A DNA stretch of 64,000 bases, from the NCBI RefSeq assembly GCF_008124715.1, contig NZ_VNHO01000013.1:1-64000 (forward strand), written 5' to 3'. The stretch is from Thermosediminibacter litoriperuensis. GTDB taxonomy: Bacteria; Bacillota; Thermosediminibacteria; Thermosediminibacterales; Thermosediminibacteraceae. The translations under genes and the position numbers were made by a program. Positions 1 to 64,000 of this stretch are shown one piece after another. Position 1 is the first letter of the stretch; the number at the start of each line of letters is the position of its first letter. The notes beneath the pieces were generated by a model. The model had not been told where the DNA came from, did not search any database, and was given only the letters and a program-made list of their open reading frames with translations.

Positions 1-501
1 GAATTCAAATACGGTGATGGACAGAAAGCATATCTTAGCGCAATTCTTGACCTTGCAGATAGAAGCATAGTATCTTACGTTATTGGCCATTCAAACAACA
101 ATGCACTTGTGTTTGAGACTTTTGATTTGGCAGTTGCTAGCCATCCTGATGCAAAACCCATCTTCCATAGTGACCGTGGCTTCCAATATACCAATAAAAC
201 CTTTAAGGCAAAACTGGATAAGGCAGGAATGACCCAGAGTATGTCTAGGGTAGGCCGCTGTATAGATAATGGCCCTATGGAGGGATTCTGGGGAATCCTG
301 AAATCGGAGATGTATTACTTACATAAGTTTGATGACTATGATAGCTTGAAAAAAGCGATTGAGGAATACATAGATTACTACAATACAAGGAGATACCAGA
401 AACGTTTAAAATGCATGACGCCAATGGAGTATCGCAACTATCTTGCCGGTATGCAGCATAAAGAAAGCACCAACCATTTTTTTGATTGGTGCCTTACATA
501 G
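1..501 (+). CDS. IS3-family transposase orfB, C-terminal part
   Basis: This is the integrase (rve) catalytic core of an IS3/IS150-type transposase, open from the first base and therefore 5'-truncated by the window edge. Two of the three DDE acidic residues are visible: the Asp in HSDRGFQY, and the Glu in the DNGPMEGFWGILKSE block. The first Asp, normally in a W-x-T-D-I-T motif, would lie upstream of the window. The C-terminus has the usual YNTRRYQKRLKCMTPMEYR tail. No internal stop is seen, so the copy may be active if its 5' half is intact. Confidence 0.9.
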   Translation, partial: EFKYGDGQKAYLSAILDLADRSIVSYVIGHSNNNALVFETFDLAVASHPDAKPIFHSDRGFQYTNKTFKAKLDKAGMTQSMSRVGRCIDNGPMEGFWGILKSEMYYLHKFDDYDSLKKAIEEYIDYYNTRRYQKRLKCMTPMEYRNYLAGMQHKESTNHFFDWCLT

Positions 502-519
502 AATTTTAATTATTTCCAC

Positions 520-544
520 TGTCTACTTGACAGGGGGCAGTTCA
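520..544 (+). repeat. IS3 right terminal inverted repeat
   Basis: The 25 bases end the insertion sequence and resemble the terminal repeats of many Firmicute IS3 elements, whose left ends begin TGAACTGCCCCC. The partner repeat is outside the window. Confidence 0.7.
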
Positions 545-563
545 AAGGAGGGGCGGTTTTGTT

Positions 564-1649
564 TTATTCGAACCTGTCCTTCAGTTTTTCCATTACCTGA
601 GGCAGGGTTGTATACTCCATCTCGTCCAGCGGGAGGCGGTGAGGTTCAAAGGGACCGAGCTGCCTGAGGTAATCGGCCATTTCCAGAGCCTTCTGCCTCG
701 CTCTATCAAAGGACACATCTGCAAACATGTCCTGAGGGCCTACCAGCTTGCCGCCGGCCAGCTGGAACCCCAGCGCCGTCACCCTCGGCGGACCGTCAAA
801 CCTGCTGGGGGTGGCACCTTTGCAGGATACCGGCATCAGCGGCCCAAAGTGGGAACCCCTCATCCACCCCGCCACCAGGTGCGGATTGGCAAATGGTTCC
901 AGAGCTTCTCCCACTGCGGGGAAACCGCTCTGGCAGCGAACTACAAGCACGGGGTCATCCTTGCCCACATATCTTCCGGCCATCAGGTTCATCCTCTGCG
1001 TGGAGGATACGGCGGCCGGTTCTCCGCTCTTGCTGTATACGGCTTTCACCGCATACCGGTTCGACGCTCCTAAAAATACGAGCAGGTCGTAAAGCTCCTC
1101 AGGGCAGGAGAAGACGATCTTTTTATTTTCCATGGTATCGAGAACTTCGAACTTGAACCCTTGATGCATCTTGGGATCTATCACAAGGCCGATGGTGTTG
1201 AACGGGTCGGCAAACATCTTGTAAAGCGGCAGGTTCCACGCCCCGGGCTCCGTCTTATCGGCCATAAACACTATTAAGGGTTCGCTGGGACGTTCCTCAA
1301 ATTCCATTTCCGCGACTCCGGGGCCCATCCCCTTTATGTTACCGGAGAAAGAATCGGATAAAAGGTCCTGGCCCGCCCCGTAAAGTTTCAGCCTCTTCGC
1401 AATCTGGGTGCACGAAAGGAAAGTGTCCCAGGCCAGCTTGTGGATTTCAGGATTGTCTACACCCTTCCTGTGAGTCATGATGAGGTTGACGTCATCACCC
1501 ACATGAGTTACAACGTAGTCCTCCAGCAGGCCTTTTCCATTTTCCTCAAGAACTCTGTTGGCTTCTTCGATCAGCTCGGGATGTACGCTGCAGTGCCCTA
1601 CATATCCGCCGATGTCGGCTTTAATGACTGTTAAAGTTATTTTTGACAT
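564..1649 (-). CDS. fbp: Class V fructose-1,6-bisphosphate aldolase/phosphatase
   Basis: The 361-residue protein matches the bifunctional, Mg-dependent archaeal-type FBP aldolase/phosphatase, which joins the triose phosphates and dephosphorylates the product to fructose 6-phosphate, committing carbon to gluconeogenesis. Family landmarks are visible. The YVGK motif at residues 227-230 carries the Tyr and Schiff-base Lys equivalent to Tyr229/Lys232 of the Sulfolobus enzyme, and Tyr346 in EMEYTTL matches Tyr348. The block HLVAGWMRGSHFGPLMPV is also diagnostic. An ATG with GGGGG upstream sets the start. It is separated from aroB by a strong terminator, so it is probably monocistronic. This enzyme class is typical of archaea and deep-branching thermophilic bacteria. 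Confidence 0.95.
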   Translation of the reverse strand: MSKITLTVIKADIGGYVGHCSVHPELIEEANRVLEENGKGLLEDYVVTHVGDDVNLIMTHRKGVDNPEIHKLAWDTFLSCTQIAKRLKLYGAGQDLLSDSFSGNIKGMGPGVAEMEFEERPSEPLIVFMADKTEPGAWNLPLYKMFADPFNTIGLVIDPKMHQGFKFEVLDTMENKKIVFSCPEELYDLLVFLGASNRYAVKAVYSKSGEPAAVSSTQRMNLMAGRYVGKDDPVLVVRCQSGFPAVGEALEPFANPHLVAGWMRGSHFGPLMPVSCKGATPSRFDGPPRVTALGFQLAGGKLVGPQDMFADVSFDRARQKALEMADYLRQLGPFEPHRLPLDEMEYTTLPQVMEKLKDRFE

Positions 1650-1760
1650 ATTATGGTTGACCCCCTAATACTTAATATGTTAAAATATAGTATAACACAT
1701 TACCCTGTAATCACGTAATTATTATAGCATATTAAGACTTATATTAACAACATTTTTGTG

Positions 1761-1793
1761 AAAAAAAAAGCACCGTTTTCACGGAACGGTGCT
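1761..1793 (-). terminator. Rho-independent terminator of the aro genes, overlapping the aroB 3' end
   Basis: A perfect 9-bp stem (1769-1777 with 1785-1793, AGCACCGTT/AACGGTGCT) has a 7-base loop and an 8-base U tract when read on the minus strand (plus-strand A run 1761-1768). The aroB stop codon (1779-1781) lies in the loop, so the last codons of aroB form one arm of the terminator. On the plus strand the stem is followed by eight T, so it can also stop plus-strand transcription. Confidence 0.9.
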
Positions 1794-2879
1794 TTTTTTT
1801 AAAAAATGGTCTAGGATTTTATATAAAATTTCCCTCTCTGGAACGTCGTAATATACGCCCGCCCTACCCAGTTTCTCCGGCAGGGCAAACGCCAGGCGAC
1901 CTCCCTTGTTTTTCTTGTCGCAGGCCATTGCTTCAATTAAACCGCCTGTTTCCACGCACCCCGGTATTTCCACCGGCACTACCCGCCTCAGGATTCTCTC
2001 AATCCTTTCATAATCCTGCCGCTCGAGTAAACCTATTTCCAGCGCAATGCCCGCCTCAATTATCATACCGGCGGCAACCGCTTCGCCGTGAAGCAGCACA
2101 CCGTACCCTACCAGTGATTCCAGAGCATGGCCCACGGTGTGCCCGTAGTTTAGAATCATCCTGGTACCTTCGTCCCTCTCGTCCAGAGTAACCACCGACG
2201 CCTTTATGGCGCAGGATTTTTTTATAGCGTATATCAGGCTTTCCCCGCCCTGCCGGAGGGTCATGACGTTTTCCTCGAGCCAGTTAAAGAAATCCCCGTC
2301 CCATATTATCCCGTATTTAATCACCTCCGCAAGGCCTTCCCTGAATTCCCTGTCGGGCAGTGTCTTCAAGGTGAGAGGATCTATTATCACGGCCACCGGC
2401 TGGTGAAAGGCTCCAACTATATTTTTGGCCGACTCAAGATTAACGGCAACCTTTCCTCCGACACTGCTGTCGACCTGGGCCAGCAGGCTGGTAGGCACCT
2501 GTACGTATCTTATCCCCCTCATATAAGTCGCCGCTACAAATCCCGCCAGGTCTCCTACGACACCTCCGCCCAGAGCTATGACGGCGGAGTTCCTGTCCAG
2601 GCCGTAATCCAGCGCTATATAGTAGAGCCTCTCGGCTTCCTTCAGGGTCTTGCTGGGTTCTCCCGGAGGAATTGCCGCAAGGTGCGCGTCGAAACCGGCT
2701 ACCTTTAACAATTCCAGCACCCGGCCGGCGTACAAATCCCTGACATTTCCATCCGTTATAACCAGTATTTTTTCCAGGCCTATCAACGCCCTTAAGATTT
2801 TTCCTATTTCATCGAGGATGCCCGGCCCTATGTGAATGGGGTAAGACCTGGCGCCCAAATCAACGGTTATGCTTTCCAT
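1779..2879 (-). CDS. aroB: 3-dehydroquinate synthase
   Basis: AroB converts DAHP to 3-dehydroquinate, step two of the shikimate pathway, using NAD and a divalent metal in the cytosol. The 366-residue protein has the full family layout: the NAD-binding block ALGGGVVGDLAGFVAATYMRG near residues 103-123, the PTSLLAQVDSSVGGKVAVN substrate/metal block, and the metal-ligand stretch NYGHTVGHALE followed by LHGEAVAAGM. The start ATG has a GGGGGATATCCC leader. It lies 55 bp downstream of aroC on the same strand and probably forms a unit with it. Its last six codons are part of the transcription terminator. Confidence 0.97.
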   Translation of the reverse strand: MESITVDLGARSYPIHIGPGILDEIGKILRALIGLEKILVITDGNVRDLYAGRVLELLKVAGFDAHLAAIPPGEPSKTLKEAERLYYIALDYGLDRNSAVIALGGGVVGDLAGFVAATYMRGIRYVQVPTSLLAQVDSSVGGKVAVNLESAKNIVGAFHQPVAVIIDPLTLKTLPDREFREGLAEVIKYGIIWDGDFFNWLEENVMTLRQGGESLIYAIKKSCAIKASVVTLDERDEGTRMILNYGHTVGHALESLVGYGVLLHGEAVAAGMIIEAGIALEIGLLERQDYERIERILRRVVPVEIPGCVETGGLIEAMACDKKNKGGRLAFALPEKLGRAGVYYDVPEREILYKILDHFLKKSTVP

Positions 2880-2934
2880 GGGATATCCCCCGCATCCTAA
2901 AGATTAAGAGATGACATGAATCGATGTAATCTTT

Positions 2935-4068
2935 TTAGAATTCCTGCAGGTACTTCATCCACCTTTCGAAACCCTCCTGCATCTCTTCCACCGTGTCGCT
3001 TCCGAACTTCTCCACCAGCGCCTCAGCCAGTACCCAGGCCACCGCCGCCTCACCCACTATGCTGGCAGCAGGTACGGCGCATACGTCGGATCGTTCTACG
3101 CTGGCGGCAAACGGTTCCTTTGTCTTTATGTCAATGCTCAAAAGGGGCCTGTAGAGGGTAGGTATTGGTTTCATGGCCGCACGAACTACCAGTGGACACC
3201 CGTTGGTAATGCCGGCCTCCAGCCCGCCGGCGTTGTTGGTCTTCCGGTAAAAACGGCGGCTTTCGCTATCGAAAAAAATTTCGTCGTGAACCTGGGAGCC
3301 CCTCCTCGCTGCGGCTTCAAAACCAAGCCCGATTTCTACACCCTTTATGCCCTGCACACTCATAAGCGACCACGCTATCCGGCCGTCCAGTTTTCTATCC
3401 CAGTGCGCGTGGCTGCCCAGCCCCACCGGCACATTGAAAGCCACTACCTCAAAAACGCCCCCTAGAGAATCCCCCTCCCTTTTCGCCCCGTCTATGGCTG
3501 CCATCATTTTCTGCCCGGCGAACCGGTCGATGCACCTTACGGGAGACTCGTCGGCCCTCCTCAGATCTTCCTGCCCAGGGTTTTTAATTGCTGCTTCTAT
3601 CCCACCAATGGCGATCACGTGGCTTAAAACTTCTATGTTAAAAATTGATAGCAGCTGTTTTGCCACTGCGCCCACGGCCACCCGGGCAGCCGTCTCCCGG
3701 GCGCTGGCCCTTTCCAGGATGTTTCTTATATCGTTCTGTCTATACTTTAAAGCCCCGGCAAGGTCACCATGACCCGGCCGGGGCCTGGTTACGGGTTCTA
3801 CAGCTTTATCCTGCCAGTTGGGGTAATCGAGATTCGGTATGAGGAAAGCTACGGGACTGCCGGTAGTGCATCCTTCTTTCAAACCGCTTATGACTTCCAC
3901 CGCATCTTTTTCTATCTTCATCCTGCCGCCGCGGCCGTACCCCATCTGGCGCCTCGAAAGTTCCCTGTTTATGAAATTTATATCGACCGCAAGGTTCGCC
4001 GGCAGTCCCTCTATGACGGCAATGAGGGCCTTCCCGTGGGATTCACCGGCGGTTAAAAACCTCAACAC
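2935..4068 (-). CDS. aroC: Chorismate synthase
   Basis: AroC makes chorismate from EPSP by trans-1,4 elimination with reduced FMN, the last shikimate step. The start is a GTG at 4066-4068, reading (M)[14 protein letters not shown], with GGAGGT seven bases upstream. A longer open frame into pstB exists but has no homology to the family. The 377-residue protein contains the expected motifs [14 protein letters not shown], the [15 protein letters not shown] block, [15 protein letters not shown], and [12 protein letters not shown]. The gene starts 30 bp after pstB. It may be cotranscribed with the pst genes, but an independent promoter cannot be excluded. Confidence 0.97.
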
Positions 4069-4097
4069 GATGGATACCTCCGATCTTTCGCGTATTA

Positions 4098-4853
4098 TCA
4101 GCCGAACCTGCCAGTTATAAAGTCTTCTGTTCGCTTGTCCTTCGGAACCGTAAACATGCGGCTGGTCTCCCCGAACTCCACCAGCTCTCCCTGCAGTAAA
4201 AAGGCTGTATAATCGGCCACCCTTGCCGCCTGCTGGATGTTGTGGGTTACAATCACTATGGTGAGCCTTTCCTTGAGCTGCCTGATCAGTTCCTCGACGT
4301 GCATGGTGGAAATCGGGTCCAGAGCCGAACACGGTTCATCCAAAAGCAACACCTCGGGCTCTAAAGCCAGCGCCCGCGCGATGCACAGCCGCTGCTGCTG
4401 ACCTCCAGACAGCATATAGGCGTTTTCATGCAGCCGGTCCTTCACTTCGTCCCACAAGCCCGCCCTCTGCAGCGACTGCTCCACCAGAGCCGAAAGGTCC
4501 CCCTTATAGCCGTTTATCCGGGGGCCGAAGGCTACATTTTCGAAAATACTCTTCGGGAAGGGGTTAGGTTTCTGGAAGACCATGCCTATCCGGAAGCGTA
4601 TTTGAGCCGGGTCGATCTTTGGAGAATATATATTCTCGCCCCTGTAAAGCACCTTTCCCCCGACCCGCGCCCCTTCAGAAAGATCGATCATCCTGTTCAT
4701 GCACCTGAGCAGTGTGCTCTTCCCACAACCCGACGGTCCCATAATCGCAGTGATTCTGTTTTTATATATATCGAGGTTGATGCCTTTTAACACCTTACGG
4801 TCTCTGTAACTCACATGGAGATTTCTGACGGAAATAATGCTTTCCAAAGTCAT
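4098..4853 (-). CDS. pstB: Phosphate ABC transporter ATP-binding protein
   Basis: PstB is the ATPase of the high-affinity phosphate importer PstSCAB. Walker A (GPSGCGKST), the PstB-typical CMNRMIDL segment, Q loop, signature (LSGGQQQR), Walker B ([12 protein letters not shown]) and the switch His (VTHNIQQA) are all present in 251 residues, the normal family size. The start overlaps the end of pstA by four bases (ATGA), indicating translational coupling. It acts on the cytoplasmic face of the membrane with PstA and PstC. Confidence 0.97.
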
Positions 4854-5734
4854 ACCTCTTTTATCCTTCCCTGGTATTTATTGCGAAGCAGTATGGCAAT
4901 CGAATTCATGCCGAGCAGCACCACCAGAAGCACCACTATCCCCGCCGCAGCTATGGCCCTGAAATCATCCTGGGGTCTGGAGGTCCAGTTATAGATCTGG
5001 ATCGGCAGTACCGTAAATGAATCGAAAAGGCTCCCGGGTATAACGCGGATAAAAGTCAGCGCGCCTATAGGGATCAGCGGCGCCGTCTCCCCTATTGCTC
5101 TGGAGAGCGCGAGAATGATGCCGGTTAGTATCCCGGGCAGGGCCGAAGGAAGCACCACGTAGCGGATGGTCTGCCACTTGCTGGCCCCCAGGGCGTAGGA
5201 AGCGTGGCGCCAGGACTGCGGGACGGCCCGGATAGCTTCCTGAGCGGTGACTATTATAACCGGGAGTATTAAAAGGCCCATGGTGAGACCCCCCGCGAGG
5301 AGGCTGCGCCCCAGCATCATCCACCGGACGAAAACTGTCAATCCCAGTATGCCGTAGACTATTGACGGAATCCCCGCCAGGTTATAAATGTTCACCTGTA
5401 TGATAGATAAAAATTTGCTCTTTTTCGCGTACTCCTCAAGAAACACGGCTGCTCCAATGCCGAGGGGTATCGCAAAAACGGCTGTTATGATCATTAAGTA
5501 AACGGTGCCGTACAGTGCCGGAAGTATTCCTGCTTTTTCGGGAAATCTGGAGGGAAAGGAAGAAATAAATTGAAGGTCCAGCCATCCCCAGCTGTCCCGC
5601 ATCACTTTTACAAGGAGCGCGGCGAGCACTACCAGGCCCAGGAGGTTTGCGCTCAAAAAAATCCACTTAAAAATCCGGTTGCGGCGCTGGCGATTTTGAA
5701 GCCCCGGAGAAAACATCTCATCCTGCCTGATCAT
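4850..5734 (-). CDS. pstA: Phosphate ABC transporter permease PstA
   Basis: This is one of the two membrane subunits of the phosphate importer. The ATG at 5732-5734 shares bases with the pstC stop (TGATG) and has AAGGAGGT upstream inside the end of pstC. A longer in-frame start further upstream has no such site. The 294 residues hold six predicted membrane segments and the binding-protein-dependent permease signature near [20 protein letters not shown]. The order C-A-B and the overlaps match classic pst operons. Confidence 0.95.
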
Positions 5735-6627
5735 CAGTACACCTCCTTGTAGCGGCGCACGATCCATGTCCCTATCAGATTCAGGGACAGCGTCACAACA
5801 AACAGCACGCTGGCAACAGCATAAACGCTCTTATACTCTATGGACCCGAAGGGCGCATCTCCCAGCATTACCTGCACGATGAAAGCCGTCATGGTCTGTA
5901 TGCTGTCCAGAGGATTAAATGTCAGCTTGGGAGTACTGCCCGCTGCGAGGGTCACTATCATTGTCTCCCCTATGGCCCTGGAAAAGGCTAGGATGAAGGA
6001 CGCCACTATCCCCGAAACCGCCGCAGGTATTACTACTTTGTACGAGACTTCGAGTTTGGTGGCTCCCAGGGCATAAGCCGCCTCCCTGAGAGAATTGGGC
6101 ACGGCTGTCATGGCGTCTTCGCTGAGGGATGAAATCATGGGTATAAGCATTATCCCCATGACAATTCCCGCGCTGAGGGCATTAAATACGTTGGTCTGCG
6201 GGAATACCGCCCTGATGATGGGTGTCACGAAGGTGAGAGCGAAATATCCGTATACAATGGTGGGTATTCCGGCCAGTATTTCCAGCACCGGTTTAATCAA
6301 GCGCCTTACTCCGTCAGGAGCGTATTCGCTGAGGTAGATAGCACTCGCAAGCCCCAGCGGTGCGGCTACGATCATAGCTATAACAGTGACCAGCATTGTA
6401 CCTGCAACAAGAGGAGCTATGCCGTAATGGGCCGGGCTGAAAAGCGGAGTCCACTTGGTCCCGGTGAAAAACTCCTTTACGGATACTTCTTTGAAAAAAC
6501 CGGCCGTCTCGCTGAAAAGGGAGACGACTATGCCTATGGTAACCAGCACCGAAACCGAAGCGGCCAGGGCCAGCAGGATTTCGACGCCCTTTTCCCGGCG
6601 AAAACCCTTACCGGCAGAATCGACCAT
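5734..6627 (-). CDS. pstC: Phosphate ABC transporter permease PstC
   Basis: This is the second permease subunit of the Pst complex. The chosen ATG at 6625-6627 begins [14 protein letters not shown] and has GGAGGA nine bases upstream. A TTG 24 bases upstream would place that site inside the gene, so it was not used. The 297-residue protein has six predicted membrane helices and the permease EAA-type loop [20 protein letters not shown]. It is 122 bp from pstS, with a hairpin between them. Confidence 0.95.
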
Positions 6628-6677
6628 TTTATGATTCCTCCAGTTTAACAAAATTTTTAAAATTCAAGGGCACAAAA

Positions 6678-6719
6678 TCTGACGGCCGCCAGGGCTTCCC
6701 CAGATTTTCGGCCGTCAGA
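6678..6719 (-). terminator. Stem-loop between pstS and pstC (attenuator-like)
   Basis: An 11-bp perfect inverted repeat (TCTGACGGCCG at 6678-6688, CGGCCGTCAGA at 6709-6719) has a 20-base loop and no clear U tract. Such hairpins between pstS and the distal pst genes commonly stabilise the pstS 3' end or cause partial termination, giving more binding protein than transporter. That role is inferred from position. Confidence 0.7.
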
Positions 6720-6749
6720 CCAGTCTACATAAATTACATGGGAGGGGTT

Positions 6750-7706
6750 TTAATTTATCTTATTAAGGTTCTCCTGATACACGCTGTCGGGCATAGGGAC
6801 GTAACCGATTTCCTCTACCAGCTCCGGCGCATTTTCCATATAAAATTTAACAAACTCTTTAACTTCGGGGCGCTCGAGGGATTTTTTGTTCACATAGATG
6901 AAAACCGGCCGCGCGAGGGGTTTATAGGTGCCGTTGTTTATGGTTTCCATGGTAGGCTCCACCGGCCCGCTGCCGCCGTCAATCGCCACTGCCCGCACCT
7001 TGTCCGAATTTTCCAGGTAGTAAGCGAAACCAAAGTAGCCCAGGGCGTACCTGTCGCCGCTCACACCCTGCACAAGCACGTTGTCGTCTTCGCTGGCGGT
7101 GTAATCGGAGCGGCTTTTCTTAGCTTCACCGTTAATCACTTCGGTGAAGTACTCGAAGGTACCTGAATCGGTACCGGGGCCGTAGAGGTTTATCTTCTCG
7201 TTAGGCCAGCCGGGCCTTATATCACTCCACTTGGTGACCTTGCTACCCGGCGACCAGATCTTCTTCAGTTCTTCCACGGTCAGACGGTCAACCCAGTCGT
7301 TCTGTTTGTTGACAACTACGGTAATGCCGTCGTAAGCCACGGGAAGTTCGATGTATTCAATGTTGTTTTCTTCTGCCTTGGCGGCTTCCTCATCCTTGAT
7401 CGGTCGGGAAGCGTTGCTCATGTCGGTTTCACCCGCGGTAAAACGCTTGAAGCCGCCGCCCGTACCGGAAACACCGACGGTTATATTCACGTCGGGATAA
7501 ATATTCATGAATTCTTCAGCTACAGCCTCGGTGATGGGATAGACCGTACTGGAACCGTCGATCTGGATGGAACCGCTTAAGCTTGCCTGACCGCTCTGGC
7601 TCCGGTTTGACGCACCACAGGCAGCCAGCACCAGAACCGCCGCCAAACTCAAAGTAAACAGGGCTAGTATAAAGCCGGCCTTCGTGCCCTTAAGCTTCGA
7701 TGCCAT
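6750..7706 (-). CDS. pstS: Phosphate-binding lipoprotein PstS
   Basis: PstS is the extracytoplasmic phosphate receptor of the Pst importer. The N-terminus is a lipoprotein signal peptide ending in the lipobox LAAC with Cys30. The mature protein has the PstS pattern [42 protein letters not shown], and [10 protein letters not shown], which form the phosphate-binding site. It is 318 residues, normal for the family. The gene is first in pstS-C-A-B, with a Pho box and a TATAAT element upstream. Confidence 0.96.
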
Positions 7707-7739
7707 ATCATCTCTCCTTTTTTATGGTTTACACCATTC

Positions 7740-7793
7740 ATTATACGAGCCCTGTGTTAAATTATAATTAATCAATTGTTAAGGTTGCGTTAA
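7740..7793 (-). promoter_or_regulatory. Pho box (four PhoP repeats) and -10 element of pstS
   Basis: On the minus strand four hexamers occur in exact 11-bp register: TTAACG (7793-7788), TTAACA (7782-7777), TTAATT (7771-7766) and TTAACA (7760-7755), each separated by five bases. A TATAAT -10 (7745-7740) follows nine bases later. This matches the PhoP operator of Firmicutes (TT-A/C/T-ACA repeats with 11-bp periodicity) and predicts induction of pstSCAB at phosphate limitation. The box ends four bases before the guaA stop codon. Confidence 0.85.
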
Positions 7794-7796
7794 TTG

Positions 7797-9332
7797 TTAC
7801 TCCCATTCGATGGTGGCCGGCGGTTTTGAGGTTATGTCGTATACTACCCGGTTGACCCCTGGGACTTCGTTCACGATCCTGGTAGACATATTATCCAGCA
7901 GGTCGTACGGAAGCCTGGCCCAGTCGGCCGTCATGCCGTCCTCGCTCGTAACCGCCCTGATCGCCACCGTATATGCGTAAGTCCTCTCGTCACCCATCAC
8001 TCCCACGCTCTTTACGTCGGTAAGCACCGCAAAGACCTGCCAGAGCTCCCCGTAAAGTCCCGCCTTTTTTACTTCTTCGGTCACTATAGCGTCGGCTTCC
8101 CGCAGGATGGCCAGTTTCTCGCGGGTTACTTCACCCAGAACCCTTACGGCAAGCCCGGGACCCGGGAAGGGATGGCGGTATACGATTTCCTCGGGCAACC
8201 CCAGCTGGAGCCCCACTCTTCTGACCTCGTCCTTGAAGAGATCCCGGAGGGGTTCAATCAGTTCGAAATTGAGGTCCTGGGGAAGCCCGCCCACGTTGTG
8301 GTGGGTTTTTATAACCGCCGCCGTCTGGGTGCCGCTTTCAATGACATCGGGGTAGAGGGTTCCCTGAACCAGGAAGTCGATCTTTCCCAGTTTCTTAGCC
8401 TCGTCTTCGAATACCCTGATGAATTCTTCGCCGATAATCCTGCGCTTCGCCTCCGGGTCTGTAACACCTTCCAGCCTTTTTAAAAACCTGTCGGAGGCAT
8501 CAACGGCAATCAGGTTCATATGGAACTTGTCCTTAAAAGTCTCAACAACCTTCCTGGCTTCGTCTTTTCGCAAAAGACCGTGGTCCACGAAAATACAGGT
8601 CAGGTTATCCCCCAGGGCCCTGTGGGCGATCAACGCAGCCACCGAAGAATCAACTCCGCCGCTCAGGGCGCAGAGGGCTTTTCTGTTCCCCACCCTTTGC
8701 CTGATCAACTGGATCTGTTCCTCGACAAAGGCCTTCATGGACCAGCTGCCGATACAGCCGGCTATGCCGAAGAGAAAATTGTTAAGAATTTCCTTGCCCC
8801 TGGGCGTATGGGCAACCTCCGGGTGAAACTGCACCCCGAAAAGGTTCCTGCCGTTGCCGATAGCCGCATGGGGGGTGTTTTTCGTGCGGGCCAGAGTCCT
8901 GAACCCTTCGGGCAGCGTTATTATCGAATCCCCGTGGCTCATCCAGACGGTGAGGTTTTTCTCCAAACCGCTGAATATACCGTCCTCCTCGTCAACCATG
9001 AGCTCGGCTCTGCCGTACTCGGGGGTTTCGGCCGGTTCCACCCTTCCGCCCAGCATATGGCACATGAGCTGCATACCGTAGCAGATTCCCAGGATGGGTA
9101 TGCCGGTATCGAAAATCCTCTTATCGCACACGGGCGCATTTTCCGAGTATACGCTGGCCGGGCCGCCGGAGAAAATTACCGCTTTCGGTTTTCGGCTTAA
9201 AATTTCGTCCAGAGGGGTATTGTAGGGTAAAATCTCGCAATAGATATTCGCCTCCCTAACCCGGCGAGCTATCAGCTGGCTGTACTGCCCGCCGAAATCG
9301 AGGACGATCACGTTTTCCTGGTCTTTAATCAT
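7797..9332 (-). CDS. guaA: GMP synthase (glutamine-hydrolysing)
   Basis: GuaA aminates XMP to GMP with glutamine-derived ammonia and ATP. The 511-residue protein starts at the ATG at 9330-9332 behind TAGGAGG. An upstream start would add a non-homologous leader. The class I glutaminase domain has the nucleophile Cys84 in GICYGMQ and the His/Glu pair in [10 protein letters not shown]. The synthetase part begins with the PP-loop [14 protein letters not shown] near residue 225, and the C-terminal dimerisation domain ends KPPATIEWE, as usual. It appears as a stand-alone gene upstream of the pst promoter. Confidence 0.98.
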
Positions 9333-9434
9333 TAAAATTCCTCCTATCCAGTGGTGTTGATACCGCACTTTTATTATAATTATTCCAAAAAAACCGGTAC
9401 TTTTCTATCCCCGGCGGGAAAAAAGATCGTCTTC

Positions 9435-9998
9435 TCAATAAAACCTGTATATGCCCTTTTCGGTCACGATGGCGTCCATCCTTATGTCGTGTTTTTCCGC
9501 CGGTATGTATTCGGTAAGCTGTAATTCAAAAGCGAGGGCGATTTTCTTCACCTCCGGCCGTAGCCGCGGTAAAAAGCCGTCGTAGTAACCGGCGCCGTAC
9601 CCCAATCGGTAGCCCCTCCTGTCGAAGGCCACCCCGGGTACCACGACCAGGTCGATCACTTCCGGATCGAGGCCGTCGTCTTTTTCCGGTTCGAGTATGC
9701 CGAAGGTGCCGGGCACCAGTTCACCGGTACCTTTTATCTCCACAGCCAGAAGTCTTTGACCTTTTATCGTTTTAGGCACAGCCACCCTTTTTCCCATGGA
9801 CAAAGCCCGCTCTATGGCTTCACGGGTCTCGACCTCGTTCCTGGCATCCACGTAAAACATTACGATTCCCGATTTTTTAAACTCTTCAAGGGCAAAGAGC
9901 GTCGATATTATCTTCTCGCTCATATTTTTTACGTCTTCCCGGGATAAACTCAGCCTTTTATCAAGGAATATGCGCCGGAGCTTTTTCTTGTCCAACAC
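9435..9998 (-). CDS. 5-formyltetrahydrofolate cyclo-ligase
   Basis: The enzyme converts 5-formyl-THF to 5,10-methenyl-THF with ATP, recovering folate one-carbon units. In 187 residues it shows the family C-terminal motif GYRLGYGAGYYDGFLPR and the N-terminal basic RRIFLDKRLSLSRED segment. A GTG at 9996-9998 with AGGAGG seven bases upstream is the chosen start. It follows a terminator by only about 25 bp, so its promoter either overlaps the hairpin or it depends on read-through from the ECF operon. Confidence 0.93.
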   Translation of the reverse strand: MLDKKKLRRIFLDKRLSLSREDVKNMSEKIISTLFALEEFKKSGIVMFYVDARNEVETREAIERALSMGKRVAVPKTIKGQRLLAVEIKGTGELVPGTFGILEPEKDDGLDPEVIDLVVVPGVAFDRRGYRLGYGAGYYDGFLPRLRPEVKKIALAFELQLTEYIPAEKHDIRMDAIVTEKGIYRFY

Positions 9999-10020
9999 AG
10001 CATGCCCTCCTCACCTTTAT

Positions 10021-10055
10021 AAAATTAAAAAGGCGGCAAGGTCAACCCTGCCGCC
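10021..10055 (-). terminator. Terminator of the cobalamin/ECF operon
   Basis: Read on the minus strand, CGGCGGCAGGG pairs with CTTGCCGCC across a short loop and runs into TTTTTAATTTT. It follows the ECF S-component gene and closes the operon that begins at the B12 riboswitch. Confidence 0.85.
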
Positions 10056-10127
10056 GTTATAGCTGTAATATAATAGTATCCTTGGTATTTTATTATATCA
10101 TTTTCAACGGGACCGTCAAGGAATTTT

Positions 10128-10823
10128 TTAGGTCACTTCCATTTTGTGCCTAAACCGCTCGAGGATCTTCATAAAGCCGGGGCCAAAGAGCAGGCAAAAG
10201 GCCGCATTGCCCGCAGCGTGCAAAGTGTCAAACCAGAAACTTGCCGCACAGACGGCAATAAAGCTCTGCCAGTTTAACGGCTTGACAAAGCCGATCCAGG
10301 ACCACAGATTTAATATCCACCCAAAAAAATACCCCCATAAAAGGCAGAAAAATGCCATGCCCCATCTGCCTATACGCGGGGATAGACTTTTAACCATGCC
10401 CGCCGATGAACCTGCAAGACCCCAGGCAAACATCTGCCACGGTGTCCAGGGCCCCTGCCCCAGAAAAAAGTTTGAAACCAGGGCCGCAGTGGAACCCACC
10501 ATAAAACCGGCGGTGGGGCCGAAGACATACCCCGAAGAGATCGCTATAAACGTGGTGGGTTGTACGTTGGGCAGGGCGGCAAAAGCAATCCGGCCTGCGG
10601 CCCCTACCGCTCCCAGCACCGCTATCACCGCTATTTCTCTGGGAGACGACGTTTCAAGTTCAAACCCCAGGTACATCAAAGCAATGGCAGCAAAGATGAC
10701 GATGTAAGCCGCCACGCCCCATTCCCCGGAGATAGTCGTCTTTCCTGACATGGCAGCCGCCATAAATACCGGGATAATCCCAAAGCCGGACCAGAACAGG
10801 ATTTTTGACAGCACTTTTTTCAT
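10128..10823 (-). CDS. ECF transporter substrate-binding (S) component, probably for cobalamin
   Basis: This integral membrane protein of 231 residues has about six hydrophobic segments and an ECF S-component layout. Landmarks are ALPNVQPTTFIAISSGYVFGPTAGFMVG in mid-protein and the aromatic GPWTPWQMFAWGLAGSSAGM segment. An ATG at 10821-10823 has GGAAG six bases upstream; another in-frame ATG six bases earlier abuts the site. It is the last gene of an operon with its own T and A subunits (group I arrangement) headed by a B12 riboswitch. The CbrT-like cobalamin specificity is inferred from that context, not from a diagnostic motif. Confidence 0.85.
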   Translation of the reverse strand: MKKVLSKILFWSGFGIIPVFMAAAMSGKTTISGEWGVAAYIVIFAAIALMYLGFELETSSPREIAVIAVLGAVGAAGRIAFAALPNVQPTTFIAISSGYVFGPTAGFMVGSTAALVSNFFLGQGPWTPWQMFAWGLAGSSAGMVKSLSPRIGRWGMAFFCLLWGYFFGWILNLWSWIGFVKPLNWQSFIAVCAASFWFDTLHAAGNAAFCLLFGPGFMKILERFRHKMEVT

Positions 10824-10847
10824 AATCATCTTCCTTCATATAACTAA

Positions 10848-12515
10848 TTAATTATTTACTACCGCAGGTTTAAATACATCCAAAGCTTCTTCCGGAGTCA
10901 GGATACCGTCGGCAAAACCCCGGCACATCCTGCCTATCTGGGTGGAATAAAAAATCGAATCGGAAAGGACCTGATGCACCGGGCCGTCACATATCACCCT
11001 GCCGCCGAACAACAGGATAACTCTCGATGCGTATTTCGCTGCAAATTCTACATCATGGGTGGTCAGCACGACACTGGCACCCCGTCCGCAAAACTCTGCC
11101 AGTACCTCTCCCAAGTCTTCTTTCAGGCGATAGTCCAGCCCCTTGGTGGGTTCGTCCAAAAGCAAAAGCTTCGGACCGGTGACCAGCACCGAAGCCAGGG
11201 CCACCCTCTGGCGTTCACCGTAGCTCAAATCCCGCGGGTTTACATGCCGAAAGTCCCGTAAAGAAAGCTTTTCGATTATTTCATCAACCGCACCGGTCGA
11301 GCCGGTGCCGAAGTTTTTTAAGGTGTATAATAATTCTTCCTCCACAGTATCCTGAAAAAGATAATCGTTGGGATTCTGGGAAAGATAACCCACGCTGGGG
11401 TCCCAGGTCGTTCGATCAGGGCTGCTTTCCTGCCGACCGCCCGTCAATATCACCTGGCCGCGCCCGGGTTTCAACAAGCCCGCCATGTTCTTGAGGAGTG
11501 TGGATTTGCCCGAGCCGTTGGGTCCTATCACGGCCACCATCTCTCCGGCAGAAATCTTCAGGTTTATATCCTGAAGCGCTTCCCTGCCGTCGGGATATGT
11601 AAACCACACTCCGTCCATGCGTAAGATCGGTTCGCTTTCGTGTACTCTTTTCAAAGACTTCATAAATAAATTCCCGGAAGCCGGGTTAAAATTTTGCCTC
11701 AGCACCCTCCTTCCCTCTTTTACAGTGACGGGAATGGTATCAAAGCCCGCCTTGCCGAAGAAACTAGCTACCGGTGGAATAAAGGGGTTTTCACAAAATG
11801 CCGCCCTACGCGCCACCTGCTCGGGCGTGCCTTCAAACTTTATTCTCCCATCTTCCATGATTACAACTCTGTCGGCAAGATGAAAACATCTTTCCAGCCG
11901 CTGTTCTATCAAGATCACGGTCATGCCCATATCTTCATTCAAACGTTTTACCACATTTAAAAAATCCTCCGCCGCCACCGGGTCCAGCTGAGAAGTGGGC
12001 TCGTCAAGGATCAAAACCGAAGGCTGCATGGCCAGGACTGCAGCCAGGGCAAGTTTTTGCTTCTGGCCGCCGGACAATTTCGCCGTAAACTCTCGCCTCA
12101 AATCCGCAAGGCCCAAAAAACTCATGACTTCGGCAACCCGGCGGGCCATTTCCTGCTGTGGAAGGCCCAGGTTTTCCGGGCCGAACGCTATTTCGGCTTC
12201 CACGCTGGTCTTAACCAGCTGTTTTTCCGGATCCTGGAATACTATCCCTACCTCTCTTGCCATAGTGCGCCGGTCAATCTGCTCTATATCTTTCCCCCGA
12301 AAAAAAACGCTACCGCTGATGCGGCCGCCGGAAAATCCGGGTATCAGGCCGGCAAGCACCCGCGCCAGAGAAGATTTCCCCGAGCCGGAACCGCCAGTAA
12401 CGAGCAAAAACTCGCCCTCTTCAATGCTCATGTTTACGTCTTTCAATGCGGGCCTTGGGCTTTCCGGGTAAAAATAAGTCAGATTTTTGATTTCAAAAAC
12501 GGCCAAATGTGCCAC
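10848..12515 (-). CDS. ECF transporter ATPase, fused EcfA-EcfA' (two ATP-binding domains)
   Basis: Two complete ABC ATPase domains are fused in 555 residues. Domain 1 (about 5-245) has GGSGSGKSS, LSGGQKQKLALA and LILDEPTSQLD. Domain 2 (about 290-540) has GPNGSGKSTLL, LSYGERQRVALASVL and LLLDEPTKGLD. The two normally separate ATPases therefore come as one chain powering the adjacent T and S subunits. The start is GTG at 12513-12515, overlapping ecfT by 37 bp, with only a weak ribosome site, so translational coupling is likely. In domain 2 the signature is SYGE rather than SGGQ, common in these proteins. Confidence 0.95.
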   Translation of the reverse strand: MAHLAVFEIKNLTYFYPESPRPALKDVNMSIEEGEFLLVTGGSGSGKSSLARVLAGLIPGFSGGRISGSVFFRGKDIEQIDRRTMAREVGIVFQDPEKQLVKTSVEAEIAFGPENLGLPQQEMARRVAEVMSFLGLADLRREFTAKLSGGQKQKLALAAVLAMQPSVLILDEPTSQLDPVAAEDFLNVVKRLNEDMGMTVILIEQRLERCFHLADRVVIMEDGRIKFEGTPEQVARRAAFCENPFIPPVASFFGKAGFDTIPVTVKEGRRVLRQNFNPASGNLFMKSLKRVHESEPILRMDGVWFTYPDGREALQDINLKISAGEMVAVIGPNGSGKSTLLKNMAGLLKPGRGQVILTGGRQESSPDRTTWDPSVGYLSQNPNDYLFQDTVEEELLYTLKNFGTGSTGAVDEIIEKLSLRDFRHVNPRDLSYGERQRVALASVLVTGPKLLLLDEPTKGLDYRLKEDLGEVLAEFCGRGASVVLTTHDVEFAAKYASRVILLFGGRVICDGPVHQVLSDSIFYSTQIGRMCRGFADGILTPEEALDVFKPAVVNN

Positions 12516-13408
12516 CCCCAGCTCAAGAGTAAAGGAAAGGATAATAGAAAAATTACGGCAAAGAGGAACCCGATACCCGTACGCCCGTCAATAAGATTGC
12601 CGGCCTGCGGGTAAAATCCGAAGGTACCCAGGCCTTTGCTCCAGCCGTATACCGCCGTCACCAGAGCGATCAGGCTTGCGGCAAGGCACGCTCCGTCCCT
12701 GGGTCGCAAGTTTTCGCGAACGTAGCATGAACGCCTGCCGCTGCCAAAGGCCCTCGCGTACATGGCCTCGGCCGTCTCCATGGAATCTTCCAGAAAAGTT
12801 AAAAGCAGGATTTTCATCAATACGGCGTATTTTGACATTTTTTCTTTTAATGTTCCGGCGTTAAAATCGACTCCCCTTGCAGTCAGTGCCTCCCTTATGC
12901 CGTCAATTCGACTTACCACGGCGGGAAACATCCTGGCAGCCAGGGAAAGCACCAGCCCGGACTTAGAAGAAAAGCGGGATAACAGATCCAGTACACGATC
13001 GGGATGAATCATAAAATTGTAAAGGCAAAATATGCTCATTATTAAAAGGAGCCTTAATCCCATGACCGCACCAAATAAAATGGCCTCTAGCGAAACGTCC
13101 AACCTCCCGAAAACCGGGATATGCGGTCCCCCCCACAGGACGGTTTGTCCAGCCCTCACGGTAAGCACGTTAACAATTATGATAACAGAAGTCGCCCCCA
13201 GGCTTATTTTCAAAAAAGCCTTCCAGGCGTCGAACCCACCAACAGCTTTGACGGCCGCAACTGTAATCGATAGCAACCCCAGGAGGTATAGCGGGTGGTT
13301 GAACATCAATGCCAGCGTCAGCAAAACCGCAATATAGACGAGCGCTGACAACGGGTGAAGGCTCTGCAGAAAGAGCCCTTTTTCTCTATAAAAAAAGCGG
13401 TCCAGCAT
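12479..13408 (-). CDS. ECF transporter transmembrane (T) component
   Basis: EcfT couples ATP hydrolysis to toppling of the S component. The 309-residue protein has several N-terminal hydrophobic helices and the two cytoplasmic coupling motifs of the family, seen here as ALTARGVDF and AMYARAFGSGRR. It lies between the DUF4430 membrane protein (12 bp gap) and the fused ATPase (overlap), so one transcript is expected. The C-terminus ends with two further hydrophobic segments. Confidence 0.92.
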   Translation of the reverse strand: MLDRFFYREKGLFLQSLHPLSALVYIAVLLTLALMFNHPLYLLGLLSITVAAVKAVGGFDAWKAFLKISLGATSVIIIVNVLTVRAGQTVLWGGPHIPVFGRLDVSLEAILFGAVMGLRLLLIMSIFCLYNFMIHPDRVLDLLSRFSSKSGLVLSLAARMFPAVVSRIDGIREALTARGVDFNAGTLKEKMSKYAVLMKILLLTFLEDSMETAEAMYARAFGSGRRSCYVRENLRPRDGACLAASLIALVTAVYGWSKGLGTFGFYPQAGNLIDGRTGIGFLFAVIFLLSFPLLLSWGWHIWPFLKSKI

Positions 13409-13420
13409 GATGATTTTCCC

Positions 13421-14287
13421 CTATTCTGCCAGGCTCTCCCAGGTGGGAGGGGGGTTATTAATGCTCTCATTGTACCACCATATTATCCGGTCGCCCGGTT
13501 CGATTTTTTTCTCACTGGCCGCTACCATCGGAACTTCATCATTGACGCTGTACATCCAGCCCGCCATGCCTTTGTTCGCCTGCCCCGCTATGCTTACCAC
13601 AAAACCGTCATACCCCTTGCCGGTCTTATAATCAATCCCGGTGGAATCCAGAGCCCCCAGCGCCGTCAAACCCCACCGGTTGTTCTCTTTTACCGTCACG
13701 GTACCGGGGCCGTACAGCACCCGGCCCTCCTTTCCTACAACGGCAATTTCCACCCGGCATTCAGCATCACCAGTGGAACTCGAATCCGTTTCCTTTAGGG
13801 AATCACCGCCACCATCGGCGCCTTTTTTCTCAGGAACAACCCAGGTCGCACCATCGCGAGAAGAATTCGCTGCGTCGCCCGTGGAAGTATCTCCTTTGCC
13901 GAAAGATTCATTTTTTGTGCCGGAAGTCTTTTCCTCATTGATCTTTGATGACACATCGGAAGGCTCTACTTTTTCGATAACCTTCTTTTCTACCTTAGTG
14001 TCACCCGAACCGGCATCCGCCTCAATCTCAGGCGGTGTGTTTGTATTAGGTTTGCCTTTCTGCTCTGCAGGGCCGTCCATTGGGGCTTCGGAGGATTCCC
14101 CGCCGCCGGCCTCTGCCGGGTTTGCATTCGCATCACCGGACACTAAAGTCCTTTGATTCTCTTCAACCGCCGTTAGGGGCCCTTCTTTTGTATCGTAAAA
14201 AATATTTTTGGCGTATATTACATACCCCGCTGCTATGATAAGCACTAACGCCAGAATAATTGCCAGCTTTACGGTTTGCTTTTTCAC
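13421..14287 (-). CDS. Membrane-anchored transcobalamin-like (DUF4430) protein
   Basis: The 288-residue protein has an N-terminal hydrophobic segment (about residues 8-27) that serves as an uncleaved anchor or signal. A low-complexity Gly/Ser/Glu/Lys-rich linker (about 45-170) follows, then a C-terminal DUF4430 domain (about 175-285) with NRWGLTALGALDSTGIDY, GWMYSVNDEVP and the closing IIWWYNES. DUF4430 corresponds to the C-terminal beta domain of vertebrate transcobalamin and intrinsic factor. The GTG at 14285-14287 has GGGTGA upstream; another GTG nine bases earlier is possible. Set between the SLH protein and ECF genes, it probably passes a corrinoid from the wall to the transporter; that is inference. 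Confidence 0.8.
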   Translation of the reverse strand: MKKQTVKLAIILALVLIIAAGYVIYAKNIFYDTKEGPLTAVEENQRTLVSGDANANPAEAGGGESSEAPMDGPAEQKGKPNTNTPPEIEADAGSGDTKVEKKVIEKVEPSDVSSKINEEKTSGTKNESFGKGDTSTGDAANSSRDGATWVVPEKKGADGGGDSLKETDSSSTGDAECRVEIAVVGKEGRVLYGPGTVTVKENNRWGLTALGALDSTGIDYKTGKGYDGFVVSIAGQANKGMAGWMYSVNDEVPMVAASEKKIEPGDRIIWWYNESINNPPPTWESLAE

Positions 14288-14362
14288 TGAAATCACCCAT
14301 TAAATAAGTGTTGCAAAGCCGGGAGCGCAATAAAGAGCGCGCCCCGGCCTCTAATAAATCTA

Positions 14363-17300
14363 CTATTCCCCCAGGAAGCGGTAGATTACGACAGCGGCTT
14401 GGGCTCTGCTGGCCGCCGCTTTAGGCCGGAATGTCCCATCTTCAAAGCCGTTGATCAGCCCGCCGGCTACGGCAGCCGCCACACCGTCCCTGCTCCAGGG
14501 CGAAATCGATTTTCCGTCTTTAAAATCCGGATTTTCTCCGGAGGGAGCAAGGCCCCCCGCCCGGGCAAGGATAACCGCAAGTTCTTCTCTGGTAATGCTG
14601 CCGTCCGGCCGGAAGGTGCCATCTTCATATCCGTTCACAAGCCCCGAATCCAAAGCGGCGTATACGGCCTTCTCGTACCAGGAGCCTTCCTCTACGTCTT
14701 TGAATTGTCTTTTTTCGCCTGTCTTCGGCTCGAGGCCCAGGGCCTTTACAATCATGGTAACGAATTCAGCCCTGGTCACCGCCCGCCCCGGCTCGAAGCG
14801 GGTTCCGTCAACTCCAGTAACAATCCCGGAACCGGCCAGGGCTTCAACGGCGTCTTTGGCCCATCCGAAGGACGTGTCGCTCACATCCGCAAAGGACTTT
14901 CTGACTTCCTTTGCAAACACGGCAACTTTCGAGAAATGTTCTATCCTGGCTATAATGACGCCTTTTGCCATGTCGACCACGGCAGGGATGACCGTCCACC
15001 TGCCGCCTGCTTTATCGTACCGCGCCAGGACCAGATTTTCCGGCTTTACCAGGGGAGAGACGGCCACTCTTATTGCCAATGTTGCAGGCATTGAAAGAGA
15101 AGTTCCTTCAGGTGCAATTTCGTAAATCCCCGATAAAGCTTTGAAACCAGGGGGAATTGTACCGTCGCTCTCTTTGATCGATATTTCCAAATCCTTTTTC
15201 AATGCACCGGCCGGAACGAGGAGGGCAACTTCCTCTTTGCTGTCAACGATGGCCGCACCTATAGAAGCGGCTGTCTCTTTCTTCAAATCGACCTTGTTTT
15301 GAAGAAGCTTTTCTTTTAAATTCAAGAATTCTCCTCGTTTAAACGGTCCACTGTTTCCGGTGAGTACAACGGCTTTGTCTATTTCTTCAATGCCTATCGT
15401 TTCTTGTGCGTTTTCTTTCAGTTCGAGCAATTCTGCCAGCGCTTCTTGGGAAACCTGTAGAGCCTCCGGAATTCTTTCGTTCTGCTCTTCGAGGTCCTCG
15501 GGAATGACCCCCTCCTGCTCTGGAACCGCACTTTTATCCATCAGGTCTTTCCATGTGGGGCCGGATGAATTATAATCCGTGCTGTACCACCAGATAATCT
15601 CGTCCCCGTCGCGAATGGCTTTTTCCGATGCCGCCACCGACGGTATTTTCCCGTTGACCTTGTACATCCACCCATTCATGCCCCGGTTGGCCTGGCCTTC
15701 GATGCTCTTTACAAAACCGCCGTCACACTCGTAATCGAGGCCGGTGGCATCCAGGGCGCCCAGGGCGGTCAACCCCCACCTTCCGTCCCGGCTCACGGTG
15801 ACAGAGTCGGGGCCAAAGAGCAGCTCACCATCCTTACCCACCACCGCGATATCCACGGTGCACTCAATCTCACCGGGAACCGGCTGCGGAGATCCCGGCC
15901 CTGACCCCGGTGATCCGGTCTCGCCCTCCAGGAGGATAAATGCGTGCAGGGCTTCCGCAGCATCCAGAATATTTTTGACAGGGCCGAAACTGCCGTCGGG
16001 ATTTAACGCTTTCTGCATCATGTAGTCGACGGGGGTAAGACCCTGGCTGCTCTTCCATTCTCTTGGATCGCGCCCCAATTTCTTCAAAGTAACGATTACC
16101 TCGGCCGTATCCACCACCGGATCGTCCGGAAACGGCTGTGTGATATAGACGCTGCCGTCGGGCTGCAGCTGTTTTTTGAGATAAGCAAGGCCTTTTTCTA
16201 TCGCACTCTGGACCTCCGCATCCCCTGAAGCCGCGGGCAGGTAGGTGAGCGCCCGGATGGCCTGAGCGGTTGACATAAAGTCAGGGTAAAATGCGTCACC
16301 CCATTTTTCTCCCCAGGGACCTTTAGCGCTCTGCTTACCCAGTATGTAGCTTTTGGCTTCTTCCGCCTTTATTGCATTTATCTTCCCAGCTTCGCCCAGT
16401 GCTATATACGCCCAAAAGTCGGTGTAAACGCTGTTATCAAAACCGCTTGAAGAATGCCTCTCTTTTAAAAGATTTACCAGCTTCTCTACCCTAGCCGCAT
16501 CTTTCATAATGTTTAAAGCCAGCAGGTGCTGGGCGATGGTCTTCGTCCCCGATCTTTTCACCCAGCCGGAACCGGCGCCGGCATAATCTTCATATGCCTT
16601 TCCCAGCGATTTTAAAGCTATGAGGGTTTCGGCGGTGGCAAAGGTGCTATCATACTGGGCTTTTATGGCCGCCGTGTCAGCGTCCTGGATATCCTTTAGA
16701 TAAGCAAGGCCTGCCTCAATGGCGTTATAGACATCGCTGCCGGTATCGCGAGCACCATCAAAATACCTGAGGGCCGTAATCACCTGGGCCGTCAGGTCGG
16801 GCTCTTTTTCTTCAAAGCCGCCCCATGCGGCGCCGGCGGGATTTCCCCAGGCATCCTCATGCTGGTGTTTGAATTTTTCCACATAATTAAAAGCCTTTTG
16901 CTGGTCAATCAGGTCAAGTTTGCCCGCCTTGCCAAGAGCGGTCAGAACCATCACATCGTCATAGATGCTGTCCCCAAACCAAATCGAATCGCCGTCGGTA
17001 TTCTTCTTATCCGCAATAGCCTGAGCAAGAATTTCGATATTATCCGATTGCGGTTCTACCGCGTAAAGGGCGGTCAGCTCTTTGGCGAGGTAAACGGCAT
17101 CGAGGACTGCAGCGTTATCCGCTGCGGCGTCGGCGGAGGTGATGACTATTTCCTTGAGAGACTTACCGTCATGTACCCATTTTGACAGGTCTTCACCGGC
17201 GTCGGCCAGTGCCTCTACACAGCGATAGTCGAAGTTAAACCCCTGGGCGTCATAAGCCAGGCTTCCACTCATATAGCGGTCTTTAAAATATTCGACCGCC

Positions 17301-17773
17301 CTATCGATGGCCTTCTGCACCCGCCCGGAAATATCCCCCTCCGGCAGGTCGCCTTTCACCATCGCCAGCGCCTGCAGGGGGGCCTTGGTGCCGTATTCGT
17401 TGGCATAAGGGCCAAAACTGCCGTCGGCGTTCTGCGTGGCCAGAATGTATGTAACGAGACTGTTTTGATTGCCGAGGAGGTCCGCCGACTTTCGTATCTC
17501 CTCCTTCAAGCTTAAATTATTCCTGGTCCACTTTTGGGACGCCAGATTTTCCCCTGCCAGTGTGAGAACGTACGCGGTGTAGCCGTCGATTTTTTCCCCG
17601 GATTTGAATTTGTCGTTAATAAACTCCACGGCCTTGGCGGCCAGCTGATCGGAAGTATAACTTCCCGAGGCAGCCCGGGCTGCAGTCAGAACCTGCCCAT
17701 CCACAGGAATGCTCAATAAAAGACAAAAGACCAGAATCAGCGATACCAGTCGTTTTTTGATTTTACAGTGCAT
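14363..17773 (-). CDS. SLH-anchored transcobalamin-like surface protein (alpha/alpha repeats + DUF4430 + SLH x3)
   Basis: This 1136-residue exported protein is the first gene after the B12 riboswitch. A signal peptide (1 to about 34) is followed by alpha/alpha-toroid repeats of the prenyltransferase/cobalamin-binding type (about 40-615), with recurring AYLKxxQxxDGS-like units. A Gly/Pro-rich hinge (about 620-634) leads to a DUF4430 domain (about 635-735; GRWGLTALGALDATGLDY, GWMYKVNGKIP, IIWWYS). Next come a helical segment and a ZU5-like beta domain (about 840-945), then three SLH repeats (about 950-1136) that would bind wall polymer. An alpha barrel plus DUF4430 is the two-domain plan of intrinsic factor and transcobalamin. 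The likely role is corrinoid capture at the cell surface. Confidence 0.88.
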   Translation of the reverse strand: MHCKIKKRLVSLILVFCLLLSIPVDGQVLTAARAASGSYTSDQLAAKAVEFINDKFKSGEKIDGYTAYVLTLAGENLASQKWTRNNLSLKEEIRKSADLLGNQNSLVTYILATQNADGSFGPYANEYGTKAPLQALAMVKGDLPEGDISGRVQKAIDRAVEYFKDRYMSGSLAYDAQGFNFDYRCVEALADAGEDLSKWVHDGKSLKEIVITSADAAADNAAVLDAVYLAKELTALYAVEPQSDNIEILAQAIADKKNTDGDSIWFGDSIYDDVMVLTALGKAGKLDLIDQQKAFNYVEKFKHQHEDAWGNPAGAAWGGFEEKEPDLTAQVITALRYFDGARDTGSDVYNAIEAGLAYLKDIQDADTAAIKAQYDSTFATAETLIALKSLGKAYEDYAGAGSGWVKRSGTKTIAQHLLALNIMKDAARVEKLVNLLKERHSSSGFDNSVYTDFWAYIALGEAGKINAIKAEEAKSYILGKQSAKGPWGEKWGDAFYPDFMSTAQAIRALTYLPAASGDAEVQSAIEKGLAYLKKQLQPDGSVYITQPFPDDPVVDTAEVIVTLKKLGRDPREWKSSQGLTPVDYMMQKALNPDGSFGPVKNILDAAEALHAFILLEGETGSPGSGPGSPQPVPGEIECTVDIAVVGKDGELLFGPDSVTVSRDGRWGLTALGALDATGLDYECDGGFVKSIEGQANRGMNGWMYKVNGKIPSVAASEKAIRDGDEIIWWYSTDYNSSGPTWKDLMDKSAVPEQEGVIPEDLEEQNERIPEALQVSQEALAELLELKENAQETIGIEEIDKAVVLTGNSGPFKRGEFLNLKEKLLQNKVDLKKETAASIGAAIVDSKEEVALLVPAGALKKDLEISIKESDGTIPPGFKALSGIYEIAPEGTSLSMPATLAIRVAVSPLVKPENLVLARYDKAGGRWTVIPAVVDMAKGVIIARIEHFSKVAVFAKEVRKSFADVSDTSFGWAKDAVEALAGSGIVTGVDGTRFEPGRAVTRAEFVTMIVKALGLEPKTGEKRQFKDVEEGSWYEKAVYAALDSGLVNGYEDGTFRPDGSITREELAVILARAGGLAPSGENPDFKDGKSISPWSRDGVAAAVAGGLINGFEDGTFRPKAAASRAQAAVVIYRFLGE

Positions 17774-17930
17774 GATCTCATCCCTTCCACCGAGTATTCT
17801 TTTTTTAGTGTAAAAAGTGAGAATACCTGTTGGTGCCGCTAGAAATTATTGCAATATAAAAAACGGCTCATTCCAACACCTCCCCTTTAGGGCTCCCCTC
17901 AGGGGGGTTGAAACACGCCGCCGCTGAAGT

Positions 17931-17964
17931 AAAATAAAAACCCTGGCTCCAACGTAAACCAGGG
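17931..17964 (-). terminator. Terminator of the B12 riboswitch expression platform
   Basis: On the minus strand CCCTGG (17964-17959) pairs with CCAGGG (17946-17941) and is followed by TTTTTATTTT. It lies just downstream of the aptamer and about 160 bp before the SLH gene, as expected for premature termination when cobalamin is bound. Confidence 0.75.
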
Positions 17965-17984
17965 ATAAGCTGTTTCCCCATCCT

Positions 17985-18165
17985 GCGTAGGGAGCACCAG
18001 TTCGACGGCAAGCACCAGGTATCCTGGCTCGGATTCACCGCTCCCCCACGCCTTCCCGGGTATTCCCAGTGGCATATTGTAGGGTCGCTCCTCCTCACAG
18101 TGGCGCGGACCGCGCCGGAATTTCACCGGCTTCCCATGGTTGCCTGTCCTATTCAATTTGCTTTG
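17985..18165 (-). ncRNA. Cobalamin (B12) riboswitch aptamer
   Basis: Canonical elements appear in order on the minus strand: GGAAGCCGGTGAAATTCCGG (around 18138-18119), the GCGGTCCGCGCCACTGTGA core just after it, and the B12 box region GAGCCAGGATACCTGG near 18030-18015. Together they match the B12 element consensus. It sits 210-390 bp upstream of the SLH/DUF4430 gene with a terminator between, and no other gene intervenes, so it controls the whole ECF operon and predicts repression by adenosylcobalamin. Confidence 0.95.
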
Positions 18166-18252
18166 TCATTTTTAATAATATATTAAATATTCCGGTTTGT
18201 CAATAACTTGTTTCTTCTGCCATGTAGATGAGCTCGAAAAAACTGACGCCCA

Positions 18253-19200
18253 TTACTTTCTGATAGAATATGCCATCCTTCTATACGTATGCCGTTTCCC
18301 TCTTATGGCAATCGACAAAGCCATAATATTTTCGGGGAGGGCTATGCCTGAGTAGCCCGCATCGCCTATGTGCTGTATATCCACACCGGCCATCTTGGAC
18401 ATGAGGGCCATCTGTTCTACAACGTCGGCACCGGCCCCTTCCTGGGATGTGCCGATGGCGGTCATGGCCAGAGCCCCGGCCTGGTGAATCGCCTCGACCT
18501 GGCGCTTTGCCAGTTCCAGGTCCATACCAGGCACGGTCCCGGGCGCGGGAATCAGGACCACATCTGCCCCCGCTTTGGCGAAATCTTTCAGGACCTCCGG
18601 ATCGTAGATATTTTCTCCGCCGGCGCAATGCATCTTGCCAGCTATTATGATAACGCGGTCCACCAATATTTCGGACGCCGTCTCGATGCCCTTAAGTATC
18701 CCGCCATCGGTTACGCCGGTGTTGGGGTTGCCGGTAATTACAATGTAGTCGAACCCCATTTCCAAAGCCCTTCTCAGGTTCGCCTCGTCCAGCTTCCTGC
18801 CAGCAGGGTAATCCATGCCATCCGGCACCGGTTCCAGATTTACGCCGATGAATCTGCCCACAATGTCTTTGACTTTTTTGGCATAACCAGGCGTCCTGCC
18901 GTTTTCAAAAGACCTGCGGGATACCTCCTCGAAGGCGGCAGCCCCCCGATTCAGGTCGATGCCATTATCGTCTATGCCGAAGATAAAAGGAGCTTTTAGA
19001 TCTAAAAAATTGAGTGTGACCATGTCGGCTCCGCAGGCTGCCGCCAGTTCCGGGTTGCTTACGCCATATATAAGGGGAGGGACGGCAACGATCGTCTCCG
19101 CCATTACCGTCCTGCCCTCGGAAGCTTTAATGCAGGCCAGGATTTCCGTCTTATCCATGTTTATTACATCGTTAAAGCCCAATTCAAAAATCCTCTTCAC
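18253..19200 (-). CDS. PEP-phosphonomutase-like TIM-barrel protein of PTS operons (function unknown)
   Basis: The 315-residue protein resembles a family found beside glucose-type PTS genes and often annotated as PEP phosphonomutase or HAD-like hydrolase (I recall a DUF7916 label). Visible features are MDKTEILACIKASEGRTVMA near the N-terminus, an acid-rich FIFGIDDNGIDLN loop, YIVITGNPNTGVTDGG, and ALAMTAIGTSQEGAGADVVEQ, all consistent with a TIM barrel binding a phosphate or metal. A GTG at 19198-19200 with AGGTGG six bases upstream is preferred to a TTG 15 bases earlier. It follows EIIA by about 20 bp. The substrate is unknown. Confidence 0.7.
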   Translation of the reverse strand: MKRIFELGFNDVINMDKTEILACIKASEGRTVMAETIVAVPPLIYGVSNPELAAACGADMVTLNFLDLKAPFIFGIDDNGIDLNRGAAAFEEVSRRSFENGRTPGYAKKVKDIVGRFIGVNLEPVPDGMDYPAGRKLDEANLRRALEMGFDYIVITGNPNTGVTDGGILKGIETASEILVDRVIIIAGKMHCAGGENIYDPEVLKDFAKAGADVVLIPAPGTVPGMDLELAKRQVEAIHQAGALAMTAIGTSQEGAGADVVEQMALMSKMAGVDIQHIGDAGYSGIALPENIMALSIAIRGKRHTYRRMAYSIRK

Positions 19201-19221
19201 TTCATACCACCTCAAAACCCA

Positions 19222-19722
19222 CTACTTTAAAAATACTCTCATCAGCACATCTTTGCCCTTTATTACTTCTTTTTCCCGGGTCAGCTCGATGCTCTTCACC
19301 TTATTCATGTCGGGGATGACCAGGGGACTGACGAGAGGATTGCCTTTACTCTTCAGCAGGCCCATGTCAAACTCCACAAGAGGGTCGCCGACCCTGACTT
19401 CCTGATTTTCAACCGCGAGGATTTTAAAGCCTTCTCCCTTCAAATTCACGGTATCGATCCCTATATGGATCAAAAGAGGCAGCCCTTCCACAGACTCCAC
19501 CACCAGGGCATGGCCCGCGGGAAAAACCTGCTTCACGACCCCGTCAAAAGGCGCCACCACCGTTCCTTCCGCGGGATCGACGGCAATTCCTTCTCCCACC
19601 ATTTTTGAAGAAAATACTTTGTCGGGAACCTCCGAAAGATCCACGACTTTCCCGCTCATCGGAGCTGCGACAGCAACAGGTACGCTATTATGTCTCTTTC
19701 TGCCGAATAAACTGAAAAACAC
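19222..19722 (-). CDS. PTS glucose-type EIIA component
   Basis: This soluble phosphocarrier of 166 residues accepts phosphate from HPr and passes it to EIIB. The active-site pair is present: His71 in PAGHALVVES and His86 in LIHIGIDTV, the 15-residue spacing of E. coli His75/His90. APMSGKVVDLSEVPD marks the start of the domain. An ATG with AGGA upstream begins it. Its cognate EIICB upstream is a deletion pseudogene, so this protein either serves another permease elsewhere or is relict. Confidence 0.93.
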   Translation of the reverse strand: MFFSLFGRKRHNSVPVAVAAPMSGKVVDLSEVPDKVFSSKMVGEGIAVDPAEGTVVAPFDGVVKQVFPAGHALVVESVEGLPLLIHIGIDTVNLKGEGFKILAVENQEVRVGDPLVEFDMGLLKSKGNPLVSPLVIPDMNKVKSIELTREKEVIKGKDVLMRVFLK

Positions 19723-19819
19723 CGGAAATCCTCCTTATACGCGACTGTGAATTTTTGAGGCAGGCAGGCAGGAAAGAATCCGCCTTCCCTGCCGCCAAAT
19801 CGATCTTTCTTTAATCATA

Positions 19820-20354
19820 TCACAGCAATTTCTTTATTTCCTCCACAATTATTTCCGCTTCTGTACCGACGACTACCTGCAGGTTTCCTCCTCCCAGTTT
19901 CATTACACCCGTCGCCCCGGCCTGTTTGAGCACTTCTTCGATGGGAATAAGCATCAGGGGGCGTGTGGCAAGACCGTAATTTAATACGTAATCTATCAGA
20001 CCGGCGGAAAATCCGAACCCGTGTAATGGGCACGAAGCGCTTACCACCGAAAAAGCCACGAAAATCAGGCAGTTTTATGTCCTTATACTTATTGTAAAGA
20101 TGAGCCGCTACGTAATACCCCACCCCGCCGGCGAGAGCTGCAGCTCCGGCGCCACCGGCAAGTCCCATGGAAACACCCAGGGCAAAAACGAGGGGCAGGT
20201 TGTCGAAAATGGCCTTGCCGCCGGCCATTATAACCGGTACATTGAGCACATCTTCTGCACCCAACCTTAAAAGCAGGGCCGCTGCAGGCATCACCGCCAC
20301 CGGTGTCATCAAGGCTCTGCCCAGTTTCTGAAGGCTTCCCAGTCTACCCTTCAT
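19820..20354 (-). pseudogene. Gutted PTS glucose/N-acetylglucosamine-type EIICB gene
   Basis: The first ~108 codons encode a normal EIIC N-terminus (LGRALMTPVAVMPAAALLLRLG through GFFGGKRFVPI). The frame then jumps: the next stretch, read in another frame from about 20059, is the EIIC C-terminal segment GFSAGLIDYVLNYGLATRP. This runs directly into the end of an EIIB domain (EEVLKQAGATGVMKLGGG). About 200 residues of EIIC, the start of EIIB and its phosphorylatable Cys are missing. Two deletions, one out of frame, explain this. The product cannot be a functional permease. Confidence 0.9.
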
Positions 20355-20440
20355 AATGTAAACCTCCTTTTATGATTTTGAAATAGAAAGCGGAAAAAAC
20401 GCATTTCGGCCTGACCATCACCTCCATTTTAATGTGTGCA

Positions 20441-20483
20441 AAAACAAAAGAGCCGAGAAGGATAAACGCATCCTTCCCGGCTC
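20441..20483 (-). terminator. Conditional terminator in the PTS leader
   Basis: On the minus strand GAGCCGGGAAGGAT and ATCCTTCTCGGCTC form a 14-base, nearly perfect stem followed by TTTTGTTTT. The 5' foot overlaps the RAT element just upstream, the classic arrangement in which an antiterminator protein stabilises the RAT and prevents this hairpin. Confidence 0.9.
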
Positions 20484-20513
20484 ATGCCCGCTTTGCGACA
20501 CCGGTAACACGCC
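20479..20513 (-). promoter_or_regulatory. Ribonucleic antiterminator (RAT) target of the LicT-like protein
   Basis: The minus-strand leader reads GGCGTGTTACCGGTGTCGCA then AAGCGGGCATGAGCC, close to the BglG/LicT RAT pattern of GG, GTTAC, G, bulge, GGCA, CC. It shares its last bases with the terminator. The regulator gene is upstream on the same strand, separated only by a GrpB gene. Confidence 0.75.
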
Positions 20514-20601
20514 GGTTTATATCGGTACTTTAATTATGTACTTTATTTAATATTATAACACCCTGCTGAAAAAAGCAATTGACAAAATTAAAAAAGTACA
20601 G

Positions 20602-21141
20602 TCAAGATTGGCTGCCGTACTTCGATTTTTCCCGGTACCACTTAAGCGCCTTATGTTCCAATTCCTTGACAAATTGATCTTTACCATCCATATAGGCCTC
20701 GATGTCATCGGGGAAGCGTTTGGCCAACTTCTCTTTCAATTTTCCGTACTCTTCTGCGGCATCTTTATGTTCCCTTAAGTAATCCCGGAACGCCAGATGC
20801 CTTTCCACTTCCGTCGTATTGTCGAACTGGTATATATGTACGTGGTGAGTGCGGTTATCCCCACCCTTTCTGAAATACCTTCTTCCAGGAAGGCCGAATT
20901 CCCCCATGGGTTCATATCCGAGTTCAATCATTTTATCGTTAAATTTATCGACCGCATTAATGTCCCTGACCACAGGCATGATATCAATGATGGGCTTTGC
21001 TTTCATTCCCGGTACCGATGTGCTGCCGATATGATGTATGGCAATCAATTCATGGCCAAAAATTTTTTTAATTTCAGCCGCTTCGGCTTCAAACATAACA
21101 GGCCACATAGGATTATACTCGGTAACTACTACTCTACGCAT
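20602..21141 (-). CDS. GrpB-family (UPF0157) nucleotidyltransferase-fold protein
   Basis: The 179-residue protein belongs to the GrpB/UPF0157 family, which has a nucleotidyltransferase-like fold and no settled role. Visible features are the opening VVVTEYNPMWPVMFEAEA, the catalytic-type patch IHHIGSTSVPGMKAKPIIDIM (GS plus D-x-M), and RTHHVHIYQ. An ATG at 21139-21141 with GGAGGA ten bases upstream is preferred to longer in-frame starts. It lies between licT and the PTS leader, on the same strand, and looks like an insertion into an otherwise standard regulator-PTS unit. Confidence 0.85.
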   Translation of the reverse strand: MRRVVVTEYNPMWPVMFEAEAAEIKKIFGHELIAIHHIGSTSVPGMKAKPIIDIMPVVRDINAVDKFNDKMIELGYEPMGEFGLPGRRYFRKGGDNRTHHVHIYQFDNTTEVERHLAFRDYLREHKDAAEEYGKLKEKLAKRFPDDIEAYMDGKDQFVKELEHKALKWYREKSKYGSQS

Positions 21142-21184
21142 TATTGAAAATTCCTCCATTTTGAAAATACGAAACGTCAATTTT

Positions 21185-22036
21185 TTATACTATCTCACCG
21201 GCCGCCGAGAGGCTTATTCTGTGGATGTGCAGCGCAAGGTACCCCAGTTCATCTTCAGGGACCTTCCTGCCCATTCGCTGACATATAAAATCGCCCAGTT
21301 TTTCCGCTATCTCGTAGTTTTTCCGAAACTCTCTTTTAATGTTGGCAAGCAGCGGATTTCTTACAGGGGCGTTTTTATCGATACGATCCAGGGTAAACCT
21401 CAGATGGACCAGGAGTCTGGCATAATTTATCCCGTGCCTTTCGATTTTTGCACCAAGTCCCTCTTCTATAACTTCAATCATAGTATTGATCATGGAGGCA
21501 TATTTTACAGTCCGGGAGACCTCGCGGTTCGCCCTGGCGGAATGGATGTGCATGGCAATGAATCCCTTCTCGCCGTCGGGTATTTTCACGTTGAATCTTT
21601 CCTCGATCATCTTTGCAGCCCTACAGGCCAGTTGGTAATCCTCGGGATAGAGCACCTTTATTTCTTCGAGAAAAGGATTTGCTATCTCCAGACCCCCGGC
21701 CAGGCGCTCGAGGGTGAAATTTATGTGGTCCGCCAGTGCTACGTGAATATGCTCGTTGAGGAGTGTTTTAAGCTCGGCCGTCGCCATGGCGATGATCTCT
21801 TCGGCAACCCCGATCACCCGCTTATCTATACGGTTGATAATAGTCTCGTACTGGCTGAACTGGTCCTTGTCGAAAAAATAAAATACCTTCTCGATCCTGC
21901 AGGCATCGACCTTATCACCGGGCCCGGCGTTAAACCCCAGGCCCCTTCCGACCAGCATCGCCTCTTCTCCGCTGGCTTCATCTCTTGCCAGGACCACATT
22001 GTTGTTGAAGGCCCTTTTTACGGTGTAACTCACCAC
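21185..22036 (-). CDS. BglG/LicT/GlcT-family transcriptional antiterminator
   Basis: This RNA-binding antiterminator has 283 residues in the expected order. A co-antiterminator RNA-binding domain comes first (1-60; VKRAFNNNVVLARD, GRGLGF). PRD1 (about 70-170) follows with LNEHIHVALADHINF and FIAMHIHSARAN, then PRD2 (about 175-280) with INYARLLVHLRF and YLALHIHRIS. The conserved PRD histidines are all present, so PTS-dependent phosphorylation should control it. The start is a GTG. Its target RAT precedes an EIICB pseudogene, which leaves the regulator intact without its usual permease. Confidence 0.92.
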   Translation of the reverse strand: MVSYTVKRAFNNNVVLARDEASGEEAMLVGRGLGFNAGPGDKVDACRIEKVFYFFDKDQFSQYETIINRIDKRVIGVAEEIIAMATAELKTLLNEHIHVALADHINFTLERLAGGLEIANPFLEEIKVLYPEDYQLACRAAKMIEERFNVKIPDGEKGFIAMHIHSARANREVSRTVKYASMINTMIEVIEEGLGAKIERHGINYARLLVHLRFTLDRIDKNAPVRNPLLANIKREFRKNYEIAEKLGDFICQRMGRKVPEDELGYLALHIHRISLSAAGEIV

Positions 22037-22238
22037 TGCGAACTCCCCCGGATAACCAATTCCTTTTGCCCTACAAATATATTATACATTAGAGTGTAAT
22101 TTAAAAAAAGGAGCTGGGAATGGAAACCAATTTATTTTTCATTTTAACTATATGATCGTTAACAAGCCGTTTTTGCTCTGCTGCATCTGCCATGAGACAG
22201 GAAAGGCTACGCGGTAAGCTAGGATCCGCCTGACAGGA

Positions 22239-22268
22239 TTGATTCTTTGAAAAATTATCTGTTATAAT
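22239..22268 (+). promoter_or_regulatory. Probable sigma-A promoter of the AbgT-family gene
   Basis: TTGATT (22239-22244) and TATAAT (22263-22268) are separated by 18 bases and lie about 40 bp upstream of the start codon. The 200 bp before this, back to the LicT gene, hold nothing else I recognise. Confidence 0.55.
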
Positions 22269-22306
22269 ATAAAAGGCTGTCCGCATTATAATAAACACGG
22301 GAGGGG

Positions 22307-23857
<1,551 letters not shown>

Positions 23858-23875
23858 TTACGGCAAAAATTCATG

Positions 23876-23921
23876 CCACCCGCCTGCCGGCAACCGGTTC
23901 TGGCGGGTGGTCATTGTTTTT
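23876..23921 (+). terminator. Terminator after the AbgT gene
   Basis: A perfect 9-bp stem, CCACCCGCC (23876-23884) and GGCGGGTGG (23902-23910), is followed by TCATTGTTTTT. It lies between the transporter and the peptidase, so the peptidase may get only read-through or its own promoter. Confidence 0.75.
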
Positions 23922-23947
23922 AAAATAAGGGCAAAGGGGAGGTTTTG

Positions 23948-25066
23948 ATGATAAATGAGGAAAGGCTGATAAACGAATTCCTGGAGCTCGTAAAAATCGA
24001 CAGCCCCTCGGGCAAAGAGGGGCGTCTGGCCCAGGTGCTGATCGAAAAACTCTCTACGCTGGGCCTTAAGGTCTCCGTCGACGATGCGGGCGAAAAGGTC
24101 GGAGGTGAGACGGGCAACGTAATAGCCCGGCTGAAAGGCAAGCCCGGCGCTCCCGCCATTCTGTTCAGCTGCCATATGGATAACGTAATGCCTTGTGAAG
24201 GTGTAAAACCGGTTATAAAGGACGGTGTCATTTACAGCGACGGTACCACTGTGCTCGGTGCCGACAACAAAGCCGGTATCGCCGCAGTTCTGGAAGCCCT
24301 GAGGGTCGTAAAGGAAAATTCAATCGATCACGGCGACGTGGAAGTCGTCTTTAGCATCTGGGAAGAGGGGGGCCTCAGGGGAGCCAGTAATCTTAACGCC
24401 GATCTTCTAACGGCGAAGTACGCCTTCGTCCTGGACAGCGGAGGTTCACCCGGTGAGATAATAACCTCCGGCCCCGCCCAGGATAAAATCGAAGTGAAGC
24501 TCATAGGCAGGGCAGCCCACGCCGGTGTGGCACCGGAGGAAGGCATCAGCGCAATAATGATGGCCGCCCGTGCCATCGACCGCATGAAACTGCTTCGAAT
24601 CGATGAGGAAACTACCGCGAATATCGGGGTGATAAACGGCGGCCAGGCCACCAATATAGTAACACCCGAAGTAACCGTAAAAGCCGAGGCCAGAAGCCTG
24701 AGTGAGGAAAAACTTTCGGCCCAGACCAGGCATATGGTCGAGGCTTTCGAGAAAGCAGCCGCTGAGTTCGGCGGCAGGGCCGAAATAGAAGTGACAAGGA
24801 TGTATCCACCTTTCAGGGTGGAAGAAAGTGACGATATAGTCCGCGGCGTAAAGAGGGCTTTAGAGCGCATAGGTATTACGGGCTACACCCGTTCCACCGG
24901 CGGAGGCAGCGATACAAATATATTCAATGGTATGAGAATCAAAGCCGTAAACCTAGGCATCGGAGAGAGGAAGCCCCATACCCTGGAAGAACACATTCAC
25001 ATCAAAGACCTGGTAGATACCGCTCGCATGGTAATCGAAATAATAAGGGTATTTGCCGAAATGTAG
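23948..25066 (+). CDS. M20-family metallopeptidase (peptidase T-like)
   Basis: This cytosolic di-zinc hydrolase of 372 residues is related to PepT and YqjE-type peptidases. The metal ligands sit in SCHMDNV (His, Asp), GADNKAG (Asp), WEEGGLRG (catalytic Glu and Glu), VLDSGG (Asp) and the final HTLEEHI (His). The lid domain has GRAAHAGVAPEEGISAI. An ATG at 23948 with GGGGAGG upstream is the start; the TTG three bases earlier is not needed. Beside an AbgT transporter it could cleave the imported aminoacyl-glutamate. The exact substrate is not readable from sequence. Confidence 0.92.
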   Translation: MINEERLINEFLELVKIDSPSGKEGRLAQVLIEKLSTLGLKVSVDDAGEKVGGETGNVIARLKGKPGAPAILFSCHMDNVMPCEGVKPVIKDGVIYSDGTTVLGADNKAGIAAVLEALRVVKENSIDHGDVEVVFSIWEEGGLRGASNLNADLLTAKYAFVLDSGGSPGEIITSGPAQDKIEVKLIGRAAHAGVAPEEGISAIMMAARAIDRMKLLRIDEETTANIGVINGGQATNIVTPEVTVKAEARSLSEEKLSAQTRHMVEAFEKAAAEFGGRAEIEVTRMYPPFRVEESDDIVRGVKRALERIGITGYTRSTGGGSDTNIFNGMRIKAVNLGIGERKPHTLEEHIHIKDLVDTARMVIEIIRVFAEM

Positions 25067-25243
25067 ATGCAGGGCCCCTTCCACACGAAGGGGCATAAAA
25101 AACTAATTCCTGATTTTAAACGGTGCTCTGTTTGCTTTTTTCGAATCGATCAAAAACACCGGAATTCCTCTTAATACGAGTTAAGTATAATTTCATTTAA
25201 TTTTATATTTATTGTAATTTGACTTCAACATTACCCAAAAAAA

Positions 25244-25438
25244 TTAATATTTTCTTGGGGCAACCGCTTTACTGGTGTTTTCCAGGTATTTGATTATATC
25301 GTCGTACTTCCTGCAGGCTACGATGGTGAAAAGGATGTCGATTACGCTAAGCTGCGCCATGCGGGAAGCCATAGCACCGCTCCGGAAAAGCACCTCCGAG
25401 GAAATGACGAAAAGCTTAGGCCGAATTTTGTTTTGCAA
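25244..25438 (-). pseudogene. C-terminal remnant of an RpiR/MurR-family regulator
   Basis: About 60 codons encode [20 protein letters not shown] followed by [20 protein letters not shown]. This is the end of the SIS sugar-phosphate-binding domain of RpiR regulators. The helix-turn-helix and most of the SIS domain are missing, and the EamA gene begins on the other strand 40 bp away. It is a 5'-deleted relic. Confidence 0.8.
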
Positions 25439-25478
25439 AGGTTTTAATTTTTATGTTACTATATTTTAAGGTGATGTT

Positions 25479-26429
25479 ATGAACCTCGATAAAGCCAAAG
25501 GCTATCTTGCCGGAGTGGGTTTTTCATCTATTTTCGGGTTTTCTTTCATGTTCACCAAAAACGCTTTGGAAAGGGTGGACCCCTTTCGATTCATAGGTTT
25601 CAGGTTTGCCCTGGCAGCTTTCACTATCGGATTGCTGGCGGCTACGGGCGTGATAAGGTTTTCGCTGCGGGGCAGAAGGCTGGCGCCCCTTCTCGCGGTT
25701 GCCTTTTTACAGCCCGTCTGCTACTTCACATTTGAGACCATGGGGGTAAACCTCACTTCTTCTTCACAGGCCGGCATGATGATGGCACTCATTCCTATCT
25801 TCGTGGCCATTCTCAGCGCCCTCATGCTGAAAGAGCGCCCCAGCCCGGCCCAGACTTTTTTCATCATCCTCTCAGTATCGGGTGTGATTATCATAGCCGC
25901 CTTTCAGGGTGTAAACGGCGGTGAAGCCAACCTGCACGGGCTTTTGTTCCTCACCGGAGCCGTGCTCTCAGCAGCTTTTTATAACATTGCCAGCCGGCGC
26001 TTTTCCGCTGAATACACGCCGTTTGAAGTCACTTTTGTTATGATGTGGGTGGGGGCCCTTTTCTTCAATACCGTGGCTTTTATACTGCACCTGAAATCGG
26101 GAAATCCGGGCACTTTTTTAGCCCCTCTCGCCGACGGCAGGGTCCTGGTATCCCTCTTTTACCTGGGGATAGGCTCTTCGGTGATAGCCTTTTTCCTGGT
26201 GAACTATTCACTGTCGCGGCTTCCCGCATCCCAATCGGCGGTGTTTTCGAATCTGACCACGGTCATATCGGTACTGGCCGGAGTAATTTTCCGCGGCGAA
26301 CCCTTTTTCTGGTACCAGGCTGCCGGAGCACTTCTGATACTGGCAGGCGTATGGGGAACCAACCATTTTGCCGAGTTGGCGGAAGAAAAACAGAAAAATC
26401 TCCGTGAAGGAGGAAAAATCTCAAAATGA
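25479..26429 (+). CDS. EamA/DMT-family transporter
   Basis: The 316-residue membrane protein has two EamA repeats (about 8-140 and 155-295) and roughly ten hydrophobic helices, the drug/metabolite transporter fold. Typical stretches are FRFIGFRFALAAFTIGLL, LTSSSQAGMMMALIPIFVAILSAL and LPASQSAVFSNLTTVISVLAG. The start ATG has AAGGTGATG upstream. Substrate cannot be predicted. The last base pairs overlap the start of the following response regulator by four bases, although the base composition changes sharply there. Confidence 0.9.
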   Translation: MNLDKAKGYLAGVGFSSIFGFSFMFTKNALERVDPFRFIGFRFALAAFTIGLLAATGVIRFSLRGRRLAPLLAVAFLQPVCYFTFETMGVNLTSSSQAGMMMALIPIFVAILSALMLKERPSPAQTFFIILSVSGVIIIAAFQGVNGGEANLHGLLFLTGAVLSAAFYNIASRRFSAEYTPFEVTFVMMWVGALFFNTVAFILHLKSGNPGTFLAPLADGRVLVSLFYLGIGSSVIAFFLVNYSLSRLPASQSAVFSNLTTVISVLAGVIFRGEPFFWYQAAGALLILAGVWGTNHFAELAEEKQKNLREGGKISK

Positions 26430-27112
26430 ATAGCATCCTTTTGGTTGAAGACGATTTGAGCCTTATTGACGGTCTTAAATTTGTACTCCAAAAAAATGGC
26501 TTCAATGTTGATATTGCAAGAACAGCAAAAGAAGCACTAAATGCAGTTCAAAATAAAAAATATGATTTGTTGCTCCTTGACCTGACCTTGCCTGATGGAA
26601 ACGGATTTGAAATATGCAAAAAAGTGCGTCAGTCCTCCTCTGTACCAATTATTTTTTTAACGGCATCAGATGATGAGGTGAATATTGTAGTGGGGCTAGA
26701 TATAGGAGGAGACGACTATATTACAAAACCTTTCAAGCTCAACGAACTGATTTCAAGAATTAATGCCGTGTTGCGGCGTGCTAAACTGTCAAATAACGTC
26801 CATCATGAGCTTCACTCCAATGGTATAACAGTAAATCTTCTTGAAAATCGTGTATGGAAGAATGGCCTTGAGATTGAACTTACTGCTTCAGAATATCGGC
26901 TTTTATGCTTGCTAATGCAACATCCAAATACCATTTTAACAAGAGAAACCATAATGAATAGGCTTTGGGACAATAATGGCAACTTTATAGATAATAACAC
27001 CCTATCGGTCTATGTTCGCAGACTCCGGGAAAAAATTGAAGATGATCCTGACAATCCAGCATTTCTGGTGACGATTCGAGGACTAGGTTATCGTTGGAAT
27101 GTTATAAAGTGA
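26426..27112 (+). CDS. OmpR-family response regulator (VanR/BceR-like)
   Basis: The 228-residue regulator has an N-terminal receiver domain with acidic pocket Glu8-Asp9-Asp10, phospho-acceptor Asp52 in LLLDLTLPDG and Lys in YITKPF, followed by a winged-helix DNA-binding domain (about 130-228; TASEYRLLCLLMQHP, YVRRLREKIEDD). It begins the AT-rich four-gene module and pairs with the next histidine kinase. It probably activates the ABC genes downstream. Confidence 0.93.
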   Translation: MNSILLVEDDLSLIDGLKFVLQKNGFNVDIARTAKEALNAVQNKKYDLLLLDLTLPDGNGFEICKKVRQSSSVPIIFLTASDDEVNIVVGLDIGGDDYITKPFKLNELISRINAVLRRAKLSNNVHHELHSNGITVNLLENRVWKNGLEIELTASEYRLLCLLMQHPNTILTRETIMNRLWDNNGNFIDNNTLSVYVRRLREKIEDDPDNPAFLVTIRGLGYRWNVIK

Positions 27113-27128
27113 GGGATTGGGGATCTCT

Positions 27129-28373
27129 ATGAAAATTTTTATAAATAAAGAAGTGAAAAAGCTATTTATTACCCTGGCAGGAGTATCCATTATATTTATA
27201 ATATTAGGACAAGTTGCTATAATGTTTTCCGCAAATGACTATAAGCAGAATATGCTTCAGCATGATTACGAGGTTGCGGGATATATGAGGCGAAGAGGAA
27301 TTGATAAATTGTTGATTATTCGTTCATTTACATGTGAAAAATCAAATGAAGATATAGAAGCAGGTCGAAAGTTACTCCAAATGGCAGGATATAACAGCGA
27401 AATTCAAAACAATCTTCTTCCTTCAGTAGAGCGCTTTTATCAAAAAAATGCAGCAATTTCGCTGGCACTTTTCATTACTTTTTCAGTAACAAGTAGCCTG
27501 ACCATTCTTTTTTTTGTTTTACAGCACTATAAAAGAATTGAGGAAGCTGACTTAAGTTTGCGGGATTTTATGGCTGGCAATACCAATATCCGTTTGGACG
27601 AACTGGGAGAAGATAGTTTGCACAAACTTTTTGCTACAATCAATTCAATAGTAACTTCACAAGTCGCACATATTGAAAGAGAAAAACAGAACAGGAAATT
27701 TTTAAAAGATACGATTTCTGATATATCGCATCAACTGAAAACACCGCTTGCCGCACTTAAAATGTATAACGAAATTATACTAAATGAAAATATTGAAAAT
27801 AATGTGGTAAAAAGTTTCTCGTTAAAAATTGAACGCGAAATTATCCGGATGGAATCACTTATTCAAAACCTTTTGAAACTAGCAAAGTTGGACGCGGGCT
27901 CAATTAAACTCGAAAAAAGTACGCACAATCTAAAAGATTTCCTTAGAGAAGTTATAGAAGGGTTCCGAACACGAGCAGAAATTGAGTGCAAAAAGATAAT
28001 ACTTGATTGTGACGAACATATTGTTATGAATTTTGACAAAGAATGGCTGCTAGAAGCGCTCAGCAACATCATAAAAAATGCTCTAGATCACACCGAAGCT
28101 CAAGATAAAATTGAAGTGCATTGCACTGAAACTCCTGCATTGATACTAATTACAATAAAAGACAATGGAACAGGAATTCATCCTGAGGACATTCCTCACA
28201 TTTTTAAAAGATTTTATCGCAGCAGATTTTCAAAAGATAAACATGGAGTTGGTATAGGGCTTACTCTAGCAAAGACCATTATTGAAATGCACGGCGGAAT
28301 TGTTACAGTTGAGAGCGAAGTAGGTAAAGGGACTGCCTTTAATCTGATATTCCCAAAGCTTTCAAATTTGTAA
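27129..28373 (+). CDS. Sensor histidine kinase of the ABC-linked two-component system
   Basis: The 414-residue membrane kinase has a first helix at about 13-33, a short extracellular loop (about 35-107) and a second helix (about 108-131). A HAMP-like linker leads to the dimerisation domain with His201 in ISHQLKTPLAAL and an ATPase domain with NIIKNALDHT, DNGTGIHPED and GVGIGLTLAK. An ATG at 27129 with GGGGAT upstream is preferred to a TTG 12 bases earlier. The modest extracellular loop suits sensing of an envelope-active peptide or transporter flux; this is inference. Confidence 0.92.
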   Translation: MKIFINKEVKKLFITLAGVSIIFIILGQVAIMFSANDYKQNMLQHDYEVAGYMRRRGIDKLLIIRSFTCEKSNEDIEAGRKLLQMAGYNSEIQNNLLPSVERFYQKNAAISLALFITFSVTSSLTILFFVLQHYKRIEEADLSLRDFMAGNTNIRLDELGEDSLHKLFATINSIVTSQVAHIEREKQNRKFLKDTISDISHQLKTPLAALKMYNEIILNENIENNVVKSFSLKIEREIIRMESLIQNLLKLAKLDAGSIKLEKSTHNLKDFLREVIEGFRTRAEIECKKIILDCDEHIVMNFDKEWLLEALSNIIKNALDHTEAQDKIEVHCTETPALILITIKDNGTGIHPEDIPHIFKRFYRSRFSKDKHGVGIGLTLAKTIIEMHGGIVTVESEVGKGTAFNLIFPKLSNL

Positions 28374-28467
28374 GATTTAATTCACGTTAAAGTAAGGGTC
28401 AAATGTTACTATTTAAATATAAAAACTTTCCTATAAGACGTTCTCCCAGATAAGTGAGGTGTTTTAA

Positions 28468-29151
28468 TTGAATGTATTAGTAGTTAAGAATTTAAGCAAA
28501 ACATACGGATCCGGTGAAACTAAAGTGGAGGCTCTAAAAGATGTTTCATTTTCCGTTTCAAAAGGAGAATTTGTTGTCATAACGGGACCCTCAGGTTCTG
28601 GAAAAACTACTCTGTTGAATCTTATAGGCGGATTGGATGTTCCTACTTCCGGCAAGGTGTTTATAGATGGCAAAAACATTTTTACAATGAAAGAAAGTGA
28701 ACTTACCGTTTTTCGCAGACGGAATATAGGGTTTATTTTTCAAGCATACAACCTGGTTCCTGAACTTAATGTGGAGGAGAACGTAGTCCTCCCAATGCTA
28801 TTGGATTATCGAAAACCCGATGAGAAGTATATAAATGAACTCCTTGATATCTTAGGTCTTGCAGAAAGAAAGCATCATTTGCCGAACCAGCTTTCCGGAG
28901 GTCAGCAACAGCGAGTAGCTATAGCTAGGGCACTCGCCACAAAACCAGCTATTATTCTTGCTGATGAACCTACTGGAAATCTGGATAGTAAAAATAGCAA
29001 AGATGTCATCAATTTATTGAAAATGTGTGTTGAAAGGTATAAGCAGACGTTGATAATGATCACTCATAATCAAAATTTTATGTCTTATGCTGACCGTGTG
29101 TTTTATATAGAGGATGGCATACTGACCGAGCTAGGGGGCAGACAAAAATGA
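28468..29151 (+). CDS. ABC transporter ATP-binding protein (MacB/LolD/BceA type)
   Basis: The 227-residue ATPase has Walker A GPSGSGKTTLL, signature [15 protein letters not shown] and Walker B IILADEPTGNLDS, the DEPTGNLD form typical of MacB/LolD/BceA proteins that drive peptide or lipoprotein export or target release. It starts at TTG with GAGGTG seven bases upstream. A 94-bp gap separates it from the kinase and may hold the response-regulator-controlled promoter. It overlaps the permease start by four bases (ATGA). Confidence 0.93.
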   Translation: MNVLVVKNLSKTYGSGETKVEALKDVSFSVSKGEFVVITGPSGSGKTTLLNLIGGLDVPTSGKVFIDGKNIFTMKESELTVFRRRNIGFIFQAYNLVPELNVEENVVLPMLLDYRKPDEKYINELLDILGLAERKHHLPNQLSGGQQQRVAIARALATKPAIILADEPTGNLDSKNSKDVINLLKMCVERYKQTLIMITHNQNFMSYADRVFYIEDGILTELGGRQK

Positions 29152-31559
29152 ATAGTTATCTTTCTATTGTCCCGAAATATTTATCTGCTCATAAAAAAAG
29201 AACAAGACTAGTTATCACCAGCGTTGTCATAGCTGTAGCCCTTGTCACCGGCATATTTTCCATGTTAGATGTGTTTTTAGAATTTCAAAAGGTACAGGTC
29301 ATCCAAGACTTTGGAAATTACCACATTGTTGTAAAAGAAGTAACCGAAGAAGAAATTCAGATAATCGGCAGTCGTGTTGATGTACAAAATGCAGGGAGAT
29401 GGATAGATCTGGAAGAGGGAACAATCAATGGTGTTAAATGCCTACTCGGAGCTATTGATCCAAACTTTGCCGAAAATATGAATATCAAGCTCATTAAAGG
29501 TAAGTATCCTACTGAAAAAAACGAGCTTATGCTAGAAAATTGGGCAATGGAAAAACTGAAAGGATTAAAAATCAAGGATAAAGTGAAAATTGCGTTGAAA
29601 AACGGGATAACTAGGGAATTTGTTATAAGTGGTGTTTACAAGGACTTAAGTAATACAAAAGGAGCAGGAGTTCCGGGGATATTATTATCCATTAACGGCG
29701 CTAAGGAGCTTGTCCCTGGAATCAAAATGGATTATGTTGTGTTGTTTAAAGACGGTGTAAATATTATTAAAGCAGAAGCTGAAATAAAGGAAGCGTTGAG
29801 CATAAAAGATGATAGAATAGCGCGTAATGAACGGCTGTTAGCGCTTATTGGACAAAGCACTAACAGTTTTGTTATAGGCATTTATATAACCGGATGCATT
29901 TTATTTTGTATCGTCCTTATTGCTGGTTTTTTGATGATTTACAACACTTTTAATATCTCAGTGATGGAAAGAGTTCGACAATTCGGACTTTTGCGCTGTA
30001 TTGGTGCGTCGCAGAAACAAATCAAAAAGATGGTAATACAAGAAGGACTGATTATCGTATTACGAGCTATTCCCATAGGATTAACGATAGGCATGTTCAT
30101 AACATTTCTATGCTGTGCAGTGCTCAAATTCTATAATAGCAGCATTTTTGGAGAAATACCTCTGTTTAATATCAGTTTCTTAGGAATAGTTGCAGGTGTC
30201 TTGGACGGGTTCCTGACTGTATTTCTTGCTTCCTATGTACCTGCAAAAAAGGCATCAAAGGCATCTCCTGTTAATGCTGTAACGGAAATTAGTGAAATTA
30301 GAATTAGTAAAAATAAAAAGCACGGGTATTTAACAAAAATACTTCCTGCTGAAATTGCCATGGGTATCAACAATGCTGTTTTAAAAAAGAAAACGCTCTT
30401 TTTGATGTCCTCGTCTATTGCCATTAGCATTGTGATGTTCTTAGGCTTTCAGGTATTTATCGATTTCGTGCATTCTTCACTCAAAACAACAAAACCCTAC
30501 ACTCCGGATATCTCGATTGTTTCGGAACAGGGATTAGACAGTAGCCTTTATGAAAATATCTCCGAATTGAGTGGTGTAAATAAGGTTTCACGCAGAATGT
30601 TCAGTTATGTATATGCTACCTTTGATGCTTCAAGATTAACCCCTGCATATAAAGATATCGTTGGCAAAATTGAAACAACGGAAAATGGGTTGTTTATACC
30701 ACCCGAAAAATCTTGGCTGATCTCTTATGACAAAAACCAATTGCAGTGGGCAAAGGAAGATTTGATTAAGGGAGAGCTTTCGGAAGAAAAGTTGAATAAA
30801 CATAATGGAATCGTAGCAGTCGCCGAAACATTAAGAAATGGCATAGGAATTAAAACTACAAATTTGCAATTGGGAGACAAGGTTTATATACAAACACCTG
30901 ACGGGGCAAAAGAAATGACCGTAATGGGAATTCTTCGTACTGTTCCATTCAGCAGTTCTGAACCTACTATGACTACTTTTATCACAACCGAGAAGATGTA
31001 TACCCAACTGACGAGAGATTCAACGATAAAAGTTATCGACATTAAGCTTAAAAATCAAGGGCAGGAGAAGACGGTAAATGAAATTAAGGAGATTTTAGAC
31101 GACTCGGTTTCGTTTTATGACCTACGCCAGAAAAATGCAGAGATTAATAGACACTTTATAACAATGGCAGTTTTTGTATATGGATTTGTAGTAGTAATTG
31201 CACTAATCAGTGCTTTAAACATCATTAATACCATGAATACCAGTGTAGAAGCAAAAACTCGATATCTAGGGGTCATGCGGGCAATAGGGATGACTGGTGT
31301 ACAGCTAGAGAAAATGGTACTGGTAGAAGCGCTCACATATAGCATGACAGGATATATTGCGGGATGCATTATGGGTATAGCGTTGCAGAAGATTATAATT
31401 CATAATTTTCTTACAAAGCTTCTTGATATATGGAAGTTTCCGTTTATACAAATTGTGTTGATATTAATTGTCCTCCTTTTAATAACATTTATCTCCATTA
31501 TTAGTCCATTGAGGCGGATTAAAGCTAAAGGGATTTCTGAGATTATTAGGACATTATAA
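29148..31559 (+). CDS. ABC transporter permease with two FtsX domains
   Basis: The 803-residue membrane protein has the duplicated layout of MacB/FtsX-type exporters. It has a helix (about 20-42), an extracytoplasmic MacB-PCD-like domain (about 45-230), three helices (about 240-370), a helix near 420, a second large extracytoplasmic domain (about 440-660) and three final helices. Eight helices differ from the ten of true BceB. With the adjacent kinase and regulator it most likely forms a sense-and-export module against antimicrobial peptides or envelope stress. Base composition is clearly AT-richer than the flanking genes, suggesting transfer. Confidence 0.88.
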   Translation: MNSYLSIVPKYLSAHKKRTRLVITSVVIAVALVTGIFSMLDVFLEFQKVQVIQDFGNYHIVVKEVTEEEIQIIGSRVDVQNAGRWIDLEEGTINGVKCLLGAIDPNFAENMNIKLIKGKYPTEKNELMLENWAMEKLKGLKIKDKVKIALKNGITREFVISGVYKDLSNTKGAGVPGILLSINGAKELVPGIKMDYVVLFKDGVNIIKAEAEIKEALSIKDDRIARNERLLALIGQSTNSFVIGIYITGCILFCIVLIAGFLMIYNTFNISVMERVRQFGLLRCIGASQKQIKKMVIQEGLIIVLRAIPIGLTIGMFITFLCCAVLKFYNSSIFGEIPLFNISFLGIVAGVLDGFLTVFLASYVPAKKASKASPVNAVTEISEIRISKNKKHGYLTKILPAEIAMGINNAVLKKKTLFLMSSSIAISIVMFLGFQVFIDFVHSSLKTTKPYTPDISIVSEQGLDSSLYENISELSGVNKVSRRMFSYVYATFDASRLTPAYKDIVGKIETTENGLFIPPEKSWLISYDKNQLQWAKEDLIKGELSEEKLNKHNGIVAVAETLRNGIGIKTTNLQLGDKVYIQTPDGAKEMTVMGILRTVPFSSSEPTMTTFITTEKMYTQLTRDSTIKVIDIKLKNQGQEKTVNEIKEILDDSVSFYDLRQKNAEINRHFITMAVFVYGFVVVIALISALNIINTMNTSVEAKTRYLGVMRAIGMTGVQLEKMVLVEALTYSMTGYIAGCIMGIALQKIIIHNFLTKLLDIWKFPFIQIVLILIVLLLITFISIISPLRRIKAKGISEIIRTL

Positions 31560-31630
31560 CATTAATTCGATATAATTTATCAATATATACCCCGAACCTC
31601 AGTGATTTCAACAGCCTGTTTAAGCGATTC

Positions 31631-32800
31631 CTAATTGCCGAAATTAAAGACTTCTCCTCCCACAACAACGCTTTTTATACTCAGATTACCGTCAAATATT
31701 ACCATGTCCGCATCCTTCCCCACCTCAATACTACCCTTCATTCGCGACAGCCCTATCACTCTGGCAGGGTTTAGGCTTGCCATCCGCACTGCATCATGCA
31801 ATGGAACCCCCAAGGTTTTGACCAAATAGCGCACCGCCCTGTCGAGGGTGAGGGTGGAACCCGCCAGGGTTCCGTTTTTCAAGCGGGCCTCGCCGTTTTT
31901 CACAAAGACCTGCTGGCCCCCTAGGGTGTATTCGCCGTCGGAAAGCCCGGCTGCCATCATTGCATCTGATACGAGGATTACCTTTTCCTTGCCTTTAACT
32001 TTAAGTATCAACTTCACGGCCGCAGGGTGTAGGTGTATGCCGTCACAGATCACCTCGCAGTAAACCCTCTCGTCGGTTAGTGCAGCTCCGGCGGCACCTG
32101 GCTCCCTATGATCGAATCCCCTCATACCGTTGAAGGTATGGGTTGCCAGGGTCACGCCCAGATCTATCCCGCGCTTTGCTTCATCGTAGGTGGCATTGGT
32201 GTGGCCCATAGCGGCCACGATACCTCCTTCCTTGAGAAAAGATATGGCATCCCCGGCACCGGCGGCTTCCGGAGCCAGCGCCACCACCCGGATGCTGTTT
32301 TCCGAAAGGCGAAGGAGCTCGTCCAGTTCGGCCGTATCGGGTTTCCTTATGTATTCTGCGGGCTGGGCTCCCTTTTTTGCAGTTGAAAAATACGGCCCTT
32401 CCACATAAATTCCCAAAAGCTTTGACCTCGCTTTATCCGGCCTCTGGATTTTTATAAAACCTGCCGCATTTTTAACCGCCCTTTTCATCTCCTCAAAAGG
32501 TGCCGTGAGTACTGTTGCCAGGAATCCGGTAACGCCGTTTTTCAGGTGAAATTCAGCTATGGTCTCCAGAGCCCCGGGTGTAGCCTCCATAAAGTCCCTG
32601 CCGTAACTGCCGTGATTGTGGATGTCGATAAAACCGGGCGCCAGGTAGTTACCCCCTGCATCCACCACTAAGTCGAAGTTTTCGGCGGGTTCCCTCCCTT
32701 TTTTCACTTCCGCAATCCTGCCGTCCCGAACCAGAACCCAATGGTCATCCAGCACCTCATAGGGAGTTATCACCCGGGCGTTTTTTATCAGCACCTTCAT
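31631..32800 (-). CDS. nagA: N-acetylglucosamine-6-phosphate deacetylase
   Basis: NagA removes acetate from GlcNAc-6-phosphate, the first cytosolic step of amino-sugar catabolism. The 389-residue amidohydrolase shows the metal site HNHGSYG in PGFIDIHNHGSYGRDF, the YVEGPYFS block with the conserved Glu, AMGHTNATYDEA, THTFNGMRGFDHREPG, and the catalytic Asp in VSDAMMAAGL. An ATG with GGGGGTGG upstream starts it, 13 bp after nagB. It belongs to nagR-nagB-nagA. Confidence 0.96.
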   Translation of the reverse strand: MKVLIKNARVITPYEVLDDHWVLVRDGRIAEVKKGREPAENFDLVVDAGGNYLAPGFIDIHNHGSYGRDFMEATPGALETIAEFHLKNGVTGFLATVLTAPFEEMKRAVKNAAGFIKIQRPDKARSKLLGIYVEGPYFSTAKKGAQPAEYIRKPDTAELDELLRLSENSIRVVALAPEAAGAGDAISFLKEGGIVAAMGHTNATYDEAKRGIDLGVTLATHTFNGMRGFDHREPGAAGAALTDERVYCEVICDGIHLHPAAVKLILKVKGKEKVILVSDAMMAAGLSDGEYTLGGQQVFVKNGEARLKNGTLAGSTLTLDRAVRYLVKTLGVPLHDAVRMASLNPARVIGLSRMKGSIEVGKDADMVIFDGNLSIKSVVVGGEVFNFGN

Positions 32801-32813
32801 TTTACACCACCCC

Positions 32814-33593
32814 CTAGAAATCAGACGCCGGCTGTATCGCAGCGTCTATCTTTTTTGCCCTATTTTTGTAAATTTCGGCCGCATCTTTATCCATTATAAC
32901 AGTGACGTCCCTGTGGAGAAGCAGAAACGAAGCGGGCACCCTGGTGGAAACCGCATCATCATCCAGAAGTTCCGCCATTATAGCGGCTTTTTCGGGGCCG
33001 CTGGCCAAAAGCAGGATTTTCTTCGCCTGCATTATGGTACCCAGGCCTACTGTTATGGCTTTTCTAGGAACCTCGTCAATGCTCCCGAAGAAGCGGGCGT
33101 TGGCTGTCAGGGTATCGGGCGCAAGATCGGTCAGGTGGGTGGCGGTCAGGAGCTCATCACCCGGCTCGTTGAAGCCTATGTGGCCGTTTACGCCGATGCC
33201 GAGAAGCTGCAGGTCGATTCCGCCGAACTTTTTTATTTCTTCGTCGTACCTGCGGGATTCCTCTTCCACGTCCGGGGCCGTTCCGTCGGGAATATGGATG
33301 TTTTCCGGCCTTACGTTTACGTGGTCGAAGAAGTTCCTGTACATGTAGTAGTGGTAGCTCCTGGGATCATCGGGCGAAAGGCCGTAGTATTCGTCCAGGT
33401 TGAAGGTTATTACCCGGGAAAAGTCGAGTTTTCCTTCTTTATACATTCGCACCAGTTCCCTGTAGGTGCCGAGCGGCGTGCTCCCCGTAGCAAGGCCCAG
33501 CACCAGGTCCGGCTTTTTTTTGATTTCCTCCGCTATTATGTTAGCCGCAATCCTGCTCATCTCCTGATAGTCCCCGGCGATAATTAACTTCAT
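32814..33593 (-). CDS. nagB: Glucosamine-6-phosphate deaminase
   Basis: NagB converts glucosamine 6-phosphate to fructose 6-phosphate and ammonia. The ATG at 33591-33593 ([14 protein letters not shown]) has GGGGGGAG upstream. Family features in 259 residues are [26 protein letters not shown] with the catalytic Asp, [16 protein letters not shown] and the closing region [11 protein letters not shown]. It starts just inside the region after the nagR stop and is followed by nagA. Confidence 0.97.
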
Positions 33594-33610
33594 AAAACTC
33601 CCCCCATCTA

Positions 33611-34318
33611 TCACCGGTTGAGGTTTACCGTTATTTTAAACTGATCTGACCTGTAATAGGAAACCTCGTAAAAAACCGGCTTTGTGTGAAAGTAGACGCT
33701 CTCCACCTTCAACAAGGGCATGGTCTCCTCCAGCATCAAAAGCGCTTCGAGATCCGGAGTGGAGAGCACCGCCGAAAAACTGGTCCTGGAACTCCTGACT
33801 TCGATTCCGTACCGGGTACTCAAAAGTTCGTATAAAGAACCGCTTAGGTCTATTTTTTCAAAATCCGGCACCAGCAATACGGGGATGTATACGGTCTCCA
33901 CCGCTACCGGTACCCTGTCGGCTTTCCTTAATCTAGCCACCCTGTAGACTTCTTCTTTCAAATCTATACCGAGAAACTCTCCCATTTCACCGGCGGGAAT
34001 GCTGTCAAATTCAACCACTTCGGTCCGGGGCGTCATCCCTCTGCTCATGACCATCTCGGTAAAACTCATGAGGCCTTCCTGTTCTATACGGGGGATGGCC
34101 ACAAAGCTGCCCCTGCCCTTTTCCCTGACGATAACGCCTTCCAGTTCCAATTCCTTCAGAGCCTGCCGCACGGTCATCCTGCTGAGGCCGAAGCGCTCGC
34201 AGTATTCCCTCTCGGAGGGCAGCGGGTCCCCGGGTTTCAGGTCCTGCCTTTTTATTTCATCCCTGATTATCTGTTTCAATCTAAAATAGGCGGGTATCGG
34301 GCTTTTTTTGTCCAGCAT
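33611..34318 (-). CDS. nagR: GntR/HutC-family repressor of amino-sugar genes (NagR-like)
   Basis: The 235-residue regulator has an N-terminal winged helix-turn-helix (about 5-70; [20 protein letters not shown]) and a C-terminal UTRA effector domain (about 90-230), the plan of B. subtilis NagR (YvoA), which senses amino-sugar phosphates. It is the first gene of nagR-B-A and a matching operator lies just upstream, so autoregulation is expected. Confidence 0.93.
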
Positions 34319-34352
34319 TGGGACACCTCCACAATTAGTTTACCATATATAT

Positions 34353-34368
34353 GTATAGTTGTATAGAC
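34353..34368 (-). promoter_or_regulatory. HutC/NagR-type operator upstream of nagR
   Basis: The minus strand carries GTCTATAC (34368-34361), matching the GT-N-TA-N-AC core bound by HutC-subfamily regulators. A degenerate second copy, AACTATAC, follows directly. It lies 35-50 bp from the nagR start codon, in promoter position. Confidence 0.6.
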
Positions 34369-34390
34369 ACGTTATGTTAAAAAATTTACG

Positions 34391-36184
34391 TCAATATATT
34401 TTTGCCGCCTTCGCTGACCGGGCGATCGCGTTAGCCGCTTCCATACCAGTCTTCAATGCACCGTTGGCCCAGCCATGGGTCCCGGATATATGTTCTCCTG
34501 CGAAGTATACCCTGCCGTCGTATTCGGGGAGCGCCGACGCCCAGGAAAATATTCGCTTTTGCTCCGGAAAATAGTAACAAAACCCCCCTAAAAAGGTTGG
34601 CTGCCTACCCCAGCTGATTCTGGCAAAGTCAACAACTACGGGGTCAAGATATCCTTTGGGCAATCCGTGGACTTCCTCCACCTGACGCTTTATTATTTCA
34701 AAGGCCGCGTCATCGGGTATATTCCCCAGGCGGGCCGCATCCAATGTTAGATTATAAGAGGCCAGAAGAACCCCCGGTTCATCAGGTGAATACCCGTGTC
34801 TCATATCCCAGCTGTCCGCCGGCGACACAAAGAAACCCCTGCGCACCCTCTCCTTCCATTTTGAATGGCACCGCGCATGGTCCGATGGATACCGAATTTG
34901 TTGGATCGGCAGGTCTGTATAACTTGCTCCGCCGACAATTCTCTCGCCGGGCCCGCCAAGTTCCCAAAAGCGGAACTTGCAGAGAAAAAGGGTTTTCTGG
35001 GCCTCGATATAATTCACCTCTTTTATCGCCTGCATCTTTCTGTTGCTGAAAGGAGGATCTATCTTGACAATCCTGAGGGTCGAAAATGGTATTGCGCATA
35101 CCACATAGTCAAAATCTTCCTGAAGGCATTCTCTCATATATTTTGTTTTATACCTGAGGGTTACCCTTCCGTCTTTTCGATGTCTAAATATTCCGTCCAC
35201 CCAGGTACCTCTTCGCCACGTTACTCTGCCCAAAAGTCGGGCAGGGATACCGGGGTATTCTTTCGGATTCGGGTTCGTCAGCGATTCGTAAAAAGCCAGC
35301 GGAAGGCGGACCATACCTCCTATTATTTCATACAGGAAGGTGAAGGCAGAGGGATACACTTCCTGAAGAAATTCTGTATAACCGTTATACAAAAATGAGC
35401 CAACACCGGGAGATAAACTTCCCAGGAGATAGATGGCATCCTGGCTGAGTCCCGCCTCCTCCATCACCCTGCGTACGCTGAAATAGTCCCAATACACTAT
35501 TTCCGGACTATACATGGGCCTGACTTCCACCGTTTCCGGGCGGACCTCCTCCGGAATTCGCAAAAGCGGCGTTTCAAGAGCGTAAAAGAGGAGGTCCTCC
35601 CAGGGCATCCTCTTTTCCCACTCGGCCAAATCGAACTTCGGGTAGATCCTTTCCATTACGTTCCTTCCTTCTGCATCGTTCCTTACGCGGACGCGGTGTA
35701 CATAGAGAAACGCGTTCTCATTGGTCTGGACGAAGGGGCGGGTGTGCAGTTTAAAAAGGTTGATATAATGCCATGTGGTTTCGTGGGAAACGGGAAACCG
35801 CATAGCCCCCAGTTCGCCGTAATATTTTTTTTCCTCGTCAAAATAGTACGTATAGATCCTTCCCCCTATGCGGTCTTCCAGGGCTTCGAATACGGTGATA
35901 TCGAATCCCAGCTTGCGAAGCTCAAAGGCGGCGGAGAGCCCCGCCAGACCGCCACCGATAATTCCTACCTTTACACCTCTAAATTCTCCCGGCGAGGCAA
36001 TGGTCGTAATATCGGGAGGCGGCCCAAGCACCTTTAATATATTGTCAAAATCTCCAAGCCGCCCCCCTTTCGCCAGCGCATAGCGTAGCAGATCGTACCT
36101 TTCTTCATCCGTAGGATCATCGGGCATATACGGCGTAAACCCCGGCCCCGAAGGAATCATGCTGGGCTTTTTTGTATGGGACAT
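34391..36184 (-). CDS. FAD-dependent amine/L-amino-acid oxidase
   Basis: The 597-residue flavoprotein belongs to the amine oxidase superfamily. After a ~70-residue N-terminal extension comes the dinucleotide fold VKVGIIGGGLAGLSAAFELR (71-90) with FEALEDRIGGRI. The substrate/FAD domain includes GELGAMRFP, like L-amino-acid oxidases, and the C-terminal FAD motif is VYFAGEHISGTHGWANGALKTG. No signal peptide is seen. Such enzymes need O2 or another acceptor and release ammonia and a 2-oxo acid. It stands alone; the promoter would lie in the interval before the MNT gene. Confidence 0.88.
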   Translation of the reverse strand: MSHTKKPSMIPSGPGFTPYMPDDPTDEERYDLLRYALAKGGRLGDFDNILKVLGPPPDITTIASPGEFRGVKVGIIGGGLAGLSAAFELRKLGFDITVFEALEDRIGGRIYTYYFDEEKKYYGELGAMRFPVSHETTWHYINLFKLHTRPFVQTNENAFLYVHRVRVRNDAEGRNVMERIYPKFDLAEWEKRMPWEDLLFYALETPLLRIPEEVRPETVEVRPMYSPEIVYWDYFSVRRVMEEAGLSQDAIYLLGSLSPGVGSFLYNGYTEFLQEVYPSAFTFLYEIIGGMVRLPLAFYESLTNPNPKEYPGIPARLLGRVTWRRGTWVDGIFRHRKDGRVTLRYKTKYMRECLQEDFDYVVCAIPFSTLRIVKIDPPFSNRKMQAIKEVNYIEAQKTLFLCKFRFWELGGPGERIVGGASYTDLPIQQIRYPSDHARCHSKWKERVRRGFFVSPADSWDMRHGYSPDEPGVLLASYNLTLDAARLGNIPDDAAFEIIKRQVEEVHGLPKGYLDPVVVDFARISWGRQPTFLGGFCYYFPEQKRIFSWASALPEYDGRVYFAGEHISGTHGWANGALKTGMEAANAIARSAKAAKIY

Positions 36185-36289
36185 GGTCGCTTTCCCCCTT
36201 GTGAGTTAGCTATCAGCTTATACTGAATCTATTCAATAAAATACGAATTATTGCATGTACGGTTACAAAGGTGGGCAAGCCCTCATAAA

Positions 36290-36337
36290 CTTAAGGCTTT
36301 CTCACCGCGCCACCAGCAATATATCACATGGGTATTT
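36290..36337 (+). pseudogene. Scrap of a duplicated MNT 5' end
   Basis: The sixteen codons read LKAFSPRHQQYITWVF and closely match LKTFSLLHQQYLICVL near the start of the intact MNT gene about 140 bp downstream, in the same orientation. No start or continuation is present. It looks like the remains of a tandem copy. Confidence 0.6.
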
Positions 36338-36431
36338 GGCTTACAAAACTCGGGGTCAACGCCTTGTAAGTTGATATATACTTTCTCGATTGATATAATT
36401 TCTTTAAGAATATTAAAAAATGGTGATTTAC

Positions 36432-36959
36432 ATGGATTATATTGAAAAATGCGTTTCCGAGCTGAAGACTTTCTCTTTGCTTCACCAACAATATCTTATT
36501 TGCGTGCTTAAGCGGGTAATTGAATACTATAAGGATTCACTTATGGGTCTTGCAATTTTCGGTTCTTATGCCAGGGGAGAAAACCGGAAAAATTCCGACC
36601 TGGACCTGTTGATTATTTTAAAAAAAGCCCCGGGTTTCAGCCGGAGAATCAAAGAATTTGTGGAAAATGTGGAAATTGTACATGAATCCTTAGGGCAACA
36701 ATTATATGAAGAAGAGGATATCCTTTGCGAGCTCTCTCCCTATATTCTCTCAAAAGAAGAAGCATTAAAGTTTCAACCTGTTTATTTTGACTTAACCGAG
36801 CATAGTAAAATCTTGTTTGACCCGGAGGGTATTATATGCCGTATAATCGAGTCTACAAAAAATTTAATGGACCGATATGGTGCAAGAAAGTCAGAATTCG
36901 GTAACTTTTGGGAGTGGGAAACGGAAAAAAGAGGATTTATAGGGGGTACTAAATTATGA
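36432..36959 (+). CDS. MNT-family nucleotidyltransferase (antitoxin-like partner)
   Basis: The 175-residue minimal nucleotidyltransferase shows the catalytic signature GS-x10-DxD in GSYARGENRKNSDLDLLI. In MntA-HepT systems the nucleotidyltransferase neutralises the HEPN toxin by adenylylating it; here this is inferred from pairing. The ATG at 36432 has GGTGA upstream; another ATG twelve bases earlier is in frame. It overlaps the HEPN gene by four bases (ATGA), strongly suggesting coupled translation. Confidence 0.85.
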   Translation: MDYIEKCVSELKTFSLLHQQYLICVLKRVIEYYKDSLMGLAIFGSYARGENRKNSDLDLLIILKKAPGFSRRIKEFVENVEIVHESLGQQLYEEEDILCELSPYILSKEEALKFQPVYFDLTEHSKILFDPEGIICRIIESTKNLMDRYGARKSEFGNFWEWETEKRGFIGGTKL

Positions 36960-37372
36960 AAGTAGATGCCTTAACTTTAGCCTATCTAGAAAAAGCAAGG
37001 GTTCGCTTCAAAGCACTGGGCTTTTATTATGAAAATGGTGCTTATTCAGATGTGGTTAGGGAAGCTCAAGAAATGGTAGAACTATTATTAAAAGCTGTGT
37101 TGAGGGCTATAGGCGTAGAAGTACCGAAAATACACGACGTGGGTCGCGTACTCGAAAAGCATAAAGAATCGCTCCCTCAAATCTTGCAGGAACACCTCGA
37201 TAGAATCAAAAGCATTTCTAAACGCCTACGCAAGGAAAGAGAACTGAGTTTTTACGGTGCTGAAGATTTTATTCCTACTGAAGAATACGGACCCGATGAT
37301 GCCGAAATGGCAATTAAAGATGCGGAGTTTGTTCTGAAAACCGTTGAGGAAGCATTTAAAAAAGGTATATAG
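36956..37372 (+). CDS. HEPN-domain protein (toxin-like partner of the MNT protein)
   Basis: The 138-residue all-helical protein has the HEPN pattern: YLEKARVRFKALGFYYENGAY, an REAQEMVELLLKAVLRAIG helix, and PKIHDVGRVLEKHK around residues 57-70, matching the family HDL-type motif. An R-x4-H (Arg64, His69) could serve as an RNase motif, but its position is not proof. Translationally coupled to the nucleotidyltransferase, it fits a HEPN-MNT toxin-antitoxin pair; a metabolic or defence role is not excluded. Confidence 0.82.
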   Translation: MKVDALTLAYLEKARVRFKALGFYYENGAYSDVVREAQEMVELLLKAVLRAIGVEVPKIHDVGRVLEKHKESLPQILQEHLDRIKSISKRLRKERELSFYGAEDFIPTEEYGPDDAEMAIKDAEFVLKTVEEAFKKGI

Positions 37373-37407
37373 GTTTTCGATAAACTTGAAATTGTGAGGA
37401 GAAGAAA

Positions 37408-38181
37408 ATGTTCATTGAAGTTTACCCCACAGCGCAGAGCGTGAAGGATCTGAATGGAAAAACCGCAATAGTTATAGATGTGCTGAGGGCTACCAGCGTC
37501 ATAACCACCGCTCTTCATAACGGCGCAGAAAGGGTCATCCCGGTGCCTTCGGTGGAGGATGCTTTTCGTCTGGCGAGGGATCTTAAGTACAATTCGCTTC
37601 TTGGAGGGGAGAGAGGGGCTGTAAAGATTCCGGGTTTTGACCTGGGAAATTCGCCGCTCGAATACAAAAAAGAACTGGTGGCGGGAAAAACGGTGATCCT
37701 CACCACCAGTAATGGCACAAAAGCCATAAAAGCTTCCGAAAGTGCCGAGCACATCCTCATAGGATGTTTTTTGAATGCCTCAGCGGCGGCCGGAAAAGCC
37801 CTCCAGTTTGCTCTGTCCAGCGAAACCCCCGGTGTGGCGGTGGTATGCGCCGGCACCCTGGGGGAATTCTCGCTGGACGATGCCGCCTGCGCCGGCCTAA
37901 TCGTGGACAGCCTGGTCAGGAATATCGAAAGGATGAACGAAATTCCGGAACTTTCGGACCTGGCCTTCGCCTGCCGGGACCTTTATCTGGAACACCGGCA
38001 CGACCTTAAAGCTTTCATATCCCATGCCGCACATTTCAAAAGGCTTCTTGGCCTGGGCCTTGAAAAGGACATAGACTACTGCCTGCAACGGGACGTAATA
38101 AACTGCGTGCCGGTTTATGATAAAAGGACACCTATAATTGACGTCCCTTTAATAACTTTATTTACCAATCCACCATTTTAA
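37408..38181 (+). CDS. comB: 2-phosphosulfolactate phosphatase family protein
   Basis: ComB dephosphorylates 2-phosphosulfolactate in coenzyme M or sulfolactate formation. The 257-residue protein is full length with IVIDVLRATSVITTALHNGA near the N-terminus, LLGGERGAVKIPGFDLGNSP, TTSNGTKAIKAS, and VVCAGTLGEFSLDDAACAG, all family blocks. The start has GAGGAGAAG upstream. No comA, comC or other coenzyme M genes are near, so its substrate here is uncertain. It is 35 bp after the HEPN gene, on the same strand. Confidence 0.9.
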   Translation: MFIEVYPTAQSVKDLNGKTAIVIDVLRATSVITTALHNGAERVIPVPSVEDAFRLARDLKYNSLLGGERGAVKIPGFDLGNSPLEYKKELVAGKTVILTTSNGTKAIKASESAEHILIGCFLNASAAAGKALQFALSSETPGVAVVCAGTLGEFSLDDAACAGLIVDSLVRNIERMNEIPELSDLAFACRDLYLEHRHDLKAFISHAAHFKRLLGLGLEKDIDYCLQRDVINCVPVYDKRTPIIDVPLITLFTNPPF

Positions 38182-38307
38182 ATCCGGCATCAAAAGACCA
38201 TTTTGAGTAAAATCGCATTATCGTTATGCATGTAATAGGAAGAATTGAAATTTATCCTATAATGTTGTTATTGATACCTTCAGCCTGAAAAAGGGCCAGT
38301 ATATGAA

Positions 38308-38348
38308 AAAAAATTTAGACGACCACAAAAAGGCCGCCTAAATTTTTT
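38308..38348. terminator. Bidirectional terminator between comB and the hyuA-like gene
   Basis: Convergent genes are separated by a stem with AAATTTAG and CTAAATTT feet, a mostly paired middle (CGACC/GGCCG) and A/T runs on both sides, so it can act in either direction. Confidence 0.65.
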
Positions 38349-39903
38349 ATGAGCCTAAATTTCCCGCGGCTTTCACACGGATTCTAATGGCATTTCCCGG
38401 AAGGTACGCAAGAGGAATATCTTCTACCTGAACGATTTTCACCGTTTCCGGATTGGCTCCGGCTTTTATCGCTTCATCTTTAGCCCTTTGCTTTGCCTTA
38501 TTCAGGGCTTCGTCCCTGCTCATTTCGCTTAAGGAAAAGATGCTGTCAATCTCTCCGCTTACCTGAGCTATGGCCGCACCTAGTGCATTAGCAACTCCGT
38601 AGTTGTTGGGCCTTATTATTTCGCTTACACCGGTGATTTCGTTACCAACGATGATGCTTCCGCCGCCGACCAAAACGAGGGGTTGGGGATTTTTGCTGGT
38701 TTTCATCTTATCCACGGATTCGTTAATCATTTCCTGCATTTTTTCGTATGCCCGCAGGGCAAATTCAAGGGGAATATCCTTTGCCTTGTCCTTTGATCCT
38801 ATATCAGCAAGTCCAAGGCGCACCACTATATCCGTAGCTGTTATTGTATTTCCTCCGAAGACTAAGGCTTCTTCGGTTATCCTGTAACCCACGCTTTCGG
38901 GTCCTATTTTGATTTCTCCGTTTTCTTCGCGAACTATTGTGCTTCCTCCTAAAGCAATCGAGATTAAGTCGGGCATTCTGAAGTTTGTCCTTACCCCTCC
39001 TATTTCAACGGCGATGGATGATTCCCTTGGAAACCCTTGGGAAATTACTCCTATATCGCTGGTGGTTCCACCGACATCAAGGACCAGCGCATCATCCAAT
39101 TTGCTTAGAAATGCCGCACCTCGAATGCTATTAGTGGGACCGCAGGCGATAGTAAGAATTGGATAACGCATGGCATATTCTATGGACATTAGCGTTCCGT
39201 CGTTTTGGCAAAGGTAAACCCTAGCTTCTGTCAGGCCTTCGCGCTTTAAGGCTTCTTTAAAACCGTTGGCAGTGGTACGTGCAACTTCGACCAGCATCGC
39301 ATTTAAAACAGTGGCATTTTCCCTTTCGAGAAGGCCTAGGGAGCTAATTTCGTGGGACATGGATATGGGGATATCCCCCACGATTCTTTGAAGTATATCT
39401 TTTGCCCTTAATTCATGAGCATTGTTAACTGGAGAAAATACCGAGATTATGGCGATGCTTTCAATTTTATTGGCTTTGATATCTTCCGCTATTTTAAAAA
39501 GGGCCTCTTCTTCAAAAGGACTTATTTCCCTGCCGTCGAATTCATGGCCTCCCGAAATGAGGTAATGGTAATTTCCCACGGCATCAATGAGATCTTTCGG
39601 CCAACCCACCAGCGGAAGAATGGCTGATGTTGCCGGATAGCCGATTCTAATTATTGCTGTTTTGCAAAGCCTTTTTCTTTCAACGATGGCATTTGTCGCA
39701 TGGGTCGTGCCGAGCATGGCGTATTTAACCCTTTTACGGTCGATTTTACTTTTTTCCAAAACCTTATTCATTGCTTCGTATATTCCGCTGGAAACGTCTT
39801 TGGTTGTAGGTACCTTAACGCTTTCAATGACCTCTAAATTTTCATCTACTAGGACGGCATCGGTATTGGTGCCGCCCACGTCGATCCCGAGACGGTACTC
39901 CAT
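38347..39903 (-). CDS. Hydantoinase/oxoprolinase-family ATPase (HyuA-like)
   Basis: The 518-residue protein has the N-terminal hydantoinase and ASKHA-type ATP-binding domains. Motif DVGGTNTDAV lies at residues 8-17, GTTHATNAIVER near 68, the second phosphate motif LDVGGTTSDIGV in mid-protein, and LVGGGSIIVGNEITG near the C-terminus. Such proteins open cyclic amides such as hydantoins or 5-oxoproline with ATP. The ATG at 39901-39903 has AGGAGGT nine bases upstream; an earlier ATG abuts that site. It is the last gene of a three-gene unit behind a sigma-54 promoter. Confidence 0.92.
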   Translation of the reverse strand: MEYRLGIDVGGTNTDAVLVDENLEVIESVKVPTTKDVSSGIYEAMNKVLEKSKIDRKRVKYAMLGTTHATNAIVERKRLCKTAIIRIGYPATSAILPLVGWPKDLIDAVGNYHYLISGGHEFDGREISPFEEEALFKIAEDIKANKIESIAIISVFSPVNNAHELRAKDILQRIVGDIPISMSHEISSLGLLERENATVLNAMLVEVARTTANGFKEALKREGLTEARVYLCQNDGTLMSIEYAMRYPILTIACGPTNSIRGAAFLSKLDDALVLDVGGTTSDIGVISQGFPRESSIAVEIGGVRTNFRMPDLISIALGGSTIVREENGEIKIGPESVGYRITEEALVFGGNTITATDIVVRLGLADIGSKDKAKDIPLEFALRAYEKMQEMINESVDKMKTSKNPQPLVLVGGGSIIVGNEITGVSEIIRPNNYGVANALGAAIAQVSGEIDSIFSLSEMSRDEALNKAKQRAKDEAIKAGANPETVKIVQVEDIPLAYLPGNAIRIRVKAAGNLGS

Positions 39904-39917
39904 TTTTGCCATACCTC

Positions 39918-41021
39918 CTATTGCAGATTGAGTTCTTCTACCGGTATATAGTCAACGTCATATCCGAAATAGTGGGGTCCCACGGTTTGTATTCCCTTTT
40001 CGGTTCGCCACTTTTCGTCGCAAGGTATTCCTAGAACGAATACTCTTTGCCCGTAGCGCAACCCTTCGGTGGTTATGGGGAGTCCGGTATGGGCATCTAC
40101 CACGCAAATTAGATCCGGTACCGTTGCTACGACCTTCCCGTTCCGGAGCGCTATTAAATTTTCGTTTTGGAAGTTAATCGTAAAAGATTCGCCTTTGTAC
40201 TGGTCGATTCCATCAAGATAAGCTTCTCCGCGGACAAAACCTCCCGTGGTGCGCCTTATAACATCGGATATTTTTCCTTTGAAGAGCGGTATGCCATCTG
40301 TCGCTTTTAAAAGTGCTTCTATCGGATCGTCTCCCCTTTTAAGGGCTTCCCGAATTACCCTTCCTATTTGTGCGGAATAAGATACAATATTTCTAATACC
40401 TGCCTGTTTTACCTGCTTCCCGGTCATCGGGTAAATCGCTATCATGACCGAACCGCCCATTACGACCGTCGCGTTTCTCGCGAGGCTTTCTGTCCAAAAG
40501 TTATTGATGGTTTTTAAGAGCAGGGAATTTCCCTTTTCATCGGCCAAAACCATGGGTGTTGCGGAGATTCCGAAAAGGTGGTACGTCACCATTTGAAGTT
40601 CGGGGAAGGCCCTTCCCATGCCATCCACGTCAACCAGAGGAACCTTCTTTTCCGCTGCAACCATTATGGGAATCATGGAATTTACCCCTCCTGCTTCGAT
40701 GGGAAGGACGGCGAATACTTCCTTTCCGAGGAAGTTTTGGAGGCTTTCAAAGGCATTGAAAATTTCCCTTCCTGAAGGCACTTTTTCTACCAGCACCGTC
40801 GGTGCTCCCATCATAGCAACGGGGACTACCAGTGCATCATCAGGTACGTCTTCGACATCTATTAATTTCACTGGACCGTTCTTTTGAATTGATTGAATTG
40901 CCATAAGTTTACCTACGTGAGGGTCACCGCCTCCGCCGGTACCCAGCAAGGCGGCACCCACTGCGATATCTTCCACGGCTTCTAAATCGATTTTTTCCAA
41001 TCTTTCTGCGGATTTTTTCAT
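39918..41021 (-). CDS. DUF917 family protein, copy 1
   Basis: The 367-residue protein is a DUF917 member, a family that nearly always neighbours HyuA-like genes and transporters. Conserved stretches are AALLGTGGGGDPHVGKL, PVAMMGAPTVLVEKVPSG, LVDVDGMGRAFPELQM, VMGGSVMIAIYPMTG, and VPDLICVVDAHTGLPI. The start has AAGGAGG upstream. It is 15 bp from hyuA and 5 bp from the permease. Function is not established; it may form a two-subunit enzyme with HyuA. Confidence 0.9.
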   Translation of the reverse strand: MKKSAERLEKIDLEAVEDIAVGAALLGTGGGGDPHVGKLMAIQSIQKNGPVKLIDVEDVPDDALVVPVAMMGAPTVLVEKVPSGREIFNAFESLQNFLGKEVFAVLPIEAGGVNSMIPIMVAAEKKVPLVDVDGMGRAFPELQMVTYHLFGISATPMVLADEKGNSLLLKTINNFWTESLARNATVVMGGSVMIAIYPMTGKQVKQAGIRNIVSYSAQIGRVIREALKRGDDPIEALLKATDGIPLFKGKISDVIRRTTGGFVRGEAYLDGIDQYKGESFTINFQNENLIALRNGKVVATVPDLICVVDAHTGLPITTEGLRYGQRVFVLGIPCDEKWRTEKGIQTVGPHYFGYDVDYIPVEELNLQ

Positions 41022-41025
41022 CGTT

Positions 41026-42300
41026 CTAAACCTCCTTGAAGTTGGTTGCGGTTTTCGTTTTATAGGCTTTTAGTGGATAGTAAAGCACAAGATAAGATAT
41101 CATGGAAATGATTATACCATTTATGGCAGAGATACCTGTTTTCAAAAACATGGCTGCTAAAAAACCTAAAATCCAGGATATTATTCCGGCCCAGTTGATA
41201 TCGGTTATTTCGGACTCCCACAGTTTTTTGTTGCCTTTTTTCAATATCCAGTAATCGGCTATCATGCTGCCGGCAATCGGTGGAATACCAGCTGTGAGTA
41301 AAGTGAGGAAGGAAGTGAAATAATTCAAAAATCCCATGACGGCCAGGACTGTTCCCACAGCTCCGGCAATGAAGGTCATAAGAGGCCTTAATTCGTTTTT
41401 CATTTTGAAGAGGTTAATTATGGCTAATCCTCCCGAGTAAGCGTTGACGGTATTCGTGGTCCACGTGGCTAAAACGAGAATTACCGCACCGATGAATCCC
41501 AGGCCGAGTTTTGTTACAGCTATGGTAATATCGTAAGTGCCGCTGACTACCGTAAGAAGAACTCCGACAATGAGGAGAAACACTCCCGTAGGCCATACCC
41601 CCACGAATCCCGATAGCATGGCATCCTTCCTGTTATTTGCGTATCTCGAAAAATCGGCGGCGATTACACCGCCTACCGCAAAACCTCCTACGGAAAGGCC
41701 TATGGCATAGCTCCAGGAATAATTTTCCTTGGGAACGTAGTTTATAATATTCGTCATGCCGTAAGATGAAAAAATTTTTGCAAGGCCCCAAAGGGAAAGG
41801 ATGATCAAAGAAGGTATGGCGATGTAGTTTAAGAATTCGAGAGCCCTAAACCCGTATACTGCAGTTGTGAGCATGATGATTCCCCAGAGTAGTCCGCTCA
41901 ACCAGACGGGGATGTTTATGCCGAGCCAAAGGTTTATTATTTGGGAAAAAGCCGAGCCGGCTACGTTTGCCTGCACTCCGAACCATCCTATTGTGGAAAC
42001 GGCAAGGATGGTTGAAATAATAAAGCGCGCTCCCTCCCTGCCGAAGGCGGAAGATGATACTACAACCGTTGGAACTCCTAAGTCGGAACCCTGCATCCCC
42101 TGAAAGGTCATAAATACGATTATTATAGTATACCCGATGGCTCCGGCGGCTATGGCCTTTAAGATGGGCATTCCTTGAACTATTGCGCCACCTACCATTA
42201 AAGATGACACGCATATCATGGCGCCAGCCCATATTAATGCTATGTTATACCAGGACCTCCTTTCGTTTTTTGGGATCGGATTCAGTGCGTGCTGTTCCAT
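41026..42300 (-). CDS. Cytosine permease-like transporter (NCS1 family, CodB type)
   Basis: The 424-residue membrane protein has about twelve helices and NCS1 landmarks: MICVSSLMVGGAIVQGM, VVVSSSAFGREGARF, GIPPIAGSMIADYWIL and VGGFAVGGVIAADFSRYA. NCS1 members import cytosine, hydantoins, allantoin and related ureides with Na+ or H+. As first gene of the unit with DUF917 and HyuA it likely brings in their cyclic substrate. The start has AAGGAGGAGG upstream, and the sigma-54 promoter lies about 60-70 bp ahead. Confidence 0.92.
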   Translation of the reverse strand: MEQHALNPIPKNERRSWYNIALIWAGAMICVSSLMVGGAIVQGMPILKAIAAGAIGYTIIIVFMTFQGMQGSDLGVPTVVVSSSAFGREGARFIISTILAVSTIGWFGVQANVAGSAFSQIINLWLGINIPVWLSGLLWGIIMLTTAVYGFRALEFLNYIAIPSLIILSLWGLAKIFSSYGMTNIINYVPKENYSWSYAIGLSVGGFAVGGVIAADFSRYANNRKDAMLSGFVGVWPTGVFLLIVGVLLTVVSGTYDITIAVTKLGLGFIGAVILVLATWTTNTVNAYSGGLAIINLFKMKNELRPLMTFIAGAVGTVLAVMGFLNYFTSFLTLLTAGIPPIAGSMIADYWILKKGNKKLWESEITDINWAGIISWILGFLAAMFLKTGISAINGIIISMISYLVLYYPLKAYKTKTATNFKEV

Positions 42301-42370
42301 TGAGAATACCTCCTCCTTGGTTTTTATTTAGTGCTGATTTATGGGTTCTGTTTCGATGGTGGGAATGTAT

Positions 42371-42387
42371 AGCAAATACCGTGCCAA
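42371..42387 (-). promoter_or_regulatory. Sigma-54 (-24/-12) promoter of the permease-DUF917-hyuA unit
   Basis: On the minus strand TTGGCACG (42387-42380), four bases and TTGCT (42375-42371) match the sigma-54 consensus TGGCACG-N4-TTGC essentially perfectly. It sits about 70 bp upstream of the permease start and faces it. A sigma-54 activator is encoded divergently 180 bp away. An imperfect inverted sequence (ATTGACATATCAAT, near 42456-42469) upstream might be the activator site. Confidence 0.9.
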
Positions 42388-42565
42388 TACTTCGCCGCGG
42401 ATTTGTTCTAATAGGGGGGAAAAAAGGGCCAAGAAGTATGTTTTTGCGGGGACATATTGACATATCAATTGCTGTTGGAGTAAAGTATTATATAAAACTT
42501 CCGTTATTTTTTAAATCGTACGTTGATTTTTATCATAATTTCTCATTATTTCTTGGTGATAAAGT

Positions 42566-44128
42566 ATGAGAAGAGAATTGGAGGAGCTCCTCGCAGAAGA
42601 TCTGGGCTTAGAAAAAATAAAAAAGGAATGCGAAACTTATATATTTCTTAGGGCTTCGGGCTACGACGTTTTTTCACCGCCCTGTAGTGAAAAGTGCCCG
42701 ATTGCAAAAGAATGTCCCTACGATTTGGTAATTTCTTTTCAATTAAATAAGGAAAATTTCTCATTAGGGTTGCCGAAAGATAAAACTTTAAAAGTTCTGC
42801 CCGCTACAATTGTCAAGTTATTGTTCGTGGCTTATGAAAAGTCGTTAATTTTGGAAGAAAAAACTAATGATATTAGCCTTGTCGAAAATGCATTAAAGTT
42901 TTTGGCTAATCAGTTAAATATGGAGTTTTTGCTCTTTGATAAAAGCGAAAGGCTGCTTTTGAGCCAATGTATTTCCCCCTATCAGTTGCCTTTTTCAGAG
43001 GGTCGGGAAAAACTCAATATTTCCTCCGATCCCGAAGGTATTACAAAAACGGCACTGGGAAATTATTATTACCATAAATTTATAAGAAACGGCGATACAG
43101 AAGGCATTTTGTTGTGGAGGACTAAGTCTATAAAGAAAAAGGAAAATGATGCACAAAAAATTAAGGATCATTATTTTGCCTTGGTAGGAAAAAATCCCCA
43201 TTTTGTTGAGATTAAACGACTTTTGCGGCAAATAGCGGAGACGGACCATACGGTGCTTCTTCAGGGAGAAAGCGGTACCGGAAAGGAGTTATTCGCGCGC
43301 TATATTCACAACTTAAGTTCCCGAAAGGATAATCCCTTTATTGCGATAAATTGTGCTGCGATCCCTGAAAATCTTTTGGAAAGCGAACTTTTCGGATACG
43401 AGGATGGTTCCTTTACAGGTGCCCGGAGAGGGGGTAAACCTGGAAAATTCGAGCTGGCGGATGGGGGAACCATATTCCTCGACGAAATCGGGGACATGCC
43501 TTTGCCGCTTCAGGCTAAGCTTTTGAGGGTTTTGGAAGATAGGCGCGTTGAGAGAATAGGAGCTATGGCATTGAGACCCGTAGATATAAGGGTTGTTGCT
43601 GCTACCAATAAAAATTTAAAGGAATTAATAGATAAGAAAATGTTTAGGGAGGACCTTTTTTTCAGGCTAAACGTTTTTCCCATCAACATACCACCCTTGC
43701 GCGAAAGAAGGGATGATATATTGCTCCTTTTGGATTTTTATCTTAAAAACATCTGCCTTGAGCAGGATAAGTGTTTTAAGGTATTCAGCCCCGAAGCGTT
43801 TGAAATCCTGCAAAATTATAACTGGCCAGGTAATATAAGGGAATTAAAGAACGTGGTAACCTATGCGGCATCGATTTGCAAGGAAGATGTCATCTCACCA
43901 CAATATTTACCTAAGTACCTTCAAAACGGAATGCCCCCCGAGATACCTACAATCGATGATTCGAAGGGAGAATTTTTGACAAGCGACGAGGATAAATTGA
44001 AAAACCAATTGGAAATCATGTTGGAAAAATACGGAAGGTCTACGCATGCGAAAAAAACGATAGCCTGCGAAATGGGCATAAGTTTAGCTACCCTATATCG
44101 TTGGCTTAAAAAATACAAATTAAAGTAG
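42566..44128 (+). CDS. Sigma-54-dependent transcriptional activator with Cys-rich N-terminus
   Basis: The 520-residue activator has three parts. The N-terminal region (1-200) has Cys22, Cys40, Cys44 and Cys50 (CSEKCPIAKEC) and a PAS/GAF-like segment of no clear family. An AAA+ domain carries Walker A GESGTGKE (234-241), the sigma-54 contact loop GSFTGA (281-286, Ser for Ala in GAFTGA) and Walker B GTIFLDE (301-307). A Fis-type helix-turn-helix closes the protein. It is divergent from the sigma-54 promoter and cotranscribed with the second DUF917 and the HyuA-like pseudoenzyme (gaps of 8 bp and an overlap). Confidence 0.93.
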   Translation: MRRELEELLAEDLGLEKIKKECETYIFLRASGYDVFSPPCSEKCPIAKECPYDLVISFQLNKENFSLGLPKDKTLKVLPATIVKLLFVAYEKSLILEEKTNDISLVENALKFLANQLNMEFLLFDKSERLLLSQCISPYQLPFSEGREKLNISSDPEGITKTALGNYYYHKFIRNGDTEGILLWRTKSIKKKENDAQKIKDHYFALVGKNPHFVEIKRLLRQIAETDHTVLLQGESGTGKELFARYIHNLSSRKDNPFIAINCAAIPENLLESELFGYEDGSFTGARRGGKPGKFELADGGTIFLDEIGDMPLPLQAKLLRVLEDRRVERIGAMALRPVDIRVVAATNKNLKELIDKKMFREDLFFRLNVFPINIPPLRERRDDILLLLDFYLKNICLEQDKCFKVFSPEAFEILQNYNWPGNIRELKNVVTYAASICKEDVISPQYLPKYLQNGMPPEIPTIDDSKGEFLTSDEDKLKNQLEIMLEKYGRSTHAKKTIACEMGISLATLYRWLKKYKLK

Positions 44129-44136
44129 GTGGTAGG

Positions 44137-45237
44137 ATGCAAAGGATAACGTCAAGTTGGATCGAACCCCTTTGGTACGGCAGCATATTTCTCGGTTCGG
44201 GTGGTGGGGGGAAAAGCGAACTTTTAGCTTCTTTGCTAGATAAATACCTTAAAGACAAGGATATTCCTTTGATGGGTATTGAGGACCTACCCGGCGGCGA
44301 TTTTTTTTGCGGTGTAGGCTTTTTGGGCTCACCGGAGCTTACAGAAGAAAACCTTCCCTCTGGGAAAGAAATAAAAATTGCAATTGAGGAATTGGAAAGG
44401 TATACGGGAATTGAATTTCGCGGAATTTCGGTGGTAGAAGGTGCGGGGGTAAACATTTTCTATCCGCTTTTGGCGGCTCTTAAAACGGGGCTACCGGTAG
44501 TGGACGGCGATGCTATGGGTAGGGCTTTTCCCGAACTGCAGATGACCACATATCATCTAGAAAATCTGCCCGTGACCCCTCTCGTATTGGTAGATGGTAC
44601 TTATAACGTCCACCTTTTCCTCGAAAAGCAGGATACGTTTCTTTTGGAGCTAAATACCCGTCAAATAGTTTGCCAAAAGGGAGGAGTGGGGTATTTTGCT
44701 GGTTTTCCCTACCCGGGATCCGTTTTAAGAAAGGTGCTGTTACCAAAAACCATCAGTTTTGCCCGGGAAATAGGAGAGTGCTTTTTAAAGGCCGAAAGCT
44801 ACGGTGAGTTGGTGGATTTGCTTTTGGAAGTTACTTCTAACTCCTTTTACGGCCCCGTGGTTGAGATTTTTAAGGGTACTATAAAAAATATATCTATATT
44901 TTCCACCTCCAAGTGGAAGGCAGCAACGCTCGTTTCTAAAGGAGATGAACTGCAGCTTTTATTTCAATACGAAAATTTGCTTGCTTTCAAAAATGGACAT
45001 ATAGCCGCTAGCGTGCCGGATCTGATTTGTGCTATTGACCTTGACAAGCTGAAACCCGTCAATAACAACGAATTTTATGAGGGACAGCCTTTAACGCTTT
45101 TGGGTTTACCGGCACCGCTCAGACTTAGAATAAATAAAGCTTTGGATGTGGTCGGGCCCCAGTGTTTTGGCTACCGCACGATTTACATGCCTCTGGAAAA
45201 GATATACAAGGACTTTTACAGGGGGGTATATTTTTGA
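44137..45237 (+). CDS. DUF917 family protein, copy 2
   Basis: The 366-residue protein is a paralogue of the DUF917 protein encoded at 39918-41021. It keeps GSIFLGSGGGGKSELL, VDGDAMGRAFPELQMTTYHL and VPDLICAIDLDKLKPV, so the fold and probably the ligand pocket remain. Its middle differs widely from copy 1. It begins 8 bp after the sigma-54 activator, on the same strand, and its stop overlaps the next start. The location in the regulator transcript rather than the structural one suggests a sensing or modulating role; this is inference. Confidence 0.88.
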   Translation: MQRITSSWIEPLWYGSIFLGSGGGGKSELLASLLDKYLKDKDIPLMGIEDLPGGDFFCGVGFLGSPELTEENLPSGKEIKIAIEELERYTGIEFRGISVVEGAGVNIFYPLLAALKTGLPVVDGDAMGRAFPELQMTTYHLENLPVTPLVLVDGTYNVHLFLEKQDTFLLELNTRQIVCQKGGVGYFAGFPYPGSVLRKVLLPKTISFAREIGECFLKAESYGELVDLLLEVTSNSFYGPVVEIFKGTIKNISIFSTSKWKAATLVSKGDELQLLFQYENLLAFKNGHIAASVPDLICAIDLDKLKPVNNNEFYEGQPLTLLGLPAPLRLRINKALDVVGPQCFGYRTIYMPLEKIYKDFYRGVYF

Positions 45238-46478
45238 AGATAGCTCTAGGGATTTTAAAAAACGGTAGGACCGGAACGATTATAGCATCTTCCGGTAAAA
45301 GTATTTTGTATGAAGGAAGATTTTGTCTAGAAAACTTTTCGGAAAAACTTTTGCACTGTGTTTCGGTCTTAGGAGTATCAAAGGATGATGTGGAAAAAAT
45401 ATACCTTTCCGCCCCTTTTTTTTCCGAAAGACAGGATTGCGTTTTTCCGATAATCCACTTTAGGATCGCACCCGAACTATTCGGTGATGTTCCGGCTTAT
45501 CCGTATTATTTGCTCAATAATGTAAAGATTTTACAATCAACCCCGGAAAATTTGGCAGAAAAAATTGAAGAAAATTTGAGTCTCATAAAAAATGCCAGCG
45601 TAATTTCTACCATATCTCCTTTTGGCTTGGTGTATCCGAAACAGGAAAGCAAGGTAGTATCCATAATGGTAAATTTCGGAAAGGAGAAAATTTTAACCTC
45701 TAGGGATTACCCCCATCTTGGATTTTACCAGCGGGAAAAGGTTCTTATAATTGCCGGAAATTTTTTGGTTTCCGCCTTGCCTTTGATATATCAAATAAAA
45801 AGCTTCTTTTCCCCTCTTAACCCTGGAATATACTGGGTGGAAAATGAAGCTGTCTTTTTAGAGGCTGATTTTTTACCGGGGTCCTGCGGCGTATATCACG
45901 AAGTTGCACCTTTGATCCAGATCGCCAGGGGTTGTGCGGTTATACACGATTGCGGTTATGCTTTGGCCCTATTTAAAATGGGTTCTACTTTTAAACTTTT
46001 TCAAATAGAAGGCACCAGGGTAAATGAGCTACCGCTTCAATTCAATTTAAATTCCACCGCATTTATACAACTGCAACGCCAGCTATATGATATTAAGAAT
46101 AGGTATTCCAAGGATCTTTGCGGTACCATCCCCGTTTTTAACTTTTCACGTTATGATTTCGCGGATTGTGATCCGTTCCGCTTTTACAAGGTGGATTTTA
46201 TGAAATTAAAGTTATTGCGCTACATTGGTTTGATTTTCGCTCCGAAAAGCTTAGCTTCAGGTACCATTTGCGAACAAAAGAATCTTTTCGATATCAAAAA
46301 AAATCTTTTTAGGAAATTATACCTTGTAAGCAGGCGCTATGATCTTCTAAAAAGTCCCTTGGCCTTTTCGCAGGAAATTCCAATCCGCTACCTAACTTCG
46401 AGCTTCATTATTTTAAAAGTTGAACTTAGAGAAAGAGATGGCGAAATAGAGGGGATTAAACGCCAGCGCCGGCGTTAG
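45234..46478 (+). CDS. Diverged HyuA-like protein lacking ATP-binding motifs (probable pseudoenzyme)
   Basis: The 414-residue protein starts at TTG (45234) with GGGGGG six bases upstream, sharing bases with the preceding stop. It has no obvious family by motif but aligns in order with the HyuA-like protein of this cluster. The N-terminal LGILKNGRTGTI replaces IDVGGTNTDAV, SRDYPHLGFYQRE parallels SHEISSLGLLERE, and AVIHDCGYALALFKMG parallels LVLDVGGTTSDIGVIS. Both GGT phosphate loops are lost, so ATP hydrolysis is unlikely. The frame is long and clean, arguing for a maintained non-catalytic function beside DUF917 copy 2 and the activator. Confidence 0.7.
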   Translation: MKIALGILKNGRTGTIIASSGKSILYEGRFCLENFSEKLLHCVSVLGVSKDDVEKIYLSAPFFSERQDCVFPIIHFRIAPELFGDVPAYPYYLLNNVKILQSTPENLAEKIEENLSLIKNASVISTISPFGLVYPKQESKVVSIMVNFGKEKILTSRDYPHLGFYQREKVLIIAGNFLVSALPLIYQIKSFFSPLNPGIYWVENEAVFLEADFLPGSCGVYHEVAPLIQIARGCAVIHDCGYALALFKMGSTFKLFQIEGTRVNELPLQFNLNSTAFIQLQRQLYDIKNRYSKDLCGTIPVFNFSRYDFADCDPFRFYKVDFMKLKLLRYIGLIFAPKSLASGTICEQKNLFDIKKNLFRKLYLVSRRYDLLKSPLAFSQEIPIRYLTSSFIILKVELRERDGEIEGIKRQRRR

Positions 46479-46565
46479 ACATTAAGGGGACGATATTTTG
46501 GGAGGTGCGGTATATCGGCTGGGGACAAGATAGAAAAATAAGCTCCCCCTTTCCCCCAGCAATTT

Positions 46566-47464
46566 TCATTGCCAAACCATGAATTTTTTCCTTGTCAAAC
46601 GCACCCCGTAAATAAACAGAACAATTACGGGTGATAAGATAATCCCTGACGCTACTATTGCTGTAGGAATTGAAATCTTCAACGCTATTAACCCAATAAT
46701 GGGACCTCCTATAATTTGGCCTAAAGCGTCTATTTGTCCGTATGTAAGATACATGAATAAAGCCATGCTAAAGTTTCTTGATAATCCAAATAAAATCATG
46801 GATATAACCATAAATACATTAATTAGGGCCAATATAAAAACCCGTTCCAATTCCCTCGTCTTCTCCATCCTTCTCTTTATATATTCAACTGCCAGTATGC
46901 TCAGCAGCATTGCACTTCCATTTATAATTCCAATCCAAACCACCGGCTTTGTATTTACTGCAGTCAGGAAGCCTATGTCCGTTAAAAAATGGGCTGTCCA
47001 CAATCTATCGAAACCTTCAATATATAATCCGTATAATAAGGAAATAGCCATCATCAGCATTAACACCGACTTCCCTCTTATGAATTTAACACCTTCCATA
47101 AAGGTATGCCTCATCTGCCCCCAGGATTTTCGGTCTTCTGCAGGAGATGGTGTAAAGTTTGCTCCCTCATAAAGAACATGAATAGGGGAATGGTTCCTTC
47201 TATTACGAATGCTATGCCCATTAATATAAGCCCTATAATAACCGAAAGCTTTCTGCTTCTCATGTCCGCCACAATTCCAGTCGGTATCTCAAAAATAAAG
47301 CAAGAGATTTCCAGCGCCGTACCCACCAGTACAAGCTGAAAGGGGTTTAAGTGCAGCATATCAATTCGGTATATTTGACTTACTGTAAAAGCTAAGGAGA
47401 AGAAAAAGGCAGGGGCACCTGAATAAATTAAATAAATTAAAGGTTGTGATATGCTTCTGCTCAT
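46566..47464 (-). pseudogene. MFS transporter with internal deletion and frameshift
   Basis: The first part (117 codons to 47111) gives an MFS N-terminus with three helices (SQPLIYLIYSGAPAFFFSLAF, EIPTGIVADMRSRKLSVIIG). The second part, in another frame (from about 47180, with SWGQMRHTFMEG), gives the C-terminal six helices. About 100 residues covering helices 4-6 are absent and the frames do not match at the join. It is a dead gene. Confidence 0.82.
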
Positions 47465-47549
47465 TAAACCGGCCTCCTTTTATACCCTATCCATTTAATT
47501 ATATCATTTCTACTTAATATCAACCTTCCTCCACCGACTGCCAACTGCC

Positions 47550-47591
47550 GTTTTAAAAACCGTCGAGGAAGCATTGAAAAAGGGCGAATAG
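47550..47591 (+). pseudogene. 3' scrap of a HEPN gene
   Basis: The fourteen codons VLKTVEEALKKGE-stop match the end of the intact HEPN gene (VLKTVEEAFKKGI-stop, 37331-37372) at protein and DNA level. Nothing recognisable precedes it, so it is the tail of a second, lost copy ten kilobases away. Confidence 0.65.
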
Positions 47592-47622
47592 ATCTTTTAC
47601 ATTCGCCCCTTATTAATGCCTC

Positions 47623-49776
47623 CTACTTTTTAATTTCCGAAATCAGATACTGGCCGCCCTTTTCTATAAATCTTATTTCCACCCCTTGTGCCGGGCCCGA
47701 GATTATCCTTATTGGGCCCCGGCGCTCCCCCGACGGATCGCTAAGATCTATCTGCCACTTCTGGCCGAGAGGGTCCTGCACTAATTTCAGCTCTTTCGCC
47801 CTGTCGATGAGGGCTTTACCGGTCACCCACCTTTCGGCCTCACCTTCATCGGCGGTGCTGAGGGCGTATATGAAATTCACCAGGGTGTTATACGCCGAGG
47901 GAACGACATTGAATTTCATGAGAACGTAATCATCGCCCGAAGCAGCCCCTTCGGGAGTCCCCTTAGTCCCAAATTCGCGAACCCATCTGGCCTCAAACCG
48001 CCTGTGAGGCCCCGGGTTGCTCTCCATGAAAATATCTTCCTTCCCATCTTTAAAGCCCCAAAGGTCTCCTTCCATTGTAAGCTCCGAAAGACCCCGCCCT
48101 GTAAAAGAAACCCTTGATCGCACGTTAGGCCACCGGGCGGCGGGGTGGGATGATGACCATATTACCTTCCACTCGCCGCCCTCCAGACGAAGCAGCCTGT
48201 ACGCGGGAATGGGGCTTCCGCTGCCGCCGGTGGCGGAATCGTATATTACCCCCATTTCCACCGTATTGTTCCGGCCGGTGGAAAGGCGGGCGTCCATGAC
48301 GGTAAAAGTCGGGGAAAATCCGTGCTCATCATCGTTGGCAGAATAGAACACCTGGGAATAAAGCTCATCCTTTTCCCACCAGAATATGGCATGGCCGTCT
48401 ACATAGCCGCCCAGCACTTGAGAATCCGAAGTAAAATCCACCAGTAAAGTCAGCGGAAGGTCTCCTTCAGTATTTTCGGCCAGCAGATGGTTTATACTGA
48501 TACCCTGGTCCTTGCCCCATTTATCGATGTCCTGTATTTTCTGCCACCTTTCCTCGGGTTTTATAGAAGCCATGTACCGATAAATCTTTTCGTATCCCCT
48601 GACGCCTTTCAAGCGCCGCAGGGCTTTACCGGCCGGCATCAAAGCCAGAGTCTTTTCGATGGAGTCTTCCTTAAATAGTGTCTCTGTTATTTCCATGGAC
48701 CGGCGGTAACAATCCTCCGCTTTATCGTATTGCTTGAGGCTTTCATAGCTTTTGCCCATGTCAATCAAAGCCTCGGCTTTGATTTTCTTCAAATATGCGG
48801 GCTCCTCCTGCTGCCGGCTGCCGGGAAGCTCGGGCGCTTTCGCCTTTATAACATCATTCAAAAGTCCTATGGCTCTGTCGTACTGGCCCAGGTCATTTAG
48901 CGCCCTGGCTTTCACTATCATAAACTTATAATCCGGCGGGTAATCCCCTTTTAGCGAAAGGCCCTTTTCTACAGATTTCAAAGCTTTCTCCGGCATGCCC
49001 GCCTTCTGCTGGGCATCGGCCAGGTAATACCAGATAACCGGTGCGTCGGGTGCTTTTTTAAGCTGTTCTTCATAGTATTCAACTACTTTTGGAAAATACT
49101 CCGGATACAGGTCTTCCGCAGGGACCAGGCCGATTTCATACCAGCGCAGCACATCCACGGCCATGGCGGTGATGGTGTCCTTCTGCCAAACCGCCAGCTG
49201 AGCCCGTCCGTCATAGCCCTTTTCGGTGCTGTATTTTCCGGTAAGGTGCAGTATATCCAGCCTGTGATACCCCGTTCCGGCAATCTTCTTCAGCGTGTCC
49301 CCATGCCAGGAGAAAATATCAAGGCCGTTTCCGGCGGAGGCCCCGATGGTGGTTCCGATGAGTACTTCGGGTTTTCCATCGCCGGTTATGTCCTCAAATT
49401 CCAGCAAATCCAGGGCAAATCCGAAACCCTGCTGCTCCCATACCTTCTGCCATTGACCGTCCTTGAATTTGAGCACGAAAGCCCCGATTTCGTTGGTGTT
49501 ATCTCCGACCCGGTAAACGGCCAGGATCTCGCTTTTGCCATCGACAGCGTCGAGGTCCCTTTGGCTGATAGCGCGACCTGAACCATACCGTTCGAGCTGT
49601 GCCCCCGGAGGCAGGAATTTCTGGACAACGGCGACCACATCCCCTTCGTTTTCGACAGGAGTGCTGACCGTCTGCGGGGGCCTTATGATGCTGGCCGGAG
49701 AAGGTAGAATACTGCACCCGGCGATCAGCGATGTCCCGGAAATTAAAATGGCAGCAAACTTTTTTAAACGGCTCAT
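47623..49776 (-). CDS. Large TPR and VCBS-like lipoprotein
   Basis: The 717-residue exported protein starts at the ATG 49774-49776 behind GGAGGGG. A signal peptide ends at lipobox LIAG-Cys21. An N-terminal beta region with an FG-GAP/VCBS-like calcium loop (DITGDGKPEVLIG, near residue 140) follows. TPR-like helical repeats (about 240-390) include IWYYLADAQQKAGMPEKALK and GKSYESLKQYDKAEDCYRRS, and a second beta region follows. No enzyme motif is visible. It lies downstream of a two-component system on the same strand, with a 130-bp gap, and may be a wall-side assembly or sensing protein. Confidence 0.75.
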   Translation of the reverse strand: MSRLKKFAAILISGTSLIAGCSILPSPASIIRPPQTVSTPVENEGDVVAVVQKFLPPGAQLERYGSGRAISQRDLDAVDGKSEILAVYRVGDNTNEIGAFVLKFKDGQWQKVWEQQGFGFALDLLEFEDITGDGKPEVLIGTTIGASAGNGLDIFSWHGDTLKKIAGTGYHRLDILHLTGKYSTEKGYDGRAQLAVWQKDTITAMAVDVLRWYEIGLVPAEDLYPEYFPKVVEYYEEQLKKAPDAPVIWYYLADAQQKAGMPEKALKSVEKGLSLKGDYPPDYKFMIVKARALNDLGQYDRAIGLLNDVIKAKAPELPGSRQQEEPAYLKKIKAEALIDMGKSYESLKQYDKAEDCYRRSMEITETLFKEDSIEKTLALMPAGKALRRLKGVRGYEKIYRYMASIKPEERWQKIQDIDKWGKDQGISINHLLAENTEGDLPLTLLVDFTSDSQVLGGYVDGHAIFWWEKDELYSQVFYSANDDEHGFSPTFTVMDARLSTGRNNTVEMGVIYDSATGGSGSPIPAYRLLRLEGGEWKVIWSSSHPAARWPNVRSRVSFTGRGLSELTMEGDLWGFKDGKEDIFMESNPGPHRRFEARWVREFGTKGTPEGAASGDDYVLMKFNVVPSAYNTLVNFIYALSTADEGEAERWVTGKALIDRAKELKLVQDPLGQKWQIDLSDPSGERRGPIRIISGPAQGVEIRFIEKGGQYLISEIKK

Positions 49777-49909
49777 GAACACCCCTCCGTTGAAGCATAT
49801 CATCGCAGCTTGAGCCTTAGCTAAGGTAACTTCCCCACTGCAATAATAAGTATAACCATTGCTAGCAAAAAAAAGGGTTATTAAGAGGTTAAAAATGGTT
49901 ACAAAAAAG

Positions 49910-51379
49910 TTAAACGGGCAATATAACCTCGACCCGGGTTCCCTTTCCGGGCGCGCTGGTTATTTCCATGCGCCCTCCGTGAAGCCTGACAATCTCGTCA
50001 CAGATGGCGAGCCCGAGTCCGCTGCCCGGCTGTTTGCTCTTTGCCTTATAAAATTTTTTGGTGACGTGGGGGAGGTCTTCCGGCGGTATGCCGCAACCGG
50101 TGTCCTCCACGGTTATTCTGACACTGACATTGTCGCTTTCAGCTCTGACCCGGACCGTGTCGCCGGCCTGGGTGAATTTGAAGGCGTTGTCCAGCAGATT
50201 TATGAGTACCTGTTTTATGCGGTTTTCGTCCGCCGGTATCTCCGGAAGTCCTTCTTCCGCGTATACTTCAAATTCTACAGCCTGCCGCCGGGCCCTCGGC
50301 ATCATCTGGGTTTTTATATAGTCGAGCGTATCCGAAAGCACGACCTTATCTAAATTCAGCTTGATGGCCCCGGCCTCAAACCTTGAAAAATCAAGGAGTT
50401 CCTCCACCAGCTCCGAAAGCCTTTCGCTCTCTCTCGTTATAATTCCTAGGCCTTCTATTAACTCATCCAAATTGAGGTAAACTCCTCGGTCCGGAACGCC
50501 GGCGTTTTCGGGTAATTTTTCGTTTTCCCAAACAGCATTGCCTCCTGATGGCAAAATTCCCCGGGCGGCTGAAAGCAGCGTGATTGTCCATCCTTTAATA
50601 GCAGTAAGCGGCGTGCGGAGTTCATGGGATACTGATGCTATGAATTCATTTTTGAGTTCCTCCTGCCGCATTATTTCCTGTGCCATGAAATTCAGGGTAA
50701 CTGCCAGCCTGCCTATCTCATCATTGTATCTTTTGGGAGCTCTTGCCGTAAATTTGCCCTTTGCCATCTCTTCCGCCACACGGGTTATCTCATTCAGAGG
50801 CTTTACGATGGTTTGTGACAGTACGACTGCGGCAAAAACGGATATAATCACCGCCGCCAAACCTATTGAAATTAGGATAACGGCGATTTTGCCTACCACA
50901 TCATTTACGCCCTCCAGAGAAGTCACAAACCGCACAACCCCAACCACATTATCGCCGGATTTCAGGGGATAAGAAACCGCCAGCACCCTTTCTCCGGTAC
51001 CGCGCATCCTCCCCCACCATTTCGACGGCAACCCCTCCAGAGCCTTTTTAACATCGGAAAAATTCACAATTCCACCCAATTCCTCTCCTGCCGAATCGGC
51101 CAGCAGCCTTGCTTCCCGGTCAATGATCTGCACCTGGGCGGCGGTAGGGGCCGAAAAGCTTTCCAGCAGAGCATTGGCGTTCTTTTCAAGGACACCATCC
51201 CGCGCCAGATATTGCCGGTAGAAATTTGCCGAGACTTCCGCCTGTTTTGACAGTACTTCTTCCACATTGCCGAAATAATACTGTCTGACGGATATTATTA
51301 GTATAATTTCGAAAATTATAACCGTCAGTAAGATGACCGCAAGAAAACTCTTCAAAAGTCTTGCTCTAATCCCCTCCAA
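49910..51379 (-). CDS. Sensor histidine kinase (PhoR/WalK-like)
   Basis: The 489-residue kinase has a helix (about 9-31), an extracellular sensor domain (about 32-163), a second helix (about 164-187) and a HAMP domain (about 188-240). The dimerisation domain carries His252 in SVSHELRTPLTAIKG, and the catalytic domain has NLLDNAFKF, EDTGCGIPPEDL and GSGLGLAICDEI. A TTG start directly follows the response regulator stop, with GGAGGG eight bases upstream inside that gene. An insertion of about 40 residues sits between the two helices of the dimerisation region. Its stimulus is not evident. Confidence 0.92.
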   Translation of the reverse strand: MEGIRARLLKSFLAVILLTVIIFEIILIISVRQYYFGNVEEVLSKQAEVSANFYRQYLARDGVLEKNANALLESFSAPTAAQVQIIDREARLLADSAGEELGGIVNFSDVKKALEGLPSKWWGRMRGTGERVLAVSYPLKSGDNVVGVVRFVTSLEGVNDVVGKIAVILISIGLAAVIISVFAAVVLSQTIVKPLNEITRVAEEMAKGKFTARAPKRYNDEIGRLAVTLNFMAQEIMRQEELKNEFIASVSHELRTPLTAIKGWTITLLSAARGILPSGGNAVWENEKLPENAGVPDRGVYLNLDELIEGLGIITRESERLSELVEELLDFSRFEAGAIKLNLDKVVLSDTLDYIKTQMMPRARRQAVEFEVYAEEGLPEIPADENRIKQVLINLLDNAFKFTQAGDTVRVRAESDNVSVRITVEDTGCGIPPEDLPHVTKKFYKAKSKQPGSGLGLAICDEIVRLHGGRMEITSAPGKGTRVEVILPV

Positions 51380-52075
51380 TTACTTTTCCCTCCAGCGGTA
51401 ACCCATACCCCATACCGTCTCGATATATTCGGGCCTTCCGGGGTTATCTTCTACCTTTTCCCTTAGCCTCCTGATATGCACATCCACTGTCTTGGGATCC
51501 CCCACATAATCCGCACCCCAGACCGCATTCAAAATTTCATCCCTGCTGAAGGCCTTTCCGGGATTTTTCATAAAAAGCGCCATCAGGTTAAATTCCCTGG
51601 GGGTAAGGTCCAGCTCTTCACCCTTTTTTAAAACCCTGTGCCCTTTCAGGTCCAACACAAACGGCCCCGAGGAAATTTTCTCATCTTCCCAACCACCCCT
51701 ACGAATCCGGCGCAGCACCGCCCGGATCCTGGCCGTAAGCTCCAGGGGATTGAAGGGCTTTACCACATAATCATCGGCCCCCAGTTCCAGGCCCATAATC
51801 CTGTCCATGTCCTGCCCCCGGGCCGTCAGCATGACGACGGCCATATCCGGCAATTTTTCCCGCAGGAGGCGGCACACTTCAAAACCGTCCATACCCGGGA
51901 GCATTACATCAAGTACCGTGATATCGGGCTTCTCTTCCAGGGCTTTTTTCACAGCTTCTTCACCGGAAGCCGCCTCAATCACTTCATAGCCGTTCCTCTT
52001 TAAGTTTATGACAATAAAGCGGCGGATGGAATCCTCATCCTCCACCACCAGTATCCTTCCGGATATCTGCTGCAC
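51380..52075 (-). CDS. OmpR-family response regulator (PhoP/WalR-like)
   Basis: The 231-residue regulator starts at a GTG (52073-52075) with GGAGG seven bases upstream; a longer in-frame start lacks a site. The receiver domain has the Glu-Asp acid pair, Asp56 in TVLDVMLPGMDG, and Lys in YVVKPF. The winged-helix domain has TPREFNLMALFMKNPGKAFSRDE and VHIRRLREKVEDNP. It is translationally coupled to the kinase. PhoP is one candidate identity and would fit the Pho box at pstS, but sequence alone does not separate PhoP from other members. Confidence 0.93.
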   Translation of the reverse strand: MQQISGRILVVEDEDSIRRFIVINLKRNGYEVIEAASGEEAVKKALEEKPDITVLDVMLPGMDGFEVCRLLREKLPDMAVVMLTARGQDMDRIMGLELGADDYVVKPFNPLELTARIRAVLRRIRRGGWEDEKISSGPFVLDLKGHRVLKKGEELDLTPREFNLMALFMKNPGKAFSRDEILNAVWGADYVGDPKTVDVHIRRLREKVEDNPGRPEYIETVWGMGYRWREK

Positions 52076-52134
52076 TACTGAAACCTCCAATATATAACTT
52101 TTTTTGTGCAAAAAATAAGCCCCTTTTTAGAGGC

Positions 52135-52644
52135 TTATCCAATTTTTACTATGATACCGATTATAGCAACTAGTATGCCCAGAATACCTATAACAGAACC
52201 TATAAACCAATATCTTAAACTATTGAATTCTTTTTTGAGTTCATTTATTTCATCTTTAAGCGATCTTGTATCAGACTTAACCGAATTTATCTCAGTTTTC
52301 ACTGAATTTATTTCACCTACTAATGCTTGCCTGAAACCATCAATTTGCTGCTTTACCGAATCTATTTCACCCTTTAACTCTTGCCTCATACCACCATTCT
52401 GCTGCTTTACCGAATCCATTTCACCCTTGAGCTCTTGCTTGATACCATCAATCTGTTGTTTTATTTCCTGTCTTAAGCTGTCAAAGCGTAGATCCGCATT
52501 GTTACGAAATTCGTTATGTATCTGCATTAATGTGTTGATCTGCTGCGCCAGATAAAAATAGCCTATTTCGGTAATCCTGGCTTCTTCCCCTGAACCCGAA
52601 GCGGTAACTTCTTTTTTGGCCTTTTCCAAATCATCCAGCGCCAT
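52135..52644 (-). CDS. Coiled-coil protein with C-terminal membrane anchor (unknown function)
   Basis: The 169-residue protein starts at the ATG 52642-52644 (MALDDLEKAKKE) with GAGGGGG upstream. An N-terminal ~45 residues are followed by a long heptad-like coiled coil (about 50-145) built from 18-residue units of the type ELKGEIDSVKQQIDGFRQ. It ends in one hydrophobic helix (about 148-166) and a short basic tail. This plan suggests a cytoplasmic coiled coil hung from the membrane. No family is recognised, and it is followed by the response regulator about 60 bp away. Confidence 0.75.
   Translation of the reverse strand: MALDDLEKAKKEVTASGSGEEARITEIGYFYLAQQINTLMQIHNEFRNNADLRFDSLRQEIKQQIDGIKQELKGEMDSVKQQNGGMRQELKGEIDSVKQQIDGFRQALVGEINSVKTEINSVKSDTRSLKDEINELKKEFNSLRYWFIGSVIGILGILVAIIGIIVKIG
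52290..52470 (-). repeat. 54-bp tandem repeats in the coiled-coil gene
   Basis: The segment TGCTGCTTTACCGAAT recurs at 52346 and 52400, and a looser copy precedes it, giving a 54-base period equal to 18 residues. Such repeats can expand or contract by slippage. Confidence 0.7.
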
Positions 52645-52731
52645 TGAGAAAACCCCCTCGGTTTTATTATAACACAAACGGTAAAGGGGTTGTCATATAT
52701 TCAAATATTTTTTTAAAAATCCGACAATCCA

Positions 52732-53052
52732 TTATCCTGCTTTCTTTTTAAGCCGGGCTACGGTATAGTACGTCGGCCGGTCCTGGACGATGGCGTAAAA
52801 TTCGGTTTCCAGCATCAGGCCGTTATACCTCAAAACTATTTCCCTCAGTTTTTCCTGCGACACATTTTCCAGAAACGCGACTATGACTGCCTTCCTAGCC
52901 CTTCTCCTTCCGGCCGCCGCCTCGATAGATTTATTATCCACCGCCGGTACGATGTCGATAACCGTGCCGTCGTCCCTCAACAGCGCCGCCACAAACGCAG
53001 GTCTGGGAGCCTTGGCCAACCTCCGCCTTACTTCAAATACGACCGAATTCAT
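52732..53052 (-). CDS. Conserved-looking small protein of unknown function
   Basis: The 106-residue protein begins at an ATG with GGGGGT upstream and has codon use like its neighbours. It is rich in Ala, Arg and Val. It has no signal peptide, a possible beta-rich N-terminus (NSVVFEVRRRLAKAPRPAFVA), a basic stretch GRRRARKA, and a C-terminal YAIVQDRPTYYTVARLKKK segment. I do not recognise it. It stands alone on the minus strand between the coiled-coil gene and a plus-strand accessory segment. Confidence 0.65.
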   Translation of the reverse strand: MNSVVFEVRRRLAKAPRPAFVAALLRDDGTVIDIVPAVDNKSIEAAAGRRRARKAVIVAFLENVSQEKLREIVLRYNGLMLETEFYAIVQDRPTYYTVARLKKKAG

Positions 53053-53377
53053 AAATTTTTACCCCCTGATCGTGTTCCTTATGAAAGTGGACAAAACCCA
53101 CCTACGTTAAACTTATATGCACCGTATTTCCGTTTTTATGACGGATTTTTGTAATTAATAAATACGAACGAGTGTTCTTTATATTAACTATATAACATCG
53201 AAGACGAACTTTCAAGATGAATTCAAGTAAAATCAAAAAAATTGAATTAGATATGGCGAAGATTAAGATAAAGGTATATAATGATAATCGTCAAGCATCA
53301 GTGCTTGTGCTGTTTCGTTATATTTCCAGATTTTATATAATTATCATCTGGTTAAGATTACGGATTGGTCTGCTCTT
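53053..53377. other. AT-rich intergenic stretch, no gene recognised
   Basis: This stretch holds short hairpins (for example AAGCA/TGCTT near 53294-53307) and an ATGATAAT/ATTATCAT pair about 50 bases apart, but no terminator, RNA or gene that I can name. Composition shifts to AT-rich here, continuing through the GNAT and VOC genes. Confidence 0.5.
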
Positions 53378-53485
53378 ATGGATATAACGGATAATGTGAC
53401 GTTTGTTGCATCAGTTCTTCTTATCGTTACCATTATATTAAATGCAATTACTTTGCTTGTATATCGTGACAGAATAGCAAAATAG
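53378..53485 (+). CDS. Possible 35-residue single-helix membrane peptide
   Basis: The reading frame MDITDNVTFVASVLLIVTII continues with LNAITLLVYRDRIAK and stops. It has one clear hydrophobic helix (about 8-29) and a basic tail. GGATTGG upstream is a weak ribosome site. The helix pattern supports a real peptide, but length makes chance possible. Confidence 0.3.
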   Translation: MDITDNVTFVASVLLIVTIILNAITLLVYRDRIAK

Positions 53486-53598
53486 AAGGTTGAAATAATT
53501 AATTCAAATTCATAATGCAAAGAGGATTACCTCACAAAAAAATGACTTATTCCCCAGCAGCAGTGTTATAATTGAACTCGGAAAGGAGATATTTTGAT

Positions 53599-54129
53599 AT
53601 GAATATAACTATAAGACAAGAAACCGAAAAGGATTATAAGGTATCAGAATTTATTGTAAAAGAAGCCTTTAATGATGCAGTGTATAGTGACCATAAAGAA
53701 CATCTTTTAGTTGCAAAATTGAGAAATAGCGATGCATTTATACCGGAACTTTCTCTTGTAGCAGAACTTGACGGGGAAATTGTAGGACATATTATGCTGA
53801 CAAAAGTAATTATTAAAAATAGTGAAAGAGAATATGAATCATTAGCATTAGCCCCGGTTTCAGTTTTGCCTCAGTATCAGAATAAGGGCGTTGGCAGTGC
53901 ATTAATCGTTGAAAGCCTGAAAATTGCAAAAAGACTCGGCTTTAAGTCGGTGATTGTTCTTGGCCATAGTAAGTATTATCCCCGTTTTGGATTTAAACCT
54001 GCAAGTATATGGGGTATAAAGGCTCCCTTTGATGTGCCTGATGAATCATTTATGGCATTAGAACTTGAGAGTGGAAGCCTTGATGGTGTTTCGGGAGTTG
54101 TAGTATACCCTAAGGAGTTCTATGAATAA
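53599..54129 (+). CDS. GNAT-family N-acetyltransferase
   Basis: The 176-residue protein has the GNAT fold with the acetyl-CoA motif VLPQYQNKGVGSALIVESLKIA (Q-x-x-G-x-G) and VIVLGHSKYYPRFGFKPA in the C-terminal half. It resembles YhbS-type acetyltransferases. The ATG at 53597-53601 region (53599) has AAGGAGATAT upstream. The acceptor substrate is unknown. It is AT-rich compared with groEL and is followed by a VOC gene on the same strand. Confidence 0.88.
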   Translation: MNITIRQETEKDYKVSEFIVKEAFNDAVYSDHKEHLLVAKLRNSDAFIPELSLVAELDGEIVGHIMLTKVIIKNSEREYESLALAPVSVLPQYQNKGVGSALIVESLKIAKRLGFKSVIVLGHSKYYPRFGFKPASIWGIKAPFDVPDESFMALELESGSLDGVSGVVVYPKEFYE

Positions 54130-54211
54130 ATAGCGGAGGTTATTGTTAGGCAACAGCAGGAAAAAGCGAAGTAGAGATTATTTATGAATCTATAAAAGGA
54201 GTGTGTCTATA

Positions 54212-54646
54212 GTGGTTGGAGTAGAAATCGATATGGTTGTCACAGACAGCCTGAAAGCATTGGAATTATACGAAAAAATATTTGATATCGAGCGTGTTGA
54301 GGTTACAGATTTTCCCAAAGGTGAAAATGAAGTCATTTTTACCCTATACGGAGTACGCTTTCACATGTTGGATGAAAACCCAAAATTCGGGTTGAAAGCG
54401 CCAAACCCGGATGAACCTAAAACGATTTGGTTTAACATCCTTGTCCCTGACATCAAGGAAACATTTTCAAAGGCGATCAGTGCGGGCTGTACTGAGGTGC
54501 AACCGGTGACTGAAATGCCTGATTACGGAGTGTCAAATGCCATATTTATTGACCCTTTCGGCTATCAATGGATGCTGCATCAAATACACAAAGAAGTGAG
54601 TTTTGAAGAACGCACACGACTTTGGGAGGAAAAAAGGGATAATTAA
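54212..54646 (+). CDS. VOC-family (glyoxalase/bleomycin-resistance-like) protein
   Basis: The 144-residue protein has two beta-alpha-beta-beta-beta units typical of the vicinal-oxygen-chelate superfamily: VTDSLKALELYEKIFDIERVEV at the start, and SNAIFIDPFGYQWMLHQIHKEV near the end, resembling PhnB-type proteins. A GTG at 54212 with AAGGAG ten bases upstream is preferred to one nine bases earlier that nearly abuts the site. The ligand is not predictable. Confidence 0.85.
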   Translation: MVGVEIDMVVTDSLKALELYEKIFDIERVEVTDFPKGENEVIFTLYGVRFHMLDENPKFGLKAPNPDEPKTIWFNILVPDIKETFSKAISAGCTEVQPVTEMPDYGVSNAIFIDPFGYQWMLHQIHKEVSFEERTRLWEEKRDN

Positions 54647-54743
54647 CAATTGGTGCATAATACGAAGTTAAATTGGTTCCCTATCTTCTTATTTTACGAA
54701 TCGAATTACCCGCAAAGTTATACACAGTTTATATATAAACTAA

Positions 54744-54779
54744 GAGGCAAGCCTTCATTTATGTGGCTTGCCTCTTTTT
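54744..54779. terminator. Strong terminator between VOC and groEL (convergent)
   Basis: A perfect 10-bp stem, GAGGCAAGCC (54744-54753) and GGCTTGCCTC (54765-54774), is followed by TTTTT on the plus strand. It ends the GNAT-VOC unit and can also stop groEL transcription from the other side. Confidence 0.9.
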
Positions 54780-54816
54780 GAGTTTAGATAATTTTTATCG
54801 GCGGGATTTTTTTCTA

Positions 54817-56734
<1,918 letters not shown>

Positions 56735-56779
56735 GTTAACCCTCCTTTTAATTATATTTTTAATTGTGTAATATTATTA

Positions 56780-56806
56780 TTAGCACTCTTCTTAAGTGAG
56801 TGCTAA
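56780..56806 (-). promoter_or_regulatory. CIRCE operator (HrcA binding site)
   Basis: The perfect inverted repeat TTAGCACTC-N9-GAGTGCTAA lies 46-72 bp upstream of groES. It is the classic CIRCE element bound by HrcA, giving heat-inducible groESL. The 250 bp further upstream, to the molybdopterin genes, hold nothing else I recognise. Confidence 0.97.
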
Positions 56807-57053
56807 TGGCAATTTATATCATATCCTAATGATTTTTTAAAATCAATTTCACGCCGCCGCCCAAATCCGTTAAATTTTTTCCTCTATGCGGGATATTTGA
56901 TTTTTTTTGCTTAATTCTCGTAAATTCACCAGTAATCTTTTTACTGTCCACCATTTCAATATTTTATCCGGCATTTGGAAAAATATGCATCGAATGCCAT
57001 TCCGCATCCAAAAAAACCACCGGGCCAAATTCGTCCCGGCGGTATGCTTGCCT

Positions 57054-57989
57054 TCAAATCACCGGCTGCTTATCTATCCTGCCGCAGTCCCTCACCCGAC
57101 CTCTGAGGAGCTCAATGGCGTGGGGGAGTGCCGGCAGCGCCACTTCGAGGTTTTCCCTGACGGCCTTGGGGCTCCCCGGCAGGTTTATGATAAGGGTTCT
57201 GCCGCGGATGCCGGCCACGGCCCTGGAAAGCATGGCGTTCGGCGTCTTCTCAAGACTTTTTTGCCTCATGGCCTCCGGTATGCCGGGGACCTGTTTTTCT
57301 ACGACGGCCAGGGTAGCTTCCGGCGTGTTGTCCCGCGGGGAAAGTCCAGTCCCGCCGGTCGTCAGAACGAGGTCCAGCCCCTTTTCGCACATCACCAGAA
57401 GGGAATTTTTTATCGCTTCCAGGTCGTCGGGCACCATAACGTATTCCTCGACCCTTCCGTTCACGGCCTCCATCACTTCCTCTATCACCCTGCCGCTCAG
57501 GTCCTCCCTCTCGCCCCTGGCTCCCCTGTCGCTGGCGGTCAGTATTCCCACCCTGATCACGGGCACCACCTCGATCTCATCCCCAGCAGAAACCACGCCG
57601 CCCCGGAGTACCCGGGCGAAAATGCCTTCTTTCGGCATTATGCAGTCTCCGGCCTGGTGATAAATGGCGCACCTTTCATGGCACTCCTTGCCGATCTGGG
57701 TTACTTCCAGCACGACATCGTTTATCCTGAGCCTGGTGCCTACCGGCAGGCTGCAGAGGTCTACGCCTTCAGTGGTGATGTTCTCGGCAAAATCCCCGTG
57801 CCCTACCGAAAGCCCCTTCCTGCGCATTTTATCTATGCTCTCCACAGCTAGGAGACTCACCTGCCGGTGCCATGCACCGGCGTGGGCGTCACCCTCTATG
57901 CCGAATCCTTCTATCAGCCTGGCTTTCCCCACATCGCGCTTTTTCTCTCCCTTTTTCCCGCTCACGCAAACGGCCACTACTTTTCCCAC
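57054..57989 (-). CDS. MOSC-MogA fusion protein (molybdenum cofactor)
   Basis: The 311-residue protein joins two modules. Residues 1-143 are a MOSC domain (sulfur-carrier type, LIEGFGIEGDAHAG, GDFAENITTEGVDL, and Cys107 in KECHERCAIY). Residues 146-311 are a MogA/MoaB-like molybdopterin adenylyltransferase (VGILTASDRGARGEREDLSG, TTGGTGLSPRDNTPEAT, INLPGSPKAVRENLE). MogA adenylylates molybdopterin before metal insertion by MoeA. The GTG start overlaps moaC by 13 bp and has GAGG upstream. It is the last gene of the moe-moa operon. Confidence 0.93.
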   Translation of the reverse strand: MGKVVAVCVSGKKGEKKRDVGKARLIEGFGIEGDAHAGAWHRQVSLLAVESIDKMRRKGLSVGHGDFAENITTEGVDLCSLPVGTRLRINDVVLEVTQIGKECHERCAIYHQAGDCIMPKEGIFARVLRGGVVSAGDEIEVVPVIRVGILTASDRGARGEREDLSGRVIEEVMEAVNGRVEEYVMVPDDLEAIKNSLLVMCEKGLDLVLTTGGTGLSPRDNTPEATLAVVEKQVPGIPEAMRQKSLEKTPNAMLSRAVAGIRGRTLIINLPGSPKAVRENLEVALPALPHAIELLRGRVRDCGRIDKQPVI

Positions 57990-58477
57990 GGCACCTCTTC
58001 CTCCCTCCTGAAGTCCCCGCTTGTACCTCCGCTCTTTTCGATGAGCTGGATGTTTTTAATAACCATATCTCTGTCTACAGCCTTGCACATATCGTATATG
58101 GTGAGGCAGGCCGCCGAGACCGCCGTAAGGGCCTCCATCTCGACGCCCGTCTTACCGGTACATTTAACCCGGGCCTCCACGGCCACAGCGTTCCTGTCAT
58201 CTATGATGCGAAAATCCATGTCGACGCCTGCAAGAGTTATGTTATGGCACATGGGGATGATTTCCGGCGTCTTCTTTGCCGCCATTATCCCCGCCACCTG
58301 TGCTACGGCCAGCACATCGCCCTTTTTTATCCTCCCCTCCTTTATCATGCTGAGGGTTTCAGGTTTCATGAATACATACCCTCTCGCCACAGCGGTGCGC
58401 ACTGTATCGCCCTTTCCGCTCACATCCACCATCCGGGCCCTGCCCCGCCCGTCGAAATGGGTAAACTCCATTTTCAT
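57977..58477 (-). CDS. moaC: Cyclic pyranopterin monophosphate synthase
   Basis: MoaC acts after MoaA to form cPMP from the 3',8-cyclo-GTP intermediate. The ATG at 58475-58477 overlaps the moaA stop (ATGA), giving 166 residues beginning MKMEFTHFDGRGRARMVDV. Longer in-frame extensions are non-homologous. Key blocks are GDVLAVAQVAGIMAAKKTPE, IPMCHNITL, and VKCTGKTGVEMEALTAVSAA with the catalytic Lys. The product is full length. Confidence 0.97.
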   Translation of the reverse strand: MKMEFTHFDGRGRARMVDVSGKGDTVRTAVARGYVFMKPETLSMIKEGRIKKGDVLAVAQVAGIMAAKKTPEIIPMCHNITLAGVDMDFRIIDDRNAVAVEARVKCTGKTGVEMEALTAVSAACLTIYDMCKAVDRDMVIKNIQLIEKSGGTSGDFRREEEVPWEK

Positions 58478-59448
58478 CCCCCTATCTGGCACATGGTCCT
58501 TCCGGGTTTTCCGAAACGGACCACGTTCATCCTGTGGCCTTCTGGCTTTTTCATTAGCGCGCCGGTAAAGATCCTCCTCAGCTCCTCGTCGCAGGCGCCG
58601 CCCCGCAGCGCCGCCTTTACGTCGAATTCTTCTTCGGAGTCGAGACACACTTTCAGCTTTCCGTCAGAGGTCAGCCTGACGCGGTTACATTGCGAACAGA
58701 AATGCCCGGTCATGGGGGCGATAAACCCTATATACCCTTTGGCTCCGGGCAGCCTGTAGTAAACGGCCGGCCCCGCTCCTTCCCCCGGATACTCGACCGG
58801 TTCCAGTTCCCCGCCTATGACCCGGCTCATGCGGTCGGCGGGTACAAAGTCCATCCGCGCTTTTTCGGATTCACCGATGGGCATGAGCTCTATGAACCGG
58901 ACCGTCAGGTTTCGCTCCCTTGTAAGGTCTGCAAAATCCATGATTTCATCGTCGTTGAACCCTTTTATCACGACGCAGTTAATCTTTACGGGCTCCAGGC
59001 CGTTCTCCAGAGCGGCGTCAATGCCGTTCAGCACGCTTTTCAGGTCGCCATTCCTGGTCATTCGCCTGAACCTTTCGGGCTTCAGACTGTCAAGACTGAT
59101 GTTAACCCTATCCAGCCCGGCCCTCTTCAAATCCGCCGCAATCCCGGCAAGCAGGGAACCGTTGGTAGTCATGGCTATGTCTTTTACTCCCGGGATGCGC
59201 CGGACCATGCGCACAAAATCCACTATGCCCCTTCTCACCAGAGGCTCGCCGCCGGTAATCCTGACTGTGGATATCCCAAGAGGTACTATCGCCTTTAAAA
59301 AACGGGCAATCTCTTCAAAACGCAGTATGTCGGCGCAGGTCTTCGGCACGACTCCTCCTTCCGGCATGCAGTAGATACACCTGAAGTTGCACCTGTCGGT
59401 AACCGAAACCCTAATATAGTCTATTTCCCTTCCAAACCGGTCTTTCAC
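58474..59448 (-). CDS. moaA: GTP 3',8-cyclase
   Basis: MoaA is a radical SAM enzyme that rearranges GTP in the first step of molybdenum-cofactor synthesis. It has 324 residues. The SAM cluster motif is CNFRCIYC (Cys20, Cys24, Cys27). A second cluster is supplied by three later Cys (CSQCNRVRL and KVCL), and the chain ends in the required Gly-Gly (QIGG). The GTG start abuts the stop of the preceding moeA fusion. It is in the moe-moa operon. Confidence 0.97.
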   Translation of the reverse strand: MKDRFGREIDYIRVSVTDRCNFRCIYCMPEGGVVPKTCADILRFEEIARFLKAIVPLGISTVRITGGEPLVRRGIVDFVRMVRRIPGVKDIAMTTNGSLLAGIAADLKRAGLDRVNISLDSLKPERFRRMTRNGDLKSVLNGIDAALENGLEPVKINCVVIKGFNDDEIMDFADLTRERNLTVRFIELMPIGESEKARMDFVPADRMSRVIGGELEPVEYPGEGAGPAVYYRLPGAKGYIGFIAPMTGHFCSQCNRVRLTSDGKLKVCLDSEEEFDVKAALRGGACDEELRRIFTGALMKKPEGHRMNVVRFGKPGRTMCQIGG

Positions 59449-61383
59449 TCAATCGCCCCCAATCAATTCGCCGGTTCTGGACGTGTCGTATCCGCCCAGG
59501 GATTCGATCTTCCTTTTGAACTCACCGGACCTCAGGATTTTCAACACCTTCTGCACGGAATCCATGTGGTAGAATTCGTAAGATATGGCAATGTCAAACC
59601 TTTCCGGAGCCACCGGTATAAAGTCGAGGTCCATAGCCCTGGCGGCGGCCAGAATCCCCAGTCCCGCGTCGGCCATACCCCCCGCCACGGCAGCCGCCAC
59701 TGCCAGGTGGGTATATTCCTCCTTGCCGTAACCCCTGATGCACCCGGGGTCAATGCCCATCTCTTTGAGCTTCAGGTCCAGCAGTATCCTGGTACCGGCC
59801 CCTTTCTGGCGGTTCACAAAGGTCACATCTTCCCGAACCAGGTCCTCGATGCCCCTTATGCCCTTGGGGTTACCCCTAGCCACAATGAGTCCCTGCTGCC
59901 GGTAGGCCAGGTTCACCAGCACCACCCTGCGGCCCGCCAGGTATTTCCGGATGTAGGGCAGGTTGTACTCCCCGGTTTCGGGGTCCAGCAGGTGAATGCC
60001 GGCCATATGGGTCTCTCCCCGCATAAGGGCCATTATCCCGCCCATACTTCCCACGTGGGCCGAAGAAAGAGTGATTTCCGGGTAAAGCCGTTTCAGCTCG
60101 TTGGCCAGCAAATCTATAGTTACGTCATGGCTGCCGATCATGAGCACGGTGTTTTCGACCTCATCCCGATCTCTCAAAAGCTCGACCTCAACAGGCTCGC
60201 CCGACTCTATACCCTCCCTGGACTCGGGTATCCTCACTATACCGTCGGCCCTCACCACCGACATTACAACTCCTGCTCCCCGGTAGAGGGGCGAAGCTAT
60301 GAACTCGCTGCCCATCCTCCCCACCTTGACCCTGAGAAATTCCAGGGTTCCTATGGATGAAACCACCCGCCGGGAGAGCCTGGCTTTTATCTTCTGCCTG
60401 CCGGGTACGGGCAGGCCCTGCATCCGGTGAACGATGGGTTTTGCAAAGAGCTCCATGGCAATATATGCTGAAACCGGATAGCCGGGAATACCTATCACCG
60501 GCTTACCGGCGATCCGGCCCAGGACCACCGGCTTTCCGGGCTTTATGGCGACACCGTGCACCAGGAGCTCGCCCATAGTCCTGATGCACTTTGCCGTGTA
60601 GTCTTCCGAACCCGCCGAAGAGCCCGCATTAATCACGACAACGTCGGCAACGGCGAGGCCTTCCTCTATCCTCCGCTTTATCAATTCAAAATCATCTTCC
60701 GCCTTTTCCAGAACCAGAGCCTCGCCGCCCCATTCCTCCACGAGACCCGAGAGCATGGCGGAATTGGACTCAATTATGTCACCAGGCTTCAGGGACTCGC
60801 CGGGGTTTACCAGCTCGGTGCCGGTGGGTATAACGGCCACTCGGGGTTTTTTTCTCACCCTGACAGCGGTATGGCCGGCGGCCAGGACGGCGCTTAGGTC
60901 CTGGGGCCTCAGGCGGTGGTTTTCGGGGACCACCAGTTCCGCAGCCGCTATGTCCTCGCCGATGCCCCTCACGTTGTCCCAGGGGGAACAAGGCGCCACT
61001 ATCTCCACCTCACCGCCGCCCAGGGGATGGACTTCTTCGATCATTATCACCGCGTCACACCCGGGTGGTAATGGGTCTCCAGTATCCACGTACCAGAAAT
61101 TCACGCCTTCCTTCAACCTAACCGGGGTCTTTTCACCGGCGCCGAAGGTATCTTTCGCTGAAACGGCTATACCATCCATGGCCGCAGCGTTGTAATGGGG
61201 GGAGGAAATTCTGGCGAAGACCGGTTCGGCGGTAACCCTGCCCAGGGCCTGCCTCACGCTTACTACCTCGTCTTCAGTAAGCCGCAGGGCCCCCGACTCC
61301 TCGAGGTCCCCGAAAAATTTATCTACAGCCTCCGGTAAAGACATGTTATCTAAATACACGTCTCTTTCCTTCACGCATTTCAA
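59449..61383 (-). CDS. MoeA fused to a periplasmic-binding-protein-like (PBP/ModE-type) domain
   Basis: The 644-residue protein has a MoeA molybdopterin molybdotransferase (1 to about 405; AAMDGIAVSAKDTFGAG, NAGSSAGSEDYT, PGKPVVLGRIAGKPVIGIPGYPVSA). A C-terminal PBP-like domain (about 410-640; HDVTIDLLANELKRLYP, NRQKGAGTRILLDLKL, AGGMADAGLGILAAARAM) follows, related to molybdate/tungstate-binding folds. The fusion recurs in Clostridia and archaea. A TTG at 61381-61383 is chosen; GTG at 61374 has better spacing to GAGGGG. It lies between moeA and moaA. Confidence 0.92.
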   Translation of the reverse strand: MKCVKERDVYLDNMSLPEAVDKFFGDLEESGALRLTEDEVVSVRQALGRVTAEPVFARISSPHYNAAAMDGIAVSAKDTFGAGEKTPVRLKEGVNFWYVDTGDPLPPGCDAVIMIEEVHPLGGGEVEIVAPCSPWDNVRGIGEDIAAAELVVPENHRLRPQDLSAVLAAGHTAVRVRKKPRVAVIPTGTELVNPGESLKPGDIIESNSAMLSGLVEEWGGEALVLEKAEDDFELIKRRIEEGLAVADVVVINAGSSAGSEDYTAKCIRTMGELLVHGVAIKPGKPVVLGRIAGKPVIGIPGYPVSAYIAMELFAKPIVHRMQGLPVPGRQKIKARLSRRVVSSIGTLEFLRVKVGRMGSEFIASPLYRGAGVVMSVVRADGIVRIPESREGIESGEPVEVELLRDRDEVENTVLMIGSHDVTIDLLANELKRLYPEITLSSAHVGSMGGIMALMRGETHMAGIHLLDPETGEYNLPYIRKYLAGRRVVLVNLAYRQQGLIVARGNPKGIRGIEDLVREDVTFVNRQKGAGTRILLDLKLKEMGIDPGCIRGYGKEEYTHLAVAAAVAGGMADAGLGILAAARAMDLDFIPVAPERFDIAISYEFYHMDSVQKVLKILRSGEFKRKIESLGGYDTSRTGELIGGD

Positions 61384-61388
61384 CCCCC

Positions 61389-62621
61389 TCAGTACAACTC
61401 CACCTCGATATATTCCCCTTCACCGACGCCCAGCTTTTCAGGCGGTATCCTGGCAAGGCCATCGGATTCGACCATTGTGGATATCAGGCCCGATTTCCCT
61501 AAAATTGGTTTCGCCCAGAGTTCCCCGTCCCTTTCCTCCAGTTTCACCCGGATAAAATCCTCCCTGCCCGCGGCCGAGGCTATGTTCCGGGCGATCCTGG
61601 CTCTGACCTTGATTCCGCCGTAATTTGCGGGTCTTCCCAGCATCGCAAAGATAAGCGGCCTTACCACCAGCTCGAAGATGACCATTGCCGACACCGGGTG
61701 CCCCGGAAGCCCCACCACCGGCCTGCCCATGACCGCGCCGAGTATCGTAGGCTTGCCGGGTTTAACCGCAAGGCCGTGCACCACGACGCCGGGTTCGCCT
61801 AAACTCTCTATAACCTTTACGGTCAGATCCCGGGTTCCTACGGAGCTCCCGCCCGAAAGCACCACCATGTCGCTGTTCGCCAGGGCTTCCACCATCACCT
61901 TGCAGAGCTCATCAAAATCGTCTCTAACCACGCCGTAAGGGCGCGGTATCCCTCCCCATTTCTGGACCTGGGCCGCGAGGGAATATGTGTTCATATCGCG
62001 GATCTCACCGGGTTTGATCTTCTCACCCGGAGGTCTGATCTCATCCCCCGTCGATATCACGGCGACCACCGGTGGAACGGCCACCTTCAACTTTTGCCGC
62101 CCTATACCGGCCAGGGCAGCCAGATCCTGAGGCCTGAGGGTGTGGCCCTTTGGCAGCACGAGGCTACCTTTTTTTACGTCCTCTCCCCTGAATATCACGT
62201 TTTCTCCCGGTGCCACAGGTCTTTCTATAACCAGGGTGCCGTCATCAAACTGTTGTGTATATTCAAGCATAACGACCGCATCGGAACCCTCCGGCAGCAT
62301 CCCTCCGGTGGAAATCTTCATGGCCTGACCGGGTTTCAGGGAAACCTCCGGCCGTTCCCCCATCCTTATCTCTCCCACCACCTTCAGCAGTGCCGGTATG
62401 GATTCTCCTGCACCAAAAGTATCCCGGGCCATGACGGCGTAGCCGTCCACCGTAGAGCGGTCAAAGGCCGGTATGTCTTCGGAAGAATACACATCTTCGG
62501 CCAGCACCCGGTTCAATGCCGGGAGGAGGGGGACTTCTTCGCACTTCACCGGTATATTCCCCAAACTCTTTTTGAGCGCGTCCAGGGCGTCCCTTACGGT
62601 CCTGGCATCGAAAAGCCGCAT
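61389..62621 (-). CDS. moeA: Molybdopterin molybdotransferase MoeA
   Basis: MoeA inserts molybdate into adenylylated molybdopterin. The 410-residue protein is a plain Moe[37 protein letters not shown], the MogA-like core [44 protein letters not shown], and a C-terminal beta domain ([20 protein letters not shown]). The ATG has AAAGGAG upstream. Two MoeA proteins in one operon may separate molybdenum and tungsten use. It is the first gene of the operon. Confidence 0.96.
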
Positions 62622-62743
62622 ACTGGAAACTCCTTTGCAAGCATTTCAAAAATATTTTCATAATCTGATATATTCTATACTTCGGCCCCCGATTCCTCCC
62701 GGTCCCTCAAAAATATTTTTGCTGCAGAGAGGAATAAACAGTC

Positions 62744-62758
62744 TTATGTCGAACATAA
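62744..62758. promoter_or_regulatory. Perfect 6-3-6 palindrome before the MFS gene
   Basis: TTATGTCGAACATAA is a perfect inverted repeat about 25 bp before the GTG start of the MFS gene and in the divergent interval with moeA. A TCAAAAATATTTT motif occurs twice nearby (62646-62658, 62707-62719). Operator function is a guess from position. Confidence 0.4.
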
Positions 62759-62782
62759 AATCTGGAAATGGGGGTTTTCAGA

Positions 62783-64000
62783 GTGGAAGAAAGAACAATG
62801 TCGGAAAAGGAATTTTATAACAATTTTAACGCCCTTAGCTATGACGCCATTTTTTTTGCGGCGTTCAACGGCTTTCTGGAACCCGGAACGGTGGTGGCAT
62901 CCTTTGTGAGCAACCTCACCAGTTCGCCGGTGCTCATCGGCCTCACCACCACCATAAGGACCTGCGGCTGGTATCTTCCCCAGCTCCTGGTGGCCCGAAG
63001 GGCCGAGGCGTTACCCCGGAAAAAACCCCTTGTGGTTGTTGCCGGGGGGCTATTGAGACTTGCCGCCGGGATGATGGCGCTATCGACCCTCATCGCTGCG
63101 AAAAATCCCTCGCTGGCCCTAGCCCTTTTCTATACACTTTTCATCGTTATGGCGTTCTCGGACGGGATCAGCGGGGTTCCCTGGATAGACCTCTTCGCCA
63201 AGTCCATACCCCCGGAGCGGCGGGGAGCGTACTATACCAAAACCCAGTTCCTGGGAGGTATTCTGGCCTTTGCAGCAGGATTCCTGGTAAAGGCCATCCT
63301 GAGCAGCGATCGCTTTTCCTTTCCCTACGATTATTCTGTCATATTTTTCCTGGGATTTATTTGTGCTACCGTATCCTACCTTTCTTTTTTAAGGCTGAAG
63401 GAAGCCGAAGACGGAGTGCCGCGCCAGTGCGAAAGCCTCGCAAAATACCTGATGGGAATCCCTGTTGTTTTCAAAAAAGACGGCGACTTCAGGCTCCTGA
63501 TAACGGTAAACACTCTCCTCAGGTTCTTTTTCATGCCTCTGCCGTTTTACGTAATATTCGCCCGGGAGGTCCTGAAGCTGCCCCAGGACAGTGTCGGTAT
63601 TTTTGTATCCGCCCAGATGCTGGGCTACATTCTGGCCGGCGTTTTTTTCGGCAGGATCAACGATTTTTACGGCAGCAGAAGAGTGGTGCTGCTGACGGCA
63701 AAGCTTACGGTTATACCGCCGGTTTTAGCCCTGCTGAGCCTGTTCCTTTACAGGTTGAATCTCCCCTTCCTACCGCTTTACGTCCTGATATTCGCCCTCA
63801 TAGGAGCCACATACAGCGGCGTCTGGGTAGGCATCTTCAACTATCTATTAAAAATCGCTCCAGAAGAAAAAAGGCCCCTTTACATAGGCCTCTTAAATAC
63901 CCTGACAGCACCCACCACGTTCCTGCCGCTGCTGGGTGGGGTCATCATCCAATTTCTGTCCTACGTGCACCTTTTTGTTATAACGGCGGTGCTGGTGTTT
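62783..64000 (+). CDS. MFS transporter, 3' end beyond the window
   Basis: The frame runs open from GTG at 62783 (VEERTMSEKEFYNNFNAL) to the window edge, about 406 residues. A GGGGG lies upstream of the GTG, while the ATG at 62798 lacks a good site. It has MFS-like features: helix one with LEPGTVVASFVSNLT, SPVLIGLTTTIRTCGWYLPQ, the loop PWIDLFAKSIPPERRGAYY, a central cytoplasmic loop near residues 200-230, and FGRINDFYGSRRVVLL in the second half. About eleven helices are visible. Substrate is unknown; it is divergent from the molybdenum-cofactor operon. Confidence 0.88.
   Translation, partial: MEERTMSEKEFYNNFNALSYDAIFFAAFNGFLEPGTVVASFVSNLTSSPVLIGLTTTIRTCGWYLPQLLVARRAEALPRKKPLVVVAGGLLRLAAGMMALSTLIAAKNPSLALALFYTLFIVMAFSDGISGVPWIDLFAKSIPPERRGAYYTKTQFLGGILAFAAGFLVKAILSSDRFSFPYDYSVIFFLGFICATVSYLSFLRLKEAEDGVPRQCESLAKYLMGIPVVFKKDGDFRLLITVNTLLRFFFMPLPFYVIFAREVLKLPQDSVGIFVSAQMLGYILAGVFFGRINDFYGSRRVVLLTAKLTVIPPVLALLSLFLYRLNLPFLPLYVLIFALIGATYSGVWVGIFNYLLKIAPEEKRPLYIGLLNTLTAPTTFLPLLGGVIIQFLSYVHLFVITAVLVF

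Follow-up and report, generated by a model that had tools for sequence, protein, structure and literature searches.

A riboswitch-controlled operon of Thermosediminibacter litoriperuensis predicted to capture corrinoids with a transcobalamin-like wall protein and to import them through an ECF transporter

A single operon of Thermosediminibacter litoriperuensis is predicted to scavenge corrinoids under the control of a cobalamin riboswitch, through capture at the cell surface, hand-off by a DUF4430 domain and import by an ECF transporter of the CbrT type (probability about 0.78). The operon was found in a 64-kb stretch of DNA, herein referred to as the window. Its parts, their order, the riboswitch, the homology to CbrT, the fold match to vertebrate B12 carriers and the conservation in relatives were all computed here. 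ECF importers work without a classical binding protein, and the passage of a large and scarce cofactor through a thick Gram-positive-type wall to such an importer has been poorly described so far. Conserved, riboswitch-marked surface proteins offer an answer that can be tested directly in thermophiles and acetogens amenable to culture (Moorella, Thermovorax, Desulfofundulus, and others).

The operon occupies positions 18203 to 10032 of the minus strand, on which all features described below are located, and consists of a promoter, a riboswitch with its terminator, five ORFs, and a final terminator. The ORFs encode, in this order, a 1136-residue exported protein, a membrane-tethered DUF4430 protein, EcfT, a fused double EcfA, and an ECF S component. 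The promoter is sigma-70-like (TTGACA-17-TATTAT, 18175..18203), matches the consensus at 11 of 12 positions and lies 1 nt upstream of the match to the riboswitch model. This model, R1, was built here and is matched over its full length at 17997..18174 with 134.8 bits. The Rfam family RF00174 is matched at 18018-18135 with 100 bits (gathering cut-off 31.5, E 8e-24), the sole Rfam match obtained in the window by covariance-model search. The intrinsic terminator of the leader, serving as the expression platform, is located at 17941..17964 and has a 9-bp stem followed by TTTTTATTTT; the stem was also recovered in the predicted fold. Downstream of the last gene, a second intrinsic terminator was found at 10032..10055 (10-bp stem, TTTTTAATTT). 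The gaps between ORFs are 66, 12, and 18 nt, and the ORFs for EcfT and EcfA overlap by 37 nt. An earlier note on this DNA had described one operon behind a B12 riboswitch, and every element of it was found at the coordinates given here.

The first gene (14363..17773) encodes the wall protein, composed of a signal peptide (hydrophobic segment at residues 10-28), two α6/α6 toroids, a DUF4430 domain, a spacer, and three SLH repeats. The repeats (14378..14896; PF00395, 138.8 bits in three stretches) form the wall anchor and, together with the signal peptide, place the protein in the SLH wall-anchored class. The earlier note had listed a toroid, DUF4430, and three SLH repeats. All of these are present, but the "toroid" proved to be two complete α6/α6 toroids with 24 helices in the AlphaFold model. 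Toroid 1 (residues 41-299, 16877..17653; 12 helices, pLDDT 94.7) is missing in single-toroid relatives, as seen in the alignment with these members. Toroid 2 (residues 325-618, 15920..16801; 12 helices) is common to them and resembles the α domain of transcobalamin, while the DUF4430 domain (residues 668-731, 15581..15772; PF14478, 58.4 bits) resembles the β domain. Besides DUF4430 and SLH, the Pfam scan of the wall protein returned only a weak match to SQHop_cyclase_C.

In the PDB, the AlphaFold model of the toroid and DUF4430 unit finds haptocorrin and transcobalamin at ranks 1-9 and intrinsic factor at rank 12. With the model of a naturally occurring single-toroid homologue from Moorella thermoacetica as query, the first 15 Foldseek matches in the PDB are all haptocorrin, transcobalamin, or intrinsic factor, with E-values of 3e-9 to 2e-7 versus 2e-4 for the next kind of structure. 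This model contains 12 helices followed by a β domain, i.e., the order of α6/α6 barrel and DUF4430 seen in the carriers, and its DUF4430 domain superposes on the β domain of human transcobalamin (5no0) with a TM-score of 0.65 and an rmsd of 3.3 Å. Against the vertebrate carriers, the homologue reaches whole-chain TM-scores of 0.38-0.49 and the window protein 0.33-0.37, depending on the target; these values are low because the relative placement of the two domains differs in the ligand-free models. With whole-chain TM-scores below 0.5 and rmsd of about 18-25 Å, the models do not show a closed sandwich. The transcobalamin/intrinsic factor architecture proposed earlier for this unit is supported by the fold search, which ranks these carriers first at whole-chain TM-scores below 0.5.

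Vertebrate TCN proteins end in a DUF4430 domain (PMC4350170). No transcobalamin, intrinsic factor, or haptocorrin chain in the PDB was retrieved by the DUF4430 or toroid sequence profiles at E-values up to 10, and the wall protein has no Pfam match to the eukaryotic cobalamin-binding family. The link to the carriers is therefore structural. The conserved disulphides of the vertebrate α domain are absent and cannot form, since both toroids together contain only one cysteine (residue 185). The wall protein shares with transcobalamin, intrinsic factor, and haptocorrin, its best fold matches, the α6/α6 barrel followed by a DUF4430-type β domain. It differs from them in having no detectable full-length sequence similarity and no disulphides, and in having an extra toroid, an SLH wall anchor, and a place in a riboswitch-controlled bacterial operon. 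DUF4430 also matches, by fold and weakly by profile, a small domain of Ruminococcus gnavus, RUMGNA_00854 (PDB 3U7Z, "putative metal binding protein"), a structure without an assigned function.

The second gene (13421..14296) encodes a 291-residue protein with an N-terminal transmembrane segment (residues 11-29), a low-complexity linker of about 150 residues, and a C-terminal DUF4430 domain (residues 209-276, 13469..13672; 68 bits). It is followed by genes for EcfT of the CbiQ family (12479..13408; PF02361, 45.6 bits), for a fused double ATPase EcfA-EcfA' (10848..12515; two ABC_tran domains, with the ECF_ATPase equivalog models TIGR04520 and TIGR04521 above cut-off), and for a putative corrinoid-binding S component of the CbrT type (10128..10829). 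The membrane-anchored DUF4430 protein and full ECF transporter named in the earlier note are therefore both encoded here; the operon supplies EcfT and two EcfA domains along with the S component. The latter scores 30.0 bits against the ECF_trnsprt model, slightly below the cut-off of 30.7. Its only sequence match in the PDB is 6fnp_A, ECF-CbrT (single-sequence E 2e-13), and its family profile matches CbrT with an E-value of 2.2e-30, versus 0.03 for the second-best S component. Judged by sequence, it is a homologue of CbrT rather than of other S components. A cobalt-only importer (CbiMNQO) was rejected: EcfT belongs to the CbiQ family, yet the S component is related to CbrT rather than to CbiM.

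The ECF-CbrT of Lactobacillus delbrueckii (PDB 6FNP), the S component of which is homologous to that found here, transports both cobalamin and cobinamide (PMC5997447). That system belongs to group II and uses a shared ECF module, its cbrT gene adjoins cbrS, and no toroid or SLH protein has been described there. In contrast, the operon in the window is dedicated to this one system: EcfT and the fused EcfA are its own, and it has a riboswitch and a wall protein.

The order of riboswitch, SLH/toroid/DUF4430 protein, DUF4430 protein, EcfT, EcfA, and EcfS was seen again across many families of the phylum, and chance grouping of the operon parts is therefore excluded. Among the DUF4430 clusters of relatives, a B12 riboswitch was found within 1 kb upstream in 42 of 57 assessable cases (median distance 190 nt), and EcfT, EcfA, and EcfS were found together in 43 of 62. 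A second set of 44 loci was picked by toroid/DUF4430 similarity alone; 42 of them have the riboswitch, and the other two begin at a contig edge. Most DUF4430 clusters of relatives thus stand directly behind a riboswitch and beside ECF genes, in agreement with the proposed tie of the domain pair to B12 riboswitches and transporters.

This census also bears on an alternative in which ECF-CbrT imports corrinoids and the wall protein, although co-regulated, is a surface structure that does something else, such as S-layer building, adhesion, or the enzymatic conversion of polysaccharides or terpenoids. Structural roles are common among SLH proteins, corrinoid binding by the wall protein is itself a prediction, and the toroid alone also resembles terpene cyclases and prenyltransferases, which, like glycosidases, use toroids and appear from Foldseek rank 16 on. 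However, the two-domain unit matches B12 carriers ahead of any enzyme, the wall-protein genes lie directly behind B12 riboswitches in most lineages, and lactobacilli have DUF4430 with CbrT and without any SLH or toroid. Such a separate job is considered improbable. Its enzymatic version, with the toroid as a terpene cyclase or thioester domain, was rejected: neither a DxDD cyclase motif nor a thioester motif was found by motif search of the wall protein, and the fold search favors the carriers.

For corrinoid scavenging by capture and hand-off, the following route is proposed. At low intracellular cobalamin, the riboswitch would let transcription pass the terminator and the operon would be expressed. 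The wall protein, held by its SLH repeats, would catch cobalamin or cobinamide between toroid 2 and DUF4430, by analogy with the α and β domains of transcobalamin and intrinsic factor; for the extra first toroid, a role in this scheme is presumed. The corrinoid may then move to the DUF4430 domain on the long flexible membrane tether, a counterpart of the free transcobalamin β domain, before it reaches the CbrT-type S component, with the EcfT/EcfA motor driving it through the membrane. Corrinoid binding by both surface proteins, the sandwich mode, and the order of hand-off are what we infer. Both cyanocobalamin and cobinamide are bound by the β domain of human transcobalamin in isolation, and its α and β domains, when produced separately, come together only if cobalamin is present (PMC5599065), which provides a precedent for a lone DUF4430 domain and for hand-off between separate halves.

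The two surface proteins could instead be alternative receptors, each delivering straight to the S component without a relay. Lactobacilli have the short DUF4430 protein only, and one locus type in the relatives (L091) encodes a short DUF4430 protein and ECF components without a toroid protein. The genes for both surface proteins are nevertheless adjacent and kept together in most loci. Moreover, some relatives encode the toroid and DUF4430 as two distinct proteins within one operon, which is what a meeting of the halves in trans would predict. Independent receptors thus appear rather unlikely, and the relay is preferred.

The capture and relay system suggests that some bacteria catch B12 on their surface, much as human blood and gut do. 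If this is true, the transcobalamin/intrinsic factor fold extends to bacterial uptake, giving a lead on the origin of animal B12 carriers. A stronger version is offered only tentatively: bacteria may possess true wall-anchored transcobalamins, sandwiching the corrinoid, sharing descent of the entire two-domain unit with the vertebrate carriers and passing corrinoid by β-domain exchange to the tethered DUF4430 and then to ECF-CbrT. In that case, a bacterial uptake protein would be the ancestor or the sister of the animal carriers.

In the open-access literature, no paper was found for transcobalamin-like proteins with an ECF transporter, SLH with a cobalamin riboswitch, or intrinsic factor with SLH, and a wall-anchored capture protein of the transcobalamin fold appears to be undescribed there. 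A Lactobacillus rhamnosus protein was annotated as an "additional lipoprotein component of putative cobalamin ECF transporter" (PMC9963975). Known from annotation only, small, and without a toroid or wall anchor, it is probably of the same kind as the short DUF4430 protein described here. In L. plantarum, the DUF4430 gene adjoins the S component gene (CbrT), with nrdJ (B12-dependent ribonucleotide reductase) and an adenosyltransferase gene beside them. The view of the earlier note that such a corrinoid wall relay is little described therefore holds for the wall-anchored capture part, which alone looks new, since a short DUF4430 protein beside CbrT has apparently been annotated in lactobacilli.

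T. litoriperuensis is a heat-loving Clostridia-type bacterium. It probably has to import corrinoids, since its genome encodes 10 B12-binding domains and a BtuF/CobU/CbiB/CobS salvage operon, and neither CbiC nor CbiD was found in it. With CobU, CbiB, and CobS forming a cobinamide-completing kit, the system might be tuned to cobinamide or other corrinoids (precursors, or cobamides with other lower ligands) rather than to cobalamin. ECF-CbrT takes cobinamide as well, and among the carriers the best match by fold is haptocorrin, whose selectivity is lower than that of transcobalamin (PMC5599065). Nothing speaks directly against such a preference, which would operate within the same mechanism; the riboswitch family, however, senses the finished cofactor, and tuning away from cobalamin is regarded as somewhat doubtful. 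A link between the system and loss of de novo corrin synthesis was rejected: no association was found, with CbiD present in 22 of 51 genomes with the system and 51 of 98 without it. Because the host genome also has a BtuF/FecCD pair, i.e., a BtuF-type importer, the system is not its sole corrinoid route. Both BtuFCD and the system described here are putative corrinoid importers behind a B12 riboswitch, but BtuFCD has unrelated folds and is based on a periplasmic binding protein.

The operon was found as a single transcription unit on the minus strand of the window (approximately 18203 to 10032). A near-consensus promoter (TTGACA-17-TATTAT, 18203-18175) lies 5' of a cobalamin riboswitch (Rfam RF00174, 100 bits), which is the only Rfam match in the 64 kb and is followed by an intrinsic terminator (17964-17941). 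Five genes, also on the minus strand, are located between this terminator and a second one, 3' of the last gene (10055-10032). The first gene encodes an exported protein of 1136 aa with DUF4430 and three SLH repeats, herein referred to as the wall protein. The second encodes a tethered protein of 291 aa, comprising an N-terminal membrane segment, a linker of about 150 residues rich in Gly, Glu, Ser, and Lys, and a C-terminal DUF4430 domain. The remaining genes encode an ECF transporter, in the order EcfT, fused double ATPase, and S component. The riboswitch-led operon described in the earlier note, with an SLH/DUF4430 protein, a tethered DUF4430 protein, and an ECF transporter, was thus confirmed. 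A search of the host genome revealed no DUF4430 domains outside the operon and no further copy of its S component. Directly upstream of the riboswitch promoter, a DUF7916 protein is encoded (18253-19215, minus strand; 391 bits). Beside an EIIA-type gene, a reading frame (19815-20354, minus strand) codes for only the N-terminal portion of a PTS EIIC-like protein before it stops early, and is apparently a broken remnant.

The strongest clue to the operon's substrate comes from the S component. A single-sequence search matched one PDB sequence, 6fnp_A (E 2e-13), and a profile built from 42 members of its family matched the same entry with E 2.2e-30, whereas the second-best S component reached only 0.03. 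This structure is ECF-CbrT of Lactobacillus delbrueckii, which imports cobalamin and cobinamide and is not inhibited by hemin (PMC5997447). Because of the CbrT match and the riboswitch, the predicted substrate is very likely a corrinoid.

The AlphaFold model of the wall protein (residues 38-750, 47 sequences, mean pLDDT 94.7) contains 24 helices, forming two alpha6/alpha6 toroids, followed by a beta domain. In a Foldseek search of the PDB, haptocorrin and transcobalamin occupied ranks 1-9 and intrinsic factor rank 12. Many relatives have a single toroid ahead of DUF4430, exactly the architecture of the vertebrate B12 carriers. For the model of one of these, L112 (pLDDT 91.4), the top 15 places were all taken by haptocorrin, transcobalamin, or intrinsic factor (E 3e-9 to 2e-7), and the first protein of another kind appeared at 2e-4; against the isolated human transcobalamin beta domain, the TM-score was 0.65 (rmsd 3.3 A). 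Over the whole chain, TM-scores were only 0.38-0.49 with rmsd near 25 A, the ligand-free models showing no closed arrangement, and the toroid taken alone also fits terpene cyclases. Since sequence profiles retrieved none of the vertebrate carriers and the disulphides of the latter are missing from the wall protein, the modelled likeness to transcobalamin is limited to fold and domain order.

DUF4430 was found in 51 of 149 relatives, typically as a long gene adjoining a short one. The sequence surrounding the DUF4430 clusters was surveyed over at most 20 kb, and EcfT, EcfA, and a CbrT-type S component were encoded on the same strand in 43 of 62 clusters. In 42 of the 57 clusters whose upstream sequence was long enough, a B12 riboswitch was located no more than 1 kb from the first DUF4430 gene, at a median distance of 190 nt. 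This association is far beyond chance, since most genomes counted have only one to ten riboswitches. A second set of 72 loci, selected solely by similarity to the toroid/DUF4430 region and sharing some contigs with the first, included Thermovorax subterraneus, several Moorella, Desulfofundulus, Desulfoscipio, Desulfovirgula, Pelotomaculum, and Caldalkalibacillus. Riboswitches were found in 42 of its 44 searched loci; the other two both start at a contig edge.

Among lactobacilli, nrdJ and an adenosyltransferase gene are followed on a Lactiplantibacillus plasmid by a small DUF4430 gene, with the S component gene immediately behind it. The cluster order in L. delbrueckii is nrdJ-cbrS-cbrT-pduO (PMC5997447). 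We presume that cbrS is a DUF4430 gene. For L. rhamnosus, an "additional lipoprotein component of putative cobalamin ECF transporter" is listed and, as a separate entry, a DUF4430 protein adjoining the rtpR reductase gene (PMC9963975). Given these gene orders and entries, a DUF4430 partner of CbrT seems to be already known at the level of annotation. No description of the wall-anchored toroid version was found in the open-access literature searched; what appears to be new here is the combination of two known kinds, the ECF-CbrT importer and the transcobalamin fold, with a wall anchor.

The B12 capture interpretation held against both the fold comparison and the survey of riboswitch and ECF context, and we estimate a probability of roughly 0.78 that the surface proteins capture a corrinoid in service of the ECF importer. 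In the most likely mechanism, low cobalamin would turn the riboswitch on, and the corrinoid would be caught by the wall protein between DUF4430 and the second toroid, the one common to single-toroid relatives; the first toroid may have a use of its own. The tethered DUF4430, its linker letting it reach into the wall, would take over the corrinoid and pass it to CbrT for import powered by EcfT/EcfA. This order of the relay is perhaps the right one, with odds somewhat better than even. The human transcobalamin beta domain alone binds cyanocobalamin and cobinamide, and the separate alpha and beta halves assemble with cobalamin only (PMC5599065). In some loci (L042, L044, L046, L050, and L070), toroid and DUF4430 are split over two proteins of one operon, a toroid-SLH protein of about 500 aa and a separate DUF4430-SLH or lone DUF4430 protein, which fits halves closing in trans over the ligand.

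The host genome encodes ten B12-binding domains; a search of the draft assembly (98.9% complete) turned up neither CbiD nor CbiC. CbiD is present in G001, a close relative in the same genus, so that either corrin synthesis was lost recently in the host or the assembly has a gap. Two further B12-riboswitch operons were found. The first (L170, G000:C7:56181 onward) is a corrinoid salvage operon for a BtuF-like protein, FecCD, CobU, a GHMP kinase, an aminotransferase, CbiB, and CobS. The second (G000:C2:76953; L169:5589-6813) encodes an ECF S component (PF12822) and an AIR-synthase-like protein, which looks like alpha-ribazole salvage and which we take to be, probably, the CblT/CblS pair. The host thus looks like a corrinoid salvager. 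Among relatives, the system is about equally common with and without CbiD.

Several variants were observed in the relatives. Two or three tandem B12 riboswitches precede the operon in nine loci (L067, L083, L084, L051, L094, L050, L099, L115, and L144). The short DUF4430 protein carries about 180 extra, unexplained residues after DUF4430 in eleven loci (L050, L057, L064, L067, L070, L074, L075, L077, L084, L086, and L094). DUF4430 and a CbrT-type S component occur in L076 and L087 (genomes G086 and G124), where no B12 riboswitch was found genome-wide (compare the lactobacilli). Several giant DUF4430 proteins of 1000-2200 aa, with no ECF genes alongside, are encoded in L048, L049, L061, and L063 (genomes G021 and G051), some of them near B12 riboswitches.
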